Below are positions 1 to 64,000 of a stretch of 64,000 nucleotides of DNA, piece after piece. This DNA comes from Alphaproteobacteria bacterium (GTDB lineage: Bacteria > Pseudomonadota > Alphaproteobacteria > Micropepsales > Micropepsaceae). Numbering within the stretch: position 1 is the first letter of the stretch; each line of letters starts with the position of its first letter. The position numbers were made by a program, and so were the translations under genes. The stretch spans positions 186,001 through 250,000 of the forward strand of contig JAATGP010000004.1 of the NCBI GenBank assembly GCA_015654635.1. The letters are read 5' to 3'. The notes below the pieces were generated by a model that was not told the DNA's origin, did not search any database, and saw only the letters and a list, made by a program, of their open reading frames with translations.

Positions 1-1
1 G

Positions 2-412
2 CTGGATGTCGAACCACATGTCGGCGCCGCGGCGGGCACGGTTTACGATTATCTGAACGCCGGCGCGATGGCCCGCCTCGGTTTCAATCTGCCGGATGAT
101 TTTGGACCGTTGCGTATGCAGCCGGCGCTGCCGGGCTCATCCTATTTCGAGCCGGAGGCGGGCTTCTCCGCTTATGCCTTTGCAGGCGTGGATGGGCGGC
201 TGATGGGCCGCAACATCTTTCTGGACGGCAACACCTGGCGCGATAGCCCCTCGGTTGACAAAGACCTTTTTGTCGGCGATCTGACCATGGGCGCCGCCGT
301 CACCTTCTCCCACATGCGGCTGGCCTTCACCCACGTCTTCCGCACACGCGAATACAAAACCCAAACCTCATCGGATCAATTCGGCGCGGTGAGCTTGTCG
401 TTCAGACTGTAA
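2..412 (+). CDS. Lipid A deacylase LpxR-type outer membrane protein (3' part only)
   Basis: The frame is open from the window edge (LDVEPHVGAAAGTVYDYLNAGAMARLG...) to a stop at 412, so the N-terminus lies outside the window. The visible C-terminal part has the alternating Gly/aromatic beta-strand pattern of the LpxR (DUF2219) barrel family and ends in Phe-Arg-Leu, close to the usual terminal aromatic beta-signal. Family knowledge: LpxR is an outer membrane 12-strand barrel that removes the 3'-acyloxyacyl chain of lipid A. The catalytic His/Glu residues are in the missing N-terminal part, so activity cannot be judged here. The ATG at 68 in the ORF track is internal. Confidence 0.7.
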   Translation: MDVEPHVGAAAGTVYDYLNAGAMARLGFNLPDDFGPLRMQPALPGSSYFEPEAGFSAYAFAGVDGRLMGRNIFLDGNTWRDSPSVDKDLFVGDLTMGAAVTFSHMRLAFTHVFRTREYKTQTSSDQFGAVSLSFRL

Positions 413-693
413 AGAGCCGAACAAAGCCCGCCCGCTTTTTCTTTCGGCCCCGCTCTGCGGGTCGCAGCACCATACGCGCGGCAAGGCTTCAAACCACCCG
501 AGTAGATTCCGAAGCTGTTTTGGCGTTGCCGATCTGCCTAGGTTTGTTTCAACAACGAAATATCGTTCCGTGAACAAGCCCTAACGCACAGCAGCGCTAC
601 CAAACGTGCCACATCGCCGGAACGCAGAGACGGCCATCAACGGACCAAGACCCGCTGTGTGTCAGTGGTCCAACTTCACCTTAAGGATTTGCG

Positions 694-1065
694 ATGACAC
701 GCACCAAATTGCGAAGAACAAAATTTCTGCTCACAGTCGGCTCTGCCATCGCGCTCGCCGTCATATCGCTGACGCCGGCTGCGTCGGCACGCGGTCCGTG
801 CCCCTACGGATACTATTATTCCTATGGCTACGGCTGCGTTCCAGCATCGCGGGGTTATGGCTACTCCTATGGCGATCCCGATTACGATTACGACTATGGA
901 CCGCCCGTCTATGATTCCTTCGGCTTGGCCTTTGGCTTCAGAGATGGCCGCGGTGGCCGTGGTTTTGGCGGCCGAGGTGGCGGCGGCCGTGGCTTTGGCG
1001 GCCATGGCGGTGGCGGGCATAGTGGCGGCGGGCATGGCGGTAGCGGCCGCGGCGGCCATCACTGA
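694..1065 (+). CDS. Secreted Tyr/Gly-rich low-complexity protein
   Basis: This is a 123-aa protein of unknown function. The ATG at 694 is preceded by AAGGA at 683-687. A Sec signal peptide covers about residues 1-32 (LTVGSAIALAVISLTPAASA). A short Tyr-rich segment with two Cys (PCPYGYYYSYGYGC) follows, then DYDYDY, then a C-terminal tail made only of Gly, Arg, His and Ser (GGRGFGGRGGGG). The His/Gly tail could bind metal or polymer surfaces, but that is inference. The long opposite-strand ORF here is a shadow of the repetitive composition. Confidence 0.65.
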   Translation: MTRTKLRRTKFLLTVGSAIALAVISLTPAASARGPCPYGYYYSYGYGCVPASRGYGYSYGDPDYDYDYGPPVYDSFGLAFGFRDGRGGRGFGGRGGGGRGFGGHGGGGHSGGGHGGSGRGGHH

Positions 1066-1176
1066 CGCCTGACTGTTGTTCGGGCAATAGAACGCAACAC
1101 CATTCACGATCCAGAAATAGACGCCAAGAACTGTCCGCGAGGCGGCCATCCACAGTACGACGACAGAGGTATTACA

Positions 1177-1671
1177 ATGAAAATGACCATGGCAAACACA
1201 TTACGCGCTGCGCTGATTGCGCCTGTCGCCGCCTGCGTCCTTGCAATCGGAACCCCTTCCCTTGCGCTCGCAGCCGACAGTCCAGTGAGCGTTACATCGC
1301 CCAATGATGTGCGCATCGGCGGCGGCGACCTTCGTGCGCGCAAGACAGAAGATCGCGTCAAACACCTTCATGACCTTCTGAAGATCACAAGCGAACAAGA
1401 GGCTCAGTGGAGCGGCGTTGCCCAAGTGATGCTAGACAACGCCTCCGTGGTTGACGGCGCCATGAAGGACCGTGATCAGAAAGCGAAAAGCATGAACGCC
1501 GTCGATGATCTTCTTTCCTATCAGGCGATTGTTGCCGCCCATGCCGAGGGCCTCAAGAAATTGGCCACGGCTTTTGCCCCGCTTTATTCGCAGATGCCGG
1601 AGCTGCAGCAAAAGAATACCGACGCTGTGTTTGGGCACAGAATAGAGGCCGCAAAGCGGAAATCCCGTTGA
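1177..1671 (+). CDS. Spy/CpxP-like periplasmic LTXXQ protein
   Basis: 164 aa. A signal peptide spans about residues 1-33 (cleavage near ALAADS). An all-helical domain follows, containing a degenerate LTxxQ-type motif (LLKITSEQEAQW) and a long central helix pair. This matches the Spy/CpxP fold, whose characterised members are ATP-independent periplasmic chaperones or Cpx stress inhibitors. The start is supported by AGAGG at 1164-1168, eight bases before the ATG. It lies 111 bp after the Gly-rich secreted protein and in the same direction, so co-transcription is possible. The exact role is inferred from the family only. Confidence 0.65.
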   Translation: MKMTMANTLRAALIAPVAACVLAIGTPSLALAADSPVSVTSPNDVRIGGGDLRARKTEDRVKHLHDLLKITSEQEAQWSGVAQVMLDNASVVDGAMKDRDQKAKSMNAVDDLLSYQAIVAAHAEGLKKLATAFAPLYSQMPELQQKNTDAVFGHRIEAAKRKSR

Positions 1672-1743
1672 TAAAGACATACCGCCGATAATGCCGGTGA
1701 CCGGATTGCGGGGGTGATGCCATTCTCGCAGCCCGCGCTCCCC

Positions 1744-2762
1744 CTATTCCTTCGTTGTGGTTACGGCCTTATACGCCGCTCCAATGGCGCCGGTCGTAAG
1801 CCCTGAGAAAACGATGCGCTGCACGGCGTTGATCGCCAGAACCAAAGGCCAGATCGACAATTGCGCGTGGAACGTCGCGAGCCTGGCTTGGAACGGAACA
1901 TGATGCCCGCCCGGGGGCTTCGGCAGCGCCAGAAGCTGGGCTTTCACGACCGGATCGACGGTCAGATGCGAGACAATGCCGATAATGATCGCGACCGGAA
2001 CAAGGCTCGCCAGGCAGACCACGAAAATCCGCCAGAAATTGCCGCCGCCCAGTGACCACGACCGGCCAAGCCCGATCCTTTTTTCGGCCACCACGACCGC
2101 AGGGAGAAAATAAACAAGGCGCACGGCGGTATAGATCAACACACAGAGTTCGACGATCCACAGCAGAAACAGGCCCGCAATGGCAAGCCCGTGGGGAACG
2201 CAAAGCTTCGCCGCACCGGCGACACCGCAAGCGACCAGACGCTGCATCATCTGGAAGGGAAAGGTCAGCGGTGCGCCGGGGCCGGCATCGCCGCCGGGCT
2301 TGGCGGTACTACCGGCAGTGCGAAGAGATAAGCCGCGCAGAAAAGCGCCAGAAGAATAGCGATCAGAAGGAGCAGAAGAATGTCGGCCAGAAGCGTGGCC
2401 CCGAGCATCCGCCAGACCGGCGCGCCGAGCGAAAAGTAAGCGAAGGTTGTCGTCTTCTTTTCGTCCAAGGCATGGCGCATGAGGCCCGCGAGCATCATCG
2501 AGGCCATCACCAAGCCGATCAGAAGGAGGAGCGGATAGACCTGAAAGATGGGCATCAGCGTCGCCAGCATGGTCTTGAAGTCGGCAAATTGCGGCAGATT
2601 TCCACTCCACCAGGCATGTGGCGTGACGAGGTAAAGAACCCCAACGCTCAGCGCCGACATTACCACGAAGGGAAGCCACAAGGTCCCGATAATAGAAACG
2701 ATCCGCGTCGCCAGAAAACGATACGCGCCGCCAATTGTTGTGCCGACTGGAATTTTGTGCAT
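1744..2762 (-). pseudogene. Multi-pass membrane protein broken by a frameshift
   Basis: One membrane protein appears to be spread over two frames. The N-terminal frame starts at ATG 2762 (MHKIPVGTTIGGAYRF; GGGGGTGG just upstream) and runs through four hydrophobic segments to ...PSPAAMPAPAHR, stopping at 2265. The C-terminal frame continues with APLTFPFQMMQRLVACG and three or four further TM segments to the stop at 1744. The frames meet in a GC-rich run near 2265-2300 (gccggccccggcg), and a one-base loss would explain the break. The 311-aa ORF in the track merges out-of-frame translation with this true C-terminal half. The intact product would be about 335 aa. I do not recognise a precise family. 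The break could be a real mutation or a sequencing error. Confidence 0.55.
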
Positions 2763-2955
2763 GGCCACCCCCCGGTTTTGCCTGCCTGCTTTTATCTTAA
2801 ACCTCATTCAGATTTACGACGAGTGCTGTTTTGCCCGAGCGGCCCCGCCGCCTGCGGCATCTGTGCACAGTTGAGCGCCCATCCCGCGCCACTGCTGGAA
2901 TTATTATTTCTCGTTCGAAAATTCTGCCAAATTTCTCCCCGGCTGGGAGAAAATC

Positions 2956-3054
2956 ATGAAGACAATCAGGCTCATCATGCCACTGGTCCGGCTGGGATTG
3001 ACAGGCTGTTCGGTCATTCTGGAGGAAGACGCCGTGGCGCAACTTCAGAAATAG
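2956..3054 (+). pseudogene. Lipoprotein N-terminus with early stop
   Basis: A short reading frame has a good ribosome site (GGGAGA, 5 bases before ATG 2956) and a convincing lipoprotein signal, MKTIRLIMPLVRLGLTGCS, with lipobox LTGC. It stops at TAG 3052-3054 after 32 residues. The same frame stays open after the stop and reads protein-like (GAAKGLQFVQTDSQKTELGIVHRRKYPG), so a nonsense mutation in a longer lipoprotein gene is plausible. Either a 32-aa lipopeptide or a decayed gene would fit. Not recognised beyond the signal. Confidence 0.35.
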
Positions 3055-3346
3055 GGCGCTGCCAAGGGTCTGCAGTTTGTGCAGACGGACTCGCAAAAAA
3101 CCGAGTTGGGCATCGTGCATCGGCGCAAGTATCCGGGATATGCGTCGGCCCGGGCGATCCCCGATATAGCACGCCGCCCAAAGCCTCGCCCGTGGTGTGA
3201 GGATCAGCGCCTCTCGCCCCCTTCTTTGTCATTTGGCCGAACATCCGTCTTGCACCATTGGGGCATTCTCTGCCGCACCGCCGAGACGCACATAGGAACA
3301 GCAACGGGAAGGTGTAGAGTGCTCGCATAGCTCGGGGAGAGCGGGC

Positions 3347-3955
3347 ATGACCAGAAGGATGGCACGAAGCATTGCAATAGCGGTTCTTGCTGTTTTGTGC
3401 CCGAGCGGTTGCATTATTCCGGGAACGCCCCGCACGACGCTCAGCGATCTTGCCTTGGTATCAGTCGAAACGGTCGCCGGTCGCAGTGATGTCGATCGCA
3501 TGTCGGGCTATGCGCGCACCGAGCCCCAAATGATTCTCGAGGTGTATTTTTCGACCAACACGGACCTCATGCGTTTTGCAGAGGCGCACGACCGCAGCAT
3601 CAGCGTTAGTTTTTGGCCTTGCAGAACGGGCCGTACGCTTCGTTATCTCGGGTTTGATCCCAAAGTATACGGAACACGCGGGCTGGTGGACAGTGCAGCA
3701 GTGCAGGCCAAGGAGGCAAAGGGCACGTATGAACATGCTTTCCACTTTTATGTTCCGGTTGCGGTCGAGGACAAAACGGAACCGCGCAATGCTTACGATC
3801 TGCGCGCGACGCCCGAGGATATGTGCTTCACCCTCTGGGGCGGCAGCACGAATCTGATGGGCGGCCCGATCTTCGACTTCTCCACCAATACGGTCGTCAT
3901 TTCGCAAGCTGCAATCCGCGAGGCCGTGGGGGCGCCCTCCGCCAAGGCACAGTAA
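3347..3955 (+). CDS. Hypothetical lipoprotein, 202 aa
   Basis: The start ATG at 3347 follows a GGGGAGA ribosome site. Residues 1-22 form a lipoprotein signal (IAVLAVLCPSGC, lipobox PSGC). The mature part is mixed alpha/beta with paired Cys (FWPCRTG and EDMCFTLWGG) and no motif I recognise. It is probably anchored in a membrane facing the periplasm. It sits downstream of the broken lipoprotein fragment, in a region of low conservation and accessory character. No function can be assigned. Confidence 0.6.
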   Translation: MTRRMARSIAIAVLAVLCPSGCIIPGTPRTTLSDLALVSVETVAGRSDVDRMSGYARTEPQMILEVYFSTNTDLMRFAEAHDRSISVSFWPCRTGRTLRYLGFDPKVYGTRGLVDSAAVQAKEAKGTYEHAFHFYVPVAVEDKTEPRNAYDLRATPEDMCFTLWGGSTNLMGGPIFDFSTNTVVISQAAIREAVGAPSAKAQ

Positions 3956-3997
3956 GCCGCCTCTCCTCGTCCGGTAGTTCGAGCGCGCCACATGGCG

Positions 3998-4079
3998 CTT
4001 GAAACCGGCTTGGCGCATTCCCACATTTGTAGAGTTCTTTGACAGAGTGAAAAAGCGTCAGATGCGAGAGCTTGGCATT
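3998..4079 (+). repeat. Direct repeat unit A (~82 bp)
   Basis: This unit shares with unit B (4684-4764) three exactly conserved boxes in the same order: CTTGAAACCGGC (3998), TTTGACAGAGTGAAAAAGC (4038-4056) and CTTGGCATT (4071). The first interval is 40 bases in both copies and the second is 33 versus 32, so the units are homologous and differ by a small indel. The sequence between the boxes is about 50-70% identical. It is intergenic, with no open frame conserved between the copies. Confidence 0.75.
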
Positions 4080-4236
4080 ATATTGGCCGCGAGTCAGAGG
4101 ATACAACAGGAGGCTGCCAATTGCGTCTCGTGACGACGTGAAATTCCGACCTCTTGAGTGCCCATAATTCGCTGGTACGTAGTTGAATGATGATGAGCAT
4201 CGATAAATCTGCTGCGTTCATTGATCGCCTTCCTGC

Positions 4237-4265
4237 TTGTTTATTCTTGTTTATCACTGTATAAT
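4237..4265 (+). promoter_or_regulatory. Sigma-70-like promoter for the orphan small gene
   Basis: There is a perfect -10 TATAAT at 4260-4265 and a -35-like TTGTTT at 4237-4242, with a 17-base spacer. The -35 region is itself part of a near-direct repeat (TTGTTTATTCTTGTTTATC) that could be a regulator site. The surrounding 100 bp is markedly AT-rich against a GC-rich chromosome. It predicts a transcript start near 4272 and a leader of about 24 nt before ATG 4296. Confidence 0.5.
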
Positions 4266-4295
4266 ATATGATATTTTTTTATCTTGGGGGCGTCG

Positions 4296-4475
4296 ATGTT
4301 GAATGCAATCAAGGAAATGGCTTCGGAGAAAGACATTTCTTCCAAGACACTTGACGGTTTTGCGCCGACAAAAGAGCCATGGCAGACTCCGCAGCTGCGC
4401 GCGATTGACCTCAAGTCACTTCCGGCAAATATCAGAGAAGAATTTGAACGGCAGCTCGGAGAGTTGAAGCGATAG
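4296..4475 (+). CDS. Orphan small protein, 59 aa, with W-x-x-P-x-L motif
   Basis: The start is ATG 4296, preceded by a GGGGG tract; the track start at 4284 is a TTG upstream of it. The product (MLNAIKEMASEKDISS...) is highly charged, has no signal peptide, and carries KEPWQTPQLRAIDL followed by an amphipathic helix (IREEFERQLGELKR). The W-x-x-P-x-L pattern recalls N-terminal leader regions of some RiPP precursors such as lasso peptides. However, no maturation enzymes are nearby and there is no obvious core peptide. It has a strong-looking promoter and lies between two direct repeats. Function unknown. Confidence 0.5.
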   Translation: MLNAIKEMASEKDISSKTLDGFAPTKEPWQTPQLRAIDLKSLPANIREEFERQLGELKR

Positions 4476-4683
4476 CCGCGCCAGTTCGCGTCTGCGCCCT
4501 ACCACGAAGGTGCCCTACAACCCATCAATCCATGTAGCGGAGATCGCAATAAGAAATGCGGTCTTTGAGATGGCGACTTCTGGCGCATTACCCGTTGCTG
4601 CCGTTGTAGGAACGTCCGGTGTTGGTCGCGGTGCAGACAAAGAATCCGCCAACGCCGGAGGGCCATCGCTGGGATTTCCGCCC

Positions 4684-4764
4684 CTTGAAACCGGCACAAC
4701 GTGCTCCCATTTTTGTTGGGCTGTTTGACAGAGTGAAAAAGCAGATGTGCAAGGGCTTGGCATT
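4684..4764 (+). repeat. Direct repeat unit B (~81 bp)
   Basis: Second copy of the element at 3998-4079, in the same orientation: CTTGAAACCGGC at 4684, TTTGACAGAGTGAAAAAGC at 4724-4742 and CTTGGCATT at 4756. Together the copies flank the AT-rich promoter and the 59-aa gene, with about 600 bp between them. No further copy was noticed in the window. Confidence 0.75.
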
Positions 4765-4779
4765 GCCGATGCAAAGCGC

Positions 4780-4817
4780 CGGCAAACATTTTTTCGCAAA
4801 ACAATTATCTTGCCGAA
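4780..4817. repeat. Small inverted-repeat element, copy 1
   Basis: CGGCAA at 4780-4785 and its complement TTGCCG at 4810-4815 bound an AT-rich interior. The right half AACAATTATCTTGCCGAA (4800-4817) is repeated exactly at 4997-5014. The size and structure suggest a REP/mini-element type of intergenic repeat; the class is unknown. Confidence 0.5.
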
Positions 4818-4980
4818 TGGGTAGAGTGCGAAACGCAGAAGCATTCGTATCCACACCCTTACGCGCTTAGGTGCCAGCGGTTTTGTGGCCCCGGGGCAGC
4901 TCACGATTATTTCGGGGTTTCAAAGCGATAGCGCCCATTTACGGCATTTGAATTCGCGTTTGGACGCACCCTCCTTCCTC

Positions 4981-5014
4981 CGGCAAAAATCGCTATAACA
5001 ATTATCTTGCCGAA
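4981..5014. repeat. Small inverted-repeat element, copy 2
   Basis: CGGCAA (4981-4986) pairs with TTGCCG (5007-5012). The exact 18-mer AACAATTATCTTGCCGAA (4997-5014) is shared with copy 1. It lies just beyond the 3' end of the minus-strand KPVTINK-repeat gene (stop at 5035), where a 6-bp stem with an AT-rich loop might also affect the end of that transcript. Confidence 0.5.
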
Positions 5015-5034
5015 GGCGAGGGCCTACAGGGCGC

Positions 5035-6039
5035 CTATTGTTCTCCCACCCCGCCATTAAGGCTGAGGCCGGTCACTTCGATCTCGCGGCTCACCGGCGC
5101 GGCGGCGGTTTTTTGCGGCACGCAGACGCTGGTGCGGAAGCTGAAGAACATGTCGCCCGAGCCCCAACGGCGCAAATTGGTGCGCTCGGTGCAATCCTTG
5201 ACGAACGTCTTGGGCGTGCATTTCAGCATACCATCTTTGAAATGGCGCAGGGCCTCGGTCGAGGCGCATTCCAGCACTTGGCCGCTGGCATAGGTGCCCG
5301 CCATGCCTTGGTCGGTTTGCAGCACATCGCCGACGGTAATTTTTAAGTGCGCGCCGGGAATGCAGCGCAAGACTTCGCTTTCCAGGCCGCTGTCGATCCA
5401 GGTCTCGCCCACCATGTGCGAGGCGGGAAATTCGCGCCCCTCTGGCGAGATGCAGACCGCATGCACCGATTTGACCACGGTGGCTTCCTGCATCAGGCAT
5501 TGACCGGTGGTCGAGATGCCAGCCGCAATGGCGCCGATTTCGCCGCTGTGATTGTTGACCGTGACGTATTCGTTATAGCCGCCGCCATAGATGACGACGT
5601 TGCTGCTGGCGCTGGCGCTCGCATTGGCGCTGGCATAGGCCGAGGCAAAAGCGCTGGCTTCCGCCGCGCCCGAACCACCCTTGTTGATGACGATGGATTT
5701 GTTGATCTCGATATTCTTGTTGATGGTGATGTTCTTGGAATCGTCGATCGTCTTGTTGATGGTGACGGGCTTATAGATGTTGATGTCTTTGTTGATCGTC
5801 ACCGGCTTATAAATGTTGATGTTCTTGTTGATGGTCACGGGCTTGTTGATGGTGATGCCGCCGCCTTTGCCACCGCTGTTGTTGCCGCCGCCATTGCCGC
5901 CATTGCAGTTGGCGCCCGGCTGAGACGAAGGCCCGCTGGGGACAGAAATCCCGCCGGCCTCAGCGCTCATCAGCGGGATTACGGTCAACGCGGTCGAAAC
6001 CAGCAAAGCGGTTGCCAACTTCCAAGGCTTCGGCGACAT
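5035..6039 (-). CDS. Secreted protein with KPVTINK/INIYKP repeats
   Basis: 334 aa. The signal peptide ends near residue 28 (VIPLMSAEAGG). Parts in order: a Gly/Asn-rich linker (about 30-61); a strictly periodic block at about 62-120 (ITINKPVTINKNINIYKPVTINKD...) alternating hydrophobic and polar residues with recurrent Asn-Lys; an Ala/Ser run (AFASAYASANASASASS); and a C-terminal region of about 180 residues with seven Cys. The periodic block looks like a beta-solenoid or amyloid-type stack. Cell-surface or matrix function is an inference. I know only uncharacterised alphaproteobacterial relatives by style, not by name. Confidence 0.6.
   Translation of the reverse strand: MSPKPWKLATALLVSTALTVIPLMSAEAGGISVPSGPSSQPGANCNGGNGGGNNSGGKGGGITINKPVTINKNINIYKPVTINKDINIYKPVTINKTIDDSKNITINKNIEINKSIVINKGGSGAAEASAFASAYASANASASASSNVVIYGGGYNEYVTVNNHSGEIGAIAAGISTTGQCLMQEATVVKSVHAVCISPEGREFPASHMVGETWIDSGLESEVLRCIPGAHLKITVGDVLQTDQGMAGTYASGQVLECASTEALRHFKDGMLKCTPKTFVKDCTERTNLRRWGSGDMFFSFRTSVCVPQKTAAAPVSREIEVTGLSLNGGVGEQ
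5680..5856 (-). repeat. Coding tandem repeat (INK-repeat block)
   Basis: This DNA encodes residues 62-120 of the secreted repeat protein. On the plus strand it reads as recurring ttgttgatggtgatg / ttgatgttcttgttgatgg units. Codons vary between units more than the amino acids do, which points to selection on the protein repeat rather than very recent duplication. Confidence 0.6.
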
Positions 6040-6188
6040 GCTATAGCTCCTTCACGTCCACGGCCCTTCGCGTGGAATCGGTCTGCCGCCAACACTTCAC
6101 GATCTATGCCAAAAGCTGCCTTGCGAAAGCCGAGTTTGATGGTTCAAATCGGGACAAGTCCCGGACTTTACCGGGCAAGAGGACGTGC

Positions 6189-6896
6189 ATGATCCCGATC
6201 TCGGACGACAACCCCACGCGGATCACGCCCTTCGTGACCTGGGCGCTCGTCCTTACCTGTGTCGGCGTCTACCTGTGGCAATTGCAGCAGCAGGGCACGG
6301 CCTATGGCGATGCCATCAACATGTTCGGCTTTACCCCCTCGCGGCTGATGTCGCCCCAAATTGAGGCAACTGACACACCCTCCGCGGCGCCGACCCTGAC
6401 CATCTTTACCTCGATGTTCCTGCACGGCAGCTTTCTACATCTGGCGGGCAACATGCTTTATCTCTGGATCTTCGGGAACAACATCGAAGACGCCATGGGC
6501 CATGTCCGCTTCCTGCTCTTCTATCTGCTCAGCGGAATTGCCGCAGCCCTGACCATGGCCTTCATGGATCCGCTGTCGATCCATCCGATGGTGGGCGCGT
6601 CGGGCGCCATTTCCGGCGTTTTGGGCGCTTACATGCTGCTGTTTCCGCGCGCCCGGGTGACCGTGCTGGTGCCCCTTCTGATCATCCTTTATCCCTTCCG
6701 GATCAACGCGGTATGGGTAATGGGGGTGTGGTTTGCGATGCAGCTTCTGGCCCTCACCGGCCCCGACACATCCGGGATTGCGTGGTGGGCTCATGTCGGC
6801 GGTTTTGCCGCCGGAATCGCGCTGACGCCCTTCCTCAAATCGGCAAATGTGCCCTTCTTCGGCCCGCGGACCAGCCGCGGCCCTTGGGGACGGTGA
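6189..6896 (+). CDS. Rhomboid family intramembrane serine protease
   Basis: 235 aa from ATG 6189, chosen because AGAGGA lies 5 bases upstream and the hydrophobic N-terminus begins here; the 294-aa track ORF extends through non-coding sequence. Six TM segments are visible. Rhomboid hallmarks are the HxxxN-type region (HLAGNMLYLWIFG), the catalytic Ser in GASGAISG and the catalytic His in WWAHVGGFAAG. Family role: cleavage of transmembrane substrates in the inner membrane. No C-terminal cytosolic domain beyond a short Arg-rich tail. The leader contains two overlapping hairpins next to the ribosome site (see findings). Substrate unknown. Confidence 0.9.
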   Translation: MIPISDDNPTRITPFVTWALVLTCVGVYLWQLQQQGTAYGDAINMFGFTPSRLMSPQIEATDTPSAAPTLTIFTSMFLHGSFLHLAGNMLYLWIFGNNIEDAMGHVRFLLFYLLSGIAAALTMAFMDPLSIHPMVGASGAISGVLGAYMLLFPRARVTVLVPLLIILYPFRINAVWVMGVWFAMQLLALTGPDTSGIAWWAHVGGFAAGIALTPFLKSANVPFFGPRTSRGPWGR

Positions 6897-6994
6897 CACT
6901 TTCCGACAAATGGCACGGCTTTCGCTGAGTGCTGCTCCTGGCGGAGCGGTTTTGTTCCGAACTGGGAACAGCCCGCCAAGGGGAAGGCAGTGCG

Positions 6995-7678
6995 ATGAAA
7001 CATAAGAACAGCCATTTGTTGGTGGGATATTGGTCCAGGCTCCGCGAGGGACGCGATGTTCCCGATCAGGCCGATATCGATCCACGTGCCATCAAGCGCC
7101 TGCTGCCTTATGTATTCATCCTGGATGCGCAAAACCCGCAGCGCCCGATTTACCGCTTGGCCGGCACCGCGCTTTGCGAGCGTTTCGGTTTTGAACTCAA
7201 AGGCACCGGCTTTCTCGCTCATTGGGAAGCCCAATCCTCGCTGGCCTTGGCCTCGTTGCTGCAACAGGCCCAAACCTTGATGCAGCCAGTGTGCCTCTCC
7301 TCCATCGCCGCCACCGCCGATTGCGGCATGGTTGAACTTGAAACCGTGCTGCTGCCAATCAAATTCGGCGAGAACGGACCCACCCGCTTCCTCGGCATGG
7401 TGCAAATCCTGACCGATATGACGCAGCTTCTCGGCCGCCCGATTGCCTTCCAGCGTCTCGCCGCCTCTCAGATCATCCGCGAAGACGATCCGCGCCCGCT
7501 GTCGAACACCAATCCGCCGCCGGCCATTATGCCGCCGCCTTCGCTGCGCAGCCATCCGCGGGCGCCACATTTGCGCCTCGTGGTGAGCCACGACCGGCCC
7601 GCCATCATGAATTTCGCCGCCGAGCCCGCACTGGAACGCCTGTTTACGGTCTTCGGACCGGAACGCGCCGGGATCTGA
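6995..7678 (+). CDS. PAS_5 domain protein
   Basis: 227 aa from ATG 6995, preceded by AAGGGGAAGG; the track start at 6929 is upstream of this. Residues about 5-150 match the alphaproteobacterial PAS_5 family: YWSRLREGRDVPDQADIDPRAIKRLLPYVFILD, then RLAGTALCERFG, then a strand-rich half ending FLGMVQILTD. No kinase, cyclase or DNA-binding domain is attached. The last ~70 residues are Pro-rich and low complexity. It is probably a soluble sensor or adaptor, with ligand and partner unknown. It is the last gene before a strong terminator. Confidence 0.7.
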   Translation: MKHKNSHLLVGYWSRLREGRDVPDQADIDPRAIKRLLPYVFILDAQNPQRPIYRLAGTALCERFGFELKGTGFLAHWEAQSSLALASLLQQAQTLMQPVCLSSIAATADCGMVELETVLLPIKFGENGPTRFLGMVQILTDMTQLLGRPIAFQRLAASQIIREDDPRPLSNTNPPPAIMPPPSLRSHPRAPHLRLVVSHDRPAIMNFAAEPALERLFTVFGPERAGI

Positions 7679-7714
7679 CGGTCTTCTCGAATCTCTTGTC
7701 GCTAAGAGCAACTT

Positions 7715-7745
7715 AGGCCGGGTTCACACCCGGCCTTTCTTTTTG
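7715..7745 (+). terminator. Rho-independent terminator after the PAS_5 gene
   Basis: A perfect 9-bp stem AGGCCGGGT / ACCCGGCCT with a 4-base loop is followed by TTCTTTTT on the plus strand. It lies 36 bp after the stop at 7678 and faces the convergent gene at 7769. Confidence 0.85.
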
Positions 7746-7768
7746 GGGAGGTTTCGACAGCGGCAGGA

Positions 7769-8104
7769 TTAGGGCCCATCCACCGCGCCTGGCGGCTTTT
7801 GCAGCGTGTCATCGGGGCGCTTATCGACTGGATCGTTGCGCAGAATATCCTCATCGAAGCGCAAGGTGTTGTCCTTTTGCTGCAAATAGGGAATTTCATA
7901 GCGTTCGACCGTATGCCGGTAGAGCTCGAATTTCTCCAAATCTTCCGGGGTGCGCTTATCGCAGCGCTGCCAGGCGATGTGCTGGATCTCAGTGCACCAG
8001 ATGTCAAAATCGACCGATTTGACGGGATAGCGCATCGTCTGTGCCGAGGCCGACAGCACCGTTACAACACTTGCGAGAGCCAGGGCGCAGAGAACTGTCT
8101 TCAT
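7769..8104 (-). CDS. Small secreted protein, 111 aa
   Basis: Start taken as ATG 8104; a GTG one codon upstream (8107) is the track start. The signal peptide is MKTVLCALALASVVTVLSASA (cleavage near residue 21). The mature part has two Cys in one helix-like stretch (DIWCTEIQHIAWQRCDKR), probably a disulphide, and ends in a polar Pro/Asp tail. No family recognised. It lies alone between a terminator and a minus-strand lipoprotein gene 95 bp upstream, so the two may share a transcript. Confidence 0.55.
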   Translation of the reverse strand: MKTVLCALALASVVTVLSASAQTMRYPVKSVDFDIWCTEIQHIAWQRCDKRTPEDLEKFELYRHTVERYEIPYLQQKDNTLRFDEDILRNDPVDKRPDDTLQKPPGAVDGP

Positions 8105-8199
8105 CACACCATCTTACGCCTCCGCTCGGGACAGCGGAAGGCGCGGTGGCTCGGAATATCCGTCCTGTCTTGTAATAAGCTGTCAGAACAAGCCCGGCT

Positions 8200-8814
8200 T
8201 CAGAGCTTTTCGCTATCGTCAGCGCTGTCGTTCTGACCCGGTCCGGCTTTCTTCTTGTCGGCGTCCGCCTTGGCCTTGGCTGCGACCACAGGGGCTACTT
8301 CGGCTTCCAGGCGCGGCAAGGTGACATCGAACGATTTGCGGCAAACTTCCGCGGCTGACCGTTGGGATTCCACCGTGGCATTCAGATGCCAGCAATCCCA
8401 ATCCGCCTGGGCGCGGGCGGCATCACGCGGGAAGGCCTCCCGGCCGGTGCTGAGCGCGCGCGCCAGCCGGTCGCGCTGTTCATGGGTTTTGATGTCGAGG
8501 CTCGGCTCAGGATCGACCACCTCTTCGCGCGAGAGTTTCAAGGCCTTATCGGCGTAAGCGTTTGCAAGATCGGCCAAATCGTCATCGGTGCGCGAGATCG
8601 ACCGAGATGCGGGCTGGTCAAAAGCGCCGTACTGAGCCTGCCCCACAGGACCGAAAGAATGCGCCAAAAAGGAGAAGTTCTTGAACAGTGCCGCTTCAAA
8701 AGGATCGCTGGGCGGGGTCACCGTGTCGAGGTTATCGAGCGCGCTGAAATTGACACAGCCGGCCAACGCCAACACCAAGACCAGGAGTGGCCGCGCATCA
8801 ATTCTCTTCGCCAT
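8200..8814 (-). CDS. Outer-membrane-type lipoprotein resembling an OmpA-lipoprotein N-terminus
   Basis: 204 aa, with ATG 8814 preceded by GGAGAGAG. The lipoprotein signal ends VLALAGCVN (lipobox LAGC). The following region (PFEAALFKNFSFLAHSFGPVGQAQYGAFDQ..., then a helical segment rich in Ala/Glu with two Cys) resembles the N-terminal part of alphaproteobacterial OmpA-family lipoproteins. The C-terminal peptidoglycan-binding OmpA domain is absent; instead there is a Lys/Ala/Asp-rich tail. It may be a shortened relative or an independent small lipoprotein. Function unknown. Confidence 0.55.
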   Translation of the reverse strand: MAKRIDARPLLVLVLALAGCVNFSALDNLDTVTPPSDPFEAALFKNFSFLAHSFGPVGQAQYGAFDQPASRSISRTDDDLADLANAYADKALKLSREEVVDPEPSLDIKTHEQRDRLARALSTGREAFPRDAARAQADWDCWHLNATVESQRSAAEVCRKSFDVTLPRLEAEVAPVVAAKAKADADKKKAGPGQNDSADDSEKL

Positions 8815-8891
8815 GAAAGCTCTCTCCGAAAGACGGTGGCATCCCTATACCGTGTTGTTCGGCGCGGGTTAAGCCGGTGTTTACGCCGCAG

Positions 8892-8920
8892 GATTCACCA
8901 AGTCATTCAGCATATATAAT
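8892..8920 (+). promoter_or_regulatory. Probable promoter of the PilZ gene
   Basis: A perfect -10 TATAAT lies at 8915-8920 in an AT-rich pocket (catatataataaacg), with a weak -35 (GATTCA) 17 bases upstream. This predicts a start near 8927 and a leader of about 75 nt before the TTG at 9003. Confidence 0.4.
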
Positions 8921-9002
8921 AAACGAACCGGCCCCGCATAAACGATCCGTTATGGTATCGGCTGCAAACTGGCAAGCCATCAGGTTTGGTTAGGAGGGGC
9001 GT

Positions 9003-9644
9003 TTGCCCGCTCACGCACCGGCAATGAACGATACCGATCCCGTCGTGGCCCGCTCCAAAGCGGACCGCAGGCGCTTTCGCCGTGTGACCGTGGACCTGCC
9101 GGGCAAGCTGTTTATTCCGGCCACCTCCCAGGAATTGCCTTGTACCGTGGTCGACTTGTCGCCGGGCGGGGCCAATCTTGCCTGCGAAAGCGAATTGGCC
9201 GGCGACACGCCCATCGTCCTCTACGCCAATACCTTTGGCCGTTTTGAGGGTCAGGTGGTGCGCTGTGAAGGCGGCCAAATCGGGATTCGGTTTCACTCCA
9301 CCGCCCTGAAGCGCGAGCGCACCGCCGAACAGCTTATTCTCTACATGAATCGCTCGCTGCTGGACGAAGCCGATCTGCGCCGCGATGATCGCACACCGAC
9401 GCGGGGCCTCACCCGTTTTGTGCGCCATGACGGCCAGATTGTGGCTTGCGAAGTGCTCGACCTTTCCATGAGCGGCATCTCGGTAAAGACCGACATCCGG
9501 CCTGCGATCGGGGAATTCGTCTTGATCGGCCAGCTGGCGGGGCGCGTGGCGCGCCACCACCAAGACGGCGTGGGCATCGAGTTCATCGGCGGCGCCGATA
9601 ACTCCTCCGAGCGCCTGAAAGCCAAGATCGCCATCACCCGTTAG
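9003..9644 (+). CDS. Tandem PilZ domain protein (c-di-GMP receptor candidate)
   Basis: 213 aa with TTG start 9003, supported by AGGAGGGG at 8992-8999; the first ATG (9024) has no ribosome site. There are two PilZ domains. The first has RRRFRR plus DLSPGG (about residues 21-110) and the second has an Arg-rich entry (RRDDRTPTRG) plus DLSMSG (about 125-205). The R(x)3R and D/NxSxxG motifs bind cyclic di-GMP in characterised PilZ proteins. The second Arg motif is looser, so only one site may be fully functional. No output domain is fused, so it probably acts by protein interaction, for example in motility or surface attachment. Confidence 0.8.
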   Translation: MPAHAPAMNDTDPVVARSKADRRRFRRVTVDLPGKLFIPATSQELPCTVVDLSPGGANLACESELAGDTPIVLYANTFGRFEGQVVRCEGGQIGIRFHSTALKRERTAEQLILYMNRSLLDEADLRRDDRTPTRGLTRFVRHDGQIVACEVLDLSMSGISVKTDIRPAIGEFVLIGQLAGRVARHHQDGVGIEFIGGADNSSERLKAKIAITR

Positions 9645-9690
9645 TCCGTCAGCAGCGCTGCCCGTCTCGTTTTGGGGTCCCCCGCTGCAA

Positions 9691-12600
9691 TCAACGCATC
9701 GCCAGTTCGTGAATCTGGCTGTTGGCAAGCGTGAGCTTGGCGACGGAAAGCTCACCGGCCGCGTCAAGCGCCGCCAAGAAAGAAGTCGCGCGCGCCAGTG
9801 TGTCGCTGTGATTGTCAGCCCAGTGTTGAACCGCTTGCACGCCCGCTTGCCGTCCTGCGCCACCGGTTACGTCTTTCAAGGCGGCGGCTGTCAAAGCCCG
9901 CTGGCCAGCATAGAGATCATCCACAATGCGCCGGATAGCGAGGCGATCCCAATGCTCGGCAGCGTTGATGCGGCTGGCCTTGCCGCGCAAGCGGTCGATC
10001 CCGGCTGCCTTGCCGATGGCGAAATATGCCCCCGCGACGAGATCAAGATCGAGGCTGCGCGCATGGGCCAAAAGTGCAATCTCCGGCAAACCGGCCATCA
10101 GTGCCAGGGTGGCGATATCCTCGGCAACATCGTTGGGAGCACCCGCCCGTGTCAACTCCGCAATCCGTCCTTCGGTGTCTTGCGCTTCATAGGGTGAAAC
10201 CAACGTCGAAAAGGTGCCGCGCAGCGTTTCCGCGGTGCCCTGATAAAGGCTGACCGCCGCGCCGAGATCGGCGCTTTGCGGCAGGTTGGTGATGAACCAC
10301 AGCCCCAGCCGGCGCAAAATCTGCGCGATGTCGCCGTACATGCTGGTCTGAAGCGTGGCATCGATCTTGCGATCCAAAGCGTCGATCCGGCGCTTCAGAT
10401 TGGTAAGCCCAAAGGCTCCATCAGCCACCGCAAAGGCGCGCACCACGCGGGCTTCGGGCGCGCCGGACATTTCCTTCATCCGCGCCACGAACAAGGGCCC
10501 TGCCAGATTGATCAGGCTGTTGGCGAGGCCGTCAGCAATGATCTCCCGCTTCAGCCGGTGCTTGCCCAATTCATCGGGCAAACGCTGCACGGCCTCAGGC
10601 GGAAAATACTCTGTGAGCGCGGGCAGAAAATAGGGATCCTCCGGCAAGTCCGAGACGATCAGTTCGGCCTTGAGATCAAGCTTGGCGTAGGCAAGCAGCA
10701 CCGCCAGCTCAGGCCGCGTCAGACCTTTTGCCGTCTGTGCCCGGCGGCGCAGCTCCAAATCGTCGGGCAAAAATTCCACCGTGCGGTCGAGCCGCCCGCG
10801 TGCTTCGAGATCGCGCATATAGCGGCCAGAGGCATCAAGGTCGGTCACGCCCCGCGCCTCCGCCACCGTCAGCGCCAGGGTCTGATCGTAATTGTCTTTC
10901 AAGACGAGACGAGCCACCTCATCCGTCATGTCCACCAGCACGCCGTCGCGCTCCACGGGCGTAAGCTCGCCGCGCCGCAAGGGCCCACCCATCAGAATTT
11001 TCAGATTCACTTCGTGATCCGAGGTGTCGACGCCCGCCGAGTTGTCGATGGCATCGGTATTGATCCGCCCGCCGGCAAACGCATATTCGATGCGGCCAAG
11101 CTGGGTGAGGCCGAGATTGGCGCCCTCTCCCACCACCTTCGCGCGTAGCTCTTTGCCGTTGATGCGGATGGCGTCATTGGCACGATCGCCCGCCTCGGCC
11201 TGGGTTTGGCTCGCGGCCTTCACATAGGTACCGATGCCGCCCAGCCACAACAGATCCACCTTCGCTTTGAGCAGGGCTTTGATAACTTCGCCGGGCGTTG
11301 CCCTATCGCCGTCAAGGCCCGTCAACGCCTTGATCTCTGGCGACAGCGGGATTTCCTTCAGACTGCGTGCGAAAATCCCACCGCCTTGACTGATCAGCGT
11401 TGGGTCATAATCGGCCCAGGACGAGCGCGGCAGATCGAACAGGCGTTTGCGCTCGGCCCAGGCCTTGGCCGTATCTGGGTCCGGGTCGATGAAAATGTGG
11501 CGGTGATCAAAGGCTGCCTGCAGCCGCATGGCCTTCGACAGCAGCGCACCATTGCCGAAGACATCGCCCGACATGTCGCCGATGCCAACCGCCGTGAAGG
11601 GCTCGCTCAGAATATCGCGGCCCATTTCACGGAAGTGACGCTTGACCGCTTCAAAGGCGCCGCGTGCGGTGATGCCCATCTTCTTGTGGTCATAACCATG
11701 GCTGCCGCCTGAGGCAAAGGCATCGCCCAGCCAGAAGCCTCTGGCTTCGGCAATGCCGTTGGCAATGTCGGAGAAGGTTGCTGTGCCCTTATCGGCCGCC
11801 ACCACCAGATAAGGATCATCGCCGTCGCGGCGCACCACATGTTTCGGCGGCACCACACTGCCGTCGGGATGGAGATTATCGGTGACATCGAGCAGCGCAT
11901 TGACGAAGGTCTTATAAGCGGCAATGCCCGTCGCCATGGTCTCTTCGCGGTTGGGATTCAGCGGCATCTGCTTGGGATAAAAGCCGCCTTTGGAGCCCAC
12001 TGGCACGATACAGGCGTTCTTGACTTGCTGTGCTTTGACAAGGCCCAGAACTTCGGTGCGGAAATCCTCTTTGCGATCGCTCCAGCGCAGGCCCCCGCGA
12101 GCCACTTTGCCAAAGCGCAAATGCACACCTTCGACTTGCGGCGAATAGACGAAAATCTCCACCAGCGGCCGCGGCGCAGGCAGTTCATCGAGCTTGGCGG
12201 AGGCCAGCTTGAGGGCAAGATAGGGCCGCGGCAAACCACCGGCATCACACTGATAGAAATTGGTCCTGAGGACATTGGCGATGACATTGCGCAAACGCCT
12301 GAGGATGCGGTCATCGTCGAGACTTTGCACATCATGCAATGCCGCCTCGATGCGGGTATAAACCGCGTTTGCCGCCGCCTCGCCGGCATGATCGGGCGCC
12401 AGCAGGGCGTGGAACAGAGCCACCAGCATCCGCGCGATGTCCGGATTACGGCTTAAAGCCTGTTCCATGTAGGCTTGACTGAAAGGGACCGCCGCCTGGC
12501 GCAGGAATTTGGCCGTTGTACGCAGGATGACGATGTCGCGCCAAGCAAGCCCCGCCCCGATGACGAGGCGGTTAAAGCCGTCACTTTCGGCTTCGCCCGC

Positions 12601-14469
12601 AATCACTGCATGGAAGGCGGCTTCGAGCAGCGCCTTGATCTCGGGCTCGTCTGCGGACGCCTGATCCGCGCGCTCCATCAGAAAGTCGAGCACGAAAGCT
12701 TCGCCTGCTTCTGTCACGATAGGATAAGCATCCTCGGCAATGACTTTGAGGCCGAAATTCTCGAACACGGGCAGCGACTGGGAGAGCGGCAAAGCCGCTC
12801 CAAGCCCGTAGAGTTTGATGTGCAGGACGGAACGCCGGTCGCTTTTGTTGCGGGTGACGCGCGCTTCGATGGCCGGTTTGCGTCCCGACCGCGCCAAGCT
12901 TTCCAGCGCCGCGATATCGTCGGCGCCCTCGGCGGGCAAAAAGGCGTCGCGATAGCGCGCAGGGATGCCAGGCGCGGCGAGGCGAAAGCGCTGATGCCCG
13001 TCCAGATCGCCAAAACGCGCCTTGAGCACGTCGAGAAAACCGTCTTCCCACGTGCGGATGGCGGCGCGCATTTGGGCTTCGAGCGCAGCGATATCGAGCG
13101 TCTCGGGCGCGCCCTCCTGAAGACTGACGGTGTAGACGATGCGCGCCAGAACCGAATCCGTGAGACTGGGTGTGGCTTCCATCGGCAGACCACCCACCGC
13201 CTCAGCCAGGAGGACGTGCAGCTTGTCGTGCACCACCCCGTCATAGCGCTCACGCGGCACGAAGACGATGGCCACCGCATAGCGGTCGAAGCGGTCAAAG
13301 CGCAGAAATAGCTTCAGTTTGGGGCGTTCCGTCAACCGCAATATGCCCATCGCGGTGTCATAGAGTTCGTCTTCGGAGACCTGAAACAACTCATCGCGCG
13401 GAAAGGTATCGATGATATGCGCCAGCGTCTTGGCGTCGTGACCGCCATTGGGCAAGCCGGCACGGGCCATCACCGCCTCAGCCTTGAAGCGCAGAAGCGG
13501 AATATCGCGCGGGGTCAGGCTGTAAGCACCCGAAGTGAACAGCCCCACAAAACGCCGCTCGCCAAGGAATCGTCCGTCCGCACTGAAGCGTTTGACGCCG
13601 ATATAATCCATGTTCACGCGGCGGTGGACGAGGCTTTTCTGGTTGGATTTGGTGACGATGAGCGGGGCCGCCTCAAAGAGAAATTCTTTCAGCTTAGGGG
13701 ACACTTTGGTCACCCCCCGCTCGCGGCGCACAATCCGCGCCTCACGGTCGGCCAAGACGCCAAGCCCGGAGCCTTCAACCGGAATCAGCGCTCCACCGTC
13801 CTGCTCGCTGTAGGCATAGTCGCGCACGCCCAGAAAGGTGAAGTGGTCATCCGCCAGCCATTCCAAAAAGGCGATGGCCTCATCCTTTTGGTCCACAGTT
13901 GCATTGGTGGAAGTGGCTTTCATCTCAGCGATAGCGCCCGCCAGCCCGGCGCGCATAGCGCCCCAATCGCGGACTGCCAAGTGGACCTGTGCAAAGGCAT
14001 CTTCGACCCCTTGGATCAGGCTTTGCCGGCGGTCTTCGTCGAGGATCGGATCCAGCGCCACAACGATAATGCTGGTCGCTTGGCCCGCGATGGCAAGAAT
14101 CGGGTGAAACACGGCCCGCACGGAAAATCCCTGCGCGGCCACTTCGCCCATCAAAGAATCGAACAGGAAAGGGGCGTCGTCATTGATGGCCACCAGCACG
14201 GACTCTTTGCGTGTGTAGCCAGGGACCTCAAGGGCGGGGTCGATCAGGGCAATCAAGCTTGCCCCGGCCGTGCGTGCGATAGCGCGCGTCAAAGCGAGTT
14301 TTGCCAGCGCGTTTAGTTCTTCCGGCGCAAATCGCGTCAGGTCTTCCACCGCCGCATTATGGGTGAGCGCCTCCAGAAAGGCGAGAAGCCTGGGATCGTG
14401 ACGCGCGGCTTGGGCGCTTTGGGCAATGAGATGCTGGGCTTCGGCGCGGGGGGAATCGGCAAGCACCAT
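9691..14469 (-). CDS. gdhB: NAD-specific glutamate dehydrogenase, 180-kDa class
   Basis: 1592 aa, the normal length for the large GDH-180 family. It oxidatively deaminates glutamate to 2-oxoglutarate with NAD+, feeding the TCA cycle. The long N-terminal ACT/regulatory region (about 1-700) is followed by the catalytic core, with GSKGGFYPKQMP near 828 (catalytic Lys region), KGTATFSD, and the NAD-binding GIGDMSGDVFGNG near 960. An extended helical C-terminal region follows. Start ATG 14469 gives MVLADSPRAEAQHLIAQS, typical of the family N-terminus. It is a single gene. The many plus-strand ORFs across it are shadows. In related bacteria this catabolic enzyme supports growth on amino acids; no regulator is adjacent here. 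Confidence 0.95.
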   Translation of the reverse strand: MVLADSPRAEAQHLIAQSAQAARHDPRLLAFLEALTHNAAVEDLTRFAPEELNALAKLALTRAIARTAGASLIALIDPALEVPGYTRKESVLVAINDDAPFLFDSLMGEVAAQGFSVRAVFHPILAIAGQATSIIVVALDPILDEDRRQSLIQGVEDAFAQVHLAVRDWGAMRAGLAGAIAEMKATSTNATVDQKDEAIAFLEWLADDHFTFLGVRDYAYSEQDGGALIPVEGSGLGVLADREARIVRRERGVTKVSPKLKEFLFEAAPLIVTKSNQKSLVHRRVNMDYIGVKRFSADGRFLGERRFVGLFTSGAYSLTPRDIPLLRFKAEAVMARAGLPNGGHDAKTLAHIIDTFPRDELFQVSEDELYDTAMGILRLTERPKLKLFLRFDRFDRYAVAIVFVPRERYDGVVHDKLHVLLAEAVGGLPMEATPSLTDSVLARIVYTVSLQEGAPETLDIAALEAQMRAAIRTWEDGFLDVLKARFGDLDGHQRFRLAAPGIPARYRDAFLPAEGADDIAALESLARSGRKPAIEARVTRNKSDRRSVLHIKLYGLGAALPLSQSLPVFENFGLKVIAEDAYPIVTEAGEAFVLDFLMERADQASADEPEIKALLEAAFHAVIAGEAESDGFNRLVIGAGLAWRDIVILRTTAKFLRQAAVPFSQAYMEQALSRNPDIARMLVALFHALLAPDHAGEAAANAVYTRIEAALHDVQSLDDDRILRRLRNVIANVLRTNFYQCDAGGLPRPYLALKLASAKLDELPAPRPLVEIFVYSPQVEGVHLRFGKVARGGLRWSDRKEDFRTEVLGLVKAQQVKNACIVPVGSKGGFYPKQMPLNPNREETMATGIAAYKTFVNALLDVTDNLHPDGSVVPPKHVVRRDGDDPYLVVAADKGTATFSDIANGIAEARGFWLGDAFASGGSHGYDHKKMGITARGAFEAVKRHFREMGRDILSEPFTAVGIGDMSGDVFGNGALLSKAMRLQAAFDHRHIFIDPDPDTAKAWAERKRLFDLPRSSWADYDPTLISQGGGIFARSLKEIPLSPEIKALTGLDGDRATPGEVIKALLKAKVDLLWLGGIGTYVKAASQTQAEAGDRANDAIRINGKELRAKVVGEGANLGLTQLGRIEYAFAGGRINTDAIDNSAGVDTSDHEVNLKILMGGPLRRGELTPVERDGVLVDMTDEVARLVLKDNYDQTLALTVAEARGVTDLDASGRYMRDLEARGRLDRTVEFLPDDLELRRRAQTAKGLTRPELAVLLAYAKLDLKAELIVSDLPEDPYFLPALTEYFPPEAVQRLPDELGKHRLKREIIADGLANSLINLAGPLFVARMKEMSGAPEARVVRAFAVADGAFGLTNLKRRIDALDRKIDATLQTSMYGDIAQILRRLGLWFITNLPQSADLGAAVSLYQGTAETLRGTFSTLVSPYEAQDTEGRIAELTRAGAPNDVAEDIATLALMAGLPEIALLAHARSLDLDLVAGAYFAIGKAAGIDRLRGKASRINAAEHWDRLAIRRIVDDLYAGQRALTAAALKDVTGGAGRQAGVQAVQHWADNHSDTLARATSFLAALDAAGELSVAKLTLANSQIHELAMR

Positions 14470-14546
14470 GATGACCTGTTCGAGTGTTTTGCTGCGAACA
14501 GTCTATGCCGCCAAGCTTAGCGAAAATACCCCGCGAATGCTCCGCG

Positions 14547-15215
14547 CTAGGGCAAAGCGAGCATGGCAGGTTTGCTCTTCTCGCCTGTCAGGCGCTCATA
14601 CAAAACCGTGGCACCGGCAATTACCGCAGCGGCAAGGATTGTTAGTAAGGCGGTCCATGCCCCACCGGCAAACGGCTTCAGCAGACAGGCAGCAGCCGAC
14701 AGCACAGTCACGGGCGCAAGAAACAGAAACAGGGCTTCGCGAACCCGCAACAAATACGCGATAATCACGGCAGGTGCAGAAGCAAAGACGAGTGCAGCTA
14801 TCGGCTGGGTTCCGGCAGGCAGCGCCAAGAAGGCGCCCGAGCCCCAGGCAAAGCCCGCAAAGAGCAGAATGGCGCTAAGGTCTTTGGCAAAATGCTTGAG
14901 GCTGGCACGTTCAAAGGGTTGGCGCATGGCACGGCGATAGGCCACCAGAATGGCGACCGAGACGGCACCGACGAACAAACACCACGTGAGCTGAGGCACG
15001 GGGCTCATCTCGACAGACAGTGCGACGGTCAGAATCGCGAGCACCGGAAGTGCAAGACCGGCATAGAGGCTGCGGCCCAGAATATTGGCAAGGCGCGCGG
15101 TTTCTTCGGCTTCACTATGCAAGACCTTCAGCCGTGCAATGGAACCATCCCGCCCATTATGCTTGGATTGGGTCTCTGGCGTCTGCGAAGGATACAATTT
15201 TGTGATTGCGACCAT
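14547..15215 (-). CDS. Six-TM hypothetical inner membrane protein
   Basis: 222 aa from ATG 15215, chosen over the GTG at 15227 because GGAGGG lies 4 bases before the ATG. A soluble N-terminal segment of about 45 residues (charged, helical) precedes three pairs of TM helices. The layout of paired helices separated by short Arg/Lys loops (YRRAMRQPFER, LRVREALF) is like MASE-type sensory membrane domains, but no output domain is present. It lies 77 bp upstream of gdhB in the same orientation, and its promoter region carries a perfect CtrA box. Function unknown. Confidence 0.6.
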   Translation of the reverse strand: MVAITKLYPSQTPETQSKHNGRDGSIARLKVLHSEAEETARLANILGRSLYAGLALPVLAILTVALSVEMSPVPQLTWCLFVGAVSVAILVAYRRAMRQPFERASLKHFAKDLSAILLFAGFAWGSGAFLALPAGTQPIAALVFASAPAVIIAYLLRVREALFLFLAPVTVLSAAACLLKPFAGGAWTALLTILAAAVIAGATVLYERLTGEKSKPAMLALP

Positions 15216-15265
15216 CTGGCCCTCCACCTCGAGATTGTCCCGGCGCTAGCCTCACGTCCAGGCAG

Positions 15266-15280
15266 TTAAGAATGCCTTAA
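15266..15280. promoter_or_regulatory. CtrA box TTAA-N7-TTAA
   Basis: An exact full-length CtrA recognition sequence (TTAAGAATGCCTTAA) lies in the 97-bp gap between two divergent genes. It is 51 bp from the minus-strand start and 33 bp from the plus-strand ATG. CtrA is the cell-cycle response regulator of alphaproteobacteria. The motif also occurs by chance, but a perfect match in a short divergent promoter region is notable. Confidence 0.55.
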
Positions 15281-15312
15281 AGCCGTCTTCCTAGCCAATT
15301 TGGTGGGTCAAT

Positions 15313-15918
15313 ATGACAATTTCCGCGCGCAGCAATCCTTCCTACGCCGTGGTCTACGATCTTGAATTTACCGCCTGGGAAGGCTCCCAGGCGCGAAACT
15401 GGATGGCACCAGGCGAATTTAAGGAAGTCATCCAGATCGGCGCTGTGAAGGTGGACGAGACTTTTTCTTCCCAGGAAACCTTCAATGTATTGGTGCAGCC
15501 GCGTCTTAACCGGGTGCTGTCCCCTTTCATCCAGAGCCTTACCGGCATCACCAATGCAACCCTTGCGGAAAGCGCAATCGATTTCGCCGAGGGCCTTGCA
15601 CGCTTCACGGAATTTGCTGGGCCTTTGCCGATTATTGCCTTTGGCCGGGACGATCTGGTGTTCACCGACAATATTCGCCTTTATGGGCTCAACGATTTGC
15701 CGCCGATGCCGGCCGGGATCGATATCCGTCCCTGGCTGATGGCATACGGCATCGATGTGCGCGGCCTGCACACCGGCGATGTGGGCCCGGCGGCGGGTGT
15801 TCCATTTGAGGGCCAGCCCCATGATGGGCTATGCGATGCACTCTCGGTGGCAGCGGGCATTAAGGCCTTAATGATGCGGGGCGCGGCACGTCCGAGTTTG
15901 GCAGCAGACGCGCCGTGA
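15313..15918 (+). CDS. DEDDh 3'-5' exonuclease (RNase T / Pol III epsilon-like)
   Basis: 201 aa. DEDD superfamily motifs: ExoI VYDLEFTAWEG (first Asp and Glu), an ExoII-like acidic segment in the middle (FGRDDLVFTDN), and ExoIII PHDGLCDA with the catalytic His and Asp. These correspond to the two-metal active site of ERI1/KapD-like and epsilon-like exonucleases. No polymerase or helicase domain is attached, so substrate (RNA or DNA) is open. The start ATG 15313 follows GGTGGGTC. The gene is 12 bp upstream of the cupin gene, so the two form an operon, perhaps driven from the CtrA-box region. Confidence 0.75.
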   Translation: MTISARSNPSYAVVYDLEFTAWEGSQARNWMAPGEFKEVIQIGAVKVDETFSSQETFNVLVQPRLNRVLSPFIQSLTGITNATLAESAIDFAEGLARFTEFAGPLPIIAFGRDDLVFTDNIRLYGLNDLPPMPAGIDIRPWLMAYGIDVRGLHTGDVGPAAGVPFEGQPHDGLCDALSVAAGIKALMMRGAARPSLAADAP

Positions 15919-15930
15919 GAGGGATAGAGA

Positions 15931-16350
15931 ATGCGTGAAGCAGAGCGGATCATTGCGGCCCTAAATTTGGAGCCGCACCCCGAGGGCGGCCATTACCGTC
16001 AAATTTTCAAAGACGAAGCTGGAGCGGATGGACGGGCCCGTTCAACCGCGATCTATTACCTGCTTCGCGCGGGCGAGGTCTCGCGCCCCCATCGCATCGA
16101 TGCGGTCGAGATTTGGCATTATTACCGCGGTGCACCGCTGGAATTGGCGATCAAGCCCGAGGGTGGCCCCCTCAGCCATCACGTGCTGGGCGCCTCCATT
16201 GAAGTTGGCGAGCGGCCGCAGCTTGTGGTGCCGGCGCATGGCTGGCAAGCGGCGCGATCTCTTGGGGATTACACGCTGGTGGGCTGCACCGTGGCGCCTG
16301 GCTTCCTGTTCGAGACCTTCGAAATGGCCCCACCGGAATTTGAACTCTAA
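15931..16350 (+). CDS. Cupin_5 (DUF985) protein
   Basis: 139 aa, close to the family's usual length, start supported by GAGAGGGATAGAGA. Motifs are typical of DUF985 cupins: LEPHPEGGHYRQIF at the N-terminus, YYLLRAGEVSRPHRIDAVEIWHYYRGAPL (cupin strands with His/Glu), and a closing LVGCTVAPGFLFETFEM. The fold is a small beta barrel. A sugar-epimerase-like or small-molecule binding role has been suggested for the family, but the substrate is unknown. It is co-transcribed with the exonuclease. Confidence 0.8.
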   Translation: MREAERIIAALNLEPHPEGGHYRQIFKDEAGADGRARSTAIYYLLRAGEVSRPHRIDAVEIWHYYRGAPLELAIKPEGGPLSHHVLGASIEVGERPQLVVPAHGWQAARSLGDYTLVGCTVAPGFLFETFEMAPPEFEL

Positions 16351-16363
16351 GCACGCAATGCGG

Positions 16364-16954
16364 CTAGCGCTCGCCGCGCTCCTTGGAGATCGCATGCTCG
16401 ATGCGGCGGTCGGGGATCAGCCACATCAGCGCCACGGCGGCGTAAAGGGCCTGCGAAGCCCAGGGCAACAAGAAGGCCAGGCCAATTCCGGCGGCGTAGG
16501 CGAACCATGAGATTTTGCCCTTAAAATCTCGGCCGAGGGCCTCGGCGAGCAGCGAGGTTTTGCCGTCGGCTCTGATGATGGCCCATTCCAAAATCGAATA
16601 GGCCGTCGCGGCTAGGAGCAAGACGGCGCCATAAAGCGCCACCGGCATCGCCGCACGGTGGTTCTCACCCATCCAGCCGGTGACAAAGGGCAGCAAGGAC
16701 AGCCAAAACAGCAAATGCAAATTGGCCCACAATATCCCGCCGCTGACCCGCTGCAGCGTATGCAGCAGGTGGTGGTGGTTGTTCCAATAGATGCCGACAT
16801 AGAGGAAGCTGAGGCCATAATTCAAGAAAATGGGAATGAGGTCATGCAGTGCGGCGAGCGTGTCGCCATGGGGCACATGCAGCTCCAGCACCATGATGGT
16901 GATGATGATCGCCAGCACGCCATCGCTAAAGGCCTCCAGCCGCGACTTTCCCAT
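16364..16954 (-). CDS. TMEM175-family (DUF1211) potassium channel
   Basis: 196 aa from ATG 16954, preceded by GGAGG at 7 bases; the track start at 16984 lacks support. The N-terminal signature RLEAFSDGVLAIIITIMVLEL is the (R)xxxFSDxxxxIxxT motif of TMEM175 TM1, which lines the pore of this K+-selective channel family. About six TM helices are present, consistent with one bacterial repeat that assembles as a tetramer. It probably permits passive K+ flux across the inner membrane. The gene is convergent with the cupin gene, 13 bp between stops. Confidence 0.85.
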   Translation of the reverse strand: MGKSRLEAFSDGVLAIIITIMVLELHVPHGDTLAALHDLIPIFLNYGLSFLYVGIYWNNHHHLLHTLQRVSGGILWANLHLLFWLSLLPFVTGWMGENHRAAMPVALYGAVLLLAATAYSILEWAIIRADGKTSLLAEALGRDFKGKISWFAYAAGIGLAFLLPWASQALYAAVALMWLIPDRRIEHAISKERGER

Positions 16955-17204
16955 AGCACCGCCTCCGTGATTGCCCCGTGTCATAACACAAAATTAATCA
17001 CCCCCTTGCAGTACGAGCAAGAAAACCAAGCGGAAATGCTGCGTTTTGCGCCGCCTGAGTACTATCCGAAGCTAGCCAAGCGGGCGCGGAAGTTCTCTTT
17101 GGGCCGACCGGTTCGTGGCCTTACAGGATCAGCCACACCGGCAATGTTTGGATCACTATCCCGCGGTGCACCGATGGGCGCCGCCACGGCAGAGAAAGTT
17201 TTTT

Positions 17205-17576
17205 ATGGCTGTGGTACTTGTTGTCGAAGATGACACGTTCATCTGCGAATTGACCGAGATGACCGTACAGGATTGGGGTCATCAGACATTGGCGGCCAGC
17301 GATGTCGAAGAGGCACTCGAAATCCTGCGCTCGCCGCAACACATCGACATCCTTTTCACCGATATCTATCTCAAGACGGCCGTTTCCGGCGGCTTTCAAC
17401 TGGCGCGCCAAGCTATCTTGCTGCGACCGCAATTGCGGGTTCTCTACACGACGGGGAACTTCATCACAGAAGACATGCGGGCGCGGTTCCTCGATGATGC
17501 CCAGTGCATTCGCAAACCCTACACGCCACGCCAGCTGCAAACCTCCTTTGAGCACATGCTGGCAGCGCACTCTTGA
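17205..17576 (+). CDS. Single-domain response regulator
   Basis: 123 aa from ATG 17205 (GAGAAAG upstream); the longer track ORF includes non-coding leader. A stand-alone CheY-like receiver: acidic pocket VVEDD, phospho-acceptor Asp in DILFTDIYLK, switch Thr in LYTTGNF, and Lys in CIRKPYTP. No output domain is fused, so it is a phospho-relay or stand-alone signalling receiver. The following histidine kinase starts 21 bp downstream, so the two are an operon and the likely cognate pair. Confidence 0.85.
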   Translation: MAVVLVVEDDTFICELTEMTVQDWGHQTLAASDVEEALEILRSPQHIDILFTDIYLKTAVSGGFQLARQAILLRPQLRVLYTTGNFITEDMRARFLDDAQCIRKPYTPRQLQTSFEHMLAAHS

Positions 17577-17597
17577 GCAGCAGATAGCAGCGGGACG

Positions 17598-19034
17598 GTG
17601 GCCGTGTCAGATAGCATGACGGGAAAAAAAGTGGTTCCAGATATTGCCGCCAGCGATATTGTGGAGACCGTGCCAAGCGCTTTGCTTGTGCTCGACCGGG
17701 ATTTGCACATCACATCGGCCAATCGCGCCTTCTATCAAACCTTCCGTACCAGTGCCCATGAGACCGAAGGAAGCCATATTTACGAGCTCGGCAACCGGCA
17801 GTGGGATATCCCCTCGCTGCGCACCTTGCTCGAGAGCGTGATCCCGCACCGCGCCACCGTCGAAGGCTTCGAAGTCGAACACGATTTTCCCACCATCGGC
17901 AGGCGCACGATGCTGGTCAATGCCAGAAAAATATTCCAGCCGGGCGATCATGACGGCTTCATTCTGCTCGCCATCGAGGATGTGAGCGAGGAACGCGCCG
18001 CCAGGGCGGAGAGCAAGCGCAACTGGCTGCTCACCAAAAGCATTGTGGACACGATCCGGGATCCCTTGGTCGTACTCGAACACGACATGACGATTGTGGC
18101 CGCCAGTAAAGCCTTCTTGACGATATTCGGCACGACGGAAGCGGAAGCCCATGGGCGGCGCGTTTTCGAACTCGGTCAGCATCAATGGGACGTGCCAGCG
18201 CTGCGTGATTTGATGAAGCGAGTGTTGCCGGAGAACAAATCCTTTGAGAATTTCGAAATTGAAGATGATTTCCCCGGCCTCGGCCGCCGGGTTTTCAATT
18301 TGAATGCGCGAAAAATCTCGCAGCCGGGAAACCATACCAGCCGCATGCTTCTGGTCTTCGAGGACATCACCGACCGCAAACAGCGCGAACGTGATGCGCT
18401 CGGCCTAACCAACGAAATTTCCCACCGCATCAAGAACAATCTGCAGATTGTGGTCGGCCTCATCGCCTTCGAAGCCAAACGCACCGCGGCGCCTTGCGTA
18501 TTGGGATATAAAGCGATGCAAGCCCGCATCTCGGCCATTGCCGAGCTTTACGATTTGATCTCGCATACCAGCCACGGCCGAACCATCGCAGTGGACGCCT
18601 ATTTGCGGGAAATCGCCAAGTCGATGTCGGCGAGTCTGCTCGATGAAGCCTCAGGTATTGCCATCGAAGTGAAGGGCGAGGCTTTGGATATCGATCCCGA
18701 CCGCGCCGTGCCGTTCGGGCTTCTGGTCAATGAGCTGGCAACCAACGCCATCAAGCACGCCTTTCCGGACGGCAAAGGGCGCATCGTGCTATGTGTGGAG
18801 CGGATCGGCGACGAGATCGAACTCACCGTCTCCGACGATGGCGTCGGCATGAAGAAGGCAAGCGTGTCGCCGCGGATCACGGAGCGGCGCGGCGCCGATT
18901 ATGTGGCGATCTTCGTGCGCCAGCTTGGCGGCACGATCCTGGCGCCGGAATCCGCAGGACCTGGGACCACCATCAGAATACGCCTGCCCTTGCTCCTGGT
19001 CCTGCCCGCTGGTAGCGAGCCGGTCGCGGCGTAA
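17598..19034 (+). CDS. Soluble PAS-PAS histidine kinase, HisKA_2 type
   Basis: 478 aa with no TM segment. Two related PAS domains (about 15-125 and 145-260) each contain the pattern 'F..G..QWD.PALR.L...VLP' and a shared GRR..NARKI motif, so they look like an internal duplication. The HisKA_2 H-box NEISHRIKNNLQIVVGL has its phospho-acceptor His near residue 276. The HATPase part has NELATNAIKHAF (N-box) and SDDGVGM (G1). Kinases of this class often signal light, oxygen or general stress in alphaproteobacteria. Start codon uncertain: GTG 17598, GTG 17604 or ATG 17616. Cytoplasmic; signal unknown. Confidence 0.85.
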   Translation: MAVSDSMTGKKVVPDIAASDIVETVPSALLVLDRDLHITSANRAFYQTFRTSAHETEGSHIYELGNRQWDIPSLRTLLESVIPHRATVEGFEVEHDFPTIGRRTMLVNARKIFQPGDHDGFILLAIEDVSEERAARAESKRNWLLTKSIVDTIRDPLVVLEHDMTIVAASKAFLTIFGTTEAEAHGRRVFELGQHQWDVPALRDLMKRVLPENKSFENFEIEDDFPGLGRRVFNLNARKISQPGNHTSRMLLVFEDITDRKQRERDALGLTNEISHRIKNNLQIVVGLIAFEAKRTAAPCVLGYKAMQARISAIAELYDLISHTSHGRTIAVDAYLREIAKSMSASLLDEASGIAIEVKGEALDIDPDRAVPFGLLVNELATNAIKHAFPDGKGRIVLCVERIGDEIELTVSDDGVGMKKASVSPRITERRGADYVAIFVRQLGGTILAPESAGPGTTIRIRLPLLLVLPAGSEPVAA

Positions 19035-19414
19035 CGGGAAGCTTGGCCGGGACTATCCGATTGGCTGACAGAGGCTCAAGCTGCATTGTGTCTTATCGCA
19101 GGAACGATCCTCAGCCTTCAGACCGGCGCCATCCTCATCAAGAAAGCGACCGAGCCATTTTTTGATCAGATTGGAAGCGACATCGAAGGCCTCGCCATGG
19201 CGGCACTTGCATGGGCTATCTTGAGCGCAGGCCTGTGATGCTTTTGATTCTGATCAACCAGCCGGCGGGCGTAAGCTTTCTGATCACTGCGAATCGGCTG
19301 GGGCCTCTTGGTGGCCGCGCTGACGCAACTCGCCATAAAACACTGGATGCAATAGGCGCCAAGGATCCGTGCATATCGCAAAAGGAAAGGCCCGCTTCCG
19401 CGGGCCTTCTTAAA
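19035..19414. other. 380-bp gap with an in-frame hydrophobic ORF after the kinase stop
   Basis: Directly after the kinase TAA the same frame stays open to TGA 19236-19238 and reads like a small membrane or amphipathic protein (LSDWLTEAQAALCLIAGTIL, then ATEPFFDQIGSDIEGLAMAALAWAIL). No ATG with a ribosome site opens it; a TTG at 19086 would give about 50 aa. It could be a missed small gene, or a tail cut off by a stop mutation. The rest of the gap shows only the sucB terminator. Confidence 0.3.
19375..19408 (-). terminator. Terminator of sucAB
   Basis: The 9-bp stem AAGGCCCGC / GCGGGCCTT with a TTCC loop is followed, on the minus strand, by TTTCCTTTTG. It begins 7 bp after the sucB stop. Confidence 0.8.
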
Positions 19415-20704
19415 TCAGATCTCCAACACCAACCGCTGGGGGTCTTCCAGGGTTTCTTTGACGCGCACCAGGAAGGTGACAGCCTCTTTGCCGTCGACGA
19501 TGCGGTGATCGTAGGACAGCGCCACATACATCATCGGGCGGATGACGATGGCGTTGCCGTCGGCGACCGGGCGCGGCTGGATTTTGTGCATCCCTAGAAT
19601 CGCGGACTGCGGCGAGTTGAGGATCGGGGTCGACATCAAGGAACCGAAGACGCCGCCATTGGTGATCGAGAACGAACCGCCCTGCAACTCATCCAGCTTC
19701 AGCTTGTTGTCGCGGGCTCTGGCGCCGAAATCGGTGATAGTTGCTTCGACACCGGCCAGCGACAGGCGGTCGGCATCGCGGATTACCGGCACCATCAGGC
19801 CGCGCTCGGTGGAGACTGCCACGCCAATATCGTAGTAATTCTTGTAGACGATATCGTCGCCTTCAATCTCGGCATTGACGTTGGGCAGTTCCTTGAGGGC
19901 TGCAATGCAGGCTTTGACGAAGAACCCCATGAAGCCGAGGCGCACCTTGTGCTTCTTCTCAAAGACATCCTTGTATTGAGACCTGAGCGCCATGACATGG
20001 CTCATGTCGATCTCGTTGAAGGTCGTTAGCTGCGCCGCGGTGTTCTGCGATTCCTTGAGGCGCATGGCAATGGTCTTGCGCAGGCGCGTCATGGTCACCC
20101 GCTCTTCGCGGTCTGCTTTGGGGCGCGGACCGGAGGACACCGGTATCGCAGATGGCTGAGTGCGTTCGCGGGCACGGGATTCCAATTCGGCCAGCACGTC
20201 GCCTTTGGTGACGCGGCCATCCTTGCCCGAACCTTTGACGGTTTCCGCCGCGATCCCGGCATCCTCAGCCACGCGGCGAGCCGCGGGCATCACCCCAACA
20301 TTGGAGCCAATGGCGGCATGAGCCGCGGCTGCGATGCTGGTGGGCGGCGCCAGATTGGAGGCGGGCGGCGGAGTCACCGGCACTTTTAGGGCCGGGCCTT
20401 CTTCCTGCTTGGCCACCACCACAGCATCGGGATTGGACGAGGTCACCGGGGCATGACGGCCTGCGGCCCCTTCTGTCATCGACCCCAGAATAGCACCGAC
20501 CTGAACCGTGTCACCGGCTTTGACGGTGATCGTTTCGATGGCGCCATCGGCAGGCGCAGGCACCTCCACGGTGACTTTATCGGTCTCCAACTCCAGCAGC
20601 GGCTCGTCGCGATGGACCGCATCGCCTTCCTTCTTGAACCAGCGTGCAACAGTCGCTTCGGTGACGGATTCACCCATCGCCGGCACTTTGATCTCAATGG
20701 TCAT
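19415..20704 (-). CDS. sucB: Dihydrolipoyl succinyltransferase (E2) of 2-oxoglutarate dehydrogenase
   Basis: 429 aa. It transfers the succinyl group from lipoate to CoA in the 2-oxoglutarate dehydrogenase complex. The single lipoyl domain (about 1-77) carries the lipoylated Lys in [17 protein letters not shown]. An Ala/Pro-rich linker leads to the peripheral subunit-binding domain ([32 protein letters not shown]), then the catalytic acyltransferase domain with [16 protein letters not shown] (catalytic His and Asp). Its ATG overlaps the sucA stop by 4 bases, so the two are translationally coupled. The lpd (E3) gene that often follows is absent; a terminator comes instead. Confidence 0.96.
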
Positions 20705-23640
20705 TGATCGTCCTCGGTGCGGATTTTGAGGTCGAAACGCATGGCCTCATCCATAATGTACTGCAATTCGGCATTGTGCTGGCTCATCAAACCGGCGGCG
20801 GTGGAGGCATATTCGGGACGCCCGACATAGCGGGGACGGACGCGCCGGCCCAGCTTCTCCATAAGATATTCGATTCGCTGCCGGACGAAATACCAAGCCC
20901 CCTGATTGCGCGGCTCTTCCTGGACCCAAACGATTTCGGCATTGGGGAAGCGCTCCAACTCCTGGCCTAAGGGACCCTCCGGGAAGGGATAAAGCTGTTC
21001 CAGGCGCAACATCTGCACCCGCGGCTCGTTGTGCTTTTCCCGCGCTTCCATGAGATCGAAATAGACTTTGCCGCTACAGAGGATGACGCGGCGGATATCC
21101 TCATCGGGCGCGAGTTGCACGGAGGTGGCACCGGGCACGCATTCGGCCTGATCGCGGAAGACACGGTGAAACGAGGTGCCGGTTTCCAGATCAGAAAGGA
21201 ACGAGACGCAGCGCTTGTGGCGCAGCAGCGATTTCGGCGTCATCAGAATCAGGGGCTTGCGGAAGGTCCGCATCATCTGACGCCTGAGGACATGGAAATA
21301 ATTGGCGGGCGTGGTGGGATAACAGACTTGCCAATTATCCTGCGCGCAAAGCTGCAGATAGCGCTCCAGCCGGGCCGAAGAATGCTCGGGACCCTGCCCC
21401 TCATAGCCATGCGGCAACAGCATGACGAGACCGCACATCTTCAGCCACTTCATCTCGCCCGAGGCAATGAACTGGTCGATCAAGACCTGCGCGCCGTTGG
21501 CAAAATCGCCAAACTGGGCTTCCCAGAGCACCAGCGCCTTGGGCTCGGCGGTGGCATAGCCGTATTCGAAGCCAAGGACCGCCGCTTCCGAAAGCAACGA
21601 ATCGATCACTTCGAATTCGGCCTGGGTTTTGGAAATGGCGTTGAGGGGAACGTGGCGGGCTTCGCTTTCCTGATCGACCAGCACCGAATGGCGCTGCGAG
21701 AAGGTGCCGCGACCGCTATCCTGGCCCGACAGGCGCACAGGCACGCCCTGTTGCACCAAGGTGCCAAAGGCAAGCGCCTCGGCGGTGGCCCAATCGATGC
21801 CCTCGCCGGTCTCGAACATGCGCGCCTTGTTTTGCATCTGGCGCACGATGGTCTTATGGGCGTTGAAGCCCTCTGGAATAGTCGAGAGCGCCTTGCCCAC
21901 TTCGAGCAGTTCGTGCTTGTCGACCCCGGTCTCGCCGCGACGGTCGCCGCCTGCTGGCGCCATTTCAAACCCGGTCCAGCGGCTTTCCAGCCAATCGGCG
22001 TGGTGCGGCTCGTGGGTTTTGGAGGCTTCGAATTCGGCGTCCAGCCGGGCGTTGAAGTCGCCCACCATATGCTGAACTTCGCTGTCGGCCAGGGTGGATT
22101 CGCTCACCAGCTTCTTGGCATAGAGTTCGAGTGTGGTGGGATGGTCCTTGATGGCGCGATACATCAAAGGCTGGGTGAAGGAAGGCTCGTCGGTTTCGTT
22201 GTGACCGAACCGCCTGTAGCAGTACATGTCGATCACCACGTCTTTGTGAAAGAGCTGGCGAAACTCCGTGGCGATACGGGCGCAATGCACCACCGCTTCC
22301 GGATCGTCGCCATTCACATGGAAAATCGGTGCCTGCACCATCAGGGCGATATCGGTGCAATAGGGCGAGGAGCGCGAATATTGCGGCGAGGTGGTGAAGC
22401 CGATCTGATTGTTGATGACGAAATGGATGGTGCCGCCGGTATGAAAGCCGCGCGTGCCCGACATGGCAAAACATTCGGCGACAATGCCCTGCCCCGCAAA
22501 AGCGGCATCGCCATGCAGGATCAGCGGCAGAACGCTGGAGCGCGTGGCGGTGTCGCCATGTTGGAACTGTTTGGCGCGGGCCTTGCCGAGAACCACCGGA
22601 TCGGCGGCTTCCAGATGCGAGGGATTGGGGGTCAGCGAGAGGTGGACGTGGTTGCCATCAAAGCCGCGGTCGGCGGAGGCCCCGAGGTGATACTTCACAT
22701 CGCCACTGACCGTGATCTCTGTGGGGATGGCGCTGCCGCCGCGAAATTCGTGGAAGATCTGGCGATATGGCTTGGAGAGTAGGTTGGCGAGCACGTTGAT
22801 GCGGCCGCGATGGGCCATGCCGATGGTGATCTCTTTGACGCCGAGCTGGCCGCCGCGTTTGATGATCTGTTCCAGCGCCGGCATCATGGCCTCGCCGCCA
22901 TCAAGGCCGAAGCGCTTGGTACCGAGGAAGCGCAGGGCGCAGAACTTCTCGAAGCCTTCCGCCTCGATCAGCTTGTTCAAAATCGCCCGCTTACCGGCAG
23001 GGGTGAAGGTGATGTCTTTATCGGGGCCTTCGACGCGCCGCTGCAGCCAATCCTTCTGCTCGGCATCGTTGATATGGGTGAACTCGTAACCGATGCGCCC
23101 GCAATAAGTGCGCTGGAGCAAATCCACCATCTGGCGCAGCGTGGCGGTCTGCAGCCCAAGAACGCCATCGATGAACACAGGCTTGTCGAGATCGCCATCG
23201 CCAAAGCCATAGAATTTCGGATCGAGCTGGGGGACGGCCGGTTTGGGCGTTAGCTGCAAGGGATCGAGATCGGCGGCGAAATGGCCGATGACGCGATAGG
23301 CGCGCACCAGCTGAATGGCGCGGATCGAATGTTGAGCGGCGGCCAGCACGTCGGCGGCGCCCGACGGTGCCTCACCTGGGGCAGCCACGGCACCCGCTGT
23401 CGCGGCGCGTTCGGCCCAAGAAGGGCCAGAGGCTGCGGAGACGGGGGCGGACGGGCCGTTTGGGCCTTCCAACTCGGCAAAATAGTGCGCCCATGAGGGG
23501 TCGACCGAAGCTGGGTTTTCCAAATACTGGGCGTATAGCGATTCGACATAATCCGCGTTGCCGCCGAATAAGAATGCGGTTTCCTCGAAAATGGCGTTAG
23601 ACGCCCGGGAGAGCCGTTCTGGGGAGTTTTGCTGGGTCAT
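20701..23640 (-). CDS. sucA: 2-oxoglutarate dehydrogenase E1 component
   Basis: 979 aa, standard length. It is thiamin-diphosphate dependent and decarboxylates 2-oxoglutarate to give succinyl-lipoate on SucB. The N-terminal E2-binding helix ([35 protein letters not shown]) is conserved. The ThDP motif [18 protein letters not shown] is near residue 377, and the C-terminal transketolase-like domain contains [22 protein letters not shown]. The start ATG 23640 gives the usual [10 protein letters not shown]-type N-terminus. It is first in the sucAB transcript, with a 143-bp divergent promoter gap to the acyltransferase gene. The 583-aa plus-strand ORF across it is a shadow. Confidence 0.97.
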
Positions 23641-23783
23641 GTGGGGGAGCGCGATGATGAGTTTAGAACCGTTCGAATTGAATGATTTAACGCAATTCGC
23701 GGGCGAAGACCACGTTTCTTGCGCAAGCCATGGTGGACAGCGGTAACAGGCGGTAAATTCGTCGTGTTGCGAGGGGGGTGCCG

Positions 23784-24941
23784 ATGAAACGCCTTTATTC
23801 TCTGGACGCCATCCGCGGCCTGGCGGCGCTTACCATCGTGATTTGGCATTGGCAGCATTTTTTCGCCCTTTCCGGCCAGTGGCAGACCGTCTGGAGCCGC
23901 GATTGGCAGCCCTTTTACCAGCTTCTGAAACCGCTTTATCTCGAGGCCTGGGCAGCGGTTGATCTGTTCTTCGCCCTCTCCGGCTTTGTCTTTTTCTGGC
24001 TCTATCGTGAGGCCATCCGCGAAAAGAAGGTCAAGGCAGGCACATTCGCCCTGCTGCGCTTCTCGCGGCTGTGGCCCCTGCACGCCTTGATGCTGGTGAC
24101 CATAGCGCTGTTGCAGGCTGTGTTCTTCGCCAAAACCGGCAACTATTTCATTTTCCCGGCCGGAGATTGGGACCGCTTTGTCGCCGGGCTCTTTGCCGTG
24201 CAGCAATGGATCCCGCCCAATGCCGAACAGACCTTCAACGGGCCGGCCTGGACCGTGTCGGTAGAAGCCGGGCTCTATGTTCTGTTCTTCGTGCTGTGCC
24301 GCCTGGGTTTCAACGGCTGGCGCACAGCCCTGATCGTGGCTTTGTGCGGCATCCCACTGTTTCACTGGAACTGGTTCATCAGCCGCGGCTTGATGGGTTT
24401 CTTCCTCGGCGGTCTTGCCTATTTCACCGTGGAAAAAATCCGCCAAAAGAAAAGTGCGCGCGTCCTCGCCAAGATCGTTGGCGTGACAACCCTGGCGCTC
24501 TGGGCCTTTGTGGTGATCGAGATTCTCTATGGCCCGCTGCATAGCGCACTCTCGGCGCTGTCCGATATCGTACCCGACGCCTGGGATGTCTATAGCGAGA
24601 ATGTCGATGACATTTTTCATATCGGCTATATCTTCACGGTCGTGCCATTGACCGTGATTGCGCTGGCCTTGAGCGAAACCGTGCTCAACCTGTTTCCCAC
24701 CTTTTACAAGAAGACCACCTCTCTGGGCGACATCTCCTATGGCGTCTACATGCTGCATTTCCCGCTGCAAACGGCCTGCGCGCTCATCGCTTTGTATCTG
24801 GGGCTGCAACCGGTGTTCTTTATGCAAGGTTGGGTGATGCTCGCCTTTTACGCGGTGCTTTTGAGCCTCGCCACGGTATCGTATTATTATTACGAAAAAC
24901 CGGTGCAGAAGCTCATCCGCAAATGGGTGGACAGAGCTTGA
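23784..24941 (+). CDS. Acyltransferase 3 family membrane protein
   Basis: 385 aa from ATG 23784, five bases after GAGGGGGG. A multi-TM inner membrane O-acyltransferase (OafA/NodX-like): the N-terminal family signature RLYSLDAIRGLAALTIVIWHW holds the Arg and catalytic-type His, and the C-terminal half shows DISYGVYMLHFPL. About ten TM helices. Such enzymes acetylate surface polysaccharide or peptidoglycan sugars; the acceptor here is unknown and no SGNH domain is fused. It is transcribed against sucCD and sucAB and sits between them. Its stop is 1 bp from the sucD stop. Confidence 0.85.
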   Translation: MKRLYSLDAIRGLAALTIVIWHWQHFFALSGQWQTVWSRDWQPFYQLLKPLYLEAWAAVDLFFALSGFVFFWLYREAIREKKVKAGTFALLRFSRLWPLHALMLVTIALLQAVFFAKTGNYFIFPAGDWDRFVAGLFAVQQWIPPNAEQTFNGPAWTVSVEAGLYVLFFVLCRLGFNGWRTALIVALCGIPLFHWNWFISRGLMGFFLGGLAYFTVEKIRQKKSARVLAKIVGVTTLALWAFVVIEILYGPLHSALSALSDIVPDAWDVYSENVDDIFHIGYIFTVVPLTVIALALSETVLNLFPTFYKKTTSLGDISYGVYMLHFPLQTACALIALYLGLQPVFFMQGWVMLAFYAVLLSLATVSYYYYEKPVQKLIRKWVDRA

Positions 24942-24942
24942 A

Positions 24943-25821
24943 TTAATTTCCTTTGAGCAGTTCGACCAAGGTGGTGCCTAGCGCGGCCGGATTGGGTGAA
25001 ACGCGGATACCAGCGGCTTGCATCGCTGCAATTTTGGAGGCGGCGTCGCCCTTGCCGCCGGAGATGATGGCACCGGCATGGCCCATGCGGCGGCCGGGAG
25101 GCGCAGTAACACCAGCGATAAAGCCAACCATCGGCTTTTTCACCTTGGACTGCTTGATGAAATCCGCCGCGTCTTCTTCCGCCGAACCGCCGATCTCGCC
25201 GATCATGACGATGCTCTCGGTTTCGGGATCGGCGAGCAGCATCTCCAGAACTTCAATGTGCTCGGTGCCTTTAACAGGGTCACCGCCAATGCCGACACAA
25301 GTCGATTGGCCGAGGCCCACCGCGGTCGTCTGCGCTACGGCTTCATAGGTCAGTGTGCCCGAACGCGAAACGATGCCGACGCTGCCGCGGCGATGGATAT
25401 GACCCGGCATGATGCCGATCTTGCATTCGCCCGGCGTGATCACGCCCGGACAATTGGGCCCGATCAGGCGCGATTTGGAGCCTGCCAGCACGCGCTTGAC
25501 CTTGACCATGTCGAGCACCGGAATGCCTTCGGTAATGCAGACGATGAGGGGAATTTCCGCATCGATAGCTTCCAAGATCGCATCGGCGGCAAATGGCGGC
25601 GGCACATAAATCACCGAAGCATCGGCGCCGGTGGCTTCTTTGGCTTGCACCACCGTGTCGAACACCGGCAGGCCCAAATGCGTCGAGCCACCTTTGCCAG
25701 GAGAAGTACCGCCCACCATCTTGGTGCCATAGGCAATGGCCTGTTCGGAATGGAAGGTGCCTTGATTGCCGGTGAAGCCCTGGCAGATGACGCGCGTATT
25801 CTTATCAACGAGAATGGACAT
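24943..25821 (-). CDS. sucD: Succinyl-CoA synthetase alpha subunit
   Basis: 292 aa. With SucC it converts succinyl-CoA to succinate with substrate-level phosphorylation. The CoA-binding Rossmann domain opens with [34 protein letters not shown]. The phospho-histidine loop is [13 protein letters not shown], with its flanking power-helix region. The start overlaps the sucC stop by one base (TAATG), so the pair is translationally coupled. It ends abutting the convergent acyltransferase gene with no visible terminator. Confidence 0.97.
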
Positions 25822-26990
25822 TATGCAGCTTCCTTGACGGCCTTGACGATTTTCTGGGCGCCGTCCGCGAGGTTTTCGCCGGAGACGATGGGCAGGCCGG
25901 ATTCGGCGAGAATCTTTTTACCGAGTTCGACATTGGTGCCTTCCAGGCGCACCACCAGCGGCACGGCAAGATGCACTTCACGCGCCGCGGCCACGATGCC
26001 TTCGGCGATGATATCGCATTTCATGATGCCGCCGAAAATATTGACCAGGATGCCCTTCACGTTCGGATCGGATAGGATGATCTTGAAGGCTGCCGTAACC
26101 TTCTCCTTGGTGGCGCCACCGCCGACATCAAGGAAGTTGGCAGGCTCGGCCCCGAACAGCTTGATGATGTCCATCGTCGCCATGGCGAGGCCCGCGCCAT
26201 TGACCATGCAGCCAATCGTACCATCGAGCTTGATGTAGGAAAGATCGTAGCGCGAGGCTTCGATTTCAGTCGGCTCCTCTTCGCCGAAGTCGCGCAATTC
26301 CTGCACATCCTTGTGGCGGTATAGGGCGTTGTCGTCGAAATTCACTTTGGCATCGAGGCAGATGAGTTTGCCCGCCTTGGTGACAACCAAGGGATTGATT
26401 TCCAGAAGGCTCATATCCTTGGCGACGAAGGCATCGTAGATGCTTCTTACCAGCGCCACGCATTGCTTGATCTGATCGCCTTTAAGCTGCAAGGCGACGG
26501 CAATCTCAACACCCAAAAAGGGCGAATAACCGGCAGCGGGATCGACGGTGAAGGTGGCGATCTTCTCCGGCGTGTTGTGCGCCACCTCTTCGATGTCCAT
26601 GCCGCCCTCGGTGGAGACGATGAACGAGATGCGCGCCGTCGAACGGTCCACCACGACGGATAGATACAATTCGCGTTCGATGGCCGAGCCATCTTCGACA
26701 TAAAGCCGTTTGACGACGCGCCCTGCCGGACCGGTCTGGTGGGTGACGAGAGTCATGCCCAGCATACGGCGGGCTTCGCTCTCCACCGCCTCGAGGGATT
26801 TGACGACCTTGACACCGCCGCCCTTGCCTCTGCCGCCCGCATGAATCTGGGCTTTGACCACCCAGACCGGACCGGGCAGGGCTTTGGCAGCAGTCACCGC
26901 ATCCTCAACGCTGAAGGCGGCTTTCCCTTGCGGAACTGGGGCGCCGAAAGTGTGCAGGATTTCTTTGGCCTGATATTCGTGGATGTTCAT
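25821..26990 (-). CDS. sucC: Succinyl-CoA synthetase beta subunit
   Basis: 389 aa from ATG 26990 ([12 protein letters not shown], the canonical N-terminus); the track's 401-aa version adds twelve upstream residues. AGGGA lies before the ATG. The ATP-grasp domain (about 1-240; [10 protein letters not shown] and [12 protein letters not shown]) binds nucleotide. The C-terminal domain ([25 protein letters not shown]) contacts SucD and the phospho-His. In many relatives mdh precedes sucC; here an unrelated membrane protein gene lies upstream. Confidence 0.97.
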
Positions 26991-27133
26991 GGAAGTCCCT
27001 TGGGATGCCGCGTGCGGAAACGCCACGCCACAATAGCAGCCCGATTTCGCAGCGCAACAATTTGGAGCGATTCAAAACCAGCGAGCAGCACTCTTCCCGA
27101 GATGACAGCGTTGTCGCCTCCCACGAGAAATGG

Positions 27134-27670
27134 TTAGGGACTGCGATGCTTCACGGCGCGGCCGATCAGGGCGGCCAGGGTCAGCAGCAGACCAACCGCG
27201 ATGCCAAGCCACTTGGCGGCGGTGGCCTCCAAGGCGAAGGAGGCCAGAAGATTGCTCGGCGACTGGTTCAGCATCGAAAGGGACAAGGCATTCTCAATGG
27301 CATCGCACAACGCCGCTCCGATGGGAAAGAGCGTAAGGCGAGTCAAGAGCGCGCGCACGCTGCCCCGGGCTGGGGCAAACCGGTCGAGTGCCGCGAGCGA
27401 GCCGAAGAACAGGGCCGCGCCATAGAGCGGCATGAAGAGGTAATCGAGCCCGAGGAGAAATCCCGCCAGTGCCGCATTGGGCTGACTCAGCCAATGATCG
27501 ATGATCACCCGCAAACCATAGCCCGTGCTCACGAATTGTAAATCGGCTGTGGCAAAGCCGGTACGCGCCTTGAGCACACCGTCCAAAATGATCATGACGA
27601 TCAGCATCAGGACGGCGGCCGCGCTTGTCCAGGCCCAGTAAGCATTCAGGAATTTTCTGCTAAGCTGCAT
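27134..27670 (-). CDS. Hypothetical four-TM membrane protein
   Basis: 178 aa from ATG 27670, chosen because AGGGAG lies just upstream (the track adds 18 residues with no support). Four hydrophobic segments are clear: AWTSAAAVLMLIVMIILDG, a central GYGLRVIIDHWL / FLLGLDYLFMPLYGAALFFGSLA pair, FPIGAALCDAIENALSLSML, and a C-terminal WLGIAVGLLLTLAALIGRAV. The acidic pair CDAIENA within a TM helix is unusual. No family recognised. It is divergent from, and almost overlaps, the phosphatase gene. Confidence 0.6.
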   Translation of the reverse strand: MQLSRKFLNAYWAWTSAAAVLMLIVMIILDGVLKARTGFATADLQFVSTGYGLRVIIDHWLSQPNAALAGFLLGLDYLFMPLYGAALFFGSLAALDRFAPARGSVRALLTRLTLFPIGAALCDAIENALSLSMLNQSPSNLLASFALEATAAKWLGIAVGLLLTLAALIGRAVKHRSP

Positions 27671-27695
27671 GACGATCTCCCTTTGGTACCCAATA

Positions 27696-28316
27696 ATGCG
27701 CACCTTCCTCGACCGGTTGTACAACTTTCATTGGATTTGCGAAGGCGATGCGGCGCGTTCGTCGCAGGCCTTTTTCGGTGGGCTGGAGCGTTTGCTCTGC
27801 CGCCACGGCCTCAAAGCCGTCATCAACCTTCGCGGCGAGAACGCCGACCTGTCCTGGTGGCGCTATGAGCGCGCGGTCTGCGCCCGCATCGGGGCAAGGC
27901 ACATCGACGCCATGATGGATTCGCGCCATCTGCCGACCCGCGCCATGCTGACGACGCTAATCGATGCATTCGAAACGGCACCACGGCCGTTCCTGTTAAA
28001 ATGCTCCGGCGGCCATGACCGCACCGCTTTGGCGGCGGCCCTGTTTGTGATCACACGCGACGGCTGGAACGGTCTGGAATGCGCGCGCGGGCAATTCGAT
28101 GCACTCACCTATGGCCACAAGCCGAAGCGGCATCAACACTGGCTGAAGCTGTTCCTGCAATTTGCTGCGGAAGATGCCAAAGGATTGCGGCCCAGCGATT
28201 GGGTCCGGGATTGCTACGATCCAGAGGTGTTCGCTGCTTGGCTTGCAGCCCATGGTCTTGCGGGCAGCCACAAAGGCATCTTCGAAAAACCGACGCGCAG
28301 TCCGTTTCAGCTTTAG
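27696..28316 (+). CDS. Dual-specificity/tyrosine phosphatase family protein
   Basis: About 206 aa. The phosphatase loop CSGGHDRT fits the C-x5-R active-site motif, and the general-acid region may lie in IGARHIDAMMDSRHLPTR. The N-terminal ICEGDAARSSQAFFGGLERLLCRHGLKAVINLRGE matches the bacterial DUSP-like group, whose signature is 'RS.QP....L..L....G...VINLR'. The start is uncertain: ATG 27696 is taken because ATG 27669 would overlap the divergent gene's start. Neither has a clear ribosome site. Cytosolic; could act on phosphoproteins or on inositol or nucleotide phosphates. Confidence 0.7.
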   Translation: MRTFLDRLYNFHWICEGDAARSSQAFFGGLERLLCRHGLKAVINLRGENADLSWWRYERAVCARIGARHIDAMMDSRHLPTRAMLTTLIDAFETAPRPFLLKCSGGHDRTALAAALFVITRDGWNGLECARGQFDALTYGHKPKRHQHWLKLFLQFAAEDAKGLRPSDWVRDCYDPEVFAAWLAAHGLAGSHKGIFEKPTRSPFQL

Positions 28317-28330
28317 AGTTTTCACTGCCG

Positions 28331-28368
28331 AAAAAACAGACGCCCGGCTGGGGGGCCAACCGGGCGTC
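28331..28368 (-). terminator. Strong minus-strand terminator
   Basis: The 9-bp perfect stem GACGCCCGG / CCGGGCGTC (28339-28347 / 28360-28368) is followed on the minus strand by TGTTTTTTC. The U-tract is on the minus side only, so it ends leftward transcription: either the lolA-MOSC operon (215 nt after its stop) or the candidate sRNA. Confidence 0.75.
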
Positions 28369-28536
28369 CTTTGCGCCGTTACGCGCGAGTGCCGGGAGGG
28401 GATGACCGACACTGCTTGCGAAGAGGTGTCCAGCTTGCGAGCGGGGGGGCAGTGCGTGCCGGACGACGTCTCTTCGCAAAGGAAGATATGCAAATTGGCC
28501 ACAGTTATCAAGTTTTTTCTACGTCAAGCACCTGTA
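28331..28536 (-). ncRNA. Candidate structured small RNA with anti-SD C-rich segments
   Basis: This leftward unit of about 205 nt has no convincing ORF. It carries a 10-bp perfect inverted repeat (TTGCGAAGAG 28416-28425 / CTCTTCGCAA 28470-28479) enclosing a 44-nt loop with CCCCCCC. A segment reading CATCCCCTCCCGG, complementary to Shine-Dalgarno sequences, comes next. The strong terminator at 28331-28368 closes it. A possible -10 (TATAAA, 28548-28543) places the start near 28536. It could instead be the 3' UTR of the MOSC operon or a 3'-derived sRNA. No homology to a named RNA is claimed. Confidence 0.35.
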
Positions 28537-28549
28537 TAACAATTTATAA

Positions 28550-28564
28550 ATGGACAGTGTCCAT
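28550..28564. promoter_or_regulatory. 15-bp palindrome ATGGACAGTGTCCAT (TetR-type operator candidate)
   Basis: The two 7-bp arms are perfectly complementary around one central base. Read on the minus strand, it occupies the 17-bp spacer between TGGCGT (-35-like) and TATAAA (-10-like), a classic repressor position. No TetR-family gene is adjacent or elsewhere in the window. Confidence 0.5.
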
Positions 28565-28582
28565 TACGCCACGACGCCCTAA

Positions 28583-29236
28583 TCACCGGTTTACTGCGCC
28601 AAGGCGGCGGTCCACTTGATGTTGCCATGCCTCTGACAGTGCGGGCGTCTGCTTAACGCGCATCAACTGTACGTGATTGGGTGCTCTTGCGAACACCGCA
28701 TCGAAGGCTTCTCTTACAGAAGGCGCTTCGGCGCGAACGATACGCGTAAGCGCACCCGTTGCAGGCGCAGTCCCCTCTTCGACGACACGGAAATACCAAC
28801 CGCAACGGCCCGACACTGTCATCGCCTGCGGCAGGTCGGCACGGCCGGTATAGACAGCCAGCTTGAAACACGGCGCGCGCGGCTGACAGACCTCCAGAAC
28901 GACCCCACCCCAGGCAAAGCGGTCGCCGATATGTACGTTTGTTTCATCGAGATCGCCGAGCGTCAGATTCTCACCAAACAAACCAGCACGGCAAAGGAGT
29001 TGTTTTTCCGTTTCCCACCATAGCCAGTTGCGCACGGGATAGGCGTAAACGGCCTTGTCCACGCCACCGTGATTTTCGAGATCGGCTTGCCCATCACCGC
29101 GAATACCTGTTTTGGCGACGAAGACGGTATCGCTTGCAACGGGTTGCTTATCGAAGCCGGAGAGCACCGCCGCGCCGCGCCAGTTGCCGATGATCTTGGG
29201 CAGGCCGATGTTGAGCGAAAGGAGTGTCGCGGTCAT
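28583..29236 (-). CDS. MOSC domain protein (YiiM-like)
   Basis: 217 aa from ATG 29236, which overlaps the upstream gene's TGA as ATGA. Domain content: MOSC fold with the GGVDKAVYAYP motif, LFGENLTLGDLDE, the Cys-containing VCQPRAPCFKLA, and SGRCGWYFRVVEEG. The YiiM group adds a C-terminal 3-alpha domain. Family role: molybdenum-cofactor-linked reactions, including reduction of N-hydroxylated compounds; the putative Mo-cofactor-ligating Cys is present. It is last gene of the lolA operon. Confidence 0.85.
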   Translation of the reverse strand: MTATLLSLNIGLPKIIGNWRGAAVLSGFDKQPVASDTVFVAKTGIRGDGQADLENHGGVDKAVYAYPVRNWLWWETEKQLLCRAGLFGENLTLGDLDETNVHIGDRFAWGGVVLEVCQPRAPCFKLAVYTGRADLPQAMTVSGRCGWYFRVVEEGTAPATGALTRIVRAEAPSVREAFDAVFARAPNHVQLMRVKQTPALSEAWQHQVDRRLGAVNR

Positions 29237-29982
29237 GCCTGCTTCCACTGGGCGAGCGCGGCAGCAAAGGCCTGCCAGATCGCGCGCGAGACGGGATCCT
29301 CACTCCAGCGCCATTCGGGATGCCATTGCAGGCCGAGAAGAAAACCTTTGGGCTCGACGAGCGAGACCGCTTCGATCTGACCATCCGGGGCAAGCGCTTC
29401 CACGCGCAAGGACGGCGCCAGACGGTCGATGCCTTGGCCATGTAGCGAATTGACCGTGAAATGCGTCTTTCCCGCCAACTCCGCGAGGAGGCCGCCCGGG
29501 GTTACGATCACATCATGGGCCGGGCCCCATTGCACGTCGCGCGGTGCATCCGCTTTTTCGCGATGATCGAGGCGGCCGGGAATTTCCTGCACGTGCTGAT
29601 GCAGCGTGCCGCCCAGCGCGACGTTCAATTCCTGCATACCCCGGCAGACGCAAACCGTGGGCATGCCCGCCGCCACCGCCGAGCGCAGCAGCGGAATACA
29701 AAGGGCGTCACGATCCAGGTCTTGCCGTGCGGGTTCTCGTGCCGGCGGCCCGCCATAAAGATCCGGATGCACGTTGGAGGGCGAGCCGGTGAACAACAAG
29801 CCATCCATGGCGGAAAGAATGTCGGTGCGGTCCAGCGGCGGATCGAGCACCGGGATCAAAAGCGGCAGAGCGCCGATGCCATCGCGCACCACCGAGACAT
29901 ATTGCTGCAAAACCAGGTGGGCGGCCTCTTCCTCCAAGACACGGCGGTCACAGACAAGGCCGACAACGGGACGCTGGTGCAT
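29233..29982 (-). CDS. Class I glutamine amidotransferase / gamma-glutamyl-GABA hydrolase family
   Basis: 249 aa from ATG 29982 (GAGGGA about 9 bases upstream); the TTG at 29991 used in the track is less likely. Peptidase C26 family: FTGSPSNVHPDLYGG, nucleophile Cys in VCVCRGMQELNVALGG, and His in LGLQWHPEWRW. Members such as PuuD hydrolyse gamma-glutamyl amides including gamma-glutamyl-GABA in putrescine breakdown. No other putrescine genes are near, so the natural substrate is open. It lies between lolA (5-bp gap) and the MOSC gene (4-bp overlap). Confidence 0.85.
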   Translation of the reverse strand: MHQRPVVGLVCDRRVLEEEAAHLVLQQYVSVVRDGIGALPLLIPVLDPPLDRTDILSAMDGLLFTGSPSNVHPDLYGGPPAREPARQDLDRDALCIPLLRSAVAAGMPTVCVCRGMQELNVALGGTLHQHVQEIPGRLDHREKADAPRDVQWGPAHDVIVTPGGLLAELAGKTHFTVNSLHGQGIDRLAPSLRVEALAPDGQIEAVSLVEPKGFLLGLQWHPEWRWSEDPVSRAIWQAFAAALAQWKQA

Positions 29983-29987
29983 GTCCG

Positions 29988-30635
29988 TCAATCCCTCGAT
30001 TTGGTACCAACGGCTGCTTTGGTCTCGCGAAGCACGAACAGGGCCTCGCTCACAGCTGCGCCCGCTTGCAGATTGCGCAGCGCCACCGTGGTGGGCAGAC
30101 CTTGATCATCGATCACCGTCCATTGGCGCAGTTCCAAGGGGCTGTCCGCGAAGGTGATGATGATGTTGGGTTTGACGCGGTTCCTGCCCGTGCGCGCCTC
30201 GACCACGATCGTGCCGGGATTGTGCTGCACGGTGAGGATCGCGGTATTGTGCAAGAGATCGATCTTGTCGCCCAAAAGAAGGTCGAGCGGCGTGTCGGCG
30301 AGCGGATAACGGTCCACCGTTTTCATTTTGCTGTTGAAGACCGCCACGGTGCGCCCATCGGCAACGACCAGTAGCGGGCTCGGCGGCTGGTATTCAAAAC
30401 GCAAACGACCCGGCTTCAGCAAGTAGAAGCGGCCCTGATCAAGCTGGCCGTTGGGGCCAATTTGGGTAAAATCGCCCTCCAGCGAGCGCAGTCCGTTCAG
30501 ATAGGTGCCGACCTTTTCGAGCGCCGCGCGTCCCTCCTGGGAAAATTCGATATGGCGTGCGGGGGGCACCTGACCGGCCCCCAAAGCGGCAACGGTAACG
30601 GCAACCAAGAGCAGAAATTTGGCGATGCGGCGCAT
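29988..30635 (-). CDS. lolA: LolA-like outer-membrane lipoprotein carrier
   Basis: 215 aa from ATG 30635. Signal peptide about 1-21 (FLLLVAVTVAALGAG). LolA fold features: VGTYLNGLRSLEGDFTQIGPNGQLDQGRFYLLKPGRLRFEYQPPSPLLVVADG, followed by beta strands and a D-Q-G-L-P hydrophobic-cavity region. LolA ferries lipoproteins across the periplasm from LolCDE to LolB or the outer membrane. Alphaproteobacterial genomes can hold more than one LolA-like protein, so whether this is the main carrier is uncertain. First gene of a three-gene operon divergent from gpsA. Confidence 0.8.
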   Translation of the reverse strand: MRRIAKFLLLVAVTVAALGAGQVPPARHIEFSQEGRAALEKVGTYLNGLRSLEGDFTQIGPNGQLDQGRFYLLKPGRLRFEYQPPSPLLVVADGRTVAVFNSKMKTVDRYPLADTPLDLLLGDKIDLLHNTAILTVQHNPGTIVVEARTGRNRVKPNIIITFADSPLELRQWTVIDDQGLPTTVALRNLQAGAAVSEALFVLRETKAAVGTKSRD

Positions 30636-30714
30636 CACCTGCTCATAGCCCCCGATTGCTCCGGAAGGAAGAGGGAGCGATAAACTCCCGCGACTCGCCG
30701 CAACAGGACCAGCA

Positions 30715-31719
30715 ATGCCCGAATACCGCAGCTACGACAGGATCGGTGTCATCGGGGCTGGCGCCTGGGGAACCTCGCTGGCGCTGACCGCCGCACGGGC
30801 TGGCCGCCAAGTGCGGCTGTGGGCACGCGAGGCGGAGGTGGTGGACGCCATTGCCGCGACCCGCCAGAACAGCCTTTTCCTGCCTGGGGTGCCCCTGCCC
30901 GAGACCATCGAGGGCACGCCTGATCTGGGGAAAGCAGTGGCAGGCGCCGACGCGCTGCTGATCGTCCCGCCGGCGCAGCATTTGCGTGCCACCTTGATGG
31001 CGGTGGCGGCGGTGGCGGCCAGGGGCACGCCGCTGGTGGTCTGCGCCAAAGGCATCGAGCGCGGCACGGGAAAGCTCGTTACCGAAGTTTTGGCGGAAGC
31101 CGCGGAGGGCTTTGCGCCCGCCATCCTTTCCGGCCCCTCCTTTGCGCGCGATTCCGCATTAGGCCTGCCCACAGCGGTGACCATCGCCGCGGAGATGGGA
31201 ATCGCGGAGCGCCTGCAGGCGAGCCTTAGCCATTCGACCTTTCGCCCCTACGCCAGCGACGATCTTGTGGGTGTGGCCCTGGGCGGCGCGGCGAAGAATG
31301 TCTATGCCATCGCTTGCGGCATCGTCGACGGCATGGGGCTTGGCGAAAGTGCCAGAGCCGCGCTCCTCGCCCGCAGCTTTGCCGAGCTCTCACGGCTGGG
31401 TGGGGCGCTCGGCGCCCGTACCGAAACACTGATGGGGCTGGCGGGGCTTGGCGATCTGGTGCTGACCGCGACCAGCCCCACCTCGCGCAATTTTCATTTC
31501 GGCCAGGAGGTGGGACGCGGCAAAACGATTGCCGAGCTGCGCGTGCCGGGACACCCCCTTGCCGAAGGCGTCGAAACCGCCCCCGCGCTGGTGACACGCG
31601 CCCGCGCCGAGCAGATTGAACTGCCCGTCGCCGACACTATGGCGGCCGTGCTGGATGGCAGCCTGCCGCTTCAAGGCGCCATTCTACGGCTGATGAGCCG
31701 GCCGCTGAAATCGGAGTAA
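30715..31719 (+). CDS. gpsA: Glycerol-3-phosphate dehydrogenase [NAD(P)+]
   Basis: 334 aa, normal length. It reduces dihydroxyacetone phosphate to sn-glycerol 3-phosphate for phospholipid synthesis. N-terminal Rossmann motif IGVIGAGAWGTSLALTAARAG; conserved KGIERGTGKLVTEVL, LSGPSFARD, the catalytic Lys region GGAAKNVYAIACGIVDGMGLG, and C-terminal GLGDLVLTATSPTSRNFHFG. AGGA precedes the ATG. First gene of an operon with YciI-like and EVE genes, a common alphaproteobacterial arrangement, here interrupted by a Cap15-like gene. Confidence 0.97.
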   Translation: MPEYRSYDRIGVIGAGAWGTSLALTAARAGRQVRLWAREAEVVDAIAATRQNSLFLPGVPLPETIEGTPDLGKAVAGADALLIVPPAQHLRATLMAVAAVAARGTPLVVCAKGIERGTGKLVTEVLAEAAEGFAPAILSGPSFARDSALGLPTAVTIAAEMGIAERLQASLSHSTFRPYASDDLVGVALGGAAKNVYAIACGIVDGMGLGESARAALLARSFAELSRLGGALGARTETLMGLAGLGDLVLTATSPTSRNFHFGQEVGRGKTIAELRVPGHPLAEGVETAPALVTRARAEQIELPVADTMAAVLDGSLPLQGAILRLMSRPLKSE

Positions 31720-31752
31720 CGTCCGCCCCGGACAACGTGTAAGGAGTATCAA

Positions 31753-32046
31753 ATGCCTTTGTTCATGTTCATTGCCTTTGACAAGAAGCAGGGCGGCGCT
31801 GCCTTGCGCGCGATCACCCGCCCGCACCATGTCGAATACACAAAGTCTAACGGCAAGGTAAAATTCGGTGGCCCGTTTACGGGCAGCGACGAATCCATGA
31901 TCGGCAGTTTCTCGATCATCGAAGCCGCCGATTACGACGAAGCTCAGGCTTATGTGAAGAACGATCCCTATGTTTTAGCCGGGCTTTTCGAGCGCCAGGA
32001 ACTGCATCCCTGGAAGCTCACAATCAACACGTTCGAAAAGCTCTAA
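31753..32046 (+). CDS. YciI-like protein 1
   Basis: 97 aa with AAGGAG seven bases upstream. YciI family (dimeric alpha/beta ferredoxin-like fold): the His-Asp type active-site region is represented by RPHHVEYTKSNGKVKFGGPFTG, followed by GSFSIIEAADYDEAQAYVKNDPYVLAGLF and a terminal HPWKLTIN. Family members are small enzymes of mostly unknown role, sometimes chlorohydrolase-like. It lies 33 bp after gpsA. A second YciI gene lies downstream at 32832. Confidence 0.85.
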   Translation: MPLFMFIAFDKKQGGAALRAITRPHHVEYTKSNGKVKFGGPFTGSDESMIGSFSIIEAADYDEAQAYVKNDPYVLAGLFERQELHPWKLTINTFEKL

Positions 32047-32194
32047 TCCGCAACCGGAGACTTGGGCGGCGCACCGCTGCGTCATTCAAGTCGCGGTTGA
32101 TATTCTTGAATGCCTTATGGTTATTCCCTAGGCTGAGAGATGCAGCTGGTTTGCCCGAGGGGGGCGCAGGGCCACTGCGAGACTGGGGGGCGGT

Positions 32195-32791
32195 ATGCAC
32201 GCATTCAGCGGCGGCAATTCGCACATTAGCACGCATGTCTGCTTGGGCGGCTTGGCATTCGCCTTCGACATTTTGCTCATTCACCTGCTGACACCCTTGC
32301 TGATCTATGCCCCTCTCTATGACATTCTCGCCATCACCGCCTTTTTCTGCATCCTTCTGTTTTTTTGTCTCGAGATTGCTTATTCGACGGTCTTTTGGCG
32401 CGCCCTGAAAGCGAAGGACAAATACCAATTTTCCGGCGCCTATGAGGAATGTACGGTGTGCGGCCAAGTGACGGATTTTCCCGCCACGCTGAGAATTTGG
32501 CAGTACTGGAACACCATTGAAATCAACTTCAAAAGCAGCGATGGCATCTTCAAATCGATAACAGCCGCGATTGTCAAAAATCGGCTTGAGAAGGGCGATG
32601 TCGAACTCGTCTTCAGCTTCCAGTCCAGCGGTTCGCACCGTGGCGCCGAGCGCGAAGGGGCGTATCTGGGCACCTTCATCCTGAAGCACGGCGCAGATGA
32701 TGACACCGCGGAGGCGTTCTATTTCACGGAATCAAAGCGCAGCAATTTCCGCCACCTCTATATGAAGCGGATGCCGAGCTATCCGGCGTAA
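32195..32791 (+). CDS. Cap15-like two-TM, beta-barrel protein (orphan CBASS-type effector fold)
   Basis: 198 aa, ATG 32195 after a GGGGGG tract. Two adjacent TM helices (about 15-38 and 42-64) lead into a beta-rich domain. It reads in order FSGAYEE, then FPATLRIWQYWNTIEINFKSSDGIFKSITAAI, then VELVFSFQSS, then EGAYLGTFIL, then EAFYFTESKRSNFRHLYMKR. This order matches what I know of the SMODS-associated 2TM beta-rich family (Cap15): G-x-W/Y, 'I.Q.W..I.I..KT...S.S..A.I', 'L.Y.Y', 'H.G...L', 'G.YF', final 'L.R'. In CBASS, Cap15 binds a cyclic dinucleotide and disrupts the inner membrane. No cyclase, Cap2/Cap3 or other defence gene is visible here, so the signal and role are unknown. Confidence 0.6.
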   Translation: MHAFSGGNSHISTHVCLGGLAFAFDILLIHLLTPLLIYAPLYDILAITAFFCILLFFCLEIAYSTVFWRALKAKDKYQFSGAYEECTVCGQVTDFPATLRIWQYWNTIEINFKSSDGIFKSITAAIVKNRLEKGDVELVFSFQSSGSHRGAEREGAYLGTFILKHGADDDTAEAFYFTESKRSNFRHLYMKRMPSYPA

Positions 32792-32831
32792 CCTCTGGCA
32801 AAGAGTGCCGTCTTCGGCATAAACTGGCGCC

Positions 32832-33122
32832 ATGCTCTTCGTTGTGACCGCACTCGACAAAAAAGATTCACTGGCTTTGCGCCTTTCGGTGCGCGAGGCG
32901 CATTTGGCCTATGCGCGCGAGACCGGGCGCATGAAGCTAGGCGGGCCACTTCTGGATGAGAAGGGCGAGATGGCCGGCAGCCTGATGATCGTGGAAGCAC
33001 CGGACCGGGCGACGGTCGAGGCTTGGCATGCCGCCGATCCCTATGCCGAGGCCGGTCTGTTCGCGCATTCCGACATCCGACCCTGGAAGCCGACCTTCAA
33101 TCCCTCCGGAGCCACCTTCTGA
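32832..33122 (+). CDS. YciI-like protein 2
   Basis: 96 aa, second YciI-family gene in this operon: MLFVVTALDKKDSLALRLSVREAHLAYARETGRMKLGGPLLDEKGEMAGSLMIVEAPDR, ending in RPWKPTFN. It is clearly related to copy 1 (shared FxDKK, GGPL/F, GS..I.EA, DPY...GLF, PWK) yet strongly diverged. The stop overlaps the EVE gene's start by one base (TGATG), so these two are coupled. In relatives a single YciI usually sits next to the EVE gene, so this copy looks like the ancestral neighbour. Confidence 0.85.
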   Translation: MLFVVTALDKKDSLALRLSVREAHLAYARETGRMKLGGPLLDEKGEMAGSLMIVEAPDRATVEAWHAADPYAEAGLFAHSDIRPWKPTFNPSGATF

Positions 33123-33538
33123 TGGCCTACTGGCTGTTCAAAACCGAACCATCGGCATGGTCGTGGCAACAGCAGAAGAAAAGGGGTGCCAAGGGCGAAG
33201 CGTGGAGCGGCGTGCGCAACCATCAGGCCGCGAACAACATGAAAGCCATGGTGCAAGGCGATCTCGGCTTCTTTTACCATTCGGTGGAGGAGAAACGGAT
33301 CGTCGGCATCGTCGAAGTGAGCGGGCTTTACCGTCTCGACCCCACGGATGAGACGGGAAAATTCGGTCTCGTCGAGGTTAAAGCCGTGGGCGATCTACCC
33401 AAACCCGTGACCCTAGCCACAATCAAGGCGGAGCCGAAACTCGCCGAAATGGTGTTGGTGAAAAACTCACGGCTTTCCGTCCAACCGGTCACACCTGCCG
33501 AATGGCAGATCATCTCAGCCATGGGCGGACTCAAGTAG
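33122..33538 (+). CDS. EVE domain protein
   Basis: 138 aa from ATG 33122, overlapping the previous stop (TGATG). EVE (PUA-like) domain: N-terminal MAYWLFKTEPSAWSW, WSGVRNHQAANNMKAM, GDLGFFYHSVEEKRIVGIVEVSG and the closing LVKNSRLSVQPVTPAEWQII. EVE domains are PUA-like folds thought to recognise modified bases in DNA or RNA. Stand-alone EVE proteins next to gpsA or tsaD are common in Alphaproteobacteria. Specific target unknown. Confidence 0.9.
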   Translation: MAYWLFKTEPSAWSWQQQKKRGAKGEAWSGVRNHQAANNMKAMVQGDLGFFYHSVEEKRIVGIVEVSGLYRLDPTDETGKFGLVEVKAVGDLPKPVTLATIKAEPKLAEMVLVKNSRLSVQPVTPAEWQIISAMGGLK

Positions 33539-33552
33539 AGGCAGTGGGCCGC

Positions 33553-34158
33553 TTACTGCTGCGGTGCCCGCTGAGCCGGCGCGGTGTTATCGACCGCGGT
33601 GTCGGCATCGAGCCCACCACCATCGCTCTGTTGTGCTGGCGCGGCTTGACCCGGGGCAGCAGCCTGATCCGGCGGAGGCGGCGGCGGCGAATTGGCGGCC
33701 AGAGCCTCATCGGTCTCGCCGGGCGGGATTTCGCGCACTTGATAGGTGGTCATGCCGTCGGTGCGCGCCACGCTGTAGAGCGCCACGCAGCTGTTCTGCT
33801 TCTTGAGATCCTTGCATTTTTTATGCGCGGCATCTTCGGTTTTGAGATCGGCCAGCAGTGTATAGGTCTCGCCACCCGCGCTCGCAGTGCAGGATTTGCG
33901 GCCCTTGACGTCGGTCGCCTTCGCGGCAGTGCTCGACAGCTCTGCGGAGGGAGAGATGACGCCAAAATCCCGCGCCTGGGTTAGGGTGGCAAAGCAAATG
34001 TCACGGCCACTCGGGCCAAAGACACCGCCGAAATAAAGCCCGGCCGCAATCGCAACCACGGCCAAGGCGCCGCCGCCGATCCAATAGGTCTTGCGAGTCT
34101 GGACGGAGGTCAAAATTGCGTCGACTTTGGACGGCGGGGTGGGCGTTGTTTCGGACAC
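33553..34158 (-). CDS. Membrane-anchored hypothetical protein with Pro/Ala-rich tail
   Basis: About 201 aa from GTG 34158 (MSETTPTPPSKVDAIL...). The track starts at ATG 34200, whose upstream sequence lacks a ribosome site; the choice is not certain. One TM helix (TYWIGGGALAVVAIAAGLYFG) is followed by a periplasmic domain of about 110 residues with four Cys (DICFATL, KSCTASAGG, KKCKDL, NSCVALYS). An IalB-like fold is possible from the Cys pattern. A low-complexity Pro/Ala/Gln tail ends the protein. Convergent with the EVE gene. Confidence 0.55.
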   Translation of the reverse strand: MSETTPTPPSKVDAILTSVQTRKTYWIGGGALAVVAIAAGLYFGGVFGPSGRDICFATLTQARDFGVISPSAELSSTAAKATDVKGRKSCTASAGGETYTLLADLKTEDAAHKKCKDLKKQNSCVALYSVARTDGMTTYQVREIPPGETDEALAANSPPPPPPDQAAAPGQAAPAQQSDGGGLDADTAVDNTAPAQRAPQQ

Positions 34159-34350
34159 CGGTAAAATGACCTTTTGCTGGACCGCCCTACAGGGGCACAT
34201 TGGAATTCGCTGGCGCCGACGGGCACCTAGGCCCTGTTCATATCGCCAAATCGGGCGCGCTTCTAGCCTCCCTTTGCAGACAGAGTGGCGCCCTAAACGA
34301 TTAATACGGCAAAGATTTCCTGTTTGTAAGCTTCCCGGGCCAGGCCACGG

Positions 34351-34821
34351 TCACAGCGCCTTGCGGCGGGCGACGGTATAAGGGGTGTAACCGGCCTTTT
34401 CGTAGACCCCTGCCGCCAGTTCATTGCCCGCCAGATGGCCGATGCGGATGATTTTGTGGCCTTTGGCACGGCTCCAAGCCTCGCAAGCAGCCAAAAGCGC
34501 CTTTCCAGCCCCCTGCCCGCGTGCGCCCTCCTCGACATAAAGCTCGCAGATTTGCGCGGCGCGGCGCTCTTCTTCGATGACATAGGCTGGGGATTCGCTC
34601 TCGATCACCACCACCCAACCGATCAGGCCGCCTTCGCCCTCGGCGACGAAAATAGTGCCTTTTTCGGCTTCCTTCATCATGGCCGCGAATTGGTCTTCGC
34701 CATAGGCGGGATCCAGGCGGCGATCATATTCAAAGCCTGCTTCGTAACGCTGCAGCCCCCAGATAAAGGCGAGAATAGCGGGTCTGTCCTCAGGCAGGCG
34801 GGCGGAGCGGACGGTAATCAT
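34351..34821 (-). CDS. GNAT acetyltransferase 1
   Basis: 156 aa from ATG 34821 (AGGAG ten bases upstream); the track start adds 20 residues. GNAT fold: motif A with acetyl-CoA pyrophosphate loop VEEGARGQGAGKALL, preceded by AAQICELYVEE and followed by GHLAGNELAAGVYEKAGYTPY. The N-terminal RSARLPEDRPAILAFIWGLQRYEAGFEYDRRLDPAYGEDQF closely parallels the second GNAT at 35236. Likely an N- or small-molecule acetyltransferase; substrate unknown. The DUF6614 gene lies one base upstream, so they are an operon. Confidence 0.85.
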   Translation of the reverse strand: MITVRSARLPEDRPAILAFIWGLQRYEAGFEYDRRLDPAYGEDQFAAMMKEAEKGTIFVAEGEGGLIGWVVVIESESPAYVIEEERRAAQICELYVEEGARGQGAGKALLAACEAWSRAKGHKIIRIGHLAGNELAAGVYEKAGYTPYTVARRKAL

Positions 34822-34822
34822 C

Positions 34823-35173
34823 TTAGAATTTCTCCTCACCTTCCCGGCGTCCAGGATCGGGGAAGTCGCGGTATAGAGCAAAGGTCAGATTGGCGGCAAA
34901 ACGATTGACGTCGAAATGCCGGCTTTCGACGGGCTCGGCGCGGGCGGAGACTCGGGCAAAAGCGCGCTCCAGCTGAGCGAGATTTTGGGTCTGCATGACA
35001 CAATGAAATTCGCCGAGTTCGCGGGGCCCGAGGCCCAGCTTGCGGCGCGTGAGCTGCCAGCCTTCGATCAAGCTTTGGGCCTTCAGATGCTCCAAGAAAC
35101 GGGCGAGATTGCGGGCGAAATCGAGGTCCTTCGTTCCCGGCTTCAAATCGAAAAAAGCGTGGTAGTGGTCCAT
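34823..35173 (-). CDS. DUF6614-type protein
   Basis: 116 aa from ATG 35173 (MDHYHAFFDLKPG); a TTG at 35188 is an alternative. It matches an uncharacterised proteobacterial family I recall as DUF6614: 'HYH..F.LKPG..D.DFA......L.HLK.QG.IEG..LTRRKLGLGP.ELGEFH', with the GLGPRELGEFHCVMQTQNLAQL segment diagnostic. Ferredoxin-like dimeric folds are plausible. It sits between two related GNAT genes and is coupled to the first. Function unknown. Confidence 0.65.
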   Translation of the reverse strand: MDHYHAFFDLKPGTKDLDFARNLARFLEHLKAQSLIEGWQLTRRKLGLGPRELGEFHCVMQTQNLAQLERAFARVSARAEPVESRHFDVNRFAANLTFALYRDFPDPGRREGEEKF

Positions 35174-35190
35174 GGCTCGGCCAGACAAAT

Positions 35191-35218
35191 CCCCGCCGCC
35201 AGTTTCCCGACGGCGGGG
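35191..35218 (-). terminator. Hairpin between the second GNAT and the DUF6614 gene
   Basis: An 8-bp GC stem, CCCCGCCG / CGGCGGGG, lies 17 bp after the minus-strand GNAT stop. The U-tract is weak (ATTTGT on the minus strand), so it may be a pause or processing hairpin rather than an efficient terminator. Confidence 0.45.
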
Positions 35219-35235
35219 CGTTTCGTCTAGGGGCC

Positions 35236-35796
35236 TTAAGCGGCCGAAAGCGGCAGGCGCTTGGCGCGGACAGGCCGCAGCGGGATGACGTTCAACTCTT
35301 CGGCGGTTTCTTCCCGCGCGGGCAGGAGGCGCTTTTTGACTTCATGGCAATAAGGCAAGTAGCCGGCTTTGGCATAAGCGCGGGCGGCACCGGCATTGCG
35401 GGTGAGAAGATCGATGCGCATGGTGGCATAGCCGTTGGCCATCGCCCAATCTTCGCAAGCCCGAATGAGTTTCTGGCCGGAGCCTGAGCCGCGCCCGTCT
35501 TCGCTGAGATAAAGTTCGGCGAGATAGGCAAAGCGGCGCTCATCGGCGCGGATAAAGGCTTCGCTCTGTTCTTCGTAGACGGCAGCCCAGCCGATGGGGC
35601 GGTGCGCGTCGTCTTCGGCCATGAAGATCGCACCTTTTGCGGTGCGCTCGAGGAGGTAGGCGAAGTACTCCTCGGCCATGGCGAGATCGATCAAGTGGTT
35701 GGGTTCGAGGAACGATTCGTAGCGTTGCAGCGCTACGATGTAGTCGAGGATCACTGGCTTGTCGTTCGGCAGCCGCGCCTCTCTGATGGTACACAC
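35236..35796 (-). CDS. GNAT acetyltransferase 2
   Basis: 186 aa. Same architecture as the GNAT at 34351: IREARLPNDKPVILDYIVALQRYESFLEPNHLIDLAMAEEYF at the start, then LAELYLSEDGRGSGSGQKLIRACEDWA (acetyl-CoA loop) and NAGAARAYAKAGYLPY. A C-terminal extension of about 30 residues (EETAEELNVIPLRPVRAKRLP) is absent from copy 1. The two copies are probably old tandem duplicates, now separated by the DUF6614 gene. Substrate unknown. Confidence 0.85.
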   Translation of the reverse strand: MCTIREARLPNDKPVILDYIVALQRYESFLEPNHLIDLAMAEEYFAYLLERTAKGAIFMAEDDAHRPIGWAAVYEEQSEAFIRADERRFAYLAELYLSEDGRGSGSGQKLIRACEDWAMANGYATMRIDLLTRNAGAARAYAKAGYLPYCHEVKKRLLPAREETAEELNVIPLRPVRAKRLPLSAA

Positions 35797-36095
35797 GATT
35801 GTAAGCTTGTCCCTGAGCCATCTCGGCGGACGGGTACCTGGAAACGCGGCAAAATCGGGCGAAATCCAGGCTCGTCACTTTGCTGATTGCAGTGGCGCTG
35901 TTGTACCGGGGCGGCTGTGGCGGCGGCAAGGTGGCAAGAAATATAAATCAGCGCAGTTCCCCGCCTTGGCATCATGCGAAGAAACGCCCCAAGCCCCTGA
36001 AGCCCGTCACTATTCAAGGAATTTTGCGAGAAGCTACGGGTGTTGCAAATCGGTAATGGCGGGGCGCTTTTTCCCCGCCGCCGATCAAGAACCAC
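35797..36095. other. 299-bp gap without a supported gene
   Basis: A short plus-strand frame (RLVTLLIAVALLYRGGCGGGK...) lacks an ATG and a ribosome site. Near the antiporter's end a 7-bp hairpin GGCGGGG / CCCCGCC (36058-36079) lies 17 bp after its stop but has no U-tract. Nothing else is recognised. Confidence 0.4.
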
Positions 36096-37505
36096 TTAAC
36101 GGGCCGCAGCGGGCAGACCAGCCGTGCGCCGCTGGGCCCATAGAGCGAAGTCCAGCAGCGGGCCGGTCATGAAGGTTGTGGCCAGCGCCATCAGCACCAT
36201 CATCGAGAAGATGCGCGGCGGCAGAATGCCGAGATCGTAACCGATGTTGAGCGCAATCAGTTCGACCAGGCCGCGGGTGTTCATCAGCGCGCCGAGCGAG
36301 AAAGCTTCGTTCCAGCTCATGCCGGTCAGCCTCGCCGGAATCATGCTGCCGACCACCTTGCCGGTTACCGCCACTGCGATGATTCCGGCCAGCACATACC
36401 AGCTGGTAACATCGTTCAAGAGATTGACTTGGGTGCGCAGGCCGCTGAAGGCGAAGAAGAGTGGCAGCAGAAAGACGGTGCTGAAATTTTCCAGCCGTAG
36501 GGCCAGATAATCGTGGAAGTCCTTGTTTCGCGGCATCACCACACCAGCCAGGAAGGCGCCGAACAGCGCGTGGATGCCCATGGCTTGCGTCGCCAGCGCC
36601 GAGGCCGTCATGACGATCAGAACAACGGCGATGACAGTGAGCGATTGCCGGCCCTGGATCAGCCGCCCGATGGGCAGCCAGTGCGCGAGCATAGGCCGGG
36701 CGATGCCCAGCATGGCCGCCACATAGACTACCAGAAGCCCGAGATTGACGATGGTCGAGGTCAATCCGGTGGCGCGCGCCAGGGCCACGACGATGGCAAG
36801 AATGGCCCAGGCCGTGGCGTCGTCCACCGCAGCGCAAGTCGTGGCCGTGGCGCCCAGCGGTGTCCGCGTCAAGCCGCGATCATTGAGGATGCGCACCAGC
36901 ACCGGAAAGGCCGTGATGCTCATGGCAATGCCCATGAAGAGCGCGAAGGTCACGAACGAGGTCCCCGGCGCGGCATAGGATTTGTAGAGCACAAGCGAAG
37001 CAACCACGCCCAGGAGATAGGGCACCATGATGCTGGAATGGCTGACCACGATGGCGGTCTGCGCCCGGCGCTTCAGATTGGTGACATCGAGTTCCAGCCC
37101 GACCACGAACATGAAGAGGCAGACGCCGATCTGGCTGAAAAGCTGCAGCACACCCAGCGAGGCTTTGGGAAAAATGAACGTGAAGGCATCCGGTGCCAGC
37201 CAGCCGAGCAATGAGGGCCCCAGCAAGATGCCTGCCGCAATTTCACCGATAACCGCAGGCTGACCGAAATGGACCGCTGCTGCACCCGCAAGCCGTGCCG
37301 CAACCACGATGACGATAAACTGCACCAAGAGGCCGGCCAGCGGCTCGTGCATATTTTGCCAGAAGGCGGACCAGACACTTGCGCCATGGCCTGCTTGCAC
37401 CACCGGCAAGGCAGCAGAAAAATCCCGGCCCAGATAGAATGTGGCACAGAGGCCGAGAACGAAGATGACCGAAACAACGCCATAGATCGCCAAAATCCGT
37501 CGCAA
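36096..37505 (-). CDS. CPA2-family cation:proton antiporter
   Basis: 469 aa if translation starts at TTG 37505, which has AGGGGAGG seven bases upstream; the track starts ten codons earlier. Na+/H+ exchanger domain with about 12-13 TM helices: [33 protein letters not shown], and the ion-binding region [15 protein letters not shown] (paired Asp) with [21 protein letters not shown]. No C-terminal TrkA-N/RCK regulatory domain, unlike KefB/KefC. Probably exchanges Na+ or K+ for H+ in the inner membrane. It is a single-gene unit. Confidence 0.85.
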
Positions 37506-37699
37506 GACATAACCTCCCCTTCTGCGCCACGCCAACGGGCACGCGAACGGCTACCGTCCCCAGATCAGCGCGCATACCGATGCGCGCGTGCCCGTATCGT
37601 CAAATTTTTGATGGATCCGCCGCGGCCCTCGAGCGCACGTGCGTATGCGTCTATAACCCGAAATTTGGAGTTAGTGCAATTATAATTTGCTACTCCCCG

Positions 37700-37734
37700 T
37701 CAAAACAAAACCCCGCCAGTTGCCCGGCGGGGTT
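37700..37734 (-). terminator. Terminator of pntAB
   Basis: A 9-bp stem AACCCCGCC / GGCGGGGTT with an 8-base loop is followed on the minus strand by TTTTGTTTTG. It lies 24 bp after the pntB stop. Confidence 0.85.
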
Positions 37735-37758
37735 GATGTCGTTGCCTGAGGCGAAGGT

Positions 37759-39210
37759 TTAGGCTTTGAGGGCCGCAAGCACTTCGTCCAGCATCTTCTT
37801 GGCATCGCCGAACAACATCCGGTTGTTCTCTTTGTAGAACAGCGGATTGTCGACGCCGGCGTAACCAGACGCCATCGAACGCTTCATGACGACAGAGGTC
37901 TTGGCCTTCCACACTTCCAAGACCGGCATGCCGGCGATGGGAGAGGTGGGGTCTTCTTGCGCTGCCGGATTGACGATATCGTTGGCACCGATAACCATCG
38001 ACACATCCGTGTCTGGAAAGTCATCGTTCAGCTCGTCCATTTCCATCACGATGTCGTACGGCACCTTGGCCTCTGCGAGCAGCACGTTCATGTGCCCCGG
38101 CATACGGCCCGCAACCGGGTGGATGCCGAAACGCACGTTCTTGCCCATCTCGCGCAGAACCTTGGTGATCTCATAGACCGTATGCTGAGCTTGGGCGACC
38201 GCCATGCCGTAACCCGGAACGATGATGACCGACTTGGCTTCCTTCAGCAGCTCCGCCGTTTCCTGCGCGCTGATGGGGGTGACTTCGCCAACCGGACCGG
38301 CATCGCCGCTCTTCTTGGCAACCGCACCGCCGCCCGTGCCGAAACCACCGGCAATCACCGACAGGAAGTGACGGTTCATCGCCTTGCACATGATGTAGGA
38401 AAGGATCGCACCCGAAGAACCGACCAGCGCACCGACGACGATAAGAAGATCGTTCGAGAGCATGAAGCCCGTCGCCGCCGCGGCCCAACCCGAATAGGAG
38501 TTGAGCATCGACACCACCACCGGCATATCCGCGCCGCCAATCGCCATCACCATATGGATGCCGAAGAGAAGTGCGCTCACCGTCATGATAATAAGCGGAA
38601 GCGTGGCCGTCTGGATACTATCGGCGGTGACGAAGGCGTAACCGAAGTACAGCACCAGCACGAGGCCCGTCAGGTTGATGAAGTGACGGCCCGGCAGCAG
38701 CATAGGCTTGCCGCCGATCTTGCCCGACAGCTTGCCGAACGCGATTACCGACCCGGAGAAGGTCACCGCACCAATCAACACGCCGATATAGATCTCGGTG
38801 ACGTGGATGACGTGCTCGGCACCAACGAACTGGATCGACGTGTCGATGAAGCTGGCGTAACCGATGGTGCAAGCCGCCAGACCCACCAAGCTGTGCATGA
38901 TGGCGACCAGTTCCGGCATCTGAGTCATCTTGACCACGCGGGCCGCGATAATGCCGACGGTGCCGCCGACCGCCATGGCCGCGATGATGAAGACCAGACC
39001 GCCCGGCATCACCAGCTTCCATTCTTCATGACCACCGGGAATTTCCACCAGACGGCTGCCGAAGATGGTCGCCAGAACGGCAATCGTCATGCCGATGATG
39101 CCGAACCAGTTGCCACGGCGGGAGGTCTCCGGATTGGAAAGACCGCCGAGGCTAAGGACGAAAAGAATGATGGCTCCGATATAGGAGACCGTCGTCAGAG
39201 TTGCAGACAT
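37759..39210 (-). CDS. pntB: NAD(P) transhydrogenase beta subunit
   Basis: 483 aa. It couples proton re-entry to hydride transfer from NADH to NADP+, supplying NADPH. About nine TM helices at the N-terminus (domain II; the proton-path region includes [13 protein letters not shown]) are followed by the soluble NADP-binding domain III. That domain has [56 protein letters not shown] and [21 protein letters not shown]. It lies 12 bp after pntA. The 808-aa plus-strand ORF covering pntAB is a shadow. Confidence 0.97.
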
Positions 39211-39222
39211 GTGTGCGGCCCC

Positions 39223-40791
39223 CTATTTGCGGAACATCATCAGCATGCGCCGCGTTACCGCGAAGCCGCCGAACATATTGATCGAAGTAAGCGCGATACC
39301 GACGATGGCGATCCAGCGGATCAATTCGTCAGGCCGTGCAATCCCAGGCGCCACTTGCGGGGCGATCTGGATCAGCGCTCCGATCGTGATGATGCTCGAG
39401 ATGGCATTGGTGACACTCATCAGCGGCGTATGCAGCGCCGGTGTGACGTTCCAAACCACCATATAGCCGACGAACACCGCCAGCACGAACACCGTGAAGT
39501 GCCCGATAAAGGCCGGTGGCGCATAAAGGCCGATCAGTACAAACAACGCGACCGCCACGATGGGCAGCGTGAGGGCACCGAACACCTTCGCCACAACGCT
39601 CTTTTCCTTGACCGGCACAGGGGCGATGGCTGCCTTGGGAGCGGGCGGCGCGGGAAGTTTGAGCGGCGGCGCCGGCCAAGTGATCTCACCATCCTTGATC
39701 ACGGTGAAGCCGCGGATCGCATCGTCTTCCATATTGACGACGATCTGACCGTCCTTGGCCTTGCACAACTCTTCGGTGAGGCGGAAGAGGTTGGTTGCAT
39801 AAAGCGTCGAGGACTGCTTGGCGAGGCGGGACGCCAGATCGGTATAACCGATGATGGTGACGCCATGCTTGACCACCGCTTTGTCGGCTTCGGTCAATTC
39901 ACAGTTGCCGCCACGTTCCGCCGCCATATCGACGATCACGCTGCCGGGCTTCATCGAAGCGACCATTTCGGCCGTGATGAGCTTGGGCGCGGGCTTGCCC
40001 GGGATCAGGGCCGTCGTGATGATGATGTCGACGTCCTTGGCTTGCTTGGCGTACATTTCGCGCTGAGCCTTCTGGAAGCCCTCGCTCATCACCTTGGCAT
40101 AGCCGCCGCCGCCCGAGCCTTCTTCCTCGTACTCGACCTTGACGAACTCGCCGCCCAGCGATTTGACCTGATCGGCAACTTCGGCGCGCGTATCATTGGC
40201 ACGCACGATGGCGCCGAGACCTGCCGCCGTTCCGATCGCGGCCAGACCGGCAACGCCAGCACCAGCGATAAACACCTTGGCAGGCGGGATCTTGCCAGCC
40301 GCCGTAATCTGACCGTTAAAGTAGCGGCCAAAGGCGTTGGCCGCTTCGATCACCGCGCGATAGCCGCCGATACCCGCCATTGAGGTCAGCGCATCCATCT
40401 TCTGCGCGCGCGACAACAGCCGCGGCACGCAATCCATGGCCAGCACGGTCACCTTGCGCTCGGCGAGAGCTTTCATGAGGTCGGGATTCTGCGCCGGCCA
40501 AATAAAGCTGATCAGCGTCTGTCCCGCCTTCATCAGCGCGACTTCGCGCATCTCCGGCTCGCGGACTTTGAAGACGATATCAGAGGCCGACCACAGCTCG
40601 GCTGCGCTTGAAACGACTTTTGCACCTGCATTCGTGAAGGCGTCATCGAAGAAGCTGGCGCCATCACCGGCGCCGCTTTCGACCGTCACAGAAAATCCAA
40701 GTTTTATAAGTTTCTCGACAGTGTCCGGAGCGGTTGCGACCCGCTTTTCACCGGCATAAGTCTCTTTCGGGATTCCGATGGTTTGAGGCAT
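39223..40791 (-). CDS. pntA: NAD(P) transhydrogenase alpha subunit (fused A1-A2)
   Basis: 522 aa. The NAD-binding domain I (MPQTIGIPKETYAGEKRVATAPDTVEKL; VFIAGAGVAGLAAIGTAAGLGA; RGGNCELTEADK) covers about 1-370. A Pro/Ala/Lys linker joins it to four TM helices of domain II (FGALTLPIVAVALFVLIG...). So pntAA and pntAB are one gene, as in E. coli; many alphaproteobacteria split them. The end has VTRRMLMMFRK. The aa3-oxidase subunit IV gene lies upstream in the same direction. Confidence 0.97.
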   Translation of the reverse strand: MPQTIGIPKETYAGEKRVATAPDTVEKLIKLGFSVTVESGAGDGASFFDDAFTNAGAKVVSSAAELWSASDIVFKVREPEMREVALMKAGQTLISFIWPAQNPDLMKALAERKVTVLAMDCVPRLLSRAQKMDALTSMAGIGGYRAVIEAANAFGRYFNGQITAAGKIPPAKVFIAGAGVAGLAAIGTAAGLGAIVRANDTRAEVADQVKSLGGEFVKVEYEEEGSGGGGYAKVMSEGFQKAQREMYAKQAKDVDIIITTALIPGKPAPKLITAEMVASMKPGSVIVDMAAERGGNCELTEADKAVVKHGVTIIGYTDLASRLAKQSSTLYATNLFRLTEELCKAKDGQIVVNMEDDAIRGFTVIKDGEITWPAPPLKLPAPPAPKAAIAPVPVKEKSVVAKVFGALTLPIVAVALFVLIGLYAPPAFIGHFTVFVLAVFVGYMVVWNVTPALHTPLMSVTNAISSIITIGALIQIAPQVAPGIARPDELIRWIAIVGIALTSINMFGGFAVTRRMLMMFRK

Positions 40792-41084
40792 GGTTCACGC
40801 ATCTCGTTGGTTGATCGAGGGCAACGGATCCCTCATACGGGCCACGGATATGGAGGCGGAAATTGGGCTGTAAAATGCAAGTATACCAGTCGAAAAGACA
40901 GCCGAAGCCAGCCCCCAAATTTAGCCGCGGTCGGCATAACCCAAAGATTCTTCATGGGCAACGCGGCTAGATGCGGCATTACACCCTTAAAGTGTGCATT
41001 CCTGCAGCATGTATTGGTTTGCCGGGCTTACAGTTGTGAGAAACGCCTGCATTGTTGGTGATTAAAGCCCACTGTCGAGCGCTG
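40792..41084. other. Leader region between the oxidase subunit IV gene and pntA
   Basis: This stretch of nearly 300 bp holds no gene I can support. A 31-codon plus-strand frame at 40876 (MQVYQSKRQPK) has no ribosome site. The sequence is relatively AT-rich around 40860-40900 and probably includes the pntA promoter, but no clear -35/-10 pair stands out. Confidence 0.4.
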
Positions 41085-41234
41085 TCAGGTGCGAAAGAGC
41101 AAGAGCCCGAGCAGAAGCAAAGCGAGGGCGGCAACATTCCATTTGAGCAACGATACAAAAAGACGCCAAGTGCGCAGATGCTCCCCCATCTCCAAGGTGA
41201 CAGGCCGTTCCGGATTCTCGTCGAGATCGTCCAT
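41085..41234 (-). CDS. aa3-type cytochrome c oxidase subunit IV
   Basis: 49 aa from ATG 41234 (GGGAG seven bases upstream); the track's 65-aa version adds a spurious N-terminus. A short polar start with EMGEHLRTWRLFVSLLKW leads into a single TM helix (NVAALALLLLGLLLF). The H-x-x-T/R-W-x-x-F pattern plus one helix is the COX_aa3_IV signature. It is a small accessory subunit of the terminal oxidase. Location just upstream of pntA is a recurring alphaproteobacterial arrangement, so the start and identity are mutually supported. Confidence 0.8.
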   Translation of the reverse strand: MDDLDENPERPVTLEMGEHLRTWRLFVSLLKWNVAALALLLLGLLLFRT

Positions 41235-41413
41235 GGCGAGGCTCCCACTGCACCGCCCGCAGAAGACCGGAGCGGGCTGCAAAGATCAATGGCGGATGCC
41301 CGAGTTCACGTTACCGTGCAGCACTGCGAATATGTCGCAGCTTAGCGTGGCATGCAAAAGCTTCTTAGCATGTTTCCGGCAAATACATTTGGATCATCAA
41401 ACCCGCCTGCATT

Positions 41414-42394
41414 TCAATCCAATGCCAGCTCGTCCGGCGAGCGCGAAGGATCGGAATGCTCCCAATCGGCCAAAACCGCGCGCAGAGCGGCCACCAGGGC
41501 CAACGGCTGATCCAGCATCATGTGGTGCTGCGCCTGGGGAATCTCCACCACCGGCGCCGAACGGCCGAGCAGATTGAACATGAATTCGCCAATGGCGGGA
41601 GGCATCAAAATCGAATGTTCGCCGCGGAAAATGGCAATCCGGCATTTGGTATCGCGCAAGCGCGCGGCCATATCGCCAATGGAGAAATTGCGCCATATCT
41701 GAGGATCGAACTTCCAGGTGAAGCCGCCCCCGACTTGGCGCAGGGAATGGCGCGCGACGTAATCCAGAAGATAAAGATTCTCGCAGACCTGCGGCGGCAA
41801 AAGGCGAAAACGCGCCAAGGCGGCGGCGATATCGGGATAAATGTTATGCGGCCGGAAGGCTGGTGGCCCAGGACGCGGGCGATCCGGCGGATTGACCGGC
41901 GAATCAAGAATGATCGTCCCAGCCAGCCGCTCGCCATAAAGAGCGCCGGCCAAAATCGTTACGAAGCCACCGAAGCTGTGGCCGATGATCACCGGCGGCT
42001 CATCGAGGGCAAGCATGCCCGAATGCTCGCACACCGCCAACACCTCAGCGGCGAAACACTCCATCGAATAGCCGGCGGGGCGCCATTCGCTGTCACCCAT
42101 ACCTGACAGATCGATTGCCACCACATGGTAGTCCCGCGACAGAAAGGGAGCGATGACACTCCACCAATAGGCATGGGCGGCATTGCCATGGACCAAGAGC
42201 AGGCCGGGCTTGGAAGGGTCGCCCCAGCGCAAGTAGTGGACGCGCGCGCCCTCCACCATGACATGCTCATGCTGCGGAACGACGGCGACAGCCTCCCGGA
42301 ACCACTGCGGCACTTCGGGCGGGCGGCCAGCCAACGCGGCCAGAGGGGTCTCCAACTCGGGAAAATCGACCTTGCTGACGGTTTCGTCACTCAT
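41414..42394 (-). CDS. Alpha/beta hydrolase
   Basis: 326 aa from ATG 42394 (two codons inside the track ORF). Alpha/beta hydrolase fold: oxyanion region LLLVHGNAAHAYWW, GMGDSEWR, nucleophile elbow IIGHSFGGF, acid in the EHS segment (IAIFRGEHSILMPP) and C-terminal catalytic His in PQAQHHMMLDQP. Closest in style to epoxide hydrolase / haloalkane dehalogenase-type proteins, but the substrate cannot be read. No signal peptide, so cytosolic. It stands alone between the oxidase subunit gene and the divergent response regulator. Confidence 0.85.
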   Translation of the reverse strand: MSDETVSKVDFPELETPLAALAGRPPEVPQWFREAVAVVPQHEHVMVEGARVHYLRWGDPSKPGLLLVHGNAAHAYWWSVIAPFLSRDYHVVAIDLSGMGDSEWRPAGYSMECFAAEVLAVCEHSGMLALDEPPVIIGHSFGGFVTILAGALYGERLAGTIILDSPVNPPDRPRPGPPAFRPHNIYPDIAAALARFRLLPPQVCENLYLLDYVARHSLRQVGGGFTWKFDPQIWRNFSIGDMAARLRDTKCRIAIFRGEHSILMPPAIGEFMFNLLGRSAPVVEIPQAQHHMMLDQPLALVAALRAVLADWEHSDPSRSPDELALD

Positions 42395-42477
42395 GCACAA
42401 AAGCTCGCATATAGAGGCCGCTATCTCAAGTCGCGTGGTGCAGGGCTATTGGTCCTCAGCCGGATCAATTGAGGCAA

Positions 42478-42541
42478 ATTTACGATTGGTTTACCCGGTC
42501 CCTTCTGTGCCACCAAAAGACACATCTTAAACAGACCTTTA
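42478..42541. promoter_or_regulatory. Two imperfect CtrA-like sites upstream of the sigma-54 regulator
   Basis: TTTACGATTGGTTTA (about 42478-42492) and TTAAACAGACCTTTA (about 42527-42541) each match TTAA-N7-TTAA with correct spacing, but with one changed base in one or both half-sites. They lie 40-105 bp before the ATG at 42583. Suggestive only. Confidence 0.3.
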
Positions 42542-42582
42542 CCCAGACCTGACCACCATGGGCCCTAACATTCGAGGATTCG

Positions 42583-44082
42583 ATGGCCCAGACCATACTC
42601 ATTGTCGATGACGATCCCGTGCAGCGCCGATTGCTGGAAGCAGCCATCAGCCGCTCCGGGATGACCGTCGTGACCGCCCCCGGCGGCGGGCCCGCGCTCG
42701 ATCTCATCAACGGGCCGAAGGGCGAGCAGATCGCGCTGGTACTACTCGACCTCATCATGCCGGATATCGACGGCCTCGAAGTGCTGTCGAAGGTTCGTGT
42801 CAGCCATCCCGATCTGCCGATCATCGTGCTGACGGCCAAAGGCGGCATCGATTCCGCCGTCGAAGCCATGCGCGCTGGCGCCAACGATTTCCTGGTCAAG
42901 CCCGCCAGCCCTGAACGCATCGCGGTTTCGATCCGCAACCAGCTGAAGATTGGCACGCTGTCGGGCGAGATCACACGGCTGAAAAAGAAGAGCGACAACC
43001 GCCTCTCCTTCGACGATCTAATCGCCAAATCCGATGAGATGAAGCAGGTGGCGCGCCTCGGCGTGCGTGCGGCGCAATCGGCCATTCCGATTCTGATCGA
43101 AGGTGAAAGCGGCGTCGGCAAAGAGCTGGTAGCACGGGCCATTCAGGGTTCGTCGGATCGCTCCGGCAAACCCTTTGTGGCGGTCAACTGCGGCGCTATT
43201 CCCGAAAATTTAATCGAATCCATTCTGTTCGGGCATGAAAAGGGCTCGTTCACGGGCGCCAATGAACGCCATCTCGGCAAATTCCAGGAAGCCGACGGCG
43301 GCACGCTATTCCTCGACGAAGTGGGCGAGCTGCGCCTCGATATGCAGGTGAAGATTTTGCGGGCCCTGCAGGAAGGCGAAGTCGATCCCGTCGGCTCCAA
43401 ACGGCCGGTGAAGATCGATGCCCGCATCATCTCAGCGACCAATCGCGATCTGGCGGAGCTGACCAAAGATGGCCGCTTTCGCGAAGACCTGTTCTATCGC
43501 CTCAATGTCTTTCCGATTTTTGTGCCGCCCTTGCGCGAGCGCAAAGCCGATGTGCCGGCCCTGACCCGCCATTTCATCACCCGCTTTGCCATCGAAGAGC
43601 ACAAACCCGTGGCGGGGCTGACGCCGGACGCTGCCGATCTCTTGGATCGCTATTCCTGGCCGGGCAATGTGCGCCAGCTGGAGAACACCATTTTCCGCGC
43701 CGTGGTGTTGTGCGATGGCGCCCTGCTCGACACTTGCGATTTTCCGCAAATCGCTTCGGCCATGGGCGTGGAAAACCGCCCGCGCAGAGCCTCAACTGTG
43801 GCTGACGCACAGGCCATGCAGGCGTCCAATTATTCGCCCGCACTGCCCTCGTCGCCCTACACCATGTCGCTGGTGGATGGCGCCGGCCATATGCGCAAGA
43901 TGGACGATATGGAATCCGACATCATCCGCACCGCGATCTCTCGCTATGACGGCCATATGTCGGAAGTGGCAAGACGGCTAGGGATTGGCCGCTCGACACT
44001 GTATCGCAAGCTGAAAGAATTCGGGCTGGAAGAATCCGAGACGCCAACCGACGAGGAGCCGCCGCAGCAGGCGTTGGGTTAA
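42583..44082 (+). CDS. Sigma-54-dependent response regulator (NtrC family)
   Basis: 499 aa. Receiver domain (TILIVDDDPVQRRLLEAAI; phospho-Asp in LVLLDLIMPDIDGL; Lys in FLVKPASP), then an AAA+ domain with Walker A GESGVGKELVA near residue 174, the sigma-54 contact loop GSFTGA, Walker B GTLFLDEVGE and arginine-finger region FREDLFYRLNVFPI. The Fis-type HTH closes the protein (MSEVARRLGIGRSTLYRKLKEFGL). It activates RpoN promoters when phosphorylated. The partner kinase is not adjacent. By architecture it resembles Caulobacter TacA/FlbD-type regulators, but I cannot tell which. Confidence 0.92.
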   Translation: MAQTILIVDDDPVQRRLLEAAISRSGMTVVTAPGGGPALDLINGPKGEQIALVLLDLIMPDIDGLEVLSKVRVSHPDLPIIVLTAKGGIDSAVEAMRAGANDFLVKPASPERIAVSIRNQLKIGTLSGEITRLKKKSDNRLSFDDLIAKSDEMKQVARLGVRAAQSAIPILIEGESGVGKELVARAIQGSSDRSGKPFVAVNCGAIPENLIESILFGHEKGSFTGANERHLGKFQEADGGTLFLDEVGELRLDMQVKILRALQEGEVDPVGSKRPVKIDARIISATNRDLAELTKDGRFREDLFYRLNVFPIFVPPLRERKADVPALTRHFITRFAIEEHKPVAGLTPDAADLLDRYSWPGNVRQLENTIFRAVVLCDGALLDTCDFPQIASAMGVENRPRRASTVADAQAMQASNYSPALPSSPYTMSLVDGAGHMRKMDDMESDIIRTAISRYDGHMSEVARRLGIGRSTLYRKLKEFGLEESETPTDEEPPQQALG

Positions 44083-44088
44083 GGACCC

Positions 44089-44331
44089 CTACCGCATCCC
44101 CAACGCGCTGAGGTAGAGATCGAGCATGGCTTCGGCTTCTTGGAAGTCAGCTTTATCCAATTTGCGCAAGCGAATGACTTGGCGCAGGGTTTTGACGTCA
44201 AAACCTTCGCCCTTGGCTTCGGCATAGACTTCCTTGATATCGTCCGCGAGCGCTTTCTTTTCTTCTTCGAGGCGCTCTACACGCTCGACGAACCCACGCA
44301 GACGATCTTTCGCGAAGCTGGCTTTGACCAT
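44089..44331 (-). CDS. DUF2312 / GapR-family nucleoid protein
   Basis: 80 aa. DUF2312 signature: [71 protein letters not shown]. The first half is a coiled coil and the second half is basic. Caulobacter GapR, of the same family and nearly the same sequence core, forms a tetrameric clamp on overtwisted DNA ahead of replication and transcription. Alphaproteobacteria often carry more than one member, so this may be GapR itself or a paralogue. It is convergent with the sigma-54 regulator (6 bp between stops). Confidence 0.9.
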
Positions 44332-44404
44332 GACGGGCCTCTAAAACTCAAGGGGGCGCGGAACCTAACCCTCGCCTTCGCGCGGTGCAATGTCGGGCTG
44401 CGGA

Positions 44405-45190
44405 CTAATTGTGGGTCGTTTGGTCCTGGGCGGAAGCAGCCATATCCGCCAAGGCTCGTTCCAGAATGGGGATAAGGCGGGCAGCCAAGGCTTCCGCCGC
44501 TTCAGGCGTCGCGATCAAATCCTGGCGAATTTCAATCAAAACATGTGGCAAGCCGTGCTGCGTGCCATGCCGGTTCAGGGTGTCGTTCTCCAGGGCACCA
44601 TCATAGGGCTCGTTATCGCCGGTGACGAAACCGGCCTCAGTGAGCCGCGCGATCAAGGGCCGTGCCAGCCGCCCATCGCGATCCCACAAGATGCCAATCT
44701 CCCACGGCCGCGCGTGGCCTTTGAAAACCGGTGTGAAGCTATGGATCGATATCAGAACAGGCAGGATGCCTGTTTTACGGACACGCATGATCTCTTCTGC
44801 AATGGCGGTGTGATAGGGCGCATGAAAAGCCGCGATACGGCGGGCAATCTCATCCGGGCCGATAGCGCGGTTGCCAGGAATGATGCTGCCATCCGACAAT
44901 TGCATCACCAGGGTGGGATCGTCCTCGCCTCGGTTGAGATCGATGAGGAGCCGCGACCAGCGGCCTAGAATCGCCACGGCGGCGAAATGAGCGGCCAAAG
45001 CGCGCATAATCTCAGCGGCGCCAATGTCATAGGCGATATGGGTTGCTAACAATTGGGCGGCTAGGCCCAAGCTGCCGTAACCCTCCGGCAGGTCCCTGGC
45101 CGCATGATCACATAGGAAAATTAGCTCTGATAGGGCTTGGCCGGATTGCGCTTGGGCGGGCCGGATCGCGATAAAGGGTGTGGCTGTCAT
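44405..45190 (-). CDS. N-formylglutamate amidohydrolase family protein
   Basis: 261 aa from ATG 45190 (MTATPFIAI); the track's 292-aa version adds an unlikely N-terminus, but the ribosome site at 45190 is weak. Family motifs: LIFLCDHAARDLPEGYGSLGL (metal-binding D-H), HIAYDIGAAEI, RLLIDLNRGEDDP, LISIHSFTPVFKG (His) and LIEIRQDL. Family enzymes hydrolyse N-formyl-L-glutamate at the end of histidine degradation. The position beside DUF1036, pyk and DUF2312 rather than hut genes is a conserved alphaproteobacterial context, so the physiological substrate may differ. Confidence 0.85.
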   Translation of the reverse strand: MTATPFIAIRPAQAQSGQALSELIFLCDHAARDLPEGYGSLGLAAQLLATHIAYDIGAAEIMRALAAHFAAVAILGRWSRLLIDLNRGEDDPTLVMQLSDGSIIPGNRAIGPDEIARRIAAFHAPYHTAIAEEIMRVRKTGILPVLISIHSFTPVFKGHARPWEIGILWDRDGRLARPLIARLTEAGFVTGDNEPYDGALENDTLNRHGTQHGLPHVLIEIRQDLIATPEAAEALAARLIPILERALADMAASAQDQTTHN

Positions 45191-45287
45191 CAAGGCGTAA
45201 TCATTGGCATAATGCAGGCCCCCCGCAAGCCTCAAAGCAGAGGAGCGTTGACGCCGCACTCCGTTTGCGCGACATCCTGACAACGCT

Positions 45288-45674
45288 ATGCGCCTCGTAA
45301 TTGCCCTGATTCTCGTCTCTACGGTATCTGCTCACGCTGACTTTGTTCTTTGCAACAAGGCCAACGTGGCGGCAAAGGTAGCGCTTGGTCAATATAATGG
45401 GATTTCGTGGGAAAGCCGAGGCTGGTGGACAATTCCGTCGCGAAAGTGCGAGACGCTCAAGCCCGGACAACTCACGGCGCGCTACTATTACCTATATGCA
45501 ATGGATGGCGAGTCAGGCACGTGGAATGGAGGAACCTATTTTTGCACCTCCCCTCAGCAAGACTTCAAGATCGCCGGGCGGGGTAGTTGCGCGGCGCGAG
45601 GATTTGACCGCAAAGGTTTCTTTGCCGTCGATACGGGCAATAGCCCAAATTGGAAGCAATCACTGTCGAATTAG
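45288..45674 (+). CDS. DUF1036 secreted protein
   Basis: 128 aa. Signal peptide MRLVIALILVSTVSAHA. The mature part matches DUF1036: ADFVLCNKANVAAKVALGQYNG, ESRGWWTIPSRKCETL, ARYYYLYAMDGES and Cys-bearing FCTSPQQDFKIAGRGSC. A small periplasmic beta-rich domain with probable disulphides. It overlaps the long version of the pyk ORF, but pyk's real ATG lies 17 bp after this stop, so the two are likely co-transcribed. Function unknown. Confidence 0.85.
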   Translation: MRLVIALILVSTVSAHADFVLCNKANVAAKVALGQYNGISWESRGWWTIPSRKCETLKPGQLTARYYYLYAMDGESGTWNGGTYFCTSPQQDFKIAGRGSCAARGFDRKGFFAVDTGNSPNWKQSLSN

Positions 45675-45691
45675 GATGCGGAAGACGATTC

Positions 45692-47116
45692 ATGAGGCGC
45701 AGACGTAAAACGAAAATCCTGGCGACACTCGGTCCAGCCAGCTCGACCCCCGAACGGATCAGGGCGCTTTTCGAAGCAGGCGCCGACGTGTTCCGCATTA
45801 ACATGAGCCACACCCCACACGCGCAGCTGGCGGAATACTACCGCATGCTCCGCGAGCTGGAAGAAGCGGTGGGCCGCCCGATTGGCATTCTCGCCGATCT
45901 GCAGGGCCCCAAGATTCGTCTCGGCACACTGCCCGGCGGCCAGCGCGAAGTGCACAGAGGCGACAAGCTTCACCTCGTGCTCAAGGCTGCGGTGGAAAGC
46001 GGCGACGACATTCCCGTTCCGCATCCGGAAATCTTTGCGGCCATCCAGCCGGGCGAAAACATCCTGGTCGATGACGGCAAAATCCGCCTGACGATTGTCG
46101 ATGTCGACAAGAATTCGGCTATCGCGGAAGTCCAGAATGACGGCTGGCTGAAGAACAAGAAGGGCGTCAATCTGCCCGATACGGTTCTGCCGATCCCGGC
46201 GATGACACCCAAGGATCGCAGCGATCTGGATGCTGCGCTCGCTGTGGGTGTGGATTGGATTGCGTTGTCCTTCGTGCAACGCCCCGATGACGTTGCTGAT
46301 CTTAAGAAGGTCGTCAACGGTCGCGCCGGCTGCTTGGCGAAAATCGAAAAGCCCCGCGCCATCGAATGGCTGCCGGAAATCCTCGACGTCTCCGATGCGC
46401 TGATGGTGGCGCGCGGCGATCTCGGCGTCGAATTGCCGATGCAGGAAGTGCCTGGCAAGCAGAAGTACATCACCAAGCTTGCCCGCAAAGCCGGCAAACC
46501 CGTGGTGGTGGCGACCCAGATGCTGGAATCGATGATCACCGCGCCGGTTCCGACCCGCGCCGAAGTCACCGATGTTGCCAACGCCGTTTACGATGGCGCC
46601 GACGCAGTGATGCTTTCGGCCGAGTCAGCCGCCGGTCAGTATCCGGTCGAAGCGGTCACCATGATGGACCGTATTGCCTCGACCGTCGAAGGCGATCCGC
46701 AATACCTCTCGTTCATGGAAACACAGCGCAACGAGCCGGAATCGACCACGCCGGATGCGATCATGGCCGCCGTGCATGAGATCACCCAGACCATCCAGGC
46801 CCGTGCCATCGTTTGTTGGACAAATTCCGGTTCAACGGCGCTGCGCGCTGCCCGCGAGCGTTCGGATGCGCCGATCATCGCGCTGACACCGAAGATCGAA
46901 GTCTCCCGGCGCCTCTCCCTCGTCTGGGGCCTGCACTGTATCTACACCGAAGATGCGCAGGATCTGGACGATATGGTCGAGCGCGCGACGCGCTTTGCCT
47001 ATCTGGAAGGCTTTGCCAAGCCGGGCGAGCGTATCGTGGTGACCGCGGGTGTGCCGCTTCGCACCTCGGGTGCCACCAACATGCTGCGTGTCGCCTTCGT
47101 TGGCCCGCAGAAGTAA
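45692..47116 (+). CDS. pyk: Pyruvate kinase
   Basis: 474 aa from ATG 45692 (MRRRRKTKILATLGPASS), with GGAAG upstream; the track start at 45650 overlaps the DUF1036 gene. It converts phosphoenolpyruvate and ADP to pyruvate and ATP. Barrel motifs: FRINMSHTP, ADLQGPKIRLG, DDGKIRL, CLAKIEKPRAIEWL (catalytic Lys), MVARGDLGVELP, VVVATQMLESMI and YDGADAVMLSAESAAGQYP. The usual C-terminal allosteric domain ends the protein (VVTAGVPLRTSGATNMLRV). Followed by a strong terminator. Confidence 0.97.
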   Translation: MRRRRKTKILATLGPASSTPERIRALFEAGADVFRINMSHTPHAQLAEYYRMLRELEEAVGRPIGILADLQGPKIRLGTLPGGQREVHRGDKLHLVLKAAVESGDDIPVPHPEIFAAIQPGENILVDDGKIRLTIVDVDKNSAIAEVQNDGWLKNKKGVNLPDTVLPIPAMTPKDRSDLDAALAVGVDWIALSFVQRPDDVADLKKVVNGRAGCLAKIEKPRAIEWLPEILDVSDALMVARGDLGVELPMQEVPGKQKYITKLARKAGKPVVVATQMLESMITAPVPTRAEVTDVANAVYDGADAVMLSAESAAGQYPVEAVTMMDRIASTVEGDPQYLSFMETQRNEPESTTPDAIMAAVHEITQTIQARAIVCWTNSGSTALRAARERSDAPIIALTPKIEVSRRLSLVWGLHCIYTEDAQDLDDMVERATRFAYLEGFAKPGERIVVTAGVPLRTSGATNMLRVAFVGPQK

Positions 47117-47142
47117 GCTTCGCCAATAGCCAATAGCGAAGA

Positions 47143-47175
47143 GGGCGTGGTGTTCGGCACCGCGCCCTTTTTGTT
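47143..47175 (+). terminator. Terminator of pyk
   Basis: A 10-bp stem GGGCGTGGTG / CACCGCGCCC (one G-T pair) with loop TTCGG is followed by TTTTTGTTT. It lies 26 bp after the pyk stop. Confidence 0.88.
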
Positions 47176-47357
47176 TGGATCAACGGGAACAATTTGGCGC
47201 CGGGAAATTGCGCCGAGCGCAGGCACAGTTACGCAATGGTACAAATATAGCGAGCGCGCCCCTGGGCGCGGTGGTACTACATTAGAATTAAATCAAACAG
47301 AGTTGTGCCAATCGCGACGCATCGTTGGTTTTTGCGGCCGCTCATATAGAGAAAAAC

Positions 47358-49721
47358 ATGGCCGATGGTCTTCCTGCCTCTGCCGCCCCAAGGCACGCTC
47401 CATCGAGCGGCGCTGCCTCTGCAACCGGATTGACGAGCGACGAAGCGCAGCGCCGCCTTGCCGCCAATGGAACCAACGCCATCCAAGATGTGGCCCAAAA
47501 ACCGGTCAGGCAAGCCTTGGGGAAACTCTGGGCCCCTGTTCCGTGGATGCTGGAAGCGGCGATCCTGCTGCAATTGGTGCTGGGTGAATACTTTGAAGCG
47601 GGCGCCGTTGCGGTGCTTCTGCTGTTCAATGTGGGCTTGGGATTCTTCCAAGAAGGCCGCGCCCAAGCAACACTCGACGCGTTGAAATCCCGTCTGCCCT
47701 TGACCGCATCGGCGCGGCGCGACGGCACCTGGAAAACACTGCCAGCGGCCCAATTGGTGCAGGGCGATGTGGTCAAGCTGTCGCTCGGTGCCGTGGTCCC
47801 CGCCGACGTGCGGCTGATAGACGGCTCTCTCCTGATCGACCAATCGATGCTGACCGGCGAATCCGTGCCGGTCGAGGCGGCAGCCGGTTTTGCGACTTAT
47901 GCCGGTGCTCTGGTGCGGCGGGGAGAAGCAGTGGCCGAGATCGTCGCGACGGGCACGCGCACGAAATTTGGACGCAGCGCTGAGCTCATCCGTATCGCCC
48001 ATGTCGAAAGCACCGAGCAAAAGGCTATTTTTCGCGTGGTGCGCAATTTGGCTTTGTTCAATGGCGGCATGACCATCTTGCTCACCATCTATGCCATTTA
48101 CCTCGCCCTTCCATTCGCACAGATCGCGCCGTTGGTGCTGGTTGCCGTTCTGGCTTCAATCCCTGTGGCCCTGCCCTCCATGTTCACTCTGGCGGCGACG
48201 GTTGGCGCCCGTGCGGTGGCGCGGCGCGGAGTCTTGCCGACGCGACTTTCGGCACTCGACGAAGCAGCCGAGATGGACGTTCTGTGTGCCGACAAGACCG
48301 GCACATTGACGCGCAACGAACTCGCGGTCACCGCCTGCCGCGCGCTGCCGGGATTCGATGAGGGCCAAGTCTTAGCGCTGGCGGCGCTGGCAAGTTCCGA
48401 CGGCGGCGCCGATCCCTTGGATGCCGCAATCCGCACCGCGTCCGCCAAGGCCAATCCCTCGGCATGGAAACTCGTTACCTTCATACCGTTCGATCCGGCG
48501 CGAAAAATGTCGGAAGCGACAGCGACCGACGCCGATGGCCATCCCTTACGAATCGTCAAAGGCGCCTTGGCCGCCGTCGCCGCGATGGCCGAACCGTCCC
48601 CGAGCGCCACCGCGACGGTCGAAGAGCTTCAAGCCAAAGGGTTTCGCGTGCTCGCGGTGGCGATGGGAGCAGCCATGCCGCTAAAGATTGCAGGTGTCAT
48701 TGCACTGAGCGATCCGCCGCGCGACGATTCCTCAGCGCTCATTGCGCAACTGCATGACCTCGGCGTGCGCGTCGTAATGGTGACCGGCGATGCGGCAGTA
48801 ACGGCGCGCGTGGTTGCGGACGCGGTTGGCATCACCGGGCCAATCTCAGCCACCGTGCCGCTGCCGCGCGACATCCACGCCGAGGACTTTGCGGTCTTTG
48901 CTGGTGTGCTGCCCGAAGACAAATACGCGCTGGTTCAGGCCTTACAGCAAGACGGCCATGTGGTCGGCATGTGCGGTGACGGCGCCAACGATGCGCCCGC
49001 ATTGCGGCAGGCCCAGATGGGCATCGCGGTCTCGACGGCAACCGATGTGGCGAAATCGGCGGCAGGCATTGTGCTGACCGAAGCAGGCCTTGGCGGCATC
49101 GTCGCCACGGTGCAGGAAGGCCGCGCAACCTTCCAGCGCATTCTGACCTATACACTGCGGTCCATCATCCACAAAGTCGTTCAAGTGCTGGTTTTGATGT
49201 GCGGCCTCGTCATCACCGGCGGCGCCATCTTAACGCCTTTGCTGATGGTGCTGATGATGGTGGCCGGTGATTTCCTTGCCATGTCGTCATCCACCGATAA
49301 CGTGCGCGCGTCCCCGAAGCCGAATGTCTGGCGGATCGGCAACCTCACCATTGTGGGTGTCATCATGGGATTCTTCGACCTCGGCTTTTGCATCGCCGTC
49401 CTTGCCACCGGGCATTTCGTGCTCGGTCTTAGCACCCAGGCGCTGCAGACGCTGACGGTCGTAACGCTGGTGTTCAGTGGCCAAGCGGTTTTCTACGTCG
49501 CGCGTGAACGCCGCCACTTGTGGAGTTCGCGGCCTGGGCCGTGGCTCCTCGCGTCATCGGCCGTCGATATCGCGCTGTTCAGCACACTGGCCATCCTCGG
49601 CGTATTGATGACACCCCTGCCGGCGCTGGTCGTGGCCGGTGTGTTCGCCGCTGCGCTCGTTCTGGCGCTCCTGCTCGACATCGTGAAACTCGTGCTCTTC
49701 AGCCGCCTTGCCGTTGCCTGA
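47358..49721 (+). CDS. Plasma-membrane-type proton-efflux P-type ATPase
   Basis: 787 aa from ATG 47358. P-type class IIIA (PMA1-like) H+ pump: short N-terminal domain (GLTSDEAQRRLAANGTNAI), actuator loop MLTGESVPVE, phosphorylation motif CADKTGTLTRNEL (Asp near residue 312), shortened nucleotide-binding domain, hinge GMCGDGANDAPALRQAQMGIAV, and ten TM helices including SIPVALPSMFTLA in TM4. It would extrude protons using ATP and so help acid tolerance or pH control. There is no C-terminal autoinhibitory extension as in fungi. Transcribed alone after the pyk terminator. Confidence 0.93.
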   Translation: MADGLPASAAPRHAPSSGAASATGLTSDEAQRRLAANGTNAIQDVAQKPVRQALGKLWAPVPWMLEAAILLQLVLGEYFEAGAVAVLLLFNVGLGFFQEGRAQATLDALKSRLPLTASARRDGTWKTLPAAQLVQGDVVKLSLGAVVPADVRLIDGSLLIDQSMLTGESVPVEAAAGFATYAGALVRRGEAVAEIVATGTRTKFGRSAELIRIAHVESTEQKAIFRVVRNLALFNGGMTILLTIYAIYLALPFAQIAPLVLVAVLASIPVALPSMFTLAATVGARAVARRGVLPTRLSALDEAAEMDVLCADKTGTLTRNELAVTACRALPGFDEGQVLALAALASSDGGADPLDAAIRTASAKANPSAWKLVTFIPFDPARKMSEATATDADGHPLRIVKGALAAVAAMAEPSPSATATVEELQAKGFRVLAVAMGAAMPLKIAGVIALSDPPRDDSSALIAQLHDLGVRVVMVTGDAAVTARVVADAVGITGPISATVPLPRDIHAEDFAVFAGVLPEDKYALVQALQQDGHVVGMCGDGANDAPALRQAQMGIAVSTATDVAKSAAGIVLTEAGLGGIVATVQEGRATFQRILTYTLRSIIHKVVQVLVLMCGLVITGGAILTPLLMVLMMVAGDFLAMSSSTDNVRASPKPNVWRIGNLTIVGVIMGFFDLGFCIAVLATGHFVLGLSTQALQTLTVVTLVFSGQAVFYVARERRHLWSSRPGPWLLASSAVDIALFSTLAILGVLMTPLPALVVAGVFAAALVLALLLDIVKLVLFSRLAVA

Positions 49722-49803
49722 TGGCGCCATGCTGCGCCTCGCGCGGCCTATGGTCCGCTGCGGGACGGCGCGCTCTCGAACAGAGGGGCTTGCGGCACAG
49801 CCC

Positions 49804-49853
49804 TTGGCTTTCTTATATACGACCTGTATATACTATATGTATAGATCGTATAT
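49804..49853 (+). promoter_or_regulatory. Promoter overlapped by a 39-bp imperfect palindrome
   Basis: A -35 TTGGCT (49804-49809), a 17-base spacer and -10 TATATA (49827-49832) are overlaid by an inverted repeat from 49815 to 49853. The outer arms ATATACGA and TCGTATAT are perfect; inner arms continue with few mismatches around a centre near 49834. The pocket is strongly AT-rich. The layout is typical of toxin-antitoxin operons, where the antitoxin represses its own promoter. Confidence 0.65.
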
Positions 49854-49862
49854 GGAGCTTTC

Positions 49863-50072
49863 ATGGGCATTGTGAACATCGATGACGATTTGCACGATCT
49901 GGTGCGTAGGGCGAGCAAAGTATCCTGTCGTTCGATCAATGCGCAGGCCGAGTATTGGATCAAAGTCGGCATGCTCTGCGAGACCAATCCGACACTGACT
50001 TTCTCCGAGATCATCAAGCGCGAGCTTCGTTCCGCAGGCGTTTCGGCGGAGCCATTGGCGTTAGAAGCATGA
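49863..50072 (+). CDS. ParD-like ribbon-helix-helix protein
   Basis: 69 aa, GGAG five bases before the ATG. The N-terminal half fits a ribbon-helix-helix: strand GIVNIDDD, helix LHDLVRRASKVS, turn, helix SINAQAEYWIKVGML. This matches the ParD_like antitoxin family (Pfam PF11903 as I recall it). The C-terminal part (TFSEIIKRELRSAG) could be the partner-binding helix. Its stop overlaps the next gene's start as ATGA. It is placed right behind the palindromic promoter, which it probably represses. No ParE-type toxin follows; the next gene is a methionine aminopeptidase. Confidence 0.75.
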   Translation: MGIVNIDDDLHDLVRRASKVSCRSINAQAEYWIKVGMLCETNPTLTFSEIIKRELRSAGVSAEPLALEA

Positions 50073-50857
50073 CGAAGCAGCCTGAAGAGCTGGCGCTGCT
50101 GGCCGAATCCGGCCGGCTGTTGGCTTGCGTATTTGCGCTTTTGGATGGAACCGCGCTCGCCGGGCTGTCGACCCTTCAGGTCGATACCATGGTTGAGCAC
50201 TTCATCGTCGATGATCTTAAGGCTCGACCCGCGAGCAAGGGCCAATATGGCTATGGTTTTGTGTTGAACTCTTCGGTGAACGCGGTGGTGTGCCACGGCG
50301 TTCCATCGTCATCGAATGTGCTGCGAGACGGCGATATCGTCAATTTCGATATCACGCTTGAGAAGAACGGCTACATCGCCGATTCCAGCAAAACCTATCT
50401 CGTTGGTGCGGTAAAACCCGCCGCGAAGAGACTCGTCCAGACCACCTACGAAGCTCTGTGGATGGGCATAAGGGCGGTTCGCCCAGGGGCGCGGCTCGGA
50501 GACATCGGTTGGGCGATCGAACGCCATGCCAAACGGAATGGCTATTCTGTCGTGCGTGATTATTGCGGTCACGGCATCGGCCGGGAAATGCATGAGGAAC
50601 CGCAGGTTCTGCACTTCGGTAAGCCGGGAACGGGCCTTGCCCTGCGCGAAGGCATGGTTTTTACGATCGAGCCAATGCTCAATCGAGGCCGACGGGATGT
50701 GAGGACGGAGGCTGACGGTTGGACTGTTGTAACGAATGATGGATCGCTTTCCGCACAGTTCGAGCACACCGTTGCCGTGACAGCATCCGGCGTGTCGGTG
50801 CTGACGCTACGCCCCGACGAACGGAACATGATGCGCAAGATGAAGGTTGTAGCCTGA
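50069..50857 (+). CDS. map: Type I methionyl aminopeptidase in a TA-like operon
   Basis: 262 aa from ATG 50069 (ATGA overlap); the 300-aa track version extends through the antitoxin gene. All metal and catalytic residues of type I MetAP are visible: His in VVCHGVPSS, Asp in DIVNFDIT, Asp in IADSSKTYLVG, His in CGHGIGREMHEEPQ, Glu in MVFTIEPM and Glu in SAQFEHTV. The enzyme removes initiator Met from nascent proteins. Tight coupling to a ParD-like gene is the odd point. Whether this is the essential Map or a second copy cannot be seen from the window. Confidence 0.92.
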   Translation: MTKQPEELALLAESGRLLACVFALLDGTALAGLSTLQVDTMVEHFIVDDLKARPASKGQYGYGFVLNSSVNAVVCHGVPSSSNVLRDGDIVNFDITLEKNGYIADSSKTYLVGAVKPAAKRLVQTTYEALWMGIRAVRPGARLGDIGWAIERHAKRNGYSVVRDYCGHGIGREMHEEPQVLHFGKPGTGLALREGMVFTIEPMLNRGRRDVRTEADGWTVVTNDGSLSAQFEHTVAVTASGVSVLTLRPDERNMMRKMKVVA

Positions 50858-51063
50858 ATGATCGCCGAAACCGCACCGGCGAACAGGAGCAACTGACTTC
50901 TTCGCCGGCAATGGGATCATTGAGGCCGGTGCGGCTGTGCTCCGGATGCCTCGGGAATGGCACGAGCAACAGCAACAGGCCCCCCATTCCCTTGATTTCG
51001 TGCGCCACGGTGAACAGCAAAAGTCCCAGGATAGCCGTTGGATACAAGCCTATTGGATATCTA

Positions 51064-51603
51064 TTATATCCCCTGGCCTTCAACCGCCCGCGAAAGCGCA
51101 TCGATGTGGTGCTGCAGGCCTTCAAATTGGGGGTCGAGAGCAATGGCGGCGCGGTACATCTTTAGCGCGCCTGCCTTGTCGCCATAATCTTCCAGCATCT
51201 CCGCGAGCTGGGCCATAGCTTGGAAATGGCGTGGATTGAGCTCGACCGCCTTTTGCAGCGAGACCATAGCGGCCCCGTCCTCGCCATTTTCGGATTGCAT
51301 CAGCCCGCGCCGGTGCCAAGCCTCGGCATAGCGCGGTGCGATATCGATGATGCTGTCGTAAAGTTTGCGGGCAACATCTTTGCTGCCCGCCGTCAGCGCC
51401 GCAGCGGCCCTGGTCATCAAAAGGTCGACGCTGGGGCTGCCGGAGTTCAGGAAGCTACCCAGGATCTGCGCTTCGAGAGGTTTGGCATCTTCGGCGGTAT
51501 CCGCCGTCTTCAATTGGGCGAACAATTTATCCACAGGCGACGGCGCCGCAACGGCGGACGCCGCGCAGCACAGCAAAAGCGTGAGGAAAAACAGTATCCG
51601 CAT
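51064..51603 (-). CDS. Periplasmic TPR protein
   Basis: 179 aa. Signal peptide MRILFFLTLLLCCAASAVAA. Helical repeats follow; two or three TPR units are clear (YAEAWHRRGLMQSENGEDGAAMVSLQKAVELNPRH and FQAMAQLAEMLEDYGDKAGALKMYRAAIALDPQ). Likely a periplasmic protein-protein adaptor. Weak ribosome site (start is ATG 51603). It ends about 200 bp from the map gene, convergent with it. The family is common and uncharacterised in Alphaproteobacteria. Confidence 0.75.
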   Translation of the reverse strand: MRILFFLTLLLCCAASAVAAPSPVDKLFAQLKTADTAEDAKPLEAQILGSFLNSGSPSVDLLMTRAAAALTAGSKDVARKLYDSIIDIAPRYAEAWHRRGLMQSENGEDGAAMVSLQKAVELNPRHFQAMAQLAEMLEDYGDKAGALKMYRAAIALDPQFEGLQHHIDALSRAVEGQGI

Positions 51604-51676
51604 GAGGCAAGGCTAACGCAATGCCGGAGCAGCCAGAAGAAAAATCAGTCTAGAGCAATCTCCAGATGAGCCCGAT

Positions 51677-51802
51677 TTAACCTTGGCGCGCCTTGAAGCG
51701 GGGGTTCTTCTTGTTGATGACATAGGTGCGGCCGCGCCGACGGATCACGCGACAGTCCTTGTCGCGCTTCTTCAGCGAGCGGAGCGAGTTGCGGACTTTC
51801 AT
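51677..51802 (-). CDS. rpmJ: 50S ribosomal protein L36
   Basis: 41 aa, too short for the ORF track: [24 protein letters not shown]...[13 protein letters not shown]. This is the alphaproteobacterial variant, slightly longer than the 37-38 aa type and with a single Cys, so it lacks the zinc-binding CCCH set. AAAGG precedes ATG 51802. It is a stand-alone gene here, not in the ribosomal protein operon, which is usual for this variant. Confidence 0.95.
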
Positions 51803-51981
51803 GGCACGCCTTTTGTAATTCGAACGATTGCGAGCCAAACCGATACGTAGCTCGTCCCGCCAAGGAGGCGCGGTTCTAGTCGGCAGCGATTAGGGTGTCA
51901 ACTGTGGGGATTCCGTCGCAAATCCGCGCCGCGGCTATGCTAGGAATGTGTCCCAATACGTCCGGGGGAGGCACGAGGAAA

Positions 51982-53244
51982 GTGCGCGGAATTGTTCTGT
52001 TTTTGGCTTATGTGCTGTCGCTGGCGTTGATTGCGGTGGCCTATGGGGCGCAAGGGGCCACGCCACCGATACCCACCCCCTCGCCGCTCGCCGAGGATGC
52101 GGCTTTTGCCGCTTTTGTGCAGGATTTCCGGGCGGAAGCCCTGAAAGCCGGGATCGCGCCCGAGACTTACGATGCCGCCACCAGCGGCATAGAGCGCAAC
52201 CAGCGTGTGGCCGATCACAATCTCAACCAGCCCGAATTCGTTAAACCGATCTGGGACTATCTTGATAGTGCGGTGTCGCCCCGGCGGGTGGCGGATGGCC
52301 GCGCGGTAACAATCGCCAATGCGCCGGTTCTGGCACAGCTTTCCGCCAAATACGGTGTGCCGAGTGAGATTCTTGTCTCCATATGGGGCAATGAATCCGA
52401 TTATGGCCGCGGTGGGGGCGGCTATAAGATGATCGAGGCACTGGCGACACTGGCTTATGACGGGCCCCGGACCGATTATGCTAGGCCGCAGCTGATCGCC
52501 GCGCTGAAGATGGCCGAACGCGAACATTATGATCCTGCTGGCATGACGAGTTCCTGGGCAGGGGCTTTCGGCCAGACCCAATTCGTGCCTACCACTTTCC
52601 TCACCCAAGCCGTAGATGGCGACGGCGACGGCAGAATCGATCTGTGGCGCGATGTGCCGGATGCACTCGCCTCCACTGCCAATGTGCTGGCCATGGCGGG
52701 CTGGGTGAAAGACAAGCCTTGGGGTTATGAAGTCGCCCTGCCGCCGGGCTTTGCCTTTGACGACGCCGATCTCGACATCACCAAGGCCGTCGCCACCTGG
52801 AAAAAGGCCGGAGTGAAGACCGCCGCCGGAAATGAGTTGCCGCCTTCGGGCGATCCGGCGTCGATCTTTCTTCCGGCAGGCGCGCAGGGCCCGGCCTTTC
52901 TGGTCTTTGCCAATTTCAAAACCGTGCTGAAGTATAACAACGCCGCCTCTTACGCGCTCGCCGTGTGCCTCCTCGGGGATCAACTCAAAGGCGGGAGTGC
53001 CGTTCTGGCGGCGTGGCCGCGAGGCCTCAAGCCTCTGTCGCGCGACGAGCGGCTGGCCCTGCAGGATTCGCTGGTGCGGCTTGGCTTCGATGTCGGCAAG
53101 GTCGACGGGATGATTGGTGCCAAATCGCGCGCCGCCGTCCGCGCTTGGCAAAAGGCCCATGCCGAACCTGCCGACGGCTATGCCACACAAGACCTTATGA
53201 CCCGCATCGCCGTGGAAGCGCGCGTCAAGGTCGCGGCGCCGTGA
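51982..53244 (+). CDS. Lytic murein transglycosylase (MltB type) with peptidoglycan-binding domain
   Basis: 420 aa if started at GTG 51982, where a signal peptide begins (GIVLFLAYVLSLALIAVAYGAQG); the track start 51895 adds 29 unlikely residues and the true start is uncertain. SLT_2 domain: FRAEALKAGIAPETYDAATSGI, catalytic Glu in SIWGNESDYGRGGGGYKMIEALATLAYDGPR, SSWAGAFGQTQFVPTTFL and DGDGDGRIDLW. A PG_binding_1 domain closes (LSRDERLALQDSLVRLGFDVGKVDGMIGAKSRAAVRAWQKAHA). It cleaves glycan strands with 1,6-anhydro product formation in the periplasm. No lipobox. Confidence 0.9.
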   Translation: MRGIVLFLAYVLSLALIAVAYGAQGATPPIPTPSPLAEDAAFAAFVQDFRAEALKAGIAPETYDAATSGIERNQRVADHNLNQPEFVKPIWDYLDSAVSPRRVADGRAVTIANAPVLAQLSAKYGVPSEILVSIWGNESDYGRGGGGYKMIEALATLAYDGPRTDYARPQLIAALKMAEREHYDPAGMTSSWAGAFGQTQFVPTTFLTQAVDGDGDGRIDLWRDVPDALASTANVLAMAGWVKDKPWGYEVALPPGFAFDDADLDITKAVATWKKAGVKTAAGNELPPSGDPASIFLPAGAQGPAFLVFANFKTVLKYNNAASYALAVCLLGDQLKGGSAVLAAWPRGLKPLSRDERLALQDSLVRLGFDVGKVDGMIGAKSRAAVRAWQKAHAEPADGYATQDLMTRIAVEARVKVAAP

Positions 53245-53289
53245 CGGGCCAAACCTTGCGCCGCTAACCCCGCTCTGAAAAAAGAGGGG

Positions 53290-54078
53290 ATGGGCGATCC
53301 CTTTCAGCTTTTTGGTTTGTTCGTGCTGGCGCTGGTGGCGGGCACTATCGACGCTATGGCGGGCGGCGGCGGACTTTTGACCGTGCCTGGATTGATGGCG
53401 ACGGGTATTGCCCCAATCTCGGTGTTGGCCACCAACAAGATGTCGGCGATCTTCTCGCCGCTAAGCGCCACCGTCCATTTCTGGCGGAGCGGGCGGATCG
53501 ATATCCGCAAACTCTGGCTTCCCGCACTGCTGGCCTCACTGGCGGCGGCCTGCGGCGCCGCGAGCCTATCCTTCATCGATCCGGGCGTTTTGAAAAAACT
53601 CATTCCCTTTTTCTTGATGGCGATTTGCGGCTGGCTGTTGCTCAGCGAAGACCTCGGCAAAACGTCAGGCAAGCCGCGCTTCTCCTTCGCCCTAATCAGC
53701 GTGACGCTGATTCCGCTGGTGGCGGCCTATGATGGTTTCTTCGGCCCCGGCACGGGGACGTTTTTCGCGCTGGGCATGGTGGGACTGGCCGGCTTCACGC
53801 TGGATCAAGCGACGATCGAAGCCAAGCTCTACAATCTGATGAGCAATCTGGGCGCGCTGCTGTTCTTCCTCGTCAAAGGCCACATCGTCTGGCCGTTCGC
53901 GATCGTTATGGCTTGCGGCATGGTAGCAGGCGGGGCAATCGGCGCGCGGCTTGTCATCCGGCACGGCACCAGCCTGATCAAGCCGCTTCTGATCGTGATG
54001 AGTTTGGCGATGAGCCTGCGCCTGTTATGGCAGAACGGCACGCTCGCCCAATGGTGGGCGATGCTGGCGGGACATTGA
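53290..54078 (+). CDS. TSUP (TauE/SafE) family permease
   Basis: 262 aa, eight or so TM helices. The two family half-motifs are present: GTIDAMAGGGGLLTVPGLMATGIAPISVLATNKM and PLVAAYDGFFGPGTGTFFALGMV. TSUP proteins move sulfite, sulfoacetate or other small organic anions across the inner membrane; the substrate is not readable here. The ribosome site AGAGGGG abuts the ATG directly and lies inside a small hairpin (53269-53289). The gene is 45 bp after the transglycosylase gene and may be co-transcribed with it. Confidence 0.85.
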   Translation: MGDPFQLFGLFVLALVAGTIDAMAGGGGLLTVPGLMATGIAPISVLATNKMSAIFSPLSATVHFWRSGRIDIRKLWLPALLASLAAACGAASLSFIDPGVLKKLIPFFLMAICGWLLLSEDLGKTSGKPRFSFALISVTLIPLVAAYDGFFGPGTGTFFALGMVGLAGFTLDQATIEAKLYNLMSNLGALLFFLVKGHIVWPFAIVMACGMVAGGAIGARLVIRHGTSLIKPLLIVMSLAMSLRLLWQNGTLAQWWAMLAGH

Positions 54079-54099
54079 AGCCCACCAGCACCAGCCATG

Positions 54100-55161
54100 T
54101 TACTTCGGGGGCGGGATCAAGGCATCAAGAATCGGCTTAACCCAGCCGGGCTTGGAGAAATCCCAGAGCACGAAGTCAGGATCGAGCTGCCAATAGGCCC
54201 AGGCGAAGCCGCGCGCTTCCGCGGCACGAGCGACAGCCGCATCCCAAGTGGCACGATCCGCCATCGCTGCCTTATCGTAGGCGCCGAATTCGTTGAGATA
54301 GATTGGGCGATTGTTTGCCACCGACCAAGCCTTCACGACATCCATCTCCTTGTTGAGGAGAGCATAATCGGCGGGAGAACCCCAGGTGACGCCGAGTTTG
54401 TTAGTGTAGGCCGGAACCCAAGAGGCGCCCTGATGGGTGAACGCCATGGGGTGATAATAGTGAACGCTGACGATGATATGCGTATCGCCGGTGGGAAGTT
54501 CGAGTTGCGGCAAATCTTCCAGCCCGTTCCAATGCCCCGCGCCGATAACGACGTTGCGGGTCGGGTTGGTGGTACGGATGATCGCCAGCATGTCTTTCAG
54601 TTCGGCGTTCCACAACGCATTGGTCAAGGCTTCGTGCGGCTCGTTGAGGATTTCGAAGAGGACGCGGTTGGGCGCGTCCTTGAAATGCGGCGCCACCTGA
54701 CTCCAGAAGGCTTTCAGTTTGGTGCGGCAGGTGTCGATGTCCTTGCCGCAGAGTTCGTAATCATGCTCGTCGAGGGTGACGGTGAGGCCTTGGTCGAGCG
54801 CGGCTTTGACCATCACGTCCAGCGTGGCCAGCCATTTGGGATCGAGCGTGCCTTTCGCATCGATGAAGTCGAAGGATTGCAGCACGACGCGGACATTGGA
54901 GAAGCCTGCCTGCTTAATGATACGGAAGTGGTCGGTGGTAAAGCGCGCTTTCGCTGGATCTTTCCACAAGGGATCATAGCCGAGCACATTCACGCCGCGC
55001 GCCATGGCAGCATCCTGCGCCGCGGCATCGGTTGGGGTGAAGGTTTCGCCGAAACTGGGCGCAGGCGGCGTCTCAACCGAGGGCGTCGTTTGACAGCCTG
55101 CAAGGCCTAGCAATGCGGCAGCAACACCCGCAGCGCGAAGCATAGTGGAAACCCGATGCAT
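54100..55161 (-). CDS. GH5 glycoside hydrolase lipoprotein
   Basis: 353 aa from ATG 55161 (GGAGG upstream); the 544-aa track ORF adds out-of-frame sequence. Lipoprotein signal MHRVSTMLRAAGVAAALLGLAGC (lipobox LAGC). TIM-barrel GH5 (cellulase-like) motifs: NVRVVLQSFDF, VTLDEHDYE, acid/base Glu in LFEILNEPHEALT, VSVHYYHPMAFTHQG, nucleophile Glu in IYLNEFGAYDK and closing WAYWQLDPDFVLWDF. It hydrolyses beta-linked glycans, possibly its own exopolysaccharide or plant glucan. Anchored to a membrane and periplasmic or surface-exposed. Confidence 0.9.
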   Translation of the reverse strand: MHRVSTMLRAAGVAAALLGLAGCQTTPSVETPPAPSFGETFTPTDAAAQDAAMARGVNVLGYDPLWKDPAKARFTTDHFRIIKQAGFSNVRVVLQSFDFIDAKGTLDPKWLATLDVMVKAALDQGLTVTLDEHDYELCGKDIDTCRTKLKAFWSQVAPHFKDAPNRVLFEILNEPHEALTNALWNAELKDMLAIIRTTNPTRNVVIGAGHWNGLEDLPQLELPTGDTHIIVSVHYYHPMAFTHQGASWVPAYTNKLGVTWGSPADYALLNKEMDVVKAWSVANNRPIYLNEFGAYDKAAMADRATWDAAVARAAEARGFAWAYWQLDPDFVLWDFSKPGWVKPILDALIPPPK

Positions 55162-55247
55162 GAAATCCTCCCTGTCACGGCGGTGTTCCGCCTTCAAAGA
55201 CATGGTGTGACAGCGCTTACGGCTGGTCAAGTCACAAGCCGGAGAGG

Positions 55248-57329
55248 CTACTTCTCGCGCGTGAAGCGCACCTGGGAGGTATCGCTGCGGCCCTCGGAAT
55301 CGACCACGGTGATGCGCGCATTGCCTTCGCCTTGCGGTAAGTACAGCGCGGGCTGAAAGCGGTCGTAGCTGCCGATCAAGAGCCCGTTCACCAGCCAAGT
55401 CAGGGGAGCTTTGCCGCCATCGGCTTTCAGCAGGATGGTCTTGTCGGCGTCTTTGGGACTGGGCAGCGGTATCACCGTGCCATTGGGCGGATAAGCAATG
55501 GCAGGCGGGGGCATGGCGGCGGCGCGGACTACCTCTTGCGCTGCGGCGCGGGTGAAGACGCGCAAAGAGGGCGGCAGCGCCTCGGTGGTCTCGGCTAGAA
55601 TGGCGCCAGTGGGTATTGGCGGCGCTGGCTGTTTGTCGGCGGGCAAGAGCCCAAAGACTTTGAGCAGTACCGGGGCAGCGGAATCCACCCCAACATGACC
55701 GGGACGCGAAGAGCCATCGGCACGGCCGACCCAAACGCCCACCGTGTAATCATTGGAGAAACCGGCACCCCACGCATCGCGGAAACCCGCCGAAGTGCCG
55801 GTCTTGAAGGCGATGCTGCGGCCGCGATTGAGGCCCTCGCCCATCGCCCAGCCTTCGGGCAGCGAGACGCCGACCAAAATCTGGCGCAGATAATAAGCCG
55901 CGACCGGACCGAAGAGCCGATGGCTGGGTGCATCGGGCGCGCCTTGCAGCAGACGTAAGGCCCGCGCCTCACCGCCATTGGCGATACCCGCATATAGCAT
56001 GGTGATGTCGAGCGGCGAGATGCCGAGGCCGCCCAAGGCGAAAGCGGCGTTGGGCGCGGTATCAGCAGTGGGGAAAGCCAGATGGGCGCCCGCATTTTGC
56101 AGCGCCAGGGTGAAAGCCAATGGCCCCACACTCTCCAGCACCGCCACCGCGGGCACGTTGAGCGACATGCGCAGGGCATCGCGCGCGGTGACCTCGCCTT
56201 TGAAATCGCCGGAGAAATCACGCGGCGCGAAATCGCCAAAATTCATTGGCGCATCCTCCATCATCGTGGAGGGATGCAGAATAAGATCATCAAAAGCGAG
56301 GCCGTAGATAAAGGGCTTCAAAGCCGAACCCGGCGAGCGAGCCCGGCGCGCCAAATCGATCTGCCCGGCCTTGCCCCAGTAATTGGTGCCACCGAGATAG
56401 GCGACGACGTTGCGAGTTTTGTTTTCCACCACCACGACGGCCATGGTGGCGCCATCACCGGTGTAACGCACTTCTTGGGCAGCCAGTTGCTCCACCGCGG
56501 TTTGGATATCGGCATCTAGGGTGGTGACGATGCGGGTCTGCGTGTGCGTACGCGCCAATTTTTCGGCGAGATGCGGGGCGATCAACGGCATGGTTTGGCG
56601 TGCAAAGGGCACACCTTCACGTCGCGCCAGCGCCGCATCGGAGGCGGTCACTACGCCTTCCTGCACCATACGGGTCAGCACCTTGTCCCGGCCTTTGAGC
56701 GCCGCGATGGCGTGACGGTCCGGGCGCTGTTTGACCGGCGATTGCGGCAGCGCCACGAGGAGCGCGGCCTGGGCAAGATCGATCTGATTGGCGGGTTTGC
56801 CGAAATAGGAGAGCGAGGCAGCGCGTATGCCTTCGAGATTACCACCGAACGGCGCCAGAGTGAGATAGAAGGAAAGAATTTCGCCTTTGGAATAACGCTC
56901 CTCCAGTTGCACGGCGCGCATCATCTGAAACAGTTTGGTGAGGACGCTGCGGCGCTTGGGCGGTTCCAGCAAACGGGCAACCTGCATGGTCAGCGTCGAG
57001 CCGCCCGACACCACATGCCCGGCCGTAACCCATTGCAGCGCCGCGCGGGCCATCGAAGCGGGATCGATACCGGCATGGCTATCGAAATGCTTATCCTCAT
57101 AGGCTTTCAGGATGGCAAGGTAACGCGGCGAGACCTCGCGCACGTCCGTGCGCATGCGCCAATAACCATCCCGCGTGAGGAAAGCGCGCAGGAGAACGCC
57201 GTTCTTATCGACGACTTCGGGCGAAGCGTGGACGATCTTAGACAGGTCTGGCGGATTGGCGACATCGGCAGCGGCAAGGCCGGTGATAAGGCCTAGCGCG
57301 CCAAACAATACCATCCGTCCTTCACGCAT
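55248..57329 (-). CDS. pbpC: Penicillin-binding protein 1C
   Basis: 693 aa. Glycosyltransferase family 51 domain (catalytic Glu in AYEDKHFDSHAGID, GGSTLTMQVARLL), then transpeptidase domain with SxxK (RARSPGSALKPFIYGL, Ser near 334), SxN (RMSLN) and KTG (AFKTGTSAGFRD near 509). The PBP1C-specific C-terminal domain (AYPPNGTVIPLPSP...) is present. It polymerises and cross-links peptidoglycan from the inner membrane. It is 4 bp after a small TM gene and behind the alpha-2-macroglobulin gene, the classic yfhM-pbpC pairing. Confidence 0.95.
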   Translation of the reverse strand: MREGRMVLFGALGLITGLAAADVANPPDLSKIVHASPEVVDKNGVLLRAFLTRDGYWRMRTDVREVSPRYLAILKAYEDKHFDSHAGIDPASMARAALQWVTAGHVVSGGSTLTMQVARLLEPPKRRSVLTKLFQMMRAVQLEERYSKGEILSFYLTLAPFGGNLEGIRAASLSYFGKPANQIDLAQAALLVALPQSPVKQRPDRHAIAALKGRDKVLTRMVQEGVVTASDAALARREGVPFARQTMPLIAPHLAEKLARTHTQTRIVTTLDADIQTAVEQLAAQEVRYTGDGATMAVVVVENKTRNVVAYLGGTNYWGKAGQIDLARRARSPGSALKPFIYGLAFDDLILHPSTMMEDAPMNFGDFAPRDFSGDFKGEVTARDALRMSLNVPAVAVLESVGPLAFTLALQNAGAHLAFPTADTAPNAAFALGGLGISPLDITMLYAGIANGGEARALRLLQGAPDAPSHRLFGPVAAYYLRQILVGVSLPEGWAMGEGLNRGRSIAFKTGTSAGFRDAWGAGFSNDYTVGVWVGRADGSSRPGHVGVDSAAPVLLKVFGLLPADKQPAPPIPTGAILAETTEALPPSLRVFTRAAAQEVVRAAAMPPPAIAYPPNGTVIPLPSPKDADKTILLKADGGKAPLTWLVNGLLIGSYDRFQPALYLPQGEGNARITVVDSEGRSDTSQVRFTREK

Positions 57330-57333
57330 GCTG

Positions 57334-57528
57334 CTATCGAGACCGGGCGAAATAGACGATCACAAAACCACCAATCACGGCGGCCAGAACCGCGCCGATG
57401 ACAAAGGGAACGGATTGGGAGACGACGCCCCAGAAGAAATGCGCAATCCCAACCAGCGCCGCGATGAGCAGCCAGAAGACAGCCCCGAGCCGGAAAAATC
57501 GCGCCCCTCCATTTTTCTTATCCGCCAT
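57334..57528 (-). CDS. Small two-TM protein inside the A2M-PBP1C operon
   Basis: 64 aa, ATG 57528 with AAAGGA ten bases upstream. A basic N-terminus (MADKKNGGARFFRLG) is followed by two TM helices (AVFWLLIAALVGIAHFFWGV and FVIGAVLAAVIGGFVIVYFA). Gaps of 29 bp to the A2M gene and 4 bp to pbpC place it firmly in the operon. Not recognised as a family. Position suggests a helper or partner of PBP1C or the A2M, which is inference. Confidence 0.65.
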   Translation of the reverse strand: MADKKNGGARFFRLGAVFWLLIAALVGIAHFFWGVVSQSVPFVIGAVLAAVIGGFVIVYFARSR

Positions 57529-57557
57529 CCATTTTTTAATCCTTTGGCCTTGATCCG

Positions 57558-60500
57558 TTACGGCTTGATCGTGACCGTAGCCATTGCCGTGCGCGCCATC
57601 ACGCCGGGTGCATACATATCCTCGGCAACAGCCGCGGGCGCGGCGAAGCTGCCGGCGCCGACCGCGCGCACCACATAAGCGGCCCGGAAACCGGGTTGCA
57701 CATCCAGCCCCCGTCGGTCGCCGTAGCTGTAACGCGAACCGACGGTAAAGGCTGCCACGAAACGGTCATCCCGTTTGTCGGCCAGCGACAGTTCGATCAA
57801 CGTGCCATTGAGGTTGTAGGGCTTGCCCTCGTCACCCTTCAGCACTTGCTCGATCTCGAAACCCGCCGGGAGCAGATCGATCAGCCCCACCTGCCGCGCA
57901 TAATTGTTGGGGACGCGGCCCGAAAGTTCGATCACCAGACGGTCATTCTGATGGATGTTGGCAAGATCGGCAGGCGAGCCTGACAGTGTCCAAGTGGCTT
58001 TCACCAGTGTAATGCCGTTTGTCATGGCGGGTAGCGGCGTGGCGGGCAGGCCTTGCACGGACACCGTTCGCCACACGGATGCATCGCCCCTGTTGAGGAA
58101 TGTGATGCCCCGTTCCAATTCGCCGTAGTTTGGTGTCAGGCGGATGGCGCCATCGCGCGGCTGTGCCGGCTGGCCGTTGATGAGGATGGCAAGCTTGGTG
58201 CGTTGCTTGGTGAGTTCGTAAGCGGCGCGCAGCATCCAGGCTTTTTCCTGGGTGGTGGTCCAATTGAGCCGCATATCGATACTTTCCACCTTGGAGAGGA
58301 AGGCGGGGACGAGCGTGCCCATACCACTGGTCGCGGCCAGCGCCGTGGCGGCCGAGACGTCACGCAGGTAGGAGCCGTATTCGCCGCCGGGGTAGGCTTT
58401 GGGATTGGCCTTGAAGGCGATGTCGCGGGCGCGTTCAAAACCATAAACCGCGCGCGAGCGATCCCCCACTTCCGAGGCTGCGGCACCGGTCATTGCGGCG
58501 GCCATGATGCTGCTCCAATTAGGTCCGCGCGTATCGCTGAAATAGCGCAAATCCGAGACGTTGACCTGCCCCGCCCGCGCCAAGAGATAGAATGCGTAAG
58601 CGCGCGCGCTGTCATCGCTGGAGGTGGACGACGCGATGCGCTTCAGCCAGACCAAGCCGCGGCGCAGCGAATCATTGGCGACGACGTAGCCCTTATCCTT
58701 GGCTTGCAGCAGGAAATCGAGGGCATAGACGCTGATGAAGGGATCCGCATCGGAGCCCGGCCCCCACATGCCGAAATTGCCAGAGGGATTTTGCATATCG
58801 AGCACGGCATCGACAGCCTTCTGCTCGCGGTCGCGCAGAGCGGCATCGCGCGGCAGCCCGGCAAGATCGGCCAGATCGTTGAAGACGAGCAGCGGGGCAG
58901 CGCGGCTGGTGGTCTGTTCGATGCAGCCATAGGGATATTTGTCGAGCCATTTGAGCAGGCCCGGCACGTTGGCAAAACCGTGCGCCGCCGAAATGGTGAG
59001 GGCGACATTCTGGGTGCCCGGCACGATGTCGGAGACAAGGGTTTTGTCGGCGATGAAAGTGGCGCCAACGGGGAAAGCCACCGTGTCATCGCGGGCGATG
59101 TCGAGTTGGGGGCTGCGCACCTCAATGCCCCAACTATGAGTAACAGCAAAACCACCGGGACCGGTGAGTTTCAAGGTGACATTGGCAATGCCAATGCCGC
59201 GCCCTTGCACCTCCACCGGCACCAGCACGCGCTGGCCATGGGCAAGAGTCTGTTTGACGATAGTTTGCGCGCCACCGGCCAGCCCCAGCGGGCCGCTAAC
59301 GGAAATCGCGGCAACATAATCACCGGGCTTGCCTTCGACGTTGTTGAGGTTCAGCGCCGCTTGCGCTCGGTCACCCGGCGCCAGGAAGCGCGGCAGCACC
59401 ACATCGGCCACCACCGCATCGCGCACCGTCAGTGCCCGATCGCTATGACCGAGCTTGGTGGCGCTCACAACCACCGCCATTAAGCGCAGTTCGCCATTAA
59501 AATCCGGCACATCAATCGGCACATTGACCAAGCCGCTGGCGCCAACCTTCACCAAACCAGAATAGAGCGAGACGGTTTTGACCGGCACCACGGCAAGGGC
59601 GCGGCCGCCGAACGCATCGCCGCCTTCGCGCATCGGCCCGACGGCGCCTTTCTCGGACTTGATCAGCCGCCCATAATCATCGCGCATTTCAACGCCGAGG
59701 CGGCGCTTGCCGAAGTAATAGCCATTGGGGTCGGGCGATTTGTAATCCGTGAGCTGCAGGATGCCCTCGTCCACCGCCGCCAGCGTCAGATAAGCCTCTT
59801 CGCCGCTGGCAAGGCCCTTGACGGTGACGGGAATGGTGAGCTTTTGGCGCGGCAGGATTTTCTGCGGGCCGCCAATCAAAGCGGTGAGTGTATGCGGGCC
59901 GTTATCGACGGCAAGCCAGACGAGGCCGACCGAACGCACCGGCTCGTGGCCCGAGGCTTCGTCCAGCGGGCGATAATCGGTGACCAGGACATAAGCACCT
60001 GCACCCCATTCGGGTGAAATGGCGATGTCGACCGTGGCGCCACCAGCGGGAGCATCGACCGTCTTGGAAAGAAAAATCTTGTCGCTTGCCACCACGACCA
60101 GCGCCTTGCCGCTCGCCGTCGGCTTCAGCCGCACATGCGCCGTCTCGCCAATGCGATAGGAAGGCTTGTCAGCGGCCACTGGAATGCGATCGGGGCGATC
60201 CCCAGCGCTGGAGGCGGCCCAGCCGGAATAATAGCGGAAGGAGGATGAGGCACCCGATTTGGCATCGGTCAGGGTGAGACGATACGTGCCCCAAGCCATC
60301 GCTTGACCAAGCCGCAGCGGCGCGCCCGCAGCGATCTTGACGGTGCCGGACGTGATGAGGCGGTCCCGGGTGGCGGATTTGTACTTCCAGTTGCCTTCGC
60401 CCTGATACCATTGATAGGTGGTGTCCTCACGCACCCAGGAATAGGTGACACCAGCAAGCTCGATACGCTTGCCGAACGCATCGACCGCAATCACTTGGAA

Positions 60501-62450
60501 ATTGGCGCGCTGGCCTTCGCCAATGCTGTTGCCTTCGAAATCCGGACGGATGCCGATCAAGGCTTCGTGATTAAGGACGGGGATTTCCGTCGTCTTCGCC
60601 GTAACGCGGCCGCCGGGCTCATGAATGGCGATGCGAATGCGCGCCCGCAAGGGCAGCGTGGTATCAGCGACGTCCCCGAGCTTGGCCGTGGCGGTGGTAA
60701 CGCCTGTCGCATCGGTCGCGGGCACGGTGAGGGCCACATCGGTGTCGGAGAAGGTGTCGTCCATCCGTCCGAACTGCCAGCCCTTAAAGGCAGGGAATGG
60801 ATTGGGATCGGCGGTGATGCGGGCTTCGCCTTCTCCGGTCAGCCCGCTCGCGGGCGCACCATAGAGAAAGCGGCTTTCGGCTTTAATCTTAATATCACCA
60901 CCGGGTTTGACGCTGGCGGTCTCTGCCGTCAGCGTGACTTTCAGCTTTTGCGGTATGAAATCCTGCACATCGAACTGCACGCGGCCGACCGGCTCGGCAT
61001 CTTTCGAGGTATCGACAAAGGCGGCGATCTGCCAACGGCCATGCGGGGCGCTGGACGAAAGCGGCAGTTTCCAAGCAGCAGTTCCGGCTTGCAGGGCGTT
61101 GCCAGGAATGGTGACACGGCCGACTTCCAAACCATCGGGACGGGTCGCAACCAAGGTCAACGGCGCGTTGGCCGCGGCACCGACGCGATCGCGCAACAGC
61201 GCGGTGAGGAAGACCTGCTCGCCGGGGCGATAAACGCCGCGCTCGGTATAAAGATAGGCATCAAGTGGTCCTGGGACGTCGCGACCCGAGACGCCACGGT
61301 CCGTGAGGTCGAAAGCCGAGCGGCGCAAATCGATGAAGGAAAAATCGCCATTATCGCCATAGGCCATCACCACCACGGGCTCATCGCCACCCTTGGCACG
61401 TAAAAGTCCAGCAGAGAAATCGGCGCGGCCCGAGGAATCGGTTTTGATGCTGGCAAGTTCGTTGTTGTTGCGCGCCACCAAAGTGAGCTTGATGCCGCCG
61501 AGCGGTTTGGCACTGGCGTAAGAGCGGACAAAGACCGAGAGCCCGGAAGCGCCTTTGAACGTGGTCAGCGCCATATCGGAATCGACTACCCACTGTACCG
61601 CCATTTCATTGGAATCGTAGTCTTCACCGTTCCCGATTTTCTCTTTCTTCTTGGCGGCGTCGGTAGCGATCAGGACATAAGCACCGGGCTTGCGATTTTT
61701 CAGAAGCGCGTCAACGGGAATGAGCGTGACGACGGTGTCGTTCTTGACATTGGCGACGTCCATCGTGCCTTGCCAGACCAGCGAACCCTGGTTGTTCTGG
61801 ATTTCGCTGGCGCCCCAGGAATAGAGGGTGGTCTCGTCCACCGTGCCGCTTTCGATTTGCGAAAGCAGCCGGTCACCGACGCGGATCAGCTTGACCGTCA
61901 CTTTGGCAACATTGACCGTTGTGAGCGGCACACCCTTGGCGTTGTTGCGCGGCAGGATGATGCCGCCGGAAAATTGCACGATGGAGGGCTTGTCGCGCAG
62001 CTCCACGGGAATCGTTTCGGCTTCCACCAATTTGCCGCCGGATGCGGAAGGAAAGCCCGCTTTGATGGTGACATTATAGGTCTTAGAAAAATCGAGGCCG
62101 GCCAGACACAGATGGTCACTCACCACCCGCATCGCCACACGGGTTTCGGGATCGACGGCAATGTAATCTTGATAATGGGTGCGGCCCGTTCCATCGAGGC
62201 CGCGGGTAAAGACGAGGCAGGCTTCGGCCTGCGGTTTGGTGGTATCGATATCGACGCGCCGGAAGGCAAATTCACCGCCTGCTTCGGCCGATTTCACCGA
62301 GGTCAGCTCGCCCATGCCGCCGGAAAGACGCGCGAAAACACCTTCGCCGGCATGCTTGCTACCGAGGAAATAGAGCCCGCCTACAACAACCAACACGACC
62401 GCCAGCAAGACGCCGCCACCGATCGTGAGCCATTTTTGATGTTGGCTCAT
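57558..62450 (-). CDS. Bacterial alpha-2-macroglobulin with thioester
   Basis: 1630 aa from ATG 62450, which follows a strong GGGGGTGGGGA site; the track adds 19 residues. An N-terminal TM anchor (WLTIGGGVLLAVVLVVVGGLYFLG, no lipobox) precedes MG domains (PLGGIKLTLVARNN, RGVYRPGEQVFLTALLRDR), a bait-like region, and the thioester motif YGCIEQTTSRAAP in the alpha/alpha-toroid domain (LDMQNPSGNFGMWG). Family role: it traps proteases in the periplasm, protecting the envelope when it is breached; the intact Cys-Gln thioester favours covalent trapping. Operon partner of pbpC, which would repair the wall. Confidence 0.93.
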   Translation of the reverse strand: MSQHQKWLTIGGGVLLAVVLVVVGGLYFLGSKHAGEGVFARLSGGMGELTSVKSAEAGGEFAFRRVDIDTTKPQAEACLVFTRGLDGTGRTHYQDYIAVDPETRVAMRVVSDHLCLAGLDFSKTYNVTIKAGFPSASGGKLVEAETIPVELRDKPSIVQFSGGIILPRNNAKGVPLTTVNVAKVTVKLIRVGDRLLSQIESGTVDETTLYSWGASEIQNNQGSLVWQGTMDVANVKNDTVVTLIPVDALLKNRKPGAYVLIATDAAKKKEKIGNGEDYDSNEMAVQWVVDSDMALTTFKGASGLSVFVRSYASAKPLGGIKLTLVARNNNELASIKTDSSGRADFSAGLLRAKGGDEPVVVMAYGDNGDFSFIDLRRSAFDLTDRGVSGRDVPGPLDAYLYTERGVYRPGEQVFLTALLRDRVGAAANAPLTLVATRPDGLEVGRVTIPGNALQAGTAAWKLPLSSSAPHGRWQIAAFVDTSKDAEPVGRVQFDVQDFIPQKLKVTLTAETASVKPGGDIKIKAESRFLYGAPASGLTGEGEARITADPNPFPAFKGWQFGRMDDTFSDTDVALTVPATDATGVTTATAKLGDVADTTLPLRARIRIAIHEPGGRVTAKTTEIPVLNHEALIGIRPDFEGNSIGEGQRANFQVIAVDAFGKRIELAGVTYSWVREDTTYQWYQGEGNWKYKSATRDRLITSGTVKIAAGAPLRLGQAMAWGTYRLTLTDAKSGASSSFRYYSGWAASSAGDRPDRIPVAADKPSYRIGETAHVRLKPTASGKALVVVASDKIFLSKTVDAPAGGATVDIAISPEWGAGAYVLVTDYRPLDEASGHEPVRSVGLVWLAVDNGPHTLTALIGGPQKILPRQKLTIPVTVKGLASGEEAYLTLAAVDEGILQLTDYKSPDPNGYYFGKRRLGVEMRDDYGRLIKSEKGAVGPMREGGDAFGGRALAVVPVKTVSLYSGLVKVGASGLVNVPIDVPDFNGELRLMAVVVSATKLGHSDRALTVRDAVVADVVLPRFLAPGDRAQAALNLNNVEGKPGDYVAAISVSGPLGLAGGAQTIVKQTLAHGQRVLVPVEVQGRGIGIANVTLKLTGPGGFAVTHSWGIEVRSPQLDIARDDTVAFPVGATFIADKTLVSDIVPGTQNVALTISAAHGFANVPGLLKWLDKYPYGCIEQTTSRAAPLLVFNDLADLAGLPRDAALRDREQKAVDAVLDMQNPSGNFGMWGPGSDADPFISVYALDFLLQAKDKGYVVANDSLRRGLVWLKRIASSTSSDDSARAYAFYLLARAGQVNVSDLRYFSDTRGPNWSSIMAAAMTGAAASEVGDRSRAVYGFERARDIAFKANPKAYPGGEYGSYLRDVSAATALAATSGMGTLVPAFLSKVESIDMRLNWTTTQEKAWMLRAAYELTKQRTKLAILINGQPAQPRDGAIRLTPNYGELERGITFLNRGDASVWRTVSVQGLPATPLPAMTNGITLVKATWTLSGSPADLANIHQNDRLVIELSGRVPNNYARQVGLIDLLPAGFEIEQVLKGDEGKPYNLNGTLIELSLADKRDDRFVAAFTVGSRYSYGDRRGLDVQPGFRAAYVVRAVGAGSFAAPAAVAEDMYAPGVMARTAMATVTIKP

Positions 62451-62549
62451 TCCCCACCCCCAAGCCGTTCCCAACACGACTCTACAGCGGCTCTCGAAGT
62501 GCGGCAATCAAGCCGCACCGTGATTCGTGTGTAATAGATGGACTGAAAA

Positions 62550-63965
62550 TCAATGACGCTGTTTGGCCGGCGGCGGACAATCCACCCGGCCGTTCTGAAA
62601 CAGGCATTGGCGCTGGATGCGACCCAGACTGTTATAAACATCAACGGTCCAACGTTCGCCGGCTTGGCTGGCCGCTGTCTTAGTCAGCAACAAAAAGCCG
62701 AAGCCGCCGACCGAAATACCATCATGGACATGGACACCGTAGGAGCCTTGAAAGATGGCGCCGCGCAGGTTCGCCGGCGTGACATCGAGAAGATCGCCGC
62801 CAAAGCCCGCCACAACCTGCGGCGGCACGTGGTTCGCAGGCTCGTAATTGATCGCCTCGAAGGTATGGATATGCCCCGACAGCAACAGGCTGACGGGCGA
62901 CGGGATGCCATGCTCGCCTGCCGCTGCCATCAAAGTGAGATTGCCCCCCACCGGCAGGCCGAGCGGCCCGGTGACGAGACCCCAGATCGGACGATGCATC
63001 AGCAGCCATGTCGGGGGCGGGGCTTTGGCGAGGTCCGCGAACTCTCGGGCGTAGACCGGCAGAGCTTTGTCTACCAAAGTCTGCTCCGCCACATCGACAT
63101 CGTCGCCAACGACCAAATTGAGGCCCTGGAAGAGAACGGAATACGGCGCCAGATGCTCTGGACAGGCAGCAGCAGGATCGTATGCCAAGGGTCCAAGCAG
63201 GCGCAGGAAGCCGGGACCAGCGCGCCTGCAATCCTCATGATTACCCCGCACAATCACCCAAGGGGCGACCGCCAGAAGCGAGGCAGCGGGAGTGAAAAAA
63301 TCGGCATCCCAACTCGGCCAATTATCGCCAAAGGGCGTGCCCTCGCAGCCTTTGAAGGTGGCCGGGCAAGCGCTCTCCCGGTAGAGATAGTCGCCGACGT
63401 GGATGACAAGATCCGGCTTCAACCGCGCAGCCATGACGGCCAGCACCGGGAAAGGCCACATTTCCGGCTTCGAGCAGTCCTGCAGCGTGGTGCCCTTGAT
63501 GCGGCAGCCGGTATCGCCGAGCACCAGGATGCGCGTGGGGTCTGGCGTCGCGAGTGCGAGCGGGACCACCTCAAGGGGGGCTTCCGTTTCGATTTTCTGC
63601 CGCGGCTCGATTTGCGGGGGGAAGAAGGCAAGCGCGGCCTGTTTGGTACCGGCCGGGATGACCGCCGTGCAGACGGTAAGGAAATGCCGGTCCTCCGTCG
63701 CGCGTTTCTGCATCGGAGATTGGCGGAGATCGAGGACGATTTCGGGACAATCCGCCCCTGCAACCACTGTCCGCGCTTCGAGAACACCGCCAGGACCAAA
63801 TTGCGTCCAGACCGCTTTTAGCGTGCCCGTGCGTGCCATAGCGATCCCGGCATCGGCCATCCCCGCTGCCGGGGAGACGGAAAGCTTCTCAGGGCGTGCA
63901 GCGCAAGCTTCGGTTGCTGAAAAATACAGGACAAGGGCAGAAATCAGGGCGACACGCGCGATCAT
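62550..63965 (-). CDS. Secreted calcineurin-like metallophosphoesterase
   Basis: 471 aa from ATG 63965 (AGAGG eight bases upstream); ATG 63971 is the alternative. Signal peptide about 1-22 (ALVLYFSATEACA). Metallophosphatase motifs in order: LVLGDTGCR, HVGDYLYR, VIVRGNHEDC, LLMHRPIWG and SGHIHTFE, giving the usual two-metal site. A separate N-terminal beta domain of about 130 residues precedes the catalytic part. Several Cys pairs fit a periplasmic location. Substrate unknown (phosphomonoester, diester or nucleotide). It lies 99 bp upstream of the alpha-2-macroglobulin gene, in the same direction, perhaps co-transcribed. Confidence 0.88.
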   Translation of the reverse strand: MIARVALISALVLYFSATEACAARPEKLSVSPAAGMADAGIAMARTGTLKAVWTQFGPGGVLEARTVVAGADCPEIVLDLRQSPMQKRATEDRHFLTVCTAVIPAGTKQAALAFFPPQIEPRQKIETEAPLEVVPLALATPDPTRILVLGDTGCRIKGTTLQDCSKPEMWPFPVLAVMAARLKPDLVIHVGDYLYRESACPATFKGCEGTPFGDNWPSWDADFFTPAASLLAVAPWVIVRGNHEDCRRAGPGFLRLLGPLAYDPAAACPEHLAPYSVLFQGLNLVVGDDVDVAEQTLVDKALPVYAREFADLAKAPPPTWLLMHRPIWGLVTGPLGLPVGGNLTLMAAAGEHGIPSPVSLLLSGHIHTFEAINYEPANHVPPQVVAGFGGDLLDVTPANLRGAIFQGSYGVHVHDGISVGGFGFLLLTKTAASQAGERWTVDVYNSLGRIQRQCLFQNGRVDCPPPAKQRH

Positions 63966-64000
63966 AGCCATATCCTCTGCCTATCGCCTTCCCACGTCGA

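Follow-up and report, generated by a model that had tools for sequence, protein, structure and literature searches.

In CBASS, the barrel of Cap15 effectors senses cyclic dinucleotides, and oligomers of the transmembrane (TM) part then disrupt the membrane (reviewed in PMC10419184; staphylococcal Cap15, PMC10686824). OptE, the 2TMbeta effector of Panoptes, turns toxic when deprived of c-di-AMP, its ligand (PMC12657218, PMC12657230), and the ligand-binding residues of the Panoptes 2TMbeta proteins are reported to be conserved (PMC12657230). In the literature consulted, Cap15-type effectors are placed under a partner enzyme, i.e., a cyclase in CBASS or a synthase in Panoptes. The window analyzed here, a 64-kb stretch of DNA from a bacterium described as being of the soil type, encodes a protein of this kind for which neither partner was detected in the assembled genome.

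A chromosomal member of the S-2TMbeta family

The open reading frame (ORF) at positions 32195 to 32791 of the plus strand lies exactly where the first-pass annotation placed it, starts with ATG, and encodes 198 amino acids, and the motifs quoted for it there are present. Its sole Pfam match above the cut-off is Cap15_CD_rec (PF18153; 43.5 bits, threshold 31.2, E = 4.6e-11), which covers residues 92 to 192, and it is the only PF18153 gene in its own genome; the orthologue of a sister species scores 40.5 bits. The PADLOC '2TM' effector models match residues 8 to 193 (E = 1.3e-12), essentially the full length of the ORF, and a home-made HMM of 20 further Cap15 proteins, all from outside the host genus, recovered the ORF as its sole match in the window (E = 4e-11). 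In a phmmer search against PDB sequences, Cap15 (7n34) ranked first (E = 0.006). The Cap15_TM profile PF23471 gave no match to the ORF at E values up to 1, and it does match a control Cap15 (L043). The product of 32195-32791 is a member of the S-2TMbeta/Cap15 protein family, as had been proposed from the order of its motifs.

Hydropathy and AF2 modeling agree with the first-pass description of two N-terminal TM helices followed by a beta-rich domain. The first helix (32234 to 32302, plus strand; about residues 14 to 36 or 38) has a Kyte-Doolittle peak of 2.1 and corresponds to an AF2 helix at residues 9 to 35, and the second (32315 to 32395, plus strand; residues ~41 to 67) has a peak of 2.66 and corresponds to an AF2 helix at residues 41 to 74. 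The remainder (32414 to 32770, plus strand; residues 74 to 192) is assigned by PF18153, AF2, and fold search to an eight-stranded lipocalin-like barrel, i.e., a Cap15-type cyclic-dinucleotide receptor domain.

The full-length AF2 model, which was based on a two-sequence alignment, reached a pLDDT of 44.5, with TM helix 1 as its better-scored part; it was left out of the fold search in favor of a barrel-only model. Scans of viral contigs, carried out to widen the AF2 alignment, found no relatives. The barrel-only model was computed template-free and shows eight strands (pLDDT 60.6, pTM 0.50), and the ranking of PDB folds obtained with it is free of template steering. Against all solved structures, the top three matches were Cap15 chains of 7n34/7n35 (probability 1.00; TM-score 0.53 to 0.54 by query and 0.62 to 0.64 by target); a retinoic-acid-binding protein of the lipocalin family came next. 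The E values (0.013 to 0.043) are modest because the confidence of the barrel model is modest. The first-pass annotation had named two outcomes that would speak against its assignment, a fold without the eight-stranded barrel and profile hits to unrelated membrane proteins only. Neither was observed: the barrel-only model has eight strands, and Cap15 structures lead its fold ranking.

Position within the gpsA operon

The gene order of this housekeeping operon is gpsA, YciI, Cap15-like gene, YciI, and EVE, all on the plus strand. The gpsA gene for glycerol-3-phosphate dehydrogenase (30715 to 31719), named from its sequence and from the first-pass annotation, has a conserved position in the congeners. 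It is followed by the first YciI-family gene (31753 to 32046; PF03795, 1.6e-14), which forms the left flank of the insert, and the right flank is formed by a second YciI-family gene (32832 to 33122; PF03795, 6.2e-21) and continued by an EVE-domain gene (33122 to 33538; PF01878, 1.2e-42). The distance between the two YciI genes is 785 bp here, versus 1 to 13 bp from the stop codon in L015, L016, and L018, the congeners closest to the host among those with both YciI genes. The claim that the gene splits a gpsA-YciI-EVE operon is thus upheld by the empty site in congeners, with the refinement that the actual place of insertion lies between two tandem YciI genes.

The site is not untouched otherwise, in contrast to the conserved operon assumed in the first-pass annotation, since some congeners carry other extra genes in the same operon. 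In three of them, the gpsA-YciI interval holds a gene for a secreted SGNH-hydrolase-like protein of about 265 to 277 amino acids with the motif GDS (L022:2247-3080, L031:366-1163, and L036:247-1041; family assigned by eye), and a fourth has another small gene within the operon. The gpsA operon seems to accept extra genes, and occasional gene gain at this place is not unique.

The insert is preceded by a 148-bp leader (32047 to 32194), which is partly conserved with the sister species (alignment score 117; shuffle maximum 23). The sigma-70 consensus had no match in the leader, which possibly represents a promoter or a ribosome-binding region. A search for boundary repeats of mobile elements around the insert revealed repeats at chance level only, and tblastn found no plasmid or phage homologues of the protein.

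Two further observations concern the neighborhood. A 396-aa ORF (23637 to 24827, minus strand) without a Pfam match at E values up to 1e-6 lies between the genes for the 2-oxoglutarate dehydrogenase E1 component and succinyl-CoA ligase. Two GNAT-like acetyltransferase paralogues (34351 to 34881 and 35236 to 35796, minus strand) are ~45% identical to each other and conserved in the sister species.

Distribution and constraint

Among 59 other genomes of the host genus that were searched, a PF18153 gene is present in a single one, that of the sister species (Rhizomicrobium sp. MAG, JARLIR010000103.1). The sister orthologue occupies the same site and is 79% identical across all 198 residues, with a conserved ATG and zero indels. 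Substitutions at codon positions 1, 2, and 3 amount to 29, 16, and 64, respectively, which together with the dN/dS given below marks the sequence as coding. An antisense ORF at 32024 to 32689 was rejected as a real gene on these grounds, as the substitutions track the codon positions of the plus-strand frame.

For the whole gene, dN/dS between the two species is 0.103/0.787 = 0.13, and the dS value lies in the range of the neighboring genes (0.65 to 1.4). The gene was therefore present in the common ancestor and has been retained since. Judged from these substitution patterns, it is old, vertically kept under purifying selection, and functional, and neither a fresh insertion nor a wreck. The barrel is the more constrained part, with a dN/dS of 0.075/1.011 (about 0.07) versus 0.156/0.588 for the TM part. 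That the gene is a decaying remnant of a lost CBASS operon might be read from the absent cyclase and the long branch of the protein, but both species have an unbroken, indel-free frame, and dN/dS is 0.13 at a dS of about 0.8, comparable to that of the neighboring genes, which makes this explanation highly improbable.

Search for a partner cyclase

The first-pass annotation had called the gene an orphan, and a genome-wide search agrees. No CD-NTase is encoded in the 64-kb window and no SMODS match was found in the host genome (93% complete); three PADLOC oligonucleotide-cyclase models, which cover part of the CD-NTase clades, likewise found none in this genome or in that of the sister species (82% complete). 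The PADLOC models were used, with positive controls, because Pfam SMODS (PF18144) missed most of the true cyclases linked to Cap15: when seven Cap15-adjacent cyclases were scanned directly, it matched two, one of which passed the cut-off, whereas the PADLOC models together recovered the adjacent cyclase in all seven Cap15-bearing control genomes. Pfam SMODS alone was accordingly rejected as proof of absence, and the lack of SMODS matches is weak evidence against CBASS. As no CD-NTase is encoded together with the effector in the 93% complete genome, the locus does not qualify as a CBASS system.

An ordinary CBASS effector acting in trans would require a CD-NTase in the unassembled part of the genome or in a clade missed by the models. 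Both assemblies are incomplete and single models do miss cyclases, but incompleteness alone would hide a cyclase in both assemblies with a chance of only ~1%, if the two are independent, and the PADLOC models succeeded in every control. Moreover, an immediately adjacent cyclase is present in 23 of the 25 other Cap15 loci, and near-invariant barrel residues are replaced in the protein described here (see below). Taken together, a CBASS effector in trans is unlikely.

The two exceptions among the 25 loci are found on plasmids, one of Psychrobacter (see the last section) and one of Novosphingobium. The latter, on the megaplasmid NZ_CP141945.1 (L080:8726-9292), encodes a Cap15-like barrel in a frame without the usual TM helices; the region has no annotated genes, and no match to a cyclase exists within 18 kb. 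Two other loci also showed peculiarities. In Bradyrhizobium sp. 62B (CP092842.1), a second, divergent 2TM-beta gene (L079:4699-5292) adjoins two CBASS operons and is itself adjoined by a divergent 150-aa ORF (4248 to 4700, minus strand) without a Pfam or PADLOC match. The Cap15-cyclase pair of the Citrobacter plasmid CP068026.1 (L068:2562-4305) is distributed over several frames and is either broken or poorly sequenced.

The Panoptes synthase mCpol (PF18182) had no match in the host and sister genomes at E values up to 10; without mCpol (OptS) in either of them, the locus is not a Panoptes system. A Panoptes-type effector, whose toxicity a cyclic dinucleotide would hold in check, is suggested by the fact that OptE belongs to the same S-2TMbeta family (PMC12657218, PMC12657230). 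Besides the missing mCpol, however, a protein that is toxic in its apo form should be lethal without its synthase unless a housekeeping nucleotide restrains it, and we consider this reading very unlikely.

Altered barrel residues and candidate ligands

The barrel was compared with 20 cyclase-linked or plasmid-borne Cap15 proteins in an alignment at 15 to 20% identity. The panel-conserved residues W68, G81, I101, Q103, W105, S121, G159, and Y176 are kept in both species, and five others, each present in 19 to 20 of the 20 panel proteins, are replaced in both (W to Y83, S to F119, Y to F142, H to Y157, and G to R186). In the tree, the stem leading to the pair is long, at 2.96 changes per site, and the pair has no settled place within the family. 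The replacements suggest that the ligand may have changed, the positions being compared by alignment and not by pocket assignment. Of the two options given in the first-pass annotation, a signal made elsewhere or a non-CBASS use of the fold, we lean towards the latter in view of the replaced barrel residues and the absent cyclases.

Our preferred explanation, which we hold with about as much doubt as confidence, is that the gene encodes a divergent S-2TMbeta (Cap15/OptE) protein without a cyclase of its own, which has become fixed on the chromosome and most likely senses a ligand other than a CBASS cyclic dinucleotide. Sensing of something else is proposed since constraint is highest in the barrel and yet the conserved residues of this domain have changed. 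The protein would reside in the inner membrane with its barrel in the cytosol, where a ligand would switch the oligomerization of the TM hairpins. The resulting oligomer would permeabilize the membrane, either in the mode of Cap15 (ligand on, toxic) or in that of OptE (ligand off, toxic). An effector of the Cap15 mode without a source of ligand would be inert and should decay, and one of the OptE mode should be lethal; the long retention of the gene therefore argues that some ligand reaches the protein. Most economically, a source in trans that is neither a CD-NTase nor mCpol would supply this ligand, which may be a host nucleotide, a nucleotide perturbed by phage, or another small molecule. 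As GGDEF proteins are present in both genomes (five in the host and four in the sister species), c-di-GMP is one candidate; GGDEF proteins are common in bacteria and their presence is weak evidence for this ligand. The incompleteness of the two assemblies, the partial clade coverage of the cyclase models, and the presence of the gene in just two species count against the preferred explanation.

A more specific version, which we regard as quite unlikely, is a one-gene guard that would read a housekeeping nucleotide pool, e.g., c-di-GMP, and break the membrane upon perturbation by phage, as a synthase-free analogue of Panoptes.

Another reading, to be judged as rather unlikely, is that the fold was recruited to a membrane role that is neither defensive nor lytic, for example, in a small-molecule-sensing or envelope protein tied to the phospholipid-precursor operon around it. 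The chromosomal, vertically inherited position within the gpsA operon, the constraint, which is strongest on the sensor barrel, and the replaced conserved residues are all in keeping with such a role. However, the architecture of two helices and a barrel matches that of the toxic effectors along the whole protein, and, as regards a functional tie to gpsA, most congeners lack the gene and unrelated genes also enter the operon. If our preferred explanation of a divergent effector with another ligand is true, the module of sensor and membrane hairpin can run on a signal other than those of CBASS and Panoptes, and the Cap15-like protein offers a small and directly testable candidate for ligand finding.

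Comparison with known systems

With Cap15 of Yersinia aleksiciae (7n34/7n35; PF18153 and PF23471), the protein of the window shares two N-terminal TM helices and an eight-stranded lipocalin-like barrel. It differs from CBASS Cap15 in the lack of an adjacent or detectable CD-NTase, in the replacement of near-invariant barrel residues and the missing PF23471 match, and in the location of its gene outside any mobile island. Family and architecture are likewise shared with OptE/2TMbeta of the mCpol-2TMbeta system Panoptes (PMC12657218, PMC12657230), from which it is set apart by the absence of the mCpol synthase and by the loss of several family-invariant residues.

A parallel with respect to the missing cyclase is the mobilizable 9.8-kb plasmid pA11BP3 of Psychrobacter (NZ_MN657019.1), which encodes a Cap15 (L076:1742-2374; Pfam, 112 bits) and no cyclase on the whole replicon. 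This second orphan Cap15 is of a different kind: unlike the chromosomal gene described here, it has a canonical sequence and travels on a mobilizable element, and its host may supply the cyclase.
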